From: a virus
DNA: 30,803 nucleotides
Virus record (IMG/VR): IMGVR_UViG_3300031963_000649
Coordinates: 1-30,803 of that record
Direction: 5' to 3' (one strand)
The position numbers and the translations under genes were made by a program. Of this stretch, positions 1 through 30,803 are shown piece by piece; position 1 is the first letter of the stretch, and each line of letters begins with the position of its first letter. The notes below the pieces were generated by a model. It did no database searches. It was not told where the DNA came from and was given only the letters and a program-made list of their open reading frames with translations.

Positions 1-151
1 TCTGTGTAAGTTTGACCGCAACTGCCTCACGAAACATTTGTGCGATACTCTTCCCTTCTTTATTGAGTATGACCCTTAACTTTTTATAATCCTTTTCATC
101 TAACTGAACTATTGTTCGTTTCATCTTATTCATAATCTTTGGTCTTGCCAT
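1..151 (-). CDS. Ribbon-helix-helix-like DNA-binding protein, partial
   Basis: The reading frame starts at the ATG at 151 and runs off the left edge after 50 codons, so the C-terminus is missing. The visible part is basic and begins MARPKIMNKMKRTIVQLDEK, followed by a segment ending FREAVAVKL. A short beta strand (RTIVQL) and then two helices is the layout of CopG/Arc-type ribbon-helix-helix proteins, which bind DNA as dimers and often repress their own operon. The start lies one base after the stop of the gene ending at 153, so the two are probably translationally coupled. The family assignment is inferred from pattern only; the function and operator are unknown. Confidence 0.6.
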   Translation of the reverse strand, partial: MARPKIMNKMKRTIVQLDEKDYKKLRVILNKEGKSIAQMFREAVAVKLTQ

Positions 152-152
152 A

Positions 153-710
153 TTAGCAACCTCTATCAAGTATGTTATTTATCTTATCTAATGTCTTTAG
201 CGGAACACAGTTAGGGTCACCATTAGGTTTTAATCCAATAGCTTCGTATCCGTCCCAGCATGGATTAGGTGTTATTCTTTCTCCCTTTTCTTCTAACTTA
301 TCTTTTTCTTCTTGTATGACCTTGCGCATATGGTCTATGCCACGGGAACCTACTGTAAGCCACTTGACCTGCGCGATAACACCCGCTGCACGGAAGTCCT
401 TAAAATGTCGTGCCGCCCATGCTTCACGGCGACGAACTGCCCGTTCTTCACCAGGTGTCTCTGTATTACCACCCCGCTCGGCAATAGGAGTGAGAGCAGC
501 AAAACTACGCCCACCCAGCACGTTCCCACCAAGGCCCCACACTTGCGGATAATCTTCTTTAATAGCCATAGCTTCTTTGAGTGGAAACATTTCATATTGT
601 GAGTTCCTTAAACTAACCTTTAAGTCATCCCCTGCTTCGGGAAAGTTGGTAATCTCTTCTTGACGTTTTGCCAAGATGTCGTGTATGCGTTGTGCTAATG
701 ACTTTTGCAT
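153..710 (-). CDS. Phage protein with C-terminal PCWxGY / PNCVP motif
   Basis: This is a 185-residue protein of unknown function. The N-terminal half is charged and has no recognised fold. The C-terminus (about residues 148-169) reads NPCWDGYEAIGLKPNG, then DPNCVP. From memory, this short Cys/Trp motif recurs at the ends of many otherwise unrelated proteins of aquatic phages and large viruses, sometimes virion-associated. Its role is not established, and the two cysteines could bind metal or form a disulfide. The start codon overlaps the upstream bS21 stop as TAATG, which indicates coupling. The gene lies in an accessory block, not among the virion genes. Reality of the gene is likely; function is open. 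Confidence 0.75.
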   Translation of the reverse strand: MQKSLAQRIHDILAKRQEEITNFPEAGDDLKVSLRNSQYEMFPLKEAMAIKEDYPQVWGLGGNVLGGRSFAALTPIAERGGNTETPGEERAVRRREAWAARHFKDFRAAGVIAQVKWLTVGSRGIDHMRKVIQEEKDKLEEKGERITPNPCWDGYEAIGLKPNGDPNCVPLKTLDKINNILDRGC

Positions 711-934
711 TAGTACTCTCCGTTTAGTTTATTCTTTTTTGCATCAATCTTTTCTTGTCTCTTTCTTTTAATGACCGCTTGTTCCCGCTTCCACTTCTTT
801 TTCTTACTGGGTTTCATAAACTCTCTACGATTGTAGAGCTGTTCGATTATTTCTTCTTTTTTTACCAACTTGCTGAACTTTCGCAATGCCGTGTCTATGC
901 TCATCTTGTCCGTTAGTATTACTTCTATGCTCAT
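710..934 (-). CDS. rpsU: Phage-encoded ribosomal protein bS21
   Basis: This 74-residue, strongly basic protein matches bS21. It begins MSIEVILTDKMSIDTALRKF, continues through NRREFMKPSKKKKWKR, and ends in a Lys/Arg tail. The family pattern (short strand, D-x-ALRRF, RREFxxKP, basic helix) is clear. In bacteria bS21 sits on the 30S platform near the anti-Shine-Dalgarno sequence and promotes initiation. Several aquatic phages are known to carry copies, presumably to bias host ribosomes. I chose the ATG at 934 because GATGAGG lies six bases upstream. The ATG at 946 lies within the AGATGAGG ribosome-binding region itself. The first 110 bases overlap the upstream reading frame. The stop overlaps the next start (TAATG). 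Identity is confident; the effect on host translation is inference. Confidence 0.88.
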   Translation of the reverse strand: MSIEVILTDKMSIDTALRKFSKLVKKEEIIEQLYNRREFMKPSKKKKWKREQAVIKRKRQEKIDAKKNKLNGEY

Positions 935-1277
935 ACAAAACCTCATCTATATTTTGTTTAATATCTTTGACCGACATTCGTACTTGTTCCATCTGTTGTT
1001 TCATTTCTACTCGCATCTGTTTGTGTCGTGGTTCAGGCCAAGTAGAAGGTAAAGACCACTGCACCGATGCGTGACTAAATATACCGATTACTGCAACCCA
1101 CCAGTCCATAAACTTATTAGCGGTGCTGACCGATAAGGTTTTATTCTCTATTTCGTCCAGCACCTGCTGATGTATTAACCAAAAGTGTTTGAGATTGATA
1201 ATCCATTTGTGATAGATTATATCTGCACTCTCTTGTTCTAACAGCATACCTTTCTTTTTTGGACCGCGTTTTCCCAT
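825..1277 (-). CDS. Hypothetical 150-residue protein overlapping bS21
   Basis: The product begins MGKRGPKKKG, a basic N-terminus seen in many small DNA-binding phage proteins, including some small terminases. The middle (about 25-75) is rich in Trp and aromatic residues, and residues 85-115 look helical and charged (MRVEMKQQMEQVR). I recognise no family. The last 36 codons overlap the start of bS21 in another frame, so that stretch encodes two proteins if both are full length. The ribosome binding site is weak (ATAGGTTATGAT before ATG). The start lies 30 bases after the endonuclease stop, in the same direction. A truncated or non-functional C-terminus cannot be excluded. Confidence 0.55.
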   Translation of the reverse strand: MGKRGPKKKGMLLEQESADIIYHKWIINLKHFWLIHQQVLDEIENKTLSVSTANKFMDWWVAVIGIFSHASVQWSLPSTWPEPRHKQMRVEMKQQMEQVRMSVKDIKQNIDEVLYEHRSNTNGQDEHRHGIAKVQQVGKKRRNNRTALQS

Positions 1278-1307
1278 ATCATAACCTATTTGTGGTGAAT
1301 GTCTATA

Positions 1308-2264
1308 TCAATAAATAGGTTGCAACTCCTTCTCAATATGAAATGACCGCTTATAAATTGGCGGATTGTTGAGATAGCTTCGCATTCTGTCTAATCGTAT
1401 ATCGTGTGTGTGGGAGAACTTTGGGACTGATAAGATGTTCTCATATCTCTTACCTTTCCATACGATTGTATAGGTAGGCACCCCAACCTCTCTATAACCT
1501 CGGCCATCATCATCCAGACCATAGGTGTTTCTACTGACCCATCTATCTCGTAAATCATTTAGGATGACGCTGCAGTTATTGTCTTGTTCGTATTTCCAAA
1601 GATAGAATGTCTTGACCAACTTGTTTGTTGGAGTCAAGATGTGATACTCTTTATAGTATTCACGAATACGACTTTCCGGCCATAGGTCAATAATTCTACC
1701 GATGTCGGGGAGATTAGGATTGTCTTTAAGAGTCCATCCATTTACAATATCTACCCAACCATTACTGAGCTGGCACATACTGGATTGACTCAACCCATGC
1801 TCTTTTGCAAATGCCTTGACTGATTGTATGTTGTCGTATTCTGTTCCATCAGGAGCAACGAAGGTAAGATTTGCTGGTCTATGGATTTTACCATCCTTTG
1901 TATTCTTCCCCAAGAGTTCGTTAGCAATCTTGTAGGATGCTTCTTTAGATGTTGTGATACCACGCTTCCCTGTTGTACCATCTTTTCTGGAATTGAGTAG
2001 TAAGGGATTTCCCCAGTGCTTATTGATAAGGGCTTCTTCTTTTCGTTGCAAGGACTTTTCCCGGCAGGTTTCTACAATCTCAAATACCCAATCATTTATG
2101 TTGCTGCCTGTTTTATCGTAATGCTCTTGTATCTTTTTATTATTTACTCCTGCTTTTAATCTGGACTTATGGATGTGCCATCGTTGTCCTAACTCTTTGC
2201 TTGACCCGATGTAGAAATGTCCATCCTTATGCTTCACCATATATACGCCAACTTGATTTGCCAT
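1308..2264 (-). CDS. GIY-YIG homing endonuclease (free-standing)
   Basis: This 318-residue protein has an N-terminal GIY-YIG nuclease domain. GVY is at 6-8 (in place of GIY), YIG at 18-20, the conserved Arg at 28, the metal-binding Glu near 78, and the closing Asn near 91 (LLNSRKDG). Downstream are DNA-recognition segments: an LGKN/SKEASYKIA stretch resembling NUMOD3 modules, and at about 130-180 a NUMOD1/IENR-like helix-turn-helix (APDGTEYDNIQSVKAFAKEH). Such enzymes nick or cut one site and spread the gene by recombination. The ATG at 2264 is preferred over 2282 because AGGAG lies about seven bases upstream (AGGAGAAGAAATATG). A strong hairpin lies just 5' of that site. No interrupted host gene or intron is visible next to it, so it looks free-standing. 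Confidence 0.9.
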   Translation of the reverse strand: MANQVGVYMVKHKDGHFYIGSSKELGQRWHIHKSRLKAGVNNKKIQEHYDKTGSNINDWVFEIVETCREKSLQRKEEALINKHWGNPLLLNSRKDGTTGKRGITTSKEASYKIANELLGKNTKDGKIHRPANLTFVAPDGTEYDNIQSVKAFAKEHGLSQSSMCQLSNGWVDIVNGWTLKDNPNLPDIGRIIDLWPESRIREYYKEYHILTPTNKLVKTFYLWKYEQDNNCSVILNDLRDRWVSRNTYGLDDDGRGYREVGVPTYTIVWKGKRYENILSVPKFSHTHDIRLDRMRSYLNNPPIYKRSFHIEKELQPIY

Positions 2265-2282
2265 ATTTCTTCTCCTATGCAT

Positions 2283-2315
2283 GATACAGCCCCCTCGTCG
2301 TGAGGAAGCTGTATC
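2283..2315 (-). promoter_or_regulatory. Hairpin just upstream of the homing endonuclease RBS
   Basis: GATACAGC (2283-2290) pairs with GCTGTATC (2308-2315), and inside it CCTC (2293-2296) pairs with GAGG (2302-2305). On the minus strand the hairpin ends about eight bases before the AGGAG of the endonuclease gene and is not followed by a U run, so it is not an intrinsic terminator there. On the plus strand it is followed by TTTTGTTT, but no plus-strand gene precedes it. A translational control element is a plausible inference, since structured leaders restrain homing endonucleases in T4. Confidence 0.5.
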
Positions 2316-2321
2316 TTTTGT

Positions 2322-2552
2322 TTAGTTCTTTTGATTTTCTAATGCTTCTGCTATTCTGTGTAATCCGTCTGCTATATTTTCTACTGCATCTACAAACCTT
2401 TCCATATCTCGTATCACCACAAAGTTATTCCAACCGATTTGTCTGTGTGTCTCTAACTCATCTTTTTCTGCTGCCAGAGGACTTACATAGGGTAAGTTTT
2501 CTAAACCTTTCCTCCATTCAGTTTCTTCGACCTTCTTTTTCTTCGTTGCCAT
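2322..2552 (-). CDS. Small hypothetical protein (76 aa)
   Basis: The protein begins MATKKKKVEETEWRKG and ends with a likely amphipathic helix (about 48-73, FVDAVENIADGLHRIAEAL) that could form a coiled coil or oligomerise. No family is recognised. The start is well supported by GGGAGAAGAAA directly before the ATG, and a good promoter (TTGACT, 16 bases, TATATT) lies 43-70 bases upstream. It is therefore the first gene of a transcript that continues into the homing endonuclease and probably on to the ribbon-helix-helix gene at the window edge. Confidence 0.75.
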   Translation of the reverse strand: MATKKKKVEETEWRKGLENLPYVSPLAAEKDELETHRQIGWNNFVVIRDMERFVDAVENIADGLHRIAEALENQKN

Positions 2553-2594
2553 TTTCTTCTCCCTGTTTGGTAATCGTTATTGATTACACTAATA

Positions 2595-2622
2595 AATATA
2601 ACGATAAATCCTGAAAAGTCAA
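2595..2622 (-). promoter_or_regulatory. Sigma70-type promoter for the 2552-to-1 operon
   Basis: The minus strand has -35 TTGACT (2617-2622), a 16-base spacer and -10 TATATT (2595-2600). The -35 and first part of the spacer (TTGACTTTTCAGGATTT) are identical to those of the promoter at 3896-3923, and ATCGTTATATTTAT around the -10 is shared with the promoter at 5652-5679. It directly follows a terminator. Confidence 0.75.
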
Positions 2623-2669
2623 TATGTCTGCAAAATATTTTTAATGTTGTTGGGTAATATAAAATAATA

Positions 2670-2697
2670 AAACCACAGGGGTTTATGCCTGTGGTTT
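2670..2697 (-). terminator. Intrinsic terminator after the 2711/2898 gene pair
   Basis: AAACCACAGG (2670-2679) pairs perfectly with CCTGTGGTTT (2688-2697) around an 8-base loop. On the minus strand the stem is followed by TATTATTTTATATT, a U-rich run. It separates the upstream operon from the promoter at 2595-2622. The plus side is A/T-rich too, but no plus gene needs it. Confidence 0.7.
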
Positions 2698-2710
2698 ATT
2701 AAATGTTATT

Positions 2711-2896
2711 TTATTGTTCTGCTGGTCTGCGTCTTGTTGTTAGTTTAACTGAAATTATTCGTTTCTCATCTATTTGTTTTTGTATTTGTTTTAATCTTTT
2801 ATGCCAACGCTTGCGACCTGCCCAAGTAGGTGCCCATAGTAGAGTAGTTGGATTACCTTTCCAGTTTTCCTTTTTCTTTTGTTTTTTCTTTTTCAT
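2711..2896 (-). CDS. Small, highly basic protein (61 aa)
   Basis: The protein starts MKKKKQKKKENWKGNP, has a Trp-rich patch (LLWAPTWAGRKRWHKR, about 19-34) and ends with TTRRRPAEQ. Its high Lys/Arg content suggests nucleic-acid binding, but no family is recognised. The start lies one base after the stop of the 2898 gene, consistent with coupled translation; an AAAGG is visible but far from the ATG. A terminator follows 14 bases after its stop. Coding status rests on tight packing and the clean start, since the low-complexity N-terminus could mislead. Confidence 0.55.
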   Translation of the reverse strand: MKKKKQKKKENWKGNPTTLLWAPTWAGRKRWHKRLKQIQKQIDEKRIISVKLTTRRRPAEQ

Positions 2897-2897
2897 T

Positions 2898-3239
2898 TTA
2901 GTTAGACCTTTTTAATTCTGTGTATTTTCCAATCTCATATAATCCATCTTGTGGAGTTTGTAAATATATTTTATTTCCAACTTTCATATATTCGTAATTG
3001 TTTGCCGCTGCCAACACTACCTCTTGTTCTTCTATATTATATTTTTCACAGAAGGTTTGTATGTTGTATTTATAGGTCTTTTGGTTTTTATGCTTATCAA
3101 AATAATGCATTACAATCTTACCAATAACTGGCTTTTCTAATTCTTCTTTCTGTAATATATGTGTTATATTAGCGTATTTTAGTAATCCTACATCATTTGC
3201 ATCTTCGTAATGGTGGTGACAATTAGGACATACTCTCAT
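2898..3239 (-). CDS. Small protein with N-terminal CPxCH zinc-knuckle half
   Basis: This 113-residue protein begins MRVCPNCHHHYEDANDVGLL. The CPNCHHHY cluster could coordinate zinc, alone or in a dimer, and resembles the first half of a zinc ribbon. The rest is mixed alpha/beta with many Tyr and Asn and no recognised motif. AAAAGG lies about nine bases before the ATG. It is the first coding gene downstream of the large structured RNA. No terminator is visible between them, so it may share that transcript. A-T-rich sequence with TATAAT matches at 3272-3287 lies between them, but no convincing -35 accompanies it. Confidence 0.65.
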   Translation of the reverse strand: MRVCPNCHHHYEDANDVGLLKYANITHILQKEELEKPVIGKIVMHYFDKHKNQKTYKYNIQTFCEKYNIEEQEVVLAAANNYEYMKVGNKIYLQTPQDGLYEIGKYTELKRSN

Positions 3240-3289
3240 TTTGATAACCTTTTGTTAAATGTTGTTTAGTTATTATACTATATTATATT

Positions 3290-3889
3290 GCGGATACACG
3301 AAGGGTAAGAACGGGTGATGTAGTATAGCTGCCCAAGTATTTAATCGTTTGGGCCATACACCAGAGAATTGGTTTTAATCATTGCTTATAAGTTGTGTAG
3401 CTGGTCAAACCTATAAAATGATTAGAAGAGAGATTGATTTAGTATAAACTTTATTCAAGTCATCACCCGCTGCGATACAGCAGCTTGTTCATTTGTGGAA
3501 TATCGGCCTTCGTTACCCCTACCCATACAGAAAATTATACCTGATGGGACCACTTGCATTTTACATCTCGGTCAAGGGAATGCATCAAACCTTGATCTCA
3601 GTTCTCTTTAATGTTATTTTCTCGTCAAATTCTCTATCCGTTTGCGAGATGGACTATAACAAGTAAGACCATTTACGCTTACTAATGATACTGGACGTTC
3701 ATTCCTTGTCGGTATCAATTCTCGTTGGTTATCAGGTTAGTAAGACCCTTGTGGGATAACGAATCTCCAAACTCCCTTCTATCTAAAACAAAATCCACAC
3801 AGAATAATGAGGTAATGGCTCAATATTCGCGTGGATTAAGTTTTCCTACATACTTGGGTCACCAGTCCATTACACCAGTTTCCTACACA
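3290..3889 (-). ncRNA. Candidate large ornate structured RNA (~600 nt)
   Basis: No credible ORF fills this stretch, yet it follows a strong promoter and has dense complementary segments. Hairpins: 3829-3837/3792-3800 (long, with inner stems), 3737-3744/3678-3685, 3712-3717/3686-3691, 3641-3649/3620-3629, 3590-3595/3572-3577, 3541-3548/3522-3530, and 3408-3424/3376-3394. Closing helices: 3507-3513/3298-3304 and 3461-3469/3312-3320. Loop pairings: GTAATGG near the 5' end (3867-3873) with hairpin loop 3812-3818; loop 3395-3405 with the 5' end (3883-3888 and 3874-3878, bulging GAAA); loop 3579-3584 with 3555-3560; loop 3635-3640 with 3291-3296. Size, phage location and many pseudoknots resemble the GOLLD and ROOL classes. 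I cannot recall their consensus well enough to assign one, and it may be new. The 3' end is undefined, as no terminator is visible. Confidence 0.72.
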
Positions 3890-3895
3890 CAAATA

Positions 3896-3923
3896 AGTAT
3901 ATCCCAAAATCCTGAAAAGTCAA
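3896..3923 (-). promoter_or_regulatory. Promoter for the large structured RNA
   Basis: -35 TTGACT (3918-3923), 16-base spacer, -10 TATACT (3896-3901). The predicted start is near 3888-3889, exactly where the pairing segments of the structured RNA begin. The -35 and spacer share TTGACTTTTCAGGATTT with the promoter at 2595-2622. As at that site, a terminator hairpin lies just upstream (3950-3979). Confidence 0.78.
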
Positions 3924-3949
3924 GTGGGTGAATATTATTGGGTAATAGA

Positions 3950-3979
3950 AAACCCCTACACATTTCTGCGTAAGGGTTT
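3950..3979 (-). terminator. Intrinsic terminator upstream of the structured RNA promoter
   Basis: The minus strand has a 13-bp stem (two GU pairs) of arms 3967-3979 and 3950-3962 with a GAAA loop, followed by TCTATTACC after the stem's own U run. It would end transcription of the 4066-3950 segment and insulate the promoter at 3896-3923. The same GAAA-loop form occurs in the terminator at 26282-26305. Confidence 0.6.
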
Positions 3980-4066
3980 CTATTGGTATTTTGAGAGAAG
4001 AACGGAACAAATAGACCACTCTATTTGACCGATGATGTGTTAGTATGGCGAACTGCACATCCCCAA
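3950..4066 (-). ncRNA. Possible second small structured RNA
   Basis: This non-coding segment on the minus strand holds three consecutive hairpins: GATGTG/CACATC (4034-4039 with 4056-4061), a perfect 8-bp stem CAAATAGA/TCTATTTG with a GTGG loop (4008-4015 with 4020-4027), and the terminator at 3950-3979. No ORF of note is present. The promoter is uncertain: TTGTTT and TATTTA 16 bases apart lie near 4065-4092 but are weak. It could instead be the 3' part of a longer transcript that reads through from 4190. Confidence 0.35.
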
Positions 4067-4069
4067 TAA

Positions 4070-4085
4070 ATAGGAATTATCCTAT
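4070..4085. promoter_or_regulatory. 16-bp palindrome, possible operator
   Basis: ATAGGA (4070-4075) and TCCTAT (4080-4085) form a perfect inverted repeat with a 4-base centre. It lies between the terminator at 4096-4121 and the small RNA segment at 3950-4066, where a promoter would be expected. An operator for a small dimeric regulator is possible; there is no direct evidence. Confidence 0.3.
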
Positions 4086-4087
4086 AT

Positions 4088-4190
4088 AAAACAAACCCCA
4101 AACAACGAGGGCAGTTTGGGGAACAAATACATTTGATTTGATTTTTACAACACACCTAACATTCTATGACTACTGGTATCAGGCAGTAGT
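4088..4190 (-). ncRNA. Candidate small RNA with own promoter and terminator (~100 nt)
   Basis: A promoter (4197-4224) predicts a transcript starting near 4190. It would begin with the perfect hairpin ACTACTG / CAGTAGT (4184-4190 with 4169-4175), pass through an A/U-rich single-stranded stretch, and end at the intrinsic terminator 4096-4121. A 5'-end stem, an unstructured middle and a Rho-independent 3' end is the usual small RNA layout. There is no ORF. The outer ACATTC/GAATGT pair (4159-4164 with 4191-4196) would extend the hairpin if transcription begins a little earlier. Targets are unknown. Confidence 0.5.
4096..4121 (-). terminator. Intrinsic terminator of the DUF4338 operon / small RNA
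   Basis: CCCCAAAC (4096-4103) pairs perfectly with GTTTGGGG (4114-4121). On the minus strand the stem is followed by TTTGTTTTATAT. Confidence 0.75.
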
Positions 4191-4196
4191 GAATGT

Positions 4197-4224
4197 AATA
4201 TAATCAGTTCTCCTCAAAAGTCAA
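4197..4224 (-). promoter_or_regulatory. Promoter within the 3' end of the 4455 gene
   Basis: -35 TTGACT (4219-4224) lies inside the last codons of the upstream gene, followed by a 16-base spacer and -10 TATATT (4197-4202). Hexamers and spacing match the other minus-strand promoters at 2595, 3896 and 5652. It points into the non-coding block, so its product is most simply the small RNA at 4088-4190. Confidence 0.6.
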
Positions 4225-4455
4225 GCCCCCATCATCTATAATCCAGTTTTGTTGTAAATGGTCTTTATATTCACCAATCCACATTAAAACATTTTTAGTC
4301 TTTAACTCTCGGTGATAAGTAGAGTTATAGATTGCAGGCCAGTTCTCCCGCAAATCTTTTAGTTCTTTTGCAGAAACAAGGGAATGCCAGTAATGTTTTT
4401 TTGTAGTATATCCCTTTTGTATAGTTTCTTGTTCTAACCAGTTATACATACTCAT
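4204..4455 (-). CDS. Small hypothetical protein (83 aa), second gene of DUF4338 operon
   Basis: The product begins MSMYNWLEQETIQKGYTTKK and is rich in Trp and Tyr. I recognise no family. The ATG at 4455 is supported by GGGGAGG about seven bases upstream and by the ATGA overlap with the stop of the larger upstream gene. The in-frame ATG at 4497 lies deep inside that gene and is unlikely. The overlap suggests obligate coupling and joint function with the DUF4338-like protein. Its 3' end carries a promoter for the non-coding block downstream. Confidence 0.75.
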   Translation of the reverse strand: MSMYNWLEQETIQKGYTTKKHYWHSLVSAKELKDLRENWPAIYNSTYHRELKTKNVLMWIGEYKDHLQQNWIIDDGGLTFEEN

Positions 4456-5624
4456 CGTCCAACCTCCCCAATATAAAGTTGTTTTGTATCTTCCCACGAC
4501 ATCTGTGCAATCTTTCGGTAATACAATCTATCTTCCTTTATTCTATCATTCTCTAATAGATTAGTATATCGGTTGATAGATTTCTCTTTCCACCATTTCA
4601 TTACACCAGCTACATCATCTTTGACCCTATCGTGTAATATCAAATCGTGTTGTTGTATCTTATCCTGTAAAAACAATCTACTATTCTGGTAGAACTCCAT
4701 AAAATAGACACCTCTTTGGAACCCATGTTGGTATTGCAGAGGATTGATTTGTAGGAGTTTGTATAAGAATGTTAGTATCTGTTGTTTAGGACCTGTTCGT
4801 TCCATCAAGACATCATACTTGTCTTTGTAATGTTCTTTTAAGTAATCAGTCCATATCTCATATACATCATCATCTGGTTTAATACTCATCTTACCTGCAC
4901 TCTTACCCAACTCTTTCCAGTAAGGTATTCGTTGATACATACTATGAGAACCATATAATGATGTAGTTGTAATTCCAACAAGGTCATCATTAAACTTTTC
5001 TTTCCAATAATCTCGTATAACTTGACTACACAACAACGATGCAACCAATTTACCACCAAGAAAGTTATATCCAAATGGTTGTGTTGGAAGAATACAAGTT
5101 CCTATAGCTGTGGAGTTTAACTTTCCTTTTTTAAACTTATCTTCATTAGACCAACCAATATATTCATCCCTTACTTTAATTGAGGTCACATCACTTCCCA
5201 ACGAACATACTCCAAGATATTGATTAGATGTTTTATCTCGTATAATGATTTTAACTACACGACCTAAGTTCGGGGTGTATTCCATCGTATGACCCATTAC
5301 CCGAAGATATTTCCAATCATCTGCTAATATACTTTCTGGTTCTACGACGATGATTTCGGGGTCAATAGAATGTATTTGTTCTATTGTAATATCTTTATTG
5401 TATATGTCTGTAGGTTTCCATATACGACATTCTGTTATAGACGATTTAGTTAGGTCTGCTGTATTGTTGTAATAAGAAGATATTTCTTTCCATTTCTTAT
5501 ACAAGGTATGTTCTTCTACTGATTGACCCTTTAACATATCCATATGATTGATAAAGATATTTCTTTCTCTATCAAAACTAAATCCTATTTCTTCACCAAA
5601 GAATAATGAATGTAAATCAGTCAT
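4452..5624 (-). CDS. DUF4338-like protein (Mom/GNAT-like fold proposed)
   Basis: This 390-residue protein has, at about 120-250, the layout I associate with DUF4338: LGVCSLGSDV (137-146), a YIGWSNEDKFKKGKL segment (155-169), CILPTQPFGYNFLGGKL (177-193) and ITTTSLYGSHSMY (218-230). Similar proteins are common and unnamed in environmental phages. DUF4338 also occurs in the Druantia defence protein DruA. An acetyltransferase-like fold, as in the phage Mom base-modifying enzyme, is a reasonable but unproven idea. The C-terminal 130 residues are helical and charged. GAGG lies five bases before the ATG and a TTGACT/TATATT promoter 28-55 bases upstream, so it leads a two-gene operon. Role could be DNA modification or host takeover; unknown. 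Confidence 0.7.
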   Translation of the reverse strand: MTDLHSLFFGEEIGFSFDRERNIFINHMDMLKGQSVEEHTLYKKWKEISSYYNNTADLTKSSITECRIWKPTDIYNKDITIEQIHSIDPEIIVVEPESILADDWKYLRVMGHTMEYTPNLGRVVKIIIRDKTSNQYLGVCSLGSDVTSIKVRDEYIGWSNEDKFKKGKLNSTAIGTCILPTQPFGYNFLGGKLVASLLCSQVIRDYWKEKFNDDLVGITTTSLYGSHSMYQRIPYWKELGKSAGKMSIKPDDDVYEIWTDYLKEHYKDKYDVLMERTGPKQQILTFLYKLLQINPLQYQHGFQRGVYFMEFYQNSRLFLQDKIQQHDLILHDRVKDDVAGVMKWWKEKSINRYTNLLENDRIKEDRLYYRKIAQMSWEDTKQLYIGEVGR

Positions 5625-5651
5625 AACACCTCGTTTATTATTGTAATCATA

Positions 5652-5679
5652 AATATAACGATAGTAGAAAAAAAGTCAA
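5652..5679 (-). promoter_or_regulatory. Promoter of the DUF4338 operon
   Basis: -35 TTGACT (5674-5679), 16-base spacer, -10 TATATT (5652-5657). ATCGTTATATTTAT around the -10 is identical to the promoter at 2595-2622. It is divergent from the plus-strand promoter at 5744-5772. Confidence 0.75.
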
Positions 5680-5705
5680 GGGCATATTTAATGTTGTATA
5701 TTTAA

Positions 5706-5730
5706 TAAATAGTATTTATTATTATACTTT
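5706..5730. repeat. 25-bp inverted repeat, left copy (right copy 6168-6192)
   Basis: The reverse complement of 5706-5730 matches 6168-6192 at 24 of 25 positions. The two copies flank the first of the tandem one-gene units (promoter, 5831-6130 gene, terminator). A looser relative lies at about 27182-27210, next to the third copy of the same promoter. The repeat itself contains the internal palindrome AATAGTA..TACTATT in its right copy. Confidence 0.6.
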
Positions 5731-5743
5731 CTTTTTTACCCTA

Positions 5744-5800
5744 TTGACTTTTTCTATACAAGGTGATATATTACATATGTGATACGACACAAGGTTGTAT
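5744..5800 (+). promoter_or_regulatory. Shared promoter plus ACAAG-loop leader hairpin, copy 1
   Basis: -35 TTGACT (5744-5749), 17-base spacer, -10 TATATT (5767-5772), predicted start near 5779. The transcript would begin almost at once with stem ATACGAC/GTTGTAT (5782-5788 with 5794-5800) and loop ACAAG. AAGGTGATATATTACATATGTG is identical in copies 2 (6260) and 3 (27116, minus). Confidence 0.8.
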
Positions 5801-5830
5801 TACAAAATATTTTAGAACGAGGGTAAGAAA

Positions 5831-6130
5831 ATGGTAAAGGAAATCTATAAGTCACCCAGAGATGACGGCGCACATTTTCAGTGGCGAATGTCGTGGATTT
5901 GTGAGGAAACACAACTTACGAAAAATATGATTGATGAAAATAGTATCAGGGTTGTGGAACAGGATGAATGTGACCCAAGTAACCCAAACTTGATGGGAAC
6001 TGATGAAAAGTATTTGTGTTTTAAGACAACCTATGGAACTGAATACAAAGTCCCAGCTACACATATTAAAAATGGAAATAAGATTAAAGTGTCGAGACGA
6101 AAGAATATCGCAATGCGTAACTGGGATTAA
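5831..6130 (+). CDS. Small paralogous protein A (99 aa) in a one-gene unit
   Basis: The protein begins MVKEIYKSPRDDGAHFQWRM. It shares CEETQLTKNMIDEN, DEKYLCFKTTYGT and VPATHIKNG-type segments with the protein at 6346-6618, so the two are clear paralogues. Predicted content is beta-rich with a basic C-terminus (KIKVSRRKN). No outside family is recognised. GAGGGTAAGAAA precedes the ATG. The gene has its own promoter, leader hairpin and terminator, typical of a moron or an early host-takeover gene. It is about nine residues longer than its paralogue, mainly through an acidic insert (EQDECDPSNPNLMG) around residues 43-56. Confidence 0.8.
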   Translation: MVKEIYKSPRDDGAHFQWRMSWICEETQLTKNMIDENSIRVVEQDECDPSNPNLMGTDEKYLCFKTTYGTEYKVPATHIKNGNKIKVSRRKNIAMRNWD

Positions 6131-6132
6131 AA

Positions 6133-6159
6133 AAACCCCCGACTAACAATCGGGGGTTT
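6133..6159 (+). terminator. Intrinsic terminator of paralogue A
   Basis: AAACCCCCGA (6133-6142) pairs with TCGGGGGTTT (6150-6159), loop CTAACAA, followed by CTTTTT. The stem and loop are identical to the terminator at 6625-6651. Confidence 0.88.
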
Positions 6160-6167
6160 CTTTTTAT

Positions 6168-6192
6168 AAAGTATAATAGTAAATACTATTTA
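6168..6192. repeat. 25-bp inverted repeat, right copy
   Basis: This is the partner of 5706-5730 (24 of 25 positions in inverted orientation). The stretch 6193-6259 between it and the next promoter holds no gene; TACCCTTGT and ACAAG..GGGTA segments there could form a weak stem just before the -35. Confidence 0.6.
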
Positions 6193-6259
6193 ATATTATG
6201 TGGAAAACCTTGTCCAGCTATTCCTACCCTTGTCCAATTGTAACAAGATTTCGTGGGTA

Positions 6260-6316
6260 TTGACTTTCCCCACACAAGGTGATATATTACATATGTGATA
6301 CGACACAAGGTTGTAT
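6260..6316 (+). promoter_or_regulatory. Shared promoter plus ACAAG-loop leader hairpin, copy 2
   Basis: -35 TTGACT (6260-6265), 17-base spacer, -10 TATATT (6283-6288). The leader hairpin ATACGAC/GTTGTAT with ACAAG loop is at 6298-6316. From the spacer's CACAAGG to the end of the leader hairpin it is nearly identical to copy 1, while the 5' part of the spacer differs. Confidence 0.8.
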
Positions 6317-6345
6317 TACAACACATCAAGAACGAGGGTAAAAAA

Positions 6346-6618
6346 ATGGTAAACGACATTTACAAGGCTAGCCGATTTGGTAAGGGAGACAGATTTGAGT
6401 GGAAAATGTCGTGGGTTTGCGAGGAGGCGCAGCTTACTAAAAATATGATTGACGAGGATAGTATCCGCATCGAGAGTGATGAAGATAATGACGAAAAGTA
6501 TTTGTGTTTTAAGACAACTTATGGTGTAGCATACAGGGTTCCTTCCACGCATATTAAAGATGGAACAAAGGTTGTTCGGCAGACACGAAAGGGAAAGACG
6601 AAATACCTATATAACTAA
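6346..6618 (+). CDS. Small paralogous protein B (90 aa) in a one-gene unit
   Basis: This is a paralogue of the 5831-6130 product. It begins MVNDIYKASRFGKGDRFEWK and shares CEEAQLTKNMIDED, DEKYLCFKTTYG and VPSTHIKDG. The ATG at 6346 is chosen because GAGGGTAAAAAA precedes it and the match to the paralogue starts exactly there. The ATG at 6295 would fall at the 5' leader hairpin. The shared DEKYLCFKTTYG core and a basic C-terminus (RQTRKGKTKYLYN) suggest a compact fold that may bind nucleic acid or protein. Function is unknown. It has its own promoter and terminator. Confidence 0.8.
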   Translation: MVNDIYKASRFGKGDRFEWKMSWVCEEAQLTKNMIDEDSIRIESDEDNDEKYLCFKTTYGVAYRVPSTHIKDGTKVVRQTRKGKTKYLYN

Positions 6619-6624
6619 TAAGAA

Positions 6625-6651
6625 AAACCCCCGACTAACAATCGGGGGTTT
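6625..6651. terminator. Bidirectional intrinsic terminator
   Basis: AAACCCCCGA (6625-6634) pairs with TCGGGGGTTT (6642-6651), loop CTAACAA. The plus side continues with TTTTT and the minus side reads TTTTTCTTATT, so it can end both the paralogue B transcript and the minus-strand ORF ending at 6656. Confidence 0.88.
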
Positions 6652-6655
6652 TTTT

Positions 6656-6802
6656 TCATAGCAGGTTCCAATTAAATGACCGATACTGAATCTCAAAATC
6701 TTTGATGAGTTGTAATAACTTTATTTTAGTATCATCATCCATATCTTCTTTTTCTTTGACTCGTTGTGCAAAGTTGGTGCAGTCAATATTCTTGTATTCC
6801 AT
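6656..6802 (-). CDS. 48-residue hypothetical protein
   Basis: A short reading frame on the minus strand starts at ATG 6802 with GAGGG four to five bases upstream and stops at 6656, at the edge of the bidirectional terminator. The product begins MEYKNIDCTNFAQRVKEKED and ends QYRSFNWNLL; it is mostly charged and helical. Support is the good ribosome binding site, the fit between neighbouring genes and the terminator on its side. No homologue is recognised. TATAAATA lies at 6824-6831 upstream on the same strand. Confidence 0.55.
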   Translation of the reverse strand: MEYKNIDCTNFAQRVKEKEDMDDDTKIKLLQLIKDFEIQYRSFNWNLL

Positions 6803-6864
6803 TTGCCCTCTCTGTTTAGGTTCTATTTATATGTATATCACTTATTATGAAACGAGAGGTTAGT

Positions 6865-7281
6865 ATGAACTGGATGTATCTTGGAGAAGAGGTTGTAGAA
6901 GCCCCCGCATTTGCTTCAGGTTTCGTTTATAGGGTCATCAACAATATAAACGGAAGAATGTATATCGGGCAAAAGAAACTCCTTACAAGTCAAATAAAAC
7001 GAAAAGCAGGTAAGAGAAATAAACGAGTTATAAAAGAAAGTGATTGGAGAAACTATTGGGGTTCTAATAAAGAACTATTAGAAGATATACAATATTATGG
7101 AGAAGCAAACTTTACTCGTGAGATATTGTTGTGGTGTAAATCAAAAGGAGATATGAATTACTACGAGTTAAAATACCAGATGATAGAAGAGGTATTAGAA
7201 AAAGAACAATATTATAATGTCTATGTTGGTAGTAGGATACATGCTAATCATTTAAGTTGCAATAAGAAACCCCGCAGTTAG
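6865..7281 (+). CDS. GIY-YIG domain protein (phage Seg-like)
   Basis: This 138-residue protein has a single GIY-YIG-type domain. FVYRVINNINGRMYIGQKKL (about 20-39) carries the VYR...YIG signature. The insert SDWRNYWGSNKELLEDI and the ELKYQMIEEVLEKEQYYN segment follow, the latter giving the conserved Glu and Asn region. The whole is typical of small phage GIY-YIG proteins annotated as putative endonucleases, without a long DNA-recognition tail. The ATG at 6865 is preferred because GAGAGG lies about five bases upstream; the ATG at 6847 sits upstream of that site. The stop codon lies inside the terminator stem. It could be a homing enzyme or a structure-specific nuclease. It is not closely similar to the protein at 1308-2264. 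Confidence 0.82.
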   Translation: MNWMYLGEEVVEAPAFASGFVYRVINNINGRMYIGQKKLLTSQIKRKAGKRNKRVIKESDWRNYWGSNKELLEDIQYYGEANFTREILLWCKSKGDMNYYELKYQMIEEVLEKEQYYNVYVGSRIHANHLSCNKKPRS

Positions 7282-7287
7282 CGGGGT
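7269..7287. terminator. Bidirectional terminator between convergent genes
   Basis: ACCCCGC (7269-7275) pairs with GCGGGGT (7281-7287), loop AGTTA. It is followed by CTTTTTATTT on the plus strand and TTCTTATT on the minus strand. It ends the plus-strand GIY-YIG gene, whose stop TAG is inside the hairpin, and probably the long minus-strand virion operon. Confidence 0.85.
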
Positions 7288-7318
7288 CTTTTTATTTGTC
7301 TATAGAATTCTACAGATT

Positions 7319-8044
7319 TTATAATTTGATAAATAAGTTATAATCACCAGTTGGATTTATCTCTGCTTCTGTTGCGAAATCTACATCTGTTGGGTTCAAC
7401 TGAAATTGTGTAGCGGGGTCTGCGTATTGAATACGAATGAGTCCTGGTGTGCCAAATCTATTTGGATTGCCTGATGCTCCCGCTTGACCACCTGCTCCAT
7501 ATAAAGTTGGTGCATTTGGACCACCACCATTACCAGAGAACTGACCACTACCAGAACCTCCTGTTATTCCAGATGCATTATTACCAGGACCATTTTCACC
7601 AGCAGCGCCACCACCACCACCTTGCCAGTTTGTGCCATCTATTCCTACAGCACCATTACCACCTGCATATAGTGTGGTTCCATCACCACCACTACCACCA
7701 GTGCCAGATGTGGTTGCTGTTCCATTTGTTCCAGGTCTGGCTCGAACACGATTAAATATATTCCACTCAGGGGCAGAACTATTTTTTCCCCAAGTTGTAT
7801 CTTCTCCAGATCCATTAACAGCAATATAATATGGGACTACCATTTCTGTTGCTGCATAATTTGTGGTCAACCCCGACATATTTGCTGAGTAGGAGCCACC
7901 ACCACCACCACCAGATTGTTGACCAATAGATGTTCTTGACCCACCATTGCCACCAGCACCCCAACATTCTATTTCTACACGCGTCACACCAGACGGTTTG
8001 ACCCAAGAACCAGAGCCAAGGGCAGTAAATAAAATTGTTGGCAT
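7319..8044 (-). CDS. Glycine-rich adhesin-like tail protein
   Basis: The 241-residue protein opens with FTALGSGSWVKPSGVTRVEI then ECWGAGG, the standard opening of phage glycine-rich domains. Long glycine stretches follow (about 45-190, for example GGGGGGSYS and WQGGGGGAAG) and then a closing strand GLIRIQY. In T-even relatives such polyglycine segments form packed type II helices in receptor-binding adhesins such as T2 gp38. The last 30 residues form a separate tail ending GDYNLFIKL, which resembles the end of the 932-residue protein (GDSDYFILT). It is the last gene of the virion operon. A receptor-binding role is inferred. The start has no clear Shine-Dalgarno and lies six bases after the previous stop. 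Confidence 0.78.
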   Translation of the reverse strand: MPTILFTALGSGSWVKPSGVTRVEIECWGAGGNGGSRTSIGQQSGGGGGGSYSANMSGLTTNYAATEMVVPYYIAVNGSGEDTTWGKNSSAPEWNIFNRVRARPGTNGTATTSGTGGSGGDGTTLYAGGNGAVGIDGTNWQGGGGGAAGENGPGNNASGITGGSGSGQFSGNGGGPNAPTLYGAGGQAGASGNPNRFGTPGLIRIQYADPATQFQLNPTDVDFATEAEINPTGDYNLFIKL

Positions 8045-8050
8045 AAACGT

Positions 8051-8374
8051 TTAATCTACTTTATCCCAAAGACAAGTTTGTTCGTTTAATACCCAATTAC
8101 CTACTTCTGGTTTTGGTGGAATAAAGGCATCTCGTTGCTTATCGTAGGTATACCCAAGACCAGCATAGTTTTTACGAAATGCTTTACTTTGGTCGGCATG
8201 AGGTAATCCAGTTTGTGGGTCATAATAGACACCACCACGGGTATTATAACTTGTTCGTTTTGCTTCATAATATCCTTCCCAATTTCTTATATCAGGATGT
8301 TTATCATTTTCATCACGACCAACAAATACGTCGATAACTGTATTATAAAAATCTAACTTTGCATAATGTGCCAT
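8051..8374 (-). CDS. Conserved marine-phage protein of unknown function (107 aa)
   Basis: Its pattern is familiar from cyanophages and other aquatic phages. It starts MAHYAKLDFYNTVIDVFVGR, has TSYNTRGGVYYDP in the middle (about 41-53), then FRKNYAGLGYTYD, FIPPKP and ends WVLNEQTCLWDKV. These proteins usually sit among tail and structural genes and are unnamed. Here it lies between two adhesin-like genes in the same operon, which supports a tail or fibre-related role, perhaps accessory or as a chaperone. No catalytic motif is visible. The ribosome binding site is weak (AAGAG). Confidence 0.75.
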   Translation of the reverse strand: MAHYAKLDFYNTVIDVFVGRDENDKHPDIRNWEGYYEAKRTSYNTRGGVYYDPQTGLPHADQSKAFRKNYAGLGYTYDKQRDAFIPPKPEVGNWVLNEQTCLWDKVD

Positions 8375-8383
8375 AATATACTC

Positions 8384-11182
8384 TTACGTTAAAATAAAGT
8401 AATCACTATCACCAGCGGCTTGTATTTCTACATAGGTAATTTCACTACCTTCTGGTCCATATGCCCCAACAAGAGAACTTACACCAGCACTGGTTGATAA
8501 ACTAAATGATGAGGAGAACTTGAAGCGGATAACACCACTACCTCCTGTAGCTCCGCCTTGACTAATGTTTGCTCCGCCACCGCCACCACCAGTATTTGCT
8601 TGTCCTGCAACACCCGCAGCACCACCTCCACCAAATCCAACACTTCCACTACCTGCACCTTGACCACCACCGCCACCACCCCCACCAACATACAAGTAGG
8701 AACCAGAGATTGATGAAATGGAACCAGAACCACCACTACCACCTTGCGCACCATATGATGCCGTTGTTGCGGCAGAGCCACTAGTGCCTGTTCCACCGCC
8801 ACCACCGCCTGCGGCTTGACCACTACCAAATACACCAATACCACGACCACCAGCAAATCCAAATCCATATTGAGATATACCTGCTGGTGCGTCTAATACA
8901 GCACTACCACCACCACAACCACCATCACTACCCGTTGTAAGTGATGCACTTGCTGGTCTACCACCATATCCACCACCATAAGCATATCCAAATCCAAATC
9001 CTGTAAATCGTGTATTTACACCCTTTGTATCACTTGCACCACCTGCACCAATTTTAATTGGATATAATACGTTTGTAAATAATACTAAAGCACTTTGCGA
9101 TGGTTCTCCACCACCTGACCCAGAACCAGGAACGTTAGTGATGTATGCACCTGCTCCTCCGCCTGCACCACCTCCTAAACCGCCTGGACCACCACCATCA
9201 CTATTACCACCACCGCCACCACCACCGATAGCCATGTATTCAACTTGGACTGGGTTTTGACCGAACTTTCTCCATACATCATTTACAGCATCATACCATT
9301 CTGGAATATTTGTAGTTGTATTAAGACGAACCATTCCACGTTCACCTGGTGATGGACGTTGTGCTTCGGTTCCAACTGGTATTTTTTCTGCTACTGATGC
9401 TGTTGCAACATATGATGCAGTTGTTGCAAATGATGCAGAAGAAATTGTGCCTTCTAACGATCCTGTAATGCCATATGGTGCAATGACCATTGCATTTAAT
9501 CGTAATCTTTGATTTGCAACAACACTATCTTGACGACCATAAATAATGGAACTACTATAGTCCCCTGTGGAGTTTGTTCTATCTATACTATTGATGAATA
9601 GTTCATTTGATCCAGAATTGATATAGCGTCCAGCAGTATATCCTATTGCAATATTATTACTACCACTTGGTAAAGCGTTTAATGCTGATTGTCCTAATGT
9701 GGTATTAAAACTACCTGTTCGTAATGCCTGTATTCCCCCTTGTCCTACAAATGTATTACTTGCACCCGATGTAAAAATAGTATTTACTGCATGACCTACA
9801 ACAGTATTATTTGATCCTGTTTGTAAGAATTGTAATGATAATGAACCAACAGCTGTATTGTTATTTCCATTTGCAAGTTGTGATAAAGCAAAGTTGCCGA
9901 CGGCAACTTGTCCAATAGCACTTGCACTCATTAATGTTCTATGACCTACCGCAGTATTACTATTGGCGGATGATGATGCCATAGAGAATGCACCAATAGC
10001 GGTATTATTTATACTAAATGATTGACTGGATAATGCAAACGTTCCTATAGCAACATTACTACCAGCTTGTGTAGAAAGGCTTACATTTTGCATTGCCTTA
10101 AAGCCAATTGCAACTGATCCTGTTGCCTGAGATGATGTTGGTAATGACTTTAATGCATCTTGACCAATAGCGATATTGGTAGAACTGGTATTAAATCCAC
10201 CATTACTGGTTCCAAAAAGAATACCAGCGATACTTGAACTATTAGATGTTATTATACGAGATGCACTGATGATGCCTGTTGCGTTGATTGCTGCGGGTGC
10301 AATGGTTTGACCAGTTATATTATCAACAACTTGCTGTGAACTAGAAAGTAAACCAGGAATATTTGGACCTTCTGGACCAGTTGCACCCTGTGGGCCTGTT
10401 GCTCCTACTGGACCTGTTGCACCATCATTTCCATTTGCTCCCGCAGGTCCAGTTGCTCCTTGTATGCCTGTGGCACCTTGTGGACCTGTTGCACCCTGAA
10501 TACCTGTTGCACCAGTTAAACCAATGCTACCCGATGGTCCTTGTATGCCTGTTGCACCTGCTGGTCCAATACTACCTGACGGACCTTCTGGACCTGTTGC
10601 ACCCTGAATACCTGTTGCACCAGCAGGACCAACACTACCACTTGGTCCTTGAATACCTGTTGCACCTTGCACACCTTGCGGACCTGTTGCACCTTCAATG
10701 CCTGTGGCACCTTGTGGTCCTACACTACCACTTGGTCCCTGCGGTCCAGTAGAACCTTGGATACCTGTGGCACCAACAGAACCAACACTACCACTTGGTC
10801 CTTGCGGGCCTGTTGCCCCTGTATTTCCCTGTGGTCCTGTTGCACCTTGTGTTCCTGCATCACCTTGCGGACCTTGTGGGCCTGTTGGACCAGTTGCACC
10901 GCCTGGTGTTCCAGGGATACCTTGTGGTCCTGTTGCTCCAGTTGGTCCTTCTATACCTTGTGGTCCAGTTGGACCTGTTGCACCATCAATACCGATTGTT
11001 CCAGCAGGGCCTGTTGGTCCAGTTGCTCCTGTTGGACCGCCGGGGTCACCTTGTGGGCCTGTTGATCCTGATGGTCCTTGTGGGCCTGTAGCACCAACTA
11101 CACCAACGTTGATTGGTTGAATGTTTGATGCAATAACTTCTACTGGATTTTCGGTAACTACTATTTGGATTATATCACTCAT
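8384..11182 (-). CDS. Collagen-like / YadA-head-like / polyglycine tail fibre-adhesin
   Basis: This is a 932-residue modular fibre. Residues 1-28 may anchor it. Residues 29-273 are Gly-X-Y repeats with GPTGPQG and GATGIQG units, expected to form a collagen-type trimer. Residues 330-530 hold about nine copies of a 20-25-residue motif, NTAIGxxAL followed by GSN, as in the left-handed beta-roll heads of YadA-type adhesins. Residues 580-600 contain [15 protein letters not shown] repeats, and 603-640 a small domain with [10 protein letters not shown]. The rest is a polyglycine domain (650-900) like phage receptor-binding adhesins, ending [20 protein letters not shown] precedes the ATG. It is probably a trimeric receptor-binding fibre. 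Repeats may expand and contract by recombination. Confidence 0.85.
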
Positions 11183-11191
11183 AATATTACC

Positions 11192-11530
11192 TTAGTTTGT
11201 TGTAATAGAAGGGCTGACCACCACCTTACCTTCTAATGGGTAATATACAGTGCTGCCCGTAATAATACGAACATCATAGAAATAGCATGAACTACTTAAC
11301 GCCGCCGATGAACCACTATCGAGGGCTAAGTTTATCATTCCATTTGTTGGGTCAGGACTGGTTGCGACGAATGTTGCCGCAGCGGTAGATGAGGTATAAT
11401 CCGCTTTTACTTTACTTTGTATCGTATAACCCGTGAGGTCATATGGATTACCATTTGCCGATAAAAGCTTAAATTGTTGATTAAAACTCTCTCCACTTTG
11501 TATGGAGAGGTTGTAACGACCTGTAATCAT
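11192..11530 (-). CDS. Small Ig-like virion protein (BppU-N-like)
   Basis: The 112-residue protein begins MITGRYNLSIQSGESFNQQF and follows an all-beta pattern (LTGYTIQSKVKAD, then NGMINLALDSGSS, YFYDVRIITG, YYPLEGKVVVSP). This is the layout of small Ig-like domains found at baseplate-upper-protein N-termini and in fibre-base proteins. AAGGAG lies about six bases upstream. It sits between two collagen-like fibre genes, so it may be a connector or collar. The 64 bases before it hold no gene. Confidence 0.68.
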   Translation of the reverse strand: MITGRYNLSIQSGESFNQQFKLLSANGNPYDLTGYTIQSKVKADYTSSTAAATFVATSPDPTNGMINLALDSGSSAALSSSCYFYDVRIITGSTVYYPLEGKVVVSPSITTN

Positions 11531-11594
11531 ATGTTCTCCTTCGGGTTGGCGTTCTGCTGCCGGTTAGATATAAATAGTTGATAAAATGTGAAAC

Positions 11595-12719
11595 TTAGGC
11601 ACAGGCATCAGCAAGATCCAAACATTTCCAGAATGGATTTGATCCAGCATTACAATCCCATACAAGATAATAAACACCACTACCACATGGATTTGATGGT
11701 GTGCCACTACCAGCAGGTCCAGTTGCCCCTGTTGCCCCTGTATCTCCGTTTGTTCCTGCATCACCTTTTGGACCTGTTGGTCCTGTTGGTCCAGTAGGAC
11801 CTGTTGCTCCAGTATCACCATCTAATCCTATTGGTCCTTTTGGTCCTGCGGGGCCAGTAGGTCCAGTAGCACCAGTTGCTCCCGTAGCACCTGTTGCTCC
11901 ACTATCACCATCACTACCTTTTGGTCCTGTTGGACCTGTTGGACCTGTAGCACCTGTATCACCCTCAAATCCTTTATCACCTTTAGGACCAGATGGGCCT
12001 GTTGGGCCGGTTGTGCCTTGCGGACCTGTTGGACCTGTAGAACCCTGCGGCCCTTTGTCTCCTTCGGGACCTGATGGACCTGTTGGTCCTGTTGCGCCTG
12101 TATCACCATCAAATCCTTTATCACCTTTTGGCCCTGTTGCTCCAGTTGGTCCTGTAGTGCCCTGCGGTCCAGTTGAGCCTGTAGGGCCTGATGGTCCCTT
12201 ATCTCCTTCAGGACCTGTAGGGCCTGTAGGACCTGTTGCACCTGCTGGTGTAAGAGCCCAACTTGCTGTAATTGCGTTGTTTGCCCAACTTGCGGTACCA
12301 ATAAATGATGTGCCAGTAGATTTACCAATAAATGAATCACTTGCGGTGACCGAACCAGTAACAATCAATCCATTTGGAAATACGATATATCCAGACATAT
12401 TTGATGCACTTACTGAACTTTGTGCTCTTGATGAAGATACAGCATATGACGAACTTATTGAATTTTGTGATATAGAAGCTGATACTGCGTATGATGCAGA
12501 TAAAGCATATGATGAGCTTATTGCTGTTCCACTACCACTTGCTAATACTTGCCAATCACCAGTTGTATTACCATATTTGACGAATAGCATTTGATTTGAC
12601 CCACCATCTTTGCGCACAAAGAGTGAACCAGTAGGAGCATCTGTTCCAAATGGTAATCCCTCACCTACTAATATTGCGGTCCCAGTTATTGGGTCAATTA
12701 CTGTTCGTTGTATAATCAT
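11595..12719 (-). CDS. Collagen-like tail fibre protein with Cys-rich end
   Basis: The 374 residues split into an N-terminal domain (1-60; [19 protein letters not shown]), an alternating [15 protein letters not shown] repeat (68-105) that also recurs in other phage fibres, and a short beta segment (108-155). A collagen-like Gly-X-Y region follows (about 160-340, [16 protein letters not shown] type). The final 32 residues carry four cysteines (345, 356, 366, 373) with several Trp/Tyr. The triplets carry charged GDKG and GPEG units that could stabilise a triple helix. The start lies one base after the upstream stop. It is expected to be a trimeric fibre or whisker on the virion. Confidence 0.82.
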
Positions 12720-12720
12720 T

Positions 12721-14595
12721 TTAGTTTGGCGCCTTTAATTGTGCATTAGACCAACTTACATTTGCACTATATGCACTTGTAGTATAACCAGAATTTGTTG
12801 CACGTATTCTTGCATATCCCGTATTTGTTCCAGGACCTTCTATTGGATAATATAAAGTATATTCACCACTTGCTGTTAAATTACCCAACAGATTACTACC
12901 AGAATATATTTCACCTTCAAATAATGTGCCTACTGGGTATGTTTGATTTGTGATAGCGAAATTTACTTGTTGTGGTCGGGATTGCCAACCAGTAAATGAT
13001 GCGGTTGGTGCAACCAAAGTGCCACCGGCTGTGGTTGTTGTTAAAACAAAATCTGTTCTACTACTTTCTCCACTACCACTAATAGCACTATACTGCCAAC
13101 TATAATTAGTTAGTGGAGTTAGACCAGAGTGAGTTATTGATTGCGTGGCACTTGCACCAACTGTGACCGCGGTATCACTACCAGATATTACACCATTTAA
13201 ATATGTTCTAATGAATAAAGGTAGATTTGTTGCTGGCATCATTACTCTATTGACCACCGATGTATCACTAATACTTTGATTACTTTGCGATGCAAATGCG
13301 TTTGGTGGAACTGCAGCAGTTGATGTAGCTTGAAATAATCGTGTTTGCTCTACTCCTCTACGATTTAATACATCGTATGGAACAAATGTAGCTAAAATAT
13401 AATTTGATGGTTTTGCAATAGGAATACGAATAGATGTTCTACCATCATTTCTATTTAATGGTGATTTAAAGAATGGTGTGCCAGTAAATTCTACACTGCT
13501 GACCGCTGGTGCAGAACCTGATGTTTCTTGAATGAATACTTCTGCGTATTGTGCAGTAGATATATTACTGAATGAATATGGAATGGTAACGTTATTACTA
13601 GAACTGACTGCTGTTCCTAATGTAATAGTTACACCACCAACGTCTGTTGCTTCTACTGGTCTTTCGGGAACATCAATACCTGCGGTCGATGTAATACGAC
13701 CTGACCCTGTTGCTGTAAAGTTAATACGAGCTGTACCTGTTAGATAATTTGGACGACTAATCGTAAATGTTTTTGCTTCACTTGCGGATAAAATAAACTC
13801 ACCTGATGGTGTAATAGAAGGTATATTGAGTGATGTGAATGCAAGATTAATATATGACCCAACCCCTGGTTCTTCATCAAACACTGCAACATTTACCACG
13901 ATACTTGCACTATCAGTTGTGATTGGAGTGATTGTGGTGCGCAATGCAGGTTCTGCACCAGATCCTGTTACGATTGGGGTCAATTCTACTTTATCAATAC
14001 CATTTCTAAAGCCAGACAACGTGCTCTCAAATACTACATAACTTTCACTAGAAGATAATGCACCTGCTGGTCTGTTAATAGTATATTTTGTTCCTACATT
14101 CGTGATTGACCCAACATTACCCGATGCAATAAGAGAAATTGCTGGTGTGCCGAATCCTAATACTGGTTGGTTGACTTCTGGATATACAATCCAACTAGTT
14201 GCATTACTTGCAGAAATAACCATCACTAATTGTAATGGTGTTTGATTTAAGAGCCATGGCTTACCACGCCAATCAATTTGTGGAATAGTTGTCGCAGAAC
14301 CCGACACCTCAAAGATATATGAACTACTAACAAATCCAGGAGCAGTATGCTTTGCTCTGTAAAAATATACTTGTCTGGTAATAGGTTGATAATCTATGAA
14401 GTATGTGCCTGATGTATCCGTATTGTCTAATGTGCCTATCTCTGTCCATCCCGCAGGATTAGCCACGGATGCACTCATCGTGGTTCTTTCTATAACTGTT
14501 TTCGTATCAGCAGGAACATCAGGATCACGAAAGACAACAAGGACTATGCCTGTTTGCGATCTTGCTTTATCAATATTATCTTCATTAATAGGCAT
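12721..14595 (-). CDS. Tail protein with repeated Ig/FN3-like domains
   Basis: The 624-residue all-beta protein has several roughly 90-100-residue units separated by Ser/Thr-Gly linkers such as SGSGAEP. Late segments resemble fibronectin type III ([15 protein letters not shown] at about 490-505, [19 protein letters not shown] near the end). The N-terminus ([20 protein letters not shown]) is unassigned. Such proteins decorate tail tips or extend hub proteins and often aid carbohydrate binding. It lies between the hub-like protein and the first collagen-like fibre, three bases after the former's stop. There is no enzymatic motif. Position supports a tail-tip or fibre-attachment role; exact identity is open. 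Confidence 0.72.
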
Positions 14596-14598
14596 ATA

Positions 14599-17151
14599 TT
14601 ATCTTGTGATATAGGTGATAAGTGCTGCGGGTGCGTCAAGTTGTGGTGTTGTGCCTGTTGCTGTAAAACTTGCGGTCAATAAAGGACTAAATCCTCTGTA
14701 TGCGTCAATATAACGAACACCAACTGTATGTGCTGGATTGGTATTGAGGTCAAGACCAGTTAAATCAAATGCAGACGAGGAAGGTGGCAACTCAATAATA
14801 GTTGTTATTGGTTCTCCTTGTGGTGATGCAAGTTTGATTTCTATTGGAAATATACCATTTGTATTAACCCAATCTATCTCTGCTGACTTTGCGGTAATAT
14901 TACTGACCACAAGATTTGTCGGTGCGGAGATATTAGCCAAGGTCACAGGTGATGCAACCACATATGGTGATGGTAGTTTTATATCTGCATTTGTTGGACT
15001 GGTGGTTCTTGCACGAATAAATGTGGTCTTACCTTCTGGTATGGTAGTAATACTAAATGATTGTGTGGTGGCGGTATTTCTTTTTGACGAAAAGAAAATC
15101 CAATTTACACTACTATTTGCTGGTACTGACGAACCACTTGGAACAACAACATAATCTATTTCTAATGTGCCTGGTTGCGGAATACTAACCTCAAAATCTA
15201 TTTGATTACTGACCGATGATGAGACAATACCAAACGATGGTGATGGCATTACGCTATTCACACCACTATCTAATAAGTTAAACTCTATTTGTATTCCATC
15301 TACATTCTTTTGGACGATTTGATATATTCTTGTTCCACCACGAGTATGTAATGCTTGATTTGGTAGAACATCCACATCTACTAATACGAAATCACCAACC
15401 TTTAATGCATTTGTGGTAGCATTTCGTATGCAAGTCAATTGCACTAATGGATTGCCAAATTGATTTCTATCAAAATATTTTTTTAGATGACCAAAGGCAC
15501 GACCCAAGCTATAATCGTTAACGTTTACATTTCCAGCCATACCACCAATACTAAATGAGTATTCATCATTATTTAATCCACGAATGCCATTAAAATCTAT
15601 TTGTTCTATCTTTGATGATGGGTCAATATCACTTGTAGTAGAATAAATAATAGGAAATACTTGTTGTATCGTTGCGTTGGTTTCTCCTTCACTTTGTGCT
15701 GACGATAATGTATCTCTGGTATATGACTTAATGGTTTCTAGGTAGTAAGTTCCACCAACAGCCAATACTGGTTCATTTGTATTCCAACTTTGTTCGGTTC
15801 CAGCTATCACGCTTATATCGTTGAGTGTTGCAAGTCCTGCTGATGAGGTTGGAATATAAGTTGAGAATAAACGTAATACAGATTGTGGAACACCATTTAC
15901 ATTTTGTGGCTCAAATGTATAGCCAAGACCATATGGCTTACAGATATGCTTTTCTATAAACTCTCCTGCTTCCATCGGTTCTTCCATTCTATATACCATT
16001 TTTTCTAATGGTCGTATCGTTTCTAATGTTGTAATAGAACTACTATCAAATGGAATAGAAAGTTGTGGTGTGCTTCGTGGGAAATAACTACCTGATAAAA
16101 TATCACGAAGAACTTGATATGGGGTTGCGTTGATAAATAAAGTTCCCTTTACTTGTTCATTACCAGGGGTAGAATAAATCCAAATAGCAGGTAAATCATT
16201 TGTAAAACTTTGTGCTGGCATACTACCGATACTGGTAAATCGTGGATCATTAGATGGTAATTCTACAATATGAATTTTCTTGATTTGCTGCACTGATTTA
16301 TCACGATTTGCATTAGATGGTGTTTCCAACTTATCAACACCATAATAGTAAAATGGACCAGTTGATGAACCACTAAAAGTTATTCTTGCACGAAGTGGTT
16401 GTTGTCCCGCATACACATCAAACTGCACGCCTGCGTTTGTGTTAAACTTTTCACCGTATGACCAAAAGTTTCTTTCACTTTCTACATCATTACTAAATAA
16501 TGTAAGCCATCTATCATATCGTAATTGTGTATTGGCGTTTGCAGCTACCTCACTCTTTTCTATAAAAAGTGGTGTAGTTTGTGGTAATGACGATTGACTA
16601 TCAGGCATTTCCAACTTATCCATAATACCAAGTGGTAATACTGACTTATATACTGCACTGCCAACTGTTGCTTCGGTGGCAAATATCTTTTGTTTTAGGA
16701 GTTCGAGGTTGTCCCCGATTTCTATTGTATAGGTCAGCTTGGAAGATAAATCAAATTTATTTACTCGACCACAGAAATATAGGTTCCAGTTAGAACCACC
16801 ATCAGTGCTTTCTTCTATAATAGCTTTCTTACCAACCAAACTTAACTTACCACTTGCATCACCAATAAAGGCAGATGCCCAGCGAGTGGCGTTATTACCT
16901 GCCTGGGTCTTTGCATCAAGGAGTTCTACACTATATGCACCGACAGATGAGCGACCCGATTTAATATCAAATTGTCCATTTTGACCGCGTGGAATACGCA
17001 TATATGGGGCATATCCTGCTAAACTACCAGATGGAAGGGTTGTAATCTGGAATGGTTCGCTATGCGAAGCACCTGCTGCTGGTGTAAGAGAGGTGGAACT
17101 GGTTGTGAATGCCGTTCCATTTATTATTCTCAATCTATACGCTAAGGACAT
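14599..17151 (-). CDS. Tail tip/baseplate hub-like protein with C-terminal FN3 domains
   Basis: This 850-residue protein lies directly after the distal-tail-like gene, where siphoviruses encode the hub or tail-associated protein. The N-terminal half is beta-rich and includes YFCGRVNKFDLSSKLTYTIE (about 123-142) and GDNLELLKQKI, segments seen in hub domains that bind the Dit ring. Residues from about 370 to 620 form the second hub region, including GDFVLVDVDVLPNQ and RIYQIVQKNVDG. The C-terminal third has two or more FN3-like domains (ISAPTNLVVSNITAKSAEID). No lysozyme or peptidase motif is evident. The start is two bases after the previous stop. Assignment rests on order and architecture. Confidence 0.72.
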   Translation of the reverse strand: MSLAYRLRIINGTAFTTSSTSLTPAAGASHSEPFQITTLPSGSLAGYAPYMRIPRGQNGQFDIKSGRSSVGAYSVELLDAKTQAGNNATRWASAFIGDASGKLSLVGKKAIIEESTDGGSNWNLYFCGRVNKFDLSSKLTYTIEIGDNLELLKQKIFATEATVGSAVYKSVLPLGIMDKLEMPDSQSSLPQTTPLFIEKSEVAANANTQLRYDRWLTLFSNDVESERNFWSYGEKFNTNAGVQFDVYAGQQPLRARITFSGSSTGPFYYYGVDKLETPSNANRDKSVQQIKKIHIVELPSNDPRFTSIGSMPAQSFTNDLPAIWIYSTPGNEQVKGTLFINATPYQVLRDILSGSYFPRSTPQLSIPFDSSSITTLETIRPLEKMVYRMEEPMEAGEFIEKHICKPYGLGYTFEPQNVNGVPQSVLRLFSTYIPTSSAGLATLNDISVIAGTEQSWNTNEPVLAVGGTYYLETIKSYTRDTLSSAQSEGETNATIQQVFPIIYSTTSDIDPSSKIEQIDFNGIRGLNNDEYSFSIGGMAGNVNVNDYSLGRAFGHLKKYFDRNQFGNPLVQLTCIRNATTNALKVGDFVLVDVDVLPNQALHTRGGTRIYQIVQKNVDGIQIEFNLLDSGVNSVMPSPSFGIVSSSVSNQIDFEVSIPQPGTLEIDYVVVPSGSSVPANSSVNWIFFSSKRNTATTQSFSITTIPEGKTTFIRARTTSPTNADIKLPSPYVVASPVTLANISAPTNLVVSNITAKSAEIDWVNTNGIFPIEIKLASPQGEPITTIIELPPSSSAFDLTGLDLNTNPAHTVGVRYIDAYRGFSPLLTASFTATGTTPQLDAPAALITYITR

Positions 17152-17153
17152 TA

Positions 17154-17594
17154 TTAATACCCGTCGTAAGCTGTGCTACTATTTCGCATTACAATACGGA
17201 TGGTTCGTGTGCCATCTGGTTCTAATGCGTGTGCTCCGTTGATTGGTTCTACTAAATAGGATAGGACATAAGATGCACTATCTTTGTTTGGATACCACCT
17301 AAACTGGTTTTTTTGTCTTGCATATTCTAAAAATGCACGACATCCTGTTGCTCCATCCCATCCTGTTCTGGTTGGATTGGTCAAGTTATCAGTTGGTATC
17401 CAACGAATATCACCTTCTAAAATATAATTGGTATTAATGACCCATGCATCTTCGGTTCCACTTTCTACTTGTAGGAACTGCGAACCATCAAATGCACTAC
17501 TATATGATGCCCAGTTATCTAATGGGTAACCGATATTAAGTGTATTTGCAAAACTGGTTCCCCAAGTAATCTTTGGTATTCTGTATATTCCCAT
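17154..17594 (-). CDS. Distal tail (Dit)-like / minor tail protein
   Basis: The 146-residue protein begins MGIYRIPKITWGTSFANTLN, continues YPLDNWASYSSAFDG and is beta-rich with many aromatic residues, including GDIRWIPTD and NQFRWYPNKD. It sits between the tape measure and the hub, where a short Dit-type or minor tail protein is expected. It is shorter than classical Dit proteins and no motif proves the family. The ATG at 17594 is one base after the tape measure stop; GGTG is a weak ribosome binding site. A GTG at 17603 is an alternative start adding three codons. Confidence 0.62.
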   Translation of the reverse strand: MGIYRIPKITWGTSFANTLNIGYPLDNWASYSSAFDGSQFLQVESGTEDAWVINTNYILEGDIRWIPTDNLTNPTRTGWDGATGCRAFLEYARQKNQFRWYPNKDSASYVLSYLVEPINGAHALEPDGTRTIRIVMRNSSTAYDGY

Positions 17595-17595
17595 G

Positions 17596-19398
17596 TTATG
17601 CACCAGCCATGTTAAATTTTATTCTTCTATTTGATACAGTTTCCAATGCACCGATAAATGTTCTTTGTGTATCTGGATTGCTCATATCTAATAATGAGCC
17701 TCCTTGCACAATAATAGTAGTTGGTTGTGTAGAGAAGGTATTTCTACCTAATTGACTATTACTAAATCCACCACCACCAACACCACCTGCACCACTACTA
17801 CCACCCATTGCACCACCAGCAACACCTGCCAACGATGCGGCGGCAAAGTTAAGTCCTGCTGCCTTAAAGAAATCTTTAGAACTCTTACCACCTATTGGAC
17901 CAAGTGCTGCAGCCGCAAACCCAGAAGCTAAGTTAGATAAACCTTTTACAAGTTGTTCTCTTCCTAATATTTGTAAGCTTTGACCGATTGCTTGTTTTGC
18001 TGCTTGTCCAAATGCTTTTAATCCATCTTTACCAGCAGCCAATGCTGCACCCATTGCACTAAATGCATCTGCTAATGCATTAACACCAATCTGGACTGTA
18101 TTAAACAATGCACCTTCCTGCACACTTTCCGCCGCCGTTTTTTCTAATTGTGCTAATCTATTTTGTGCTTCTAATATTGGTCCAGCCAATCCTTCTGCTT
18201 GTGCGATTGCAAGTTCTGCTCGTGCTGTTTCTAATGCTTGTTTAAGGCTTGCGGTAAATTCATTATTAATACCTTTTGCCTTCTCAAAGTTCATTATTAA
18301 TAAATCAGTTTCTGCCTTACTATTTGCCAATGCGTTCTTTGCAGCTTGTTCTGCTAACTTTCCACTATCTTCTAATCTTTTCTTTTGCTCGTCTGCTATT
18401 TCTTTTTCACGCTTTGCAAGTTCTTCTGCTGCTTTTTGTTGTTTCTCATATTCTTGTGTAATTGCTCTTGCTACAATTTCTTCTGCTTGCTTTGCAACAT
18501 TTAATTGATCTAATGGTGCATTAATATTGTTTAATATATCCGCATATTGATTAGATAATTCATTTAACCGAGCTTGTCGTTCTGCATTTAATCCATATCC
18601 AGAGTTCTGTAAGTCAAAGAGTTGTTTAAACTCATTAAACTCCGCTTGAAGTAGTTTTTGACGAGCCGATGCAGCATCGCTGGAGCTCTTTTCACCACGA
18701 GATTGTGCATCTTCTTGTATGGCGGCTTGTGCGGCAATTCTTGCAGTTTCTGCATCAGTAAAGGCCTTTTCTAATTTTTCTCTTTCTACTGCTGTTTGTC
18801 GTAATATCTCTAATCTTTTTTGTTGTGTTACTCTTTCTAATTCGGCTGGATCTATGATACGACCACCAGCCGCCCCAGAAAAATCTAACATAGCAAGTGC
18901 CGCTGTCTTTGCTTTTTGGTCTACTGTATCAAAATATTTTGTTAAAGCACTTAATGCACTTGCGGATGTGCTCTTTGCCGTTGTTTCAGTTGATTGCAAC
19001 AACGCTATATTGTATGCCTCTACACCTTCTTTTAATCTAATGTATTCTAATCTTAAACTTTCTAATGATTTCTTTGACCCTGCTTGTGCTTCTTCTAAAT
19101 CTTTTTGTATTTGTTTTTGTCTATTAAAAGCATAGATTATACCACCTACACCAGCAACAACACCTGCTCCAACAATTCCTCCTGGGACGAATTCCATTAG
19201 AGCATCACCAATACGAGCAATCGGTCCAGTAACACCAAACGCTGATATACCCATATCTTGGAATGCATTTTCTAATTTACGAATACCAACCGAAGAGTTG
19301 TTAGCCATACTCTTTAAGGTTGCTTCGGTTTGCTTAGATGCTTGTTCTACTTGTGTTGCGTCTAAAAATAAATCAAGCTGAATATCTTGTCCGGCCAT
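17596..19398 (-). CDS. Tail tape measure protein
   Basis: The 600-residue protein begins MAGQDIQLDLFLDATQVEQA. A hydrophobic glycine-rich segment (about 66-90, FVPGGIVGAGVVAGVGGI) suggests a membrane-active stretch. Long charged helices follow (about 90-420, with many Lys-Glu-Ala runs such as QEYEKQQKAAEELAKREKEI). A second Gly/Ala-rich region (450-560, ending GGSSGAGGVGGGGF) precedes a compact end. This is the usual tape measure layout. At about 1.5 angstrom per residue it predicts a tail near 90 nm, short for a siphovirus. It follows the G/GT genes, as expected. AGGA lies about eight bases upstream of the ATG. No peptidase domain is seen. Confidence 0.88.
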   Translation of the reverse strand: MAGQDIQLDLFLDATQVEQASKQTEATLKSMANNSSVGIRKLENAFQDMGISAFGVTGPIARIGDALMEFVPGGIVGAGVVAGVGGIIYAFNRQKQIQKDLEEAQAGSKKSLESLRLEYIRLKEGVEAYNIALLQSTETTAKSTSASALSALTKYFDTVDQKAKTAALAMLDFSGAAGGRIIDPAELERVTQQKRLEILRQTAVEREKLEKAFTDAETARIAAQAAIQEDAQSRGEKSSSDAASARQKLLQAEFNEFKQLFDLQNSGYGLNAERQARLNELSNQYADILNNINAPLDQLNVAKQAEEIVARAITQEYEKQQKAAEELAKREKEIADEQKKRLEDSGKLAEQAAKNALANSKAETDLLIMNFEKAKGINNEFTASLKQALETARAELAIAQAEGLAGPILEAQNRLAQLEKTAAESVQEGALFNTVQIGVNALADAFSAMGAALAAGKDGLKAFGQAAKQAIGQSLQILGREQLVKGLSNLASGFAAAALGPIGGKSSKDFFKAAGLNFAAASLAGVAGGAMGGSSGAGGVGGGGFSNSQLGRNTFSTQPTTIIVQGGSLLDMSNPDTQRTFIGALETVSNRRIKFNMAGA

Positions 19399-19410
19399 GA
19401 TTATATCCTA

Positions 19411-20009
19411 TTATAGTTTTATACCATATGTTGCAAATGTTTGCAGCTGTCGTAATCTCTTTTTACTGGTTGGGTGGTCTGCTCCCATAGCCAAACCATT
19501 TCCTTCCATTACAACAAAGACATCACTTGCTTCTAATGCAGGTATTTGCTTTGATAAATAATAGAAATGCCAGTATCCTATTTCACCATCTTTAAATGTA
19601 TTGTTGCCATAATGTTTTATAAACAACGCGATGTCGTAGTATAACTCTCTTTCTATTACTTTTTGATGAGAAGGTTTGACCCGCTTGTATGCTTCCTCAA
19701 ACGGGTCATCTTCCTTTTCATCTGCTACTTCGTCTGCAACAAAAAAACATCAATTAATCTTGTTATGAATTCATTATCAGCATTTAATACATCTTCTACT
19801 GGTAATGATAATGCGACTGCTAATGCTTCTATTGCTGCAATATATGCATCTTCTTTTTGTTCTAATGTTAACCCATCAGCAAAACTCTTGCGTAATTCAC
19901 GCTGAACTGATAAATGATTTTTAAAACTTAAAGGTTTAACCATATAAGTTGTGCCATTTAACTCGACCTTTACAGGTTCCGTTGCTTTAATAAATCTCTC
20001 TGCCGACAT
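19411..20009 (-). CDS. Tail assembly chaperone GT (-1 frameshift product, 199 aa)
   Basis: The 0-frame chaperone gene stops at 19725, but the -1 frame is open from the T7 run to a stop at 19411. Slipping on T TTT TTG (19740-19746) after residue 90 gives a product continuing VADEVADEKEDDPFEEAYKR, then VIERELYYDIALFIKHYG, and ending TFATYGIKL. No start codon with a ribosome binding site precedes the -1 frame segment, so frameshifting is the simplest way to make it. Lambda gpG/gpGT and many siphoviruses work this way: G coats the tape measure and the T domain recruits tail tube subunits. Efficiency is unknown. A sequencing indel in the T run is the alternative, but both frames are intact, which argues against it. 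Confidence 0.82.
19725..20009 (-). CDS. Tail assembly chaperone G (0-frame product)
   Basis: This 94-residue protein lies between the tail tube and the tape measure genes. It begins MSAERFIKATEPVKVELNGT, has TYMVKPLSFKNHLSVQRELR and an acidic helical C-terminus (VEDVLNADNEFITRLIDVFL). Size and position fit gpG-type chaperones that bind tape measure helices before tube polymerisation. GAGG lies five bases before the ATG. The last codons contain the slippery run that yields GT. The function comes from gene order and the frameshift, not from sequence similarity I can quote. Confidence 0.82.
   Translation of the reverse strand: MSAERFIKATEPVKVELNGTTYMVKPLSFKNHLSVQRELRKSFADGLTLEQKEDAYIAAIEALAVALSLPVEDVLNADNEFITRLIDVFLLQTK
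19740..19746 (-). promoter_or_regulatory. Slippery heptamer T TTT TTG for -1 frameshifting
   Basis: On the minus strand the 0 frame reads GTT TTT TTG. The seven T's (19741-19747) and following G give a classic X XXY YYZ slip site. Re-pairing one base back leads into the GTT at 19740 and the open -1 frame. I did not find an obvious stimulatory hairpin just downstream, nor a convincing upstream stimulatory Shine-Dalgarno. Confidence 0.78.
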
Positions 20010-20021
20010 ATAGACCTCTTA

Positions 20022-20984
20022 TTAGTTGTATGTGATTGTAATATCGTTTGCCCCGTTTAATGACGAAGGCTTGATTGTGAGTTCACTTGTGGAAACTGCA
20101 CCATCTTCTCCATTACTGATGCCGATGATTTGGCAAGTTGGTAATGAAATAGTCAACTTATTACCTGCAACTGAACCGATGGTGAATGATGTTGCAAATT
20201 GTGTTCCGTTTCTTTGGAGTTCGTAAATATCAAATGAACTACTTGCTGGTGTTTCGATTGTGGTTGCAAAACTCATATCACGACGACCACTTGCAAATCC
20301 AGCGTGTGCATCTGTTTGATTGATATTCACTCTTGGGTTAATTTCACGACCAAGAGTTAAAGTAAATCCACGAACAATTGCAGTTCCAAATGTTCCAAGA
20401 GCTAATGCAATGTTTTCTGTCTTTGGTGGAACTGTGGTGTTGTAGTTGATTGTTGCAACATTTGCATCAATAACTGAACCAGACATTAAGGCTGAAACAT
20501 CAAATGTGTATTGTGCTGGACTTGCTCCATCACTTGCTAATGTAAAGGTTCCAATACCACCAACTGCGGTGTATTGTTCTTCACGAGCAAACAATCTTAC
20601 AGCAACACTACTATCTGCTGTTCCAACTGCTTCTGGTTGATAGGTCCATGCTCCTGCTGCATACGATGCAGAGAAGCCACATGCTTGCAATAATGCATGC
20701 ACATCTGGTGGAGTTGTTGCGGTTGAGGTGTATGCTGAACCACTACCACGTGCTTCCATTACAAGGTTGATTTCTGCAAATCGGCCTGTTGGTGAAACGA
20801 ATGGTTGTGCTCCTGCGGTTGATGGTGAGTTTGGTCTTGCACCATCATTTACATAATTGATTGCCAAAGTTGGCAATTCACTAACTTGGACGGCATGTGT
20901 CGTTGTGTTAAAAGCACTTGCTGTTGCATATGTGCTTTCTTTTTGTGCGAGAACGCCGTAGCCAATAACTGACTTAAAACTCAT
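20022..20984 (-). CDS. Major tail tube protein
   Basis: The 320-residue protein starts MSFKSVIGYGVLAQKESTYA, the typical opening of siphoviral tube proteins built to be processed from a common N-terminal strand. It continues all-beta with VYDFDVS-like and FTLTLGREI segments and ends LTIKPSSLNGANDITITYN. Position between the tail terminator and the chaperones is canonical. AGGAGAACAAA precedes the ATG, among the strongest ribosome binding sites in the window, as expected for an abundant structural protein. It assembles as hexameric rings around the tape measure. No extra Ig-like C-terminal domain is evident. Confidence 0.85.
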   Translation of the reverse strand: MSFKSVIGYGVLAQKESTYATASAFNTTTHAVQVSELPTLAINYVNDGARPNSPSTAGAQPFVSPTGRFAEINLVMEARGSGSAYTSTATTPPDVHALLQACGFSASYAAGAWTYQPEAVGTADSSVAVRLFAREEQYTAVGGIGTFTLASDGASPAQYTFDVSALMSGSVIDANVATINYNTTVPPKTENIALALGTFGTAIVRGFTLTLGREINPRVNINQTDAHAGFASGRRDMSFATTIETPASSSFDIYELQRNGTQFATSFTIGSVAGNKLTISLPTCQIIGISNGEDGAVSTSELTIKPSSLNGANDITITYN

Positions 20985-20999
20985 TTTGTTCTCCTAACA

Positions 21000-21500
21000 T
21001 TAAGGGTTTGTGTCTCTTACTCTAAAAGTAATCAAGAGAGATGAGAGTAAATTAACATCTTGCTCCTGAGTTATGGAACGGGGCGTTTGACGAATATTAG
21101 TCATTTGCATGACCTCTATATTGTTGTCCGTTCTCGCTGCGGAGTTCTCGTTTTTGCTCCACTGCCGTAAGCTTTGCATTACACAGGATAAAGTTTTATA
21201 ACTTAAATCTGTGCCAGTATGCGTAGCTACTATTTTATTCCAATATGATACAGCCAAAGTAATTTCCACATCACGAATAGATGTTCTAACCTCTGGCATA
21301 ATAAAATTTACATCATCTGCCAACGAAATCATCAATACAGGAAATGCTGATGGCTCCCCACCAGCGGTCATCCAGTAATCTGTGGTTTCTGCATATACAC
21401 CATTAATCGTTGGTAGGCTACCACTATTAAGATATACATTTACACCATAGGTAGGATTTACTAATGCAGTTTTTAATAATCCAATTGTTTCACTAATCAT
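21000..21500 (-). CDS. Tail terminator / tail completion protein
   Basis: The 166-residue protein begins MISETIGLLKTALVNPTYGV, followed by a strand-rich core (FPVLMISLADD, EITLAVSYWNKI) and LLSSLLITFRVRD near the end. The alpha-beta-beta pattern with a helix near 105-115 (SCVMQSLRQW) resembles gpU-type tail terminators and other neck proteins. The order head-tail joiner, this gene, tube protein supports that. The ATG at 21500 overlaps the preceding stop (TAATG) and has AGGGAG six bases upstream; a TTG at 21506 is an alternative. The precise family is inferred. Confidence 0.72.
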   Translation of the reverse strand: MISETIGLLKTALVNPTYGVNVYLNSGSLPTINGVYAETTDYWMTAGGEPSAFPVLMISLADDVNFIMPEVRTSIRDVEITLAVSYWNKIVATHTGTDLSYKTLSCVMQSLRQWSKNENSAARTDNNIEVMQMTNIRQTPRSITQEQDVNLLSSLLITFRVRDTNP

Positions 21501-21847
21501 TAGCAACTCCCTGGTGGATCACATTCATCATTAAATGCATTTATCTTCGTCATATAAATTTCTACCTCTTCACCGTCACCAGTCAAAAGAATATGACGAA
21601 CTGCATATGATTGGTCCTCAATTTGTATAGTATTCTGTACATCTTTTGGTATTTTCGTGGCTACATTTCTTCTTACTGTAAGACGAAACATATTTTCTAC
21701 TCTTTCTACACCACGATCATCTTGTAATAGTGTTGACTGCTGATCCAGTATCCCCTGAAAGTATATTGGGTCGCCGTCTATCGTTATGCGGCATTCTTGA
21801 CCCGCCACTTGCATCATCCTGTCTAAGCCAAAGGTCCATAGGGTCAT
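21500..21847 (-). CDS. Head-tail joining protein (gpFII-like)
   Basis: The core reads ECRITIDGDPIYFQGILDQQ, then MFRLTVRRNVA, IEDQSYAVRHILLTGDG and EVEIYMTKINAF. This is the beta-barrel signature of gpFII-like joining proteins: a modification-site loop, then a strand ending in GDGxEVxIY. Location just after the capsid gene agrees. The start is uncertain: ATG 21847 gives 115 residues with a weak GAGA site, GTG 21889 adds 14 residues, and two ATGs at 21814-21820 would shorten it. The reading frame begins shortly after a strong terminator, so translation depends on readthrough or an unseen promoter. It bridges the connector and the tail tube. Confidence 0.72.
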   Translation of the reverse strand: MTLWTFGLDRMMQVAGQECRITIDGDPIYFQGILDQQSTLLQDDRGVERVENMFRLTVRRNVATKIPKDVQNTIQIEDQSYAVRHILLTGDGEEVEIYMTKINAFNDECDPPGSC

Positions 21848-21950
21848 AATGTGTAATCTCGGATATTCTGGTTTGATAAAAAGAACCACTACTATAATTA
21901 TCTTTCGTTATATCAACAATTGTATTTAACATACTTTTTACAATAAAAAA

Positions 21951-21978
21951 GGGGACGGGCGATGTGACGCCCGCCCCC
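21951..21978 (-). terminator. Strong terminator after the capsid gene
   Basis: On the minus strand an 11-bp GC-rich stem (arms 21968-21978 and 21951-21961, one GU pair) with a 6-base loop is followed by TTTTTTATTG. The plus orientation has an A-C mismatch at the same place, so it works best for the minus strand. It lies 29 bases after the capsid stop and may limit tail gene expression or mark readthrough control. Confidence 0.85.
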
Positions 21979-22006
21979 AATTTTAATATTGTATTACTTG
22001 TCTATA

Positions 22007-23209
22007 TTAGACAGTAACGTTTGCCCACTTCACGATTGACGCAGGTTGTCTTACGACTGTATCTGCGAACATTTCGAGATTGAGGATTGTTTGACCTGTT
22101 GCCAACTTGGTAAGGTCATCACGCTTGATTTCTACTGCACCGAATGTTGCTGCGGTTGCCTTACTGAAATCACCGAACAAGGAAACTGCCTTTCCAGCAG
22201 CTGGACGACTTAGGTATCCAGTACGGAATACACGGTTACCTGCTTGAACGATATCAAGGATACTCATGCCTGAACCAGCACCAAATGCTTGGGTTGAGAA
22301 CATTTGTGAGTATACATCGTGGTCTACAACGAATACTGAGTTATCAACGTTTGCGTTGTTCTTAGCAACTTGTGCAATCATTGCACTTGCTGATGCTAAT
22401 GCCATCGAACCAGAAAGGTTTAATGCGGTGATGTTAGAATCTTGTGAGATACCAGTCATACCAGTTCCGCCTGCACCTGAGAATGATTGACTATCGAAGA
22501 TACGGACTGATTCCGCTAGAAGGTCATTATATAATTCACTTTCGAAATCATAGGTTCCGTTCAATTTACCGAGCAAGTTACTGAAGAGGTAACGTGCGCC
22601 GATACGCTTTGGACTCCAGTTCTTTAATCCTACTACTACTTCGCTGTCGCTGATTGAACCAGTTTCTGCAAATGTTGCAGCTACGGTTGGTGTTGAGTAG
22701 AATGGCATACTGGATACGTCATTTAATGAAACGATTTGACCACCGATACGTGAGAGTAATGCACCTTCACGAAGTGATTCTTCGAATGTTAAGAATACTT
22801 TACCAGTCAAGTTTGCACCTGTGTTGCCGTATGCTGTTCCATCGCGTGTTACGCGTGACTTAATCATAGGAACGTTGGTTGGAAGGTAAAGTGTTCCGTT
22901 ACTGATTGCACGTCCTGCTGCACGTGCTTGGTCAACACCACGTTCTGCAAGTTCGCTGTTGTCGCCACGTAACCATGAAGTTACTGCGGTTGCGAATTCT
23001 GGTGTTTCGTTCTTTTTAACGTGAATTGCTGGTGCTGATACCTTGTCTGTGTTTGACTTGGTTTCGAGGATTTCTAATGCTACTGATTCTGCTGTACGAC
23101 CTTCCTTAATCCAGGTTGCGAGGTCAGCAGTTCTTTCGTACTTAGCTGCTAATTCAGCTAAACGAACTGTGTTGTCGGCTCCGTTTGTAGAGCCAGGTTG
23201 ATTGCTCAT
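22007..23209 (-). CDS. Major capsid protein from internal in-frame start (400 aa)
   Basis: An ATG at residue 279 of the polyprotein is preceded by AGGAGACAAC, the best ribosome binding site in this gene. The product begins MSNQPGSTNGADNTVRLAEL. It would have an N-terminal helical arm (291-335 of the fusion) like an HK97 delta domain, followed by the capsid domain. Independent initiation would supply the hundreds of capsid subunits needed per protease. A second internal ATG at 23515 (residue 177, MKKRDFGAVMEMVN) with GAGGAACCAGAC before it could give scaffold plus capsid. Nested starts are known in lambda (C and Nu3). Use of these sites is inferred from sequence only. Confidence 0.7.
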   Translation of the reverse strand: MSNQPGSTNGADNTVRLAELAAKYERTADLATWIKEGRTAESVALEILETKSNTDKVSAPAIHVKKNETPEFATAVTSWLRGDNSELAERGVDQARAAGRAISNGTLYLPTNVPMIKSRVTRDGTAYGNTGANLTGKVFLTFEESLREGALLSRIGGQIVSLNDVSSMPFYSTPTVAATFAETGSISDSEVVVGLKNWSPKRIGARYLFSNLLGKLNGTYDFESELYNDLLAESVRIFDSQSFSGAGGTGMTGISQDSNITALNLSGSMALASASAMIAQVAKNNANVDNSVFVVDHDVYSQMFSTQAFGAGSGMSILDIVQAGNRVFRTGYLSRPAAGKAVSLFGDFSKATAATFGAVEIKRDDLTKLATGQTILNLEMFADTVVRQPASIVKWANVTV

Positions 23210-24043
23210 GTTGTCTCCTGTGTTTGAGCGTGATTTGGCTTTTGGAGCCGATTTCATAATAACCTTTTCTTCTTCGTCTGTTGCTTCACCTTCTGCGGTT
23301 TCCATGGATGCTGGCATATACATGCCTTCTTTATCCATTTCTTCCTTTGGCATTTCTTCAGCAGGCATTTCTTCATGCTCTGCTTTTTCTTCCATCATTA
23401 CATCTTCGGCTACCTCTTCTAAGTCATCGGCTAAACTTTGGAGAAGAGTTAGTTTTTCTTCTTCACTCAAAGTATTCACCATTTCCATGACGGCGCCAAA
23501 ATCGCGTTTCTTCATGTCTGGTTCCTCTGTTTGTGGTTGTTCGTCCATTCTACCTATCCCTGCTTTGATATAATCAGCAGGGGTAGTAACCACGCTGATT
23601 TCATATAAAGTCCAACGAGTTGCGATATATTGCGGAATATCGTTGATAGCTTCTGCTTCTCGCATCTCGTTGATTTCATAGCCAATAGAAATACTTTTTA
23701 ATATACCATCTTTAATATCAGCTGATATTTGACGAGCTAATTCGCTATTCTTACTTAAACGAACCATTGCTCGTAGTTGGCCTGGAACTAACCAAACCTT
23801 TTCTACGATGCCAATATATTCGTCATTTTTATGATTGTATAAAAGAGGAACTGCCCCAGCTGCGACTCTTTCATAATCGACCGCTTCCTTTGTATGCAAC
23901 AAGGTTTCATATCCAAACTGACGGCGATATGGAACATCACTTGATGCGGCAAGCTCAATCACCAAGCCTGCATCTGTTTCTTGCGGGTTGGTGATTTCTA
24001 ATGTTCTGGTCGAGCGATTATTTAATAATTGCTTTATATCCAT
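22007..24043 (-). CDS. Prohead protease-scaffold-major capsid polyprotein
   Basis: The 678 residues hold three parts. Residues 1-165 are an S78-type prohead protease: His in LLYNHK (71), Ser in SISIGY (119) and the closing WTLYEISVVTTPAD (144-157). Residues 180-275 are acidic, with repeated AEEMPKEEM units, like a scaffold linker. From about 345 the HK97-fold capsid protein follows (EFATAVTSWLRGD; FEESLREGALLSRIGG; NWSPKRIGARYLFSNLL). In HK97 these are separate genes, so the fusion is notable. Its ATG has no good Shine-Dalgarno, while internal ATGs at residues 177 and 279 do. Self-cleavage within the acidic linker would free the capsid domain. Both active-site candidates are present. Confidence 0.88.
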   Translation of the reverse strand: MDIKQLLNNRSTRTLEITNPQETDAGLVIELAASSDVPYRRQFGYETLLHTKEAVDYERVAAGAVPLLYNHKNDEYIGIVEKVWLVPGQLRAMVRLSKNSELARQISADIKDGILKSISIGYEINEMREAEAINDIPQYIATRWTLYEISVVTTPADYIKAGIGRMDEQPQTEEPDMKKRDFGAVMEMVNTLSEEEKLTLLQSLADDLEEVAEDVMMEEKAEHEEMPAEEMPKEEMDKEGMYMPASMETAEGEATDEEEKVIMKSAPKAKSRSNTGDNMSNQPGSTNGADNTVRLAELAAKYERTADLATWIKEGRTAESVALEILETKSNTDKVSAPAIHVKKNETPEFATAVTSWLRGDNSELAERGVDQARAAGRAISNGTLYLPTNVPMIKSRVTRDGTAYGNTGANLTGKVFLTFEESLREGALLSRIGGQIVSLNDVSSMPFYSTPTVAATFAETGSISDSEVVVGLKNWSPKRIGARYLFSNLLGKLNGTYDFESELYNDLLAESVRIFDSQSFSGAGGTGMTGISQDSNITALNLSGSMALASASAMIAQVAKNNANVDNSVFVVDHDVYSQMFSTQAFGAGSGMSILDIVQAGNRVFRTGYLSRPAAGKAVSLFGDFSKATAATFGAVEIKRDDLTKLATGQTILNLEMFADTVVRQPASIVKWANVTV
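23216..23220 (-). promoter_or_regulatory. Internal ribosome binding site for the capsid protein
   Basis: AGGAG on the minus strand is followed by ACAAC and the in-frame ATG at 23209. It is far stronger than the site of the full-length start at 24043, where the closest purine run is about 20 bases away. Confidence 0.65.
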
Positions 24044-24079
24044 ATTAAATATATAGTTTGCTATTTTCCAAAAGTTTAA

Positions 24080-25672
24080 TCAGTCTGCTTCTTCTTCCGC
24101 GAGGTCTTGGGCTTGGGCTGCGGCGTATTCTTCGGCGTCATTTGCCGTTTGGACAATTCCTGCGGCTGCTGCGTTTGCTGTATCAACTGCTTTTGGGTCT
24201 CCTGGGACAATATTGACCCCATACTTTTCGATTTCGGCTTCTTCCATAGCAAGTTGCTTAATGTTGCTAATAAAGTCTGTGCCAAGTTCTGCACATACTT
24301 GCGTGCGTGTGTAAAGTCCATTATTAATACCCTCTATATACCCCTTCATATCTTTTGATGGGTCTATTGTTGAGTGGCGGGTGCCACGGAATGCAACCTC
24401 ATAATAGTTTGCTGCATCCATCGAAGGAAGAACAACTCCACCATGTAACAATGCGTGTTCTATCCATTTCTTATAAACCTTCATATGAAAACATTTAATA
24501 AGCCATCTTTGGATTTGTTGGAAATGTTCTCTTTCTACGATAGAACTGAAACGAACATTTGCACTATTACCTTGGCTTGGGTCTGCGGTCAAGGTTGCAT
24601 ATGAGATAAACAATCCAGAAGCAATACTCTTTAAGTATGCATCAGTAGTTTGCTGGAATGCTTGACTTGGGAATTGTAGGTTTAATGCTTGTAGGTTCTT
24701 TCCGTGGTCCAGTTCTAATATTTGACTATATGCCAAGTTGATTTCTGGTTGACGATATTGTGGAACTACTGCATTGCTGACCGATACATCATCCACCCCA
24801 ACTGGGTCAGGTTCGGTGTTCGTCATTACAAGGGGGGTGGTTGCTGCAATACTGCATGCTTGTAAATGTGCTTCCAAGTATTGGTTTAATCTTGATACTG
24901 TATTGAGGACTGCGGTGGTCCAAGGAAGGGAACGAACAGCACCAGGAATATCATTATCAAAAATATGTAATATTTCGTCTGCTGGTACGCGTTCTCTTAC
25001 TCTTGGGATTTGTGTGATGTCGCTTGGAAGGCGGTTCCATACGTGATAGGCAATTGGGCGACCGCGGCGGTCAAACTCAATACCCATAATGATTATTCTA
25101 TCACTTTCACCTTGCTGACCCAATACTGTGTTGTAATTAACATCTAATAAAGTTGGGTCAAGTATTTGTAAAGCAAATCCGTATTTGTTTACGTCCTTAC
25201 CTGTGACCATACGAACTAATGCTTCACCATCGCGAGCAACTGTGCGGATGACCATCTGTTCTGCTTCTGCAAAGGTTAGGGTTGTATCGTATGTTGCTTC
25301 ACGGCACCAATCCATCCATGCCTTTCGTATTGTGTTATTTACTCGTTCAGCTAACTTACCATTTGGTGCGGTCACAACTGGTTCTAACTTTAGTCCGTCT
25401 TGACCTACCACGAATACAGAGATGACTTCCATATAGCGTTGAAGGTATGGGTCAATCTTTACTAAATACCGAGAAAGGTCACGGGTGCGTTCTAAATGTA
25501 ATAAGAGGTCTTGATTAGCCGAGGCAAATATACCACGATTAAATGCAAACTGAATTGCTGGTGCTGGAAGGCGGGCGTCTCCCAAGCGTGGGTGTGTTCT
25601 CTTCATTACAACTTTTTTCTTTTCCTCTTTCTTGTTTTGACCGAAAAGGAAATCACTAAGTCTATTAGCCAT
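24080..25672 (-). CDS. Portal protein (lambda gpB family)
   Basis: The 530-residue protein matches the lambda-type portal family in length (gpB is about 530 residues) and in segments: the N-terminal NRGIFASANQDLLLHLERTR (45-64) and YLVKIDPYLQRYMEV, then AEQMVIRTVARDGEALVRMV (about 136-155), and near 230 RVRERVPADEILHIFDNDIP. It forms the dodecameric ring at the capsid vertex through which the terminase pumps DNA. The start overlaps the previous stop (TAATG). The C-terminus is an Ala/Glu-rich tail (EEYAAAQAQDLAEEEAD), common in portals. Assignment is firm. Confidence 0.9.
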   Translation of the reverse strand: MANRLSDFLFGQNKKEEKKKVVMKRTHPRLGDARLPAPAIQFAFNRGIFASANQDLLLHLERTRDLSRYLVKIDPYLQRYMEVISVFVVGQDGLKLEPVVTAPNGKLAERVNNTIRKAWMDWCREATYDTTLTFAEAEQMVIRTVARDGEALVRMVTGKDVNKYGFALQILDPTLLDVNYNTVLGQQGESDRIIIMGIEFDRRGRPIAYHVWNRLPSDITQIPRVRERVPADEILHIFDNDIPGAVRSLPWTTAVLNTVSRLNQYLEAHLQACSIAATTPLVMTNTEPDPVGVDDVSVSNAVVPQYRQPEINLAYSQILELDHGKNLQALNLQFPSQAFQQTTDAYLKSIASGLFISYATLTADPSQGNSANVRFSSIVEREHFQQIQRWLIKCFHMKVYKKWIEHALLHGGVVLPSMDAANYYEVAFRGTRHSTIDPSKDMKGYIEGINNGLYTRTQVCAELGTDFISNIKQLAMEEAEIEKYGVNIVPGDPKAVDTANAAAAGIVQTANDAEEYAAAQAQDLAEEEAD

Positions 25673-26214
25673 TATATTATCACCGCCGTTTGTTTGATGC
25701 CTGTTCTACCCAATCGGGCATTTACAAGTGCTCGTCTTTCACTATCCCAGAACCCTCTTTCTGATAGAAGGTCTTTGCGGTTCATCATACTGATAGAACG
25801 ACCTGCGATAGAAATACTTTCTGCTGCTTCCCCTGCGGACAACTGGTTGAGTAGTGCCTTCTCAATCAACTCAATCATACGAGTGCAGAGATATTCCTTA
25901 CTTGCTTGCACTGCGTAGTTGGTCTGCACATTTACAACACCCTTTTCTACTGTAAATGCCATGCTTGCACTATTCATACGAATGGCGAAATCATAGACAC
26001 CAGCTTTTAGATATTGTCCTTGTGTTGCACTAATGGTATATAAGAAACCATCCTCGACATAGTTAGGGTCGGTAGATGGTGTAGAGATTGCCCCACTCAC
26101 TGCAAGGTTTGTGGGTCCATTAAAGTATAAAACAGATGTGTAGTCGCTGGAAGGATAGTCCGTATAGTGTTGTGTAAAGCGGACTGTATCCCCTGCAATA
26201 AAATCTTTAATCAT
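25672..26214 (-). CDS. Neck protein: Ig-like domain plus gpW-like C-terminus
   Basis: This 180-residue protein lies directly before the portal gene, where lambda has gpW. Residues 1-100 follow an all-beta pattern (IAGDTVRFTQHYTDYPSSDY, GVYDFAIRM). Residues 105-165 are helical with ELIEKALLNQL, SISIAGRSI and DLLSERGFWDSER, resembling gpW/DUF6148-type head-joining subunits (helix, SIxGRS hairpin, helix). The fusion of the two modules is unusual and may place an Ig-like domain on the neck. The start is 68 bases after a terminator; a weak TTGACT-containing promoter lies between. Domain calls are by pattern only. Confidence 0.65.
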   Translation of the reverse strand: MIKDFIAGDTVRFTQHYTDYPSSDYTSVLYFNGPTNLAVSGAISTPSTDPNYVEDGFLYTISATQGQYLKAGVYDFAIRMNSASMAFTVEKGVVNVQTNYAVQASKEYLCTRMIELIEKALLNQLSAGEAAESISIAGRSISMMNRKDLLSERGFWDSERRALVNARLGRTGIKQTAVII

Positions 26215-26228
26215 AGTATCCCCAAAGG

Positions 26229-26259
26229 TTCTTCACATAAATAGATGGTAAAAAGTCAA
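26229..26259 (-). promoter_or_regulatory. Possible promoter for the neck/portal operon
   Basis: -35 TTGACT (26254-26259) followed by TTTTTACC resembles the other promoters in this window, but no good -10 lies 16-18 bases away (TGTGAA at 16). Placement after a terminator and before a gene is the main support. Confidence 0.3.
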
Positions 26260-26281
26260 AAATCATCTAATATATACAAAA

Positions 26282-26305
26282 AACCCCTGTATTTCTACAG
26301 GGGTT
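26282..26305 (-). terminator. Terminator of the two-gene moron
   Basis: On the minus strand AACCCCTGTA (26296-26305) pairs with TACAGGGGTT (26282-26291) around a GAAA loop, followed by TTTTGTATAT. It lies 14 bases after the stop of the 26748 gene. Confidence 0.88.
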
Positions 26306-26319
26306 GATTGTTTTTGTTT

Positions 26320-26748
26320 TTACATTTTTGCCATAAGGGCTGATAATTTTTCATCATTATTGTATGCCAACTTAAACATATCTCCCAATCCTAAATCACA
26401 AAAAATGTCTCCCAGCACACTACCTACATTATCATAATGAGGATGTATCATAGTTTCCTTAATATCATTTAATGGAAACCAACCACACAATACTTTACCT
26501 TGATGCATTGGTGATTTTACAAAGTCTCTTAAAGTTTTTTCAGCCACATCTTCTGTAATATTTTTTGTGATAAAAATTCCAATAGAATATGGAATGGGTG
26601 AATGCTCAGGTAATATTACTGTTCCCACAATAAATGCATTATTAATGTTGTAGTCAAGAATATACTGACCTGTTCCTTCACCAAACTCTTCTGCGGTGAT
26701 AATAACAATTTTATCATTATCAGGTGCAAGCGGTTTCGGTAGTGGCAT
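26320..26748 (-). CDS. Moron-encoded hypothetical protein (142 aa)
   Basis: The protein begins MPLPKPLAPDNDKIVIITAE and has mixed alpha/beta content, including YILDYNINNAFIVGTVILPE and SIGIFITKNITEDVAEKTLR, and a His/Cys-containing stretch (HPHYDN; CDLGLGDMF). No family is recognised. The ATG at 26748 is one base after the previous stop and has AGGAG about eight bases upstream inside that gene's last codons; ATGs upstream to 26802 lie inside the neighbour. It is co-transcribed with the 27058 gene from a non-virion-type promoter, which suggests a regulatory or host-directed role rather than a structural one. Confidence 0.72.
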   Translation of the reverse strand: MPLPKPLAPDNDKIVIITAEEFGEGTGQYILDYNINNAFIVGTVILPEHSPIPYSIGIFITKNITEDVAEKTLRDFVKSPMHQGKVLCGWFPLNDIKETMIHPHYDNVGSVLGDIFCDLGLGDMFKLAYNNDEKLSALMAKM

Positions 26749-26749
26749 T

Positions 26750-27058
26750 TTAGTTCTCCTCGTCATCGGTGAATGTAATATTGCCATCCTCGTCAATCTC
26801 AATAATGCCTACATTCTCTGCGCACTCTACAATAGCTTCATCACTAATATTACTGAATAACTCGTGAATACGACCAGGTGTTTCTATGCTAAAAGTATTA
26901 TTGCTGTGGTTGAGTAGCAAAAATCTCTCAGCACTTTCTACCCAAATGATTTCTTTATTGTCTGCATCAAAACAAGCTGCTGATATTGTATCTTCTCTAA
27001 GCATGTCGCTAATCTTTTCTACGATTATCTCTGCGTCATTCCAGTGCAACTTTTGCAT
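26750..27058 (-). CDS. Moron-encoded acidic protein (102 aa)
   Basis: The protein starts MQKLHWNDAEIIVEKISDML, is rich in Asp and Glu, and ends EIDEDGNITFTDDEEN. Acidic small proteins of phages sometimes mimic DNA or inhibit host factors, but nothing here identifies a target. The ATG at 27058 is supported by GAGGG five bases upstream, in the same AACGAGGGT context as the two tandem paralogues at 5831 and 6346. An in-frame ATG at 27109 falls at the 5' leader hairpin and is rejected. It shares promoter and leader with those paralogues, though not protein sequence. Confidence 0.75.
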   Translation of the reverse strand: MQKLHWNDAEIIVEKISDMLREDTISAACFDADNKEIIWVESAERFLLLNHSNNTFSIETPGRIHELFSNISDEAIVECAENVGIIEIDEDGNITFTDDEEN

Positions 27059-27081
27059 AGAACCCTCGTTCTTATTGTTTT

Positions 27082-27144
27082 GTGTTGCGGAACCTTGTGT
27101 CCCGAACACATATGTAATATATCACCTTGTATAGAAAAAGTCAA
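27082..27144 (-). promoter_or_regulatory. Shared promoter plus ACAAG-loop leader hairpin, copy 3
   Basis: -35 TTGACT (27139-27144), 17-base spacer, -10 TATATT (27116-27121), identical to copies 1 and 2 over AAGGTGATATATTACATATGTG. The transcript would begin with an 11-bp hairpin (arms 27099-27109 and 27082-27093, one bulged base) around the same ACAAG loop (27094-27098). The stem sequence differs from copies 1 and 2 but pairing is kept. Confidence 0.8.
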
Positions 27145-27176
27145 TACCCTAACATTAGGTTTTTGTTAGGGTATTG
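27142..27176 (-). terminator. Terminator after terminase, overlapping the moron promoter
   Basis: CAATACCCTAAC (27142-27153) and GTTAGGGTATTG (27165-27176) form a perfect 12-bp stem with an 11-base loop. On the minus strand it runs into ACTTTTTCT, whose T run lies in the promoter spacer; the last stem bases are the first bases of the -35. Terminator and promoter are thus merged. Confidence 0.8.
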
Positions 27177-27206
27177 TAATATAAAGTATTTACTATTAAA
27201 TGGTAT

Positions 27207-29198
27207 TTATCTACGGAATATGCTAAATCCCGTATTCTTGGATTGATGTAATCGTATGCCTGGCTTGTATTGTTGGACTTGTTCTTGCGGTTTGACCTCA
27301 CCTTCAGGGGTCATTACATCCAGTTCTGGTTGTAGTAGGGACACTTTCTTTGCTAAATCATCCAGTTTTTGGAATACATCTGGACCTAATGCAAGCAAAG
27401 CAGCGTAAGCATAGACAAAACAATCCAATGCTTCCACTCTATCTCGTGTAGCTTTCCAACTACCAATACGCCGTGGTCCCTTAAACTCATATACTTTCTT
27501 TTCACCTGTGAGTTGATAAAGAGTTTCTTTATCCAAATATCGTTCCTGCTCTATACGCTTGGGATATGCTACAGGTAAATGTAGGTAGTTTTCCCCTGGG
27601 TCCATATTGTTTAGTATCATAGCTAAATGGTCTTTTGCAGGATTGACCCCAACTCTAAAATACAACTGCCCACTTTCTTTATAGAACTTTGCTTGTCGTT
27701 CTAATATACCACTTGTATAGTTTGCATCACCTTTGACTGCAATAATAGTTCTATTAGCATGGTCTATTTGTTTTAAGTCCCGAACATATCGTGCAACTCT
27801 ATTGGCATTATAACCCGAGTCGATTGCAATAGAACGAATACCAATCTTTGCTCCATTTGCTGTCGTGTATCTTTCGTTTAATAAAAAGTTTGTTAGGTCC
27901 TGAAACACGATGTTCTTGTTGGTGTCTCCTTCAAACAAACGGAAATCAATCATATAGATTTCATCACTCTTACCATACCCATACACATATGCTTCGATAC
28001 GATTAGCCTGGATGTCTACTCCGCAGGTCAAGACACCAACACCATTACATATTTCTGTTTTGGTTGGCACCTCAGCGTTGTATATCTCTAATCGTTCCCC
28101 AAGTTTGTTTGCGGGAATATAATCTTCTATCAACTGGAATGTCTTACCTAATCTACTATTGTAAAACACTTGTAGCTTATGTCTATTCTTTTTGATTGCT
28201 TGCCATTCTACTACCAGTTCTTTCCAAGTCATATTGACCGAGTATAAAGCATTTAGGAAGAACCCTGCAACCTTACTATCTACATTTGTCTTTATCCATT
28301 CACCTTGTAAGAGCATCTGGTATTTCTCTTCTTCTTTTATACCATACTCACATGCACGACAGATATAGATTGGTTCTTCGGGATTTGCTTTATAGTTTAT
28401 TCTATCCCATTCTAATGTTTGCTTATGACCGCAAGAAGGACAAGGTAAATAGAAATAGCGTTGGTCGCTTTCCTTAAATCTACTTTCTATCTGGGATAAA
28501 TCTGTAATGGTTGGAGTAGAACTATACACCCGCTTTGCTTTGTGTTGGAATGTCGTTGTGCGGATAGTAGCCAAGTCAATAACATCACCATCTTTACCAG
28601 CACTCTCGGGATAGCGGTCAATCTCATCAGCAAACAACACACGAATAGTTTTACCATGCAGACCCGAACTATTCTGTGCGCCAACCATCGTTAGCGTTCC
28701 CCCCATATATCGTTTTGATAAAAGGTTATTGCCTCCGTCACGAGTCCATTTGTCTTTAATCAAATCACGAAGTTCAGGACTATCTCGTAATACTGGTTCT
28801 ACATCATTACTACTAAACTGCTTGGCAATCGTTTCTGTAGGTAATAACCACAAGATAGGTGATGGTGATTGATGCATATAATACCCTGTTGCTGCCAACA
28901 TGCTGACTGTCTTACCAACACGAGCAGATGTCATCAATACTACATCCTTGTGTTCGTTGTCGCAGATAGTATCAAGGATTTCTTTTTGCCATGGCATACG
29001 CTCATAGCTGTATTTGCCTGGTTCAGCACTATTCTCAGGGGGTAGATAAAAGTATTTGTTAGCCCATTCACTCCCTGTAAGTTTAGGAGTGGGCTTAAGG
29101 ATTTGCTTGGTCAATGCATTGATGCGTTGTTTAAATGCTGTGACTGCATCCATACTATCTTCTGGTATATATTCTTCTGGTATAATCGTATTAAGCAT
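27207..29198 (-). CDS. Terminase large subunit (GpA family)
   Basis: The 663-residue protein has the lambda GpA-type layout. The ATPase domain has Walker A TSARVGKT (90-97), Walker B RVLFADE (186-192) and the motif C-like segment YSSTPT (225-230). A zinc-binding pair follows, CPSC (253-256) with CRAC (280-283). The nuclease domain has acidic residues in TCGVDIQ (Asp395) and SIAIDSGYN (Asp460), and ends with an ATRDRVEALDCFVYAY segment. It packages DNA into the prohead and cuts concatemers. The start overlaps the small subunit stop by eight bases. GpA-type enzymes usually make cohesive ends; the cos site is not identified in this window. Confidence 0.93.
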   Translation of the reverse strand: MLNTIIPEEYIPEDSMDAVTAFKQRINALTKQILKPTPKLTGSEWANKYFYLPPENSAEPGKYSYERMPWQKEILDTICDNEHKDVVLMTSARVGKTVSMLAATGYYMHQSPSPILWLLPTETIAKQFSSNDVEPVLRDSPELRDLIKDKWTRDGGNNLLSKRYMGGTLTMVGAQNSSGLHGKTIRVLFADEIDRYPESAGKDGDVIDLATIRTTTFQHKAKRVYSSTPTITDLSQIESRFKESDQRYFYLPCPSCGHKQTLEWDRINYKANPEEPIYICRACEYGIKEEEKYQMLLQGEWIKTNVDSKVAGFFLNALYSVNMTWKELVVEWQAIKKNRHKLQVFYNSRLGKTFQLIEDYIPANKLGERLEIYNAEVPTKTEICNGVGVLTCGVDIQANRIEAYVYGYGKSDEIYMIDFRLFEGDTNKNIVFQDLTNFLLNERYTTANGAKIGIRSIAIDSGYNANRVARYVRDLKQIDHANRTIIAVKGDANYTSGILERQAKFYKESGQLYFRVGVNPAKDHLAMILNNMDPGENYLHLPVAYPKRIEQERYLDKETLYQLTGEKKVYEFKGPRRIGSWKATRDRVEALDCFVYAYAALLALGPDVFQKLDDLAKKVSLLQPELDVMTPEGEVKPQEQVQQYKPGIRLHQSKNTGFSIFRR

Positions 29199-29709
29199 CT
29201 TGCTCGTCTATCTCTTCTTCATCATCGGTTGCATCAGTATCTATCACCTCATCGTCTAACTCAAAGTCCTGTAGTGTCGAGAGTTGCTCAAAAAGATTAT
29301 CTAATAGTTTAGACAACATCTGCTGTGATTGTTCTTGATTCTTAATACCCACCATATAGGGTGCCCAACTACTATCGATTGCCGTTAAGACATTTCGTAT
29401 TTGCGATAATCGTGCCGACATCAACTTCTCTGCTTGTTCGACTTGCATAGTAATACCCATCTCGCGTAGGGCAGCGTGTTTCTGTCTTTGAGTTTTCCAA
29501 TAGTTTAAACTTTCTGCTGACCCTTCGGGGTTGGTCGCATTCTTCTTGATAAGATGTTCTACGGATATTTCGATGAACCGCTGGACACAATCAGTTAAAT
29601 TATATTTACCACGACTAACTGTTGGGAATACTCCCTGTTGTTGGAAGGCATTTACTTTGGTGGGACTAATACCCAATGCTTCTGCTAATTCTTTTCTATT
29701 TACAATCAT
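29191..29709 (-). CDS. Terminase small subunit (Nu1-like)
   Basis: The 172-residue protein has an N-terminal winged helix-turn-helix (MIVNRKELAEALGISPTKVN, wing at QGVFPTVSRGKYNL, 3-45), like lambda Nu1. A helical middle (60-145) follows, then a very acidic C-terminus (DATDDEEEIDEQDA) that would contact the large subunit. It binds the packaging site and recruits the large terminase. The gene precedes and overlaps the large subunit gene. Its start overlaps the previous gene by 14 bases and lacks a clear Shine-Dalgarno, so translation is probably coupled. Confidence 0.85.
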   Translation of the reverse strand: MIVNRKELAEALGISPTKVNAFQQQGVFPTVSRGKYNLTDCVQRFIEISVEHLIKKNATNPEGSAESLNYWKTQRQKHAALREMGITMQVEQAEKLMSARLSQIRNVLTAIDSSWAPYMVGIKNQEQSQQMLSKLLDNLFEQLSTLQDFELDDEVIDTDATDDEEEIDEQDA

Positions 29710-30094
29710 TATTCATATTCTGTTTAAGGTAATCACATGCATAGTTCTTGCACACATCTGGTCGTATATTGTAGATAGTGCAGATATGAAAATCATTATT
29801 GTAAAACACACATGGCTTTCGTGGATGTGATGTATCTACTCGTAGGGCTGGATAGCCTGTTGGTCTTTGCCACGACTCTTTATCAGGGAACATTTGCTTT
29901 CCTTCTTCATAATCAATAAACACTTCTTCATACTTGACCTGTGACCCCATGCGGGTTGATAATCTATCAAGGAAGGCATCGGTATCTTTGTGGGGTCCAA
30001 TAATAAAATCTCTATCTTCTATGGTGCAACATCCCCCATGATACCCACTATATCCAAAACACTTATGGCTGCATACTTGGCAAGGTGTGGTCAT
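29696..30094 (-). CDS. YkgJ-family cysteine-cluster protein
   Basis: The 132-residue protein carries the CxxC...CC pattern at the N-terminus (Cys5, 8, 12, 22, 23) and further Cys at 95, 105, 115 and 120, with the typical KPCVFYNNDFHICTIYNIRP segment. Members of this UPF0153/YkgJ group are thought to bind zinc or an iron-sulfur cluster; their substrate is unknown. Phage copies are common among genes near the terminase or early region. Start and stop overlap both neighbours closely (one base after the methyltransferase, 14 bases into the small terminase), so the genes form one transcription unit. Confidence 0.78.
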   Translation of the reverse strand: MTTPCQVCSHKCFGYSGYHGGCCTIEDRDFIIGPHKDTDAFLDRLSTRMGSQVKYEEVFIDYEEGKQMFPDKESWQRPTGYPALRVDTSHPRKPCVFYNNDFHICTIYNIRPDVCKNYACDYLKQNMNNDCK

Positions 30095-30095
30095 A

Positions 30096-30668
30096 TTATC
30101 GCAACCTCAACCAAATAAAATAACAATCAGTATTCTCAAATACTGCTGTTTGTCCTGTGGCTCCCAGTGCTTTATCCAATCGTTCTTTAGTCAATGCTTG
30201 GGGATGACCTGGGTATGCTGGTAGATTAATCCACTCAAACATGCGAATAACAGGGGCAACATTACGAGCTAACCCAATAATTTGTTCGGGGTTTGTGGTA
30301 TGCTGTAAAACATTATATATCCATACTTCGTCAAAACTATTATCAGGTTCGTTTATTAATTCGCCATACTGGATTTCCCATTCTATGCCGGCCGCATCAT
30401 AGCGATTATATACCCAGGTTGGATATTGTAATGGGTCTATAACTTTCTTTCGTTTTAACCCTGTTGTCTTTAGGAGTAGAGAGGTTGGCCCTCCTCCTAT
30501 GTCTAATATACTTTTATTATTTAGGCCTGTAATGGTGCTGTATGCTCCTGAACTATCTACGGATAATCCCATATAGTGAGCATAATGTAATTGTTTTTCT
30601 TCTTCCTTAAAAGTATTTTGGCAGTTCCCCCAAAAACTTTCTTCATAATCAAATTCTTGTTTTATCAT
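30096..30668 (-). CDS. Class I SAM-dependent methyltransferase
   Basis: The 190-residue protein has SAM-binding motif I SILDIGGGPTS (53-63), an acidic residue after strand 2 (KVIDPL, 75-80), and the post-motif FDEVWIYNVLQHTTNPEQII (112-131) of Rossmann-fold methyltransferases. The LQH segment is like the conserved VLEH of small-molecule or glycan methyltransferases rather than the DPPY of DNA adenine enzymes. The target is unknown. The stop lies one base before the YkgJ-like gene. An eight-codon frame (MVINKWQR) just upstream may be a leader peptide or chance. Confidence 0.8.
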   Translation of the reverse strand: MIKQEFDYEESFWGNCQNTFKEEEKQLHYAHYMGLSVDSSGAYSTITGLNNKSILDIGGGPTSLLLKTTGLKRKKVIDPLQYPTWVYNRYDAAGIEWEIQYGELINEPDNSFDEVWIYNVLQHTTNPEQIIGLARNVAPVIRMFEWINLPAYPGHPQALTKERLDKALGATGQTAVFENTDCYFIWLRLR

Positions 30669-30701
30669 ATTATCTTTGCCATTTGTTAATAACCATTTTA
30701 T

Positions 30702-30803
30702 TTAGGGAATTCCCTTTCTCCTTTTCCACATACTATGGGGCGACATAAATATTCCAGGATTTTTGATTTTTATGTAGTGAGGATACGGGGTTTTGGAGTA
30801 ATC
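30702..30803 (-). CDS. C-terminal fragment of an upstream gene
   Basis: A minus-strand frame is open from the right edge for 33 codons, with the sequence DYSKTPYPHYIKIKNPGIFM then SPHSMWKRRKGIP and a stop at 30702. Its Lys/Tyr-rich composition looks protein-like, and the location before the methyltransferase gene in the same direction fits. Only 33 residues are visible, so coding status and identity remain uncertain. Confidence 0.42.
   Translation of the reverse strand, partial: DYSKTPYPHYIKIKNPGIFMSPHSMWKRRKGIP

Follow-up and report, generated by a model that had tools for sequence, protein, structure and literature searches.

A probable moron in the terminase-neck slot of a phage and its apparently exchangeable cargo

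Do two small genes that stand between the terminase and the neck gene of a phage belong to the head genes around them, or do they form a transcription unit of their own? This question was addressed in a 30,803-base IMG/VR virus record, which is called the window throughout. The segment is best explained as a moron, an accessory unit with autonomous transcription, which occupies the terminase-neck slot. For this account as a whole, including the steps of the mechanism proposed for it, we estimate a probability of roughly 0.8.

The cassette, its flanks and its transcription signals

The head and packaging genes of the window are encoded on the minus strand in the order TerS, TerL (GpA type), cassette, neck, portal (lambda type) and protease-capsid fusion. 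The left flank of the slot is the gene for the large terminase subunit TerL (27207-29198, minus strand; phrog_15, E 3e-188), and the right flank is the neck gene, which is involved in head-tail joining (25672-26214, minus strand; phrog_5774, E 2e-8). The protease-capsid fusion (24043-22007) was assigned by its position and sequence, without a family match. Positions 24000-29000 gave no megablast match among known phages, and a search of genome contigs with the portal protein returned a single relative (27%) without host indication.

The cassette encodes two orphan proteins on the minus strand, g1 with 102 amino acids (26750-27058) and g2 with 142 amino acids (26320-26748). Neither of them, nor the protein of the tandem units described below, had a tblastn match among known phages. 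Searches of Pfam, PHROGs, PADLOC and NCBIfam yielded nothing for g2 and weak, inconsistent matches for g1, and a sequence search of the PDB gave weak matches only. AlphaFold2 produced poor models, with a mean pLDDT of 54 for g1 together with its relative from contig L015 and of 38 for g2 together with its relative from contig L006. A host-directed role of the cargo is a tentative suggestion, to which we give somewhat less than an even chance. The G+C contents of g1 (37.9%) and g2 (33.1%) differ mildly from those of the flanks (39.5-42.9%). The end of g1, the ribosome-binding site and the start of g2 are combined in the joint GAGGAGAACTAAAATG (26746-26761, minus strand), which occurs nowhere else in the window.

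An earlier note on this DNA had proposed that the cassette possesses its own promoter and terminator, and corresponding sequence signals were found on the minus strand at 27144-27116 and 26305-26278. The first, identified by a promoter scan and by its sequence, is a near-consensus sigma70-type promoter, TTGACT-N17-TATATT, in which a TG precedes the -10 (extended -10, TGA). The second is a canonical intrinsic terminator.

The note had also placed the cassette inside the late operon. This placement is weakened by a conserved element, CTATTTAT (26237-26244, minus strand), located past the cassette terminator and 30 bp before the neck gene. Most of the relatives have the element, whether their site is empty or occupied; in the window, L006, L015, L018 and L022/L024 it precedes the neck gene by 30-34 bp. 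It is present at the sites of two of the three empty lineages and missing from the third (L019), and L014 has GTATTTAT in its place. In nine stretches of the phage group, 16 of 19 occurrences were located 5-110 bp upstream of an ORF start on the same strand, compared with 114 of 1683 hits (6.8%) for the remaining 167 octamers of equal composition; these occurrences are not independent, because many of the sites are homologous between relatives. Sites were recorded at 26237, 11570, 6823, 5705, 4066 and 1311 in the window, at 1947 and 4129 in L015, at 1486 and 3660 in L018 and at 2606 and 4818 in L024. CTATTTAT is a candidate for a promoter of the phage or for another kind of regulatory element. 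The core of the T4 late promoter is TATAAATA, and the reverse complement of the element, ATAAATAG, resembles it, but 16 of the 19 sites are oppositely oriented and a T4-type late promoter was rejected. The position of the element suggests that the cassette probably lies at the border of transcription units rather than within one operon. The head genes could therefore probably be transcribed without crossing the cassette, and a strong terminator would thus be tolerated there.

Occupied and empty sites among relatives

The junction was compared in 12 further contigs, which were retrieved with g1, g2, the neck protein and alignments of TerL and of the neck protein and were all kept. Grouping by near-identity assigned these and the window, 13 contigs in all, to seven lineages. 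A TerL search yielded 18 loci, of which 10 with 26-34% TerL identity were left out of the site comparison. Three lineages have an empty site with gaps of about 55-80 bp (L017/L018, L019 and L022/L023/L024), and one contains only an HNH gene, recognised by a family match, with neither module nor promoter (L014). In the remaining three the site is led by the promoter module, followed by three different gene sets: g1 and g2 in the window, L009 and L011; the same joint, g2 and terminator in L006, where genes for 149 and 56 amino acids replace g1; and three genes with a diverged joint and another terminator in L015 and L016. The insert was also absent from all four cultured roseophages inspected among 832 records with a TerL match (CRP-821, CRP-831, CRP-406 and CRP-811), in which TerL abuts the next gene or nearly does so.

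The moron reading of the earlier note is borne out by these empty sites, in three of seven lineages and four of four cultured roseophages, and by the different cargo of the occupied ones. A pattern in which every relative carried g1 and g2, and none a promoter or terminator for them, was not what the synteny comparison revealed. The same data bear on the possibility that both are ordinary late head genes, for example for head completion or as capsid accessories, that happen to have a promoter. Such a role would agree with their location among packaging and head genes and with their shared direction, but it is very improbable given that they are missing from the lineages and roseophages named above, are substituted by unrelated genes in others, and have a promoter in common with orphan units at 5.7-6.6 kb. 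Among the findings that count against the moron account is the placement of L014: the portal tree groups it in one clade with L006 and the window (99/99, with deeper forks open), and it lacks the module despite its membership. The unit may have been gained before L015 split off and then lost or replaced in L014, or there may have been exchange between lineages.

The swap of cargo can be seen in L006. This contig is 96% identical to the window up to the start codon of g1, and the match resumes near the end of g1; its g2 is 92% identical. The gene for 149 amino acids has a G+C content of 54.4%, compared with 39.0% for TerL, and appears to be a G+C-rich foreign gene that was swapped in while joint, g2 and terminator were kept. 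Its product has a 46% relative in the Actinomycetia phage DSL-LC01 (Dishui Lake, 129 kb), so this cargo is common to a large lake phage. A DnaJ-like zinc motif in this protein was dismissed, as the Pfam match (E 8e-4) was local and below the cut-off. The GAGGAGAACTAAAATG joint is repeated in L006 before the gene for 56 amino acids and before g2. In L015 the gene boundaries read GAGGACAACTAATATG and GAGGACAACTAAAATG, with the cargo joint GAGGACAACTAAWATG. Such constant joints would carry a ribosome-binding site with each gene and offer short homology for exchange. Comparison of g1 with the first cargo gene of L015 gave 25.8 bits, above all 1000 shuffles (maximum 22.3), but 22.7 bits once the C-terminal end common to both was removed. 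A different setting gave E 0.006. This similarity is weak and suggestive. Taken as sequence comparisons, these results point to a moron slot with exchangeable cargo.

Related HNH genes occur at the portal-capsid junction of L006 (5994-6473), L009 (3723-4193) and L014, at the cassette site of L014 (499-990 and 3077-3547 for the two genes of this contig) and, in L010, close to the left end (156-605). L009, with about 99.9% identity to the window, nevertheless carries an HNH gene at a place where the window lacks one. The terminase-neck junction of the window itself contains no HNH gene. These genes are candidates for drivers of local exchange. Positions 22167-23509 of the window are 100% identical to 3985-5327 of L014 over 1343 bp, whereas nearby sequence is about 88-89% identical, which indicates recent recombination or a chimeric assembly.

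A shared control module and its inverted repeats

The claim that the cassette uses the same control module as distant tandem units holds: 40 nt of the cassette module (27146-27107) are identical to 5742-5781 (plus strand) in tandem unit A, and identity with 6255-6297 (plus strand) in unit B is 91% over 43 nt. Both units are located on the plus strand and consist of the same promoter and hairpin, one ORF and their own terminator. Unit A (5742-6168) contains an ORF for 99 amino acids (5831-6130) and unit B (6255-6660) a paralogue for 90 amino acids (6346-6618); the two orphan proteins are 60% identical in alignment. Among the viral contigs searched, the 24-nt core of the module was found on only four, all in this phage group, and a looser pattern on six.

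Several other features were observed around these units. AT-rich near-palindromes of the TAATAAATAGTATTTATTA type lie on either side of unit A (5703-5730 and 6168-6195), and a related stretch is located upstream of the cassette (27177-27198). Units A and B contain two occurrences of ACAAGGT...TATTACA, one around the -10 and one within the 3' half of the hairpin (window 5758-5810). Divergent from the tandem units, the phage encodes a protein of 390 amino acids (4452-5624, minus strand) with a Pfam match to the Druantia protein DruA (E 4e-24). A further stretch of roughly 900 nt (3250-4200, minus strand), in which the coding strand has no long ORF, includes a TTGACTTTT promoter-like site at 3923; this stretch gave no Rfam family at gathering score and perhaps represents a structured RNA.

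At the cassette, the promoter is preceded by a terminator-like stem (27142-27176, minus strand), a 13-bp inverted repeat with a loop of 9 that extends as far as the third base of the -35. Its loop exceeds the limit of 8 in the promoter and terminator scan, which therefore missed it. A 12-bp stem ending within the -35, with its U run as promoter spacer, had been described before; the end point and the spacer proved correct, the T5 of the spacer starting two bases past the stem, and only the length had to be changed to 13 bp. Perfect stems of at least 12 bp with loops of 3-10 were found twice in the window, the other being a tandem-unit terminator, and not at all in 20 Markov shuffles. The outer half of the stem is A+T-rich. 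Two nucleotides separate the stem from the T5, a spacing that suggests weak termination. The joint of terminator and promoter is nearly unchanged in L006. In L015, which is more distantly related and has retained the unit, the stem has only 8 bp (z -1.73; 12 of 200 shuffles equally stable) and the -10 is poor, so that the insulating joint is poorly conserved. The stem was accordingly rejected as a conserved terminator, as that of L015 is no better than shuffles. Most likely, the stem of the cassette acts as a probably leaky terminator that would shield the promoter from read-through of the terminase gene.

Alternatively, in line with the interference of late termination and cassette initiation proposed in the earlier note, the joint could be a regulatory switch, in which late polymerases pausing in the spacer block initiation at the cassette, so that it is on early and off, or expressed by read-through only, late in infection. 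A polymerase paused at a stem that ends on the -35, with the T run as spacer, would indeed cover the promoter, and the near identity of the joint in L006 is in line with such a function. We nevertheless consider a switch unlikely: both tandem copies lack the 13-bp stem ahead of the promoter, which evidently has no need of it, the stem has shrunk in L015, and the gap before the T5 points to weak termination.

A second inverted repeat follows the promoter. This leader hairpin was not part of the earlier interpretation, nor was cargo exchange; moron and shared module stand from that interpretation, and the late-operon placement has lost ground. With the transcript start placed about 7 nt past the -10, the predicted RNA begins with GUG and should fold from its first nucleotides into a hairpin of 10-11 bp with an ACRAG loop. 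In the cassette, folding and covariation place it at 27082-27109 (minus strand), with GUGUUCGGGAC and GUUCCGCAACAC around the loop ACAAG in an 11-pair stem with one bulge. Units A and B have GUGAUACGAC and GUUGUAUUAC around the same loop, L006 contains a shorter variant, and the loop of L015 is ACGAG. Folding energies of the 60-62-nt leaders range from -11.4 to -19.0 kcal/mol; as stable a fold was reached by none of 200 shuffles for unit A, unit B and the cassette, by seven for L006 and by three for L015. In the 17-nt core, 95.8% of 24 cells are paired, and four of six inner pairs have changes on both sides, compared with none in all six slid controls. The covariation score was matched by two of 500 shuffles, although it is based on only four distinct sequences, in 17-nt pieces chosen around the loop, a choice that favours structure. 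Two inner pairs are changed on both sides between the cassette and L006 (G-C to A-U and G-U to C-G), whose sequences show no other difference over the stretch that runs from the -35 up to the hairpin. A comparable 5' stem was present at six of 88 promoter-like sites, including all three modules. Rfam gave no match at gathering score in the window and, at the cassette, matches far below it only; an RNA model search of 19 records found no further copies above noise. The hairpin probably starts the messages of the cassette and of the two other units, and may serve as an mRNA stabiliser or regulator.

The two inverted repeats might instead be operators, bound by a phage repressor at the 13-bp repeat on the -35, at the GTG...CAC repeat on +1, or at both, as in a repressor-controlled early unit. 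They flank and overlap the promoter, and three promoters have the downstream repeat in common. However, the downstream repeat changes its letters while pairing is kept, which is the behaviour of an RNA structure and not of an operator, and the upstream repeat is missing at the tandem promoters; operators are thus improbable here. The hairpin might also be a recognition tag, although this is a long shot. An RNA-binding protein of phage or host origin would then recognise the ACRAG loop with which each accessory mRNA begins, and a foreign gene entering the slot would at once join a common regulon. If true, the slot would be a plug-in expression socket, in which terminator, promoter, RNA tag and ribosome-binding-site joints stay constant and the cargo turns over.

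Comparison with known systems and proposed mechanism

Morons have been defined as one or more coding regions that bring their own promoter and terminator and are inserted between two genes which related phages have side by side (PMC4378225), and the cassette is filed here as a variant of this class. It resembles the morons of lambdoid and other tailed phages as outlined there: small genes, own promoter and terminator, and a position between otherwise adjacent genes. It differs from the morons presented in that source in that the control module is present at three units in two places, with cargo swapped behind a constant joint (PMC4378225). The composition given as a criterion in the same account differs only mildly for g1 and g2 but clearly for the G+C-rich L006 gene (PMC4378225). 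In the lytic siphovirus SPP1, a late-region segment with ORFs 8-10 contains moron genes with transcription signals and also carries oriR (PMC6316719). There, too, moron genes bracketed by transcription signals interrupt a conserved order of head genes, but a shared promoter-hairpin module is not described in the part of that report considered here (PMC6316719).

The ESAS/SAS elements of Cluster K mycobacteriophages are likewise repeated leader elements with inverted repeats ahead of assorted gene starts; as portrayed in the portion of the source used, they differ from the present element, which includes the promoter and has a covarying stem (PMC3203893). The 13-bp start-codon element SAS, GGGATAGGAGCCC, had no match at up to two mismatches (PMC3203893). 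CRP-822-type roseophages, in records of 29-33 kb, share the one-strand order TerS-TerL-hypothetical-portal-MCP, but their TerL is only about 35% identical and the junction of TerL and the next gene lacks an insert in the four records inspected (PMC12629253). Homing nuclease genes are known at boundaries of genetic exchange, and the HNH genes at polymorphic intergenic sites adjoining exchanged DNA resemble these; unlike in the cases covered by that source, the junction of the window has no HNH gene and a causal role is a candidate (PMC10448857). A PMC literature search returned no description of the promoter-hairpin module, which is not proof of absence.

For the moron we propose the following sequence of events. 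Host polymerase would start the cassette mRNA at the sigma70-type promoter, independently of late transcription, and the first nucleotides of the message would fold into the hairpin, which may protect or regulate it. Both g1 and g2 would be translated from this mRNA, which the strong intrinsic terminator would stop ahead of the neck gene with its own upstream element. The front stem would limit read-through arriving from the terminase gene. Because control parts and ribosome-binding-site joints are constant, cargo could be swapped by homologous recombination in the flanks, possibly aided by HNH homing endonucleases of this and nearby junctions.

The natural series of empty sites, a site with a nuclease only and sites with three cargo sets shows how phages gain accessory genes and trade them while the control region ahead of them stays fixed. 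Accessory transcripts may be marked by the short covarying hairpin in their leader, and such slots are good places to search for host-directed phage genes that are still unknown.
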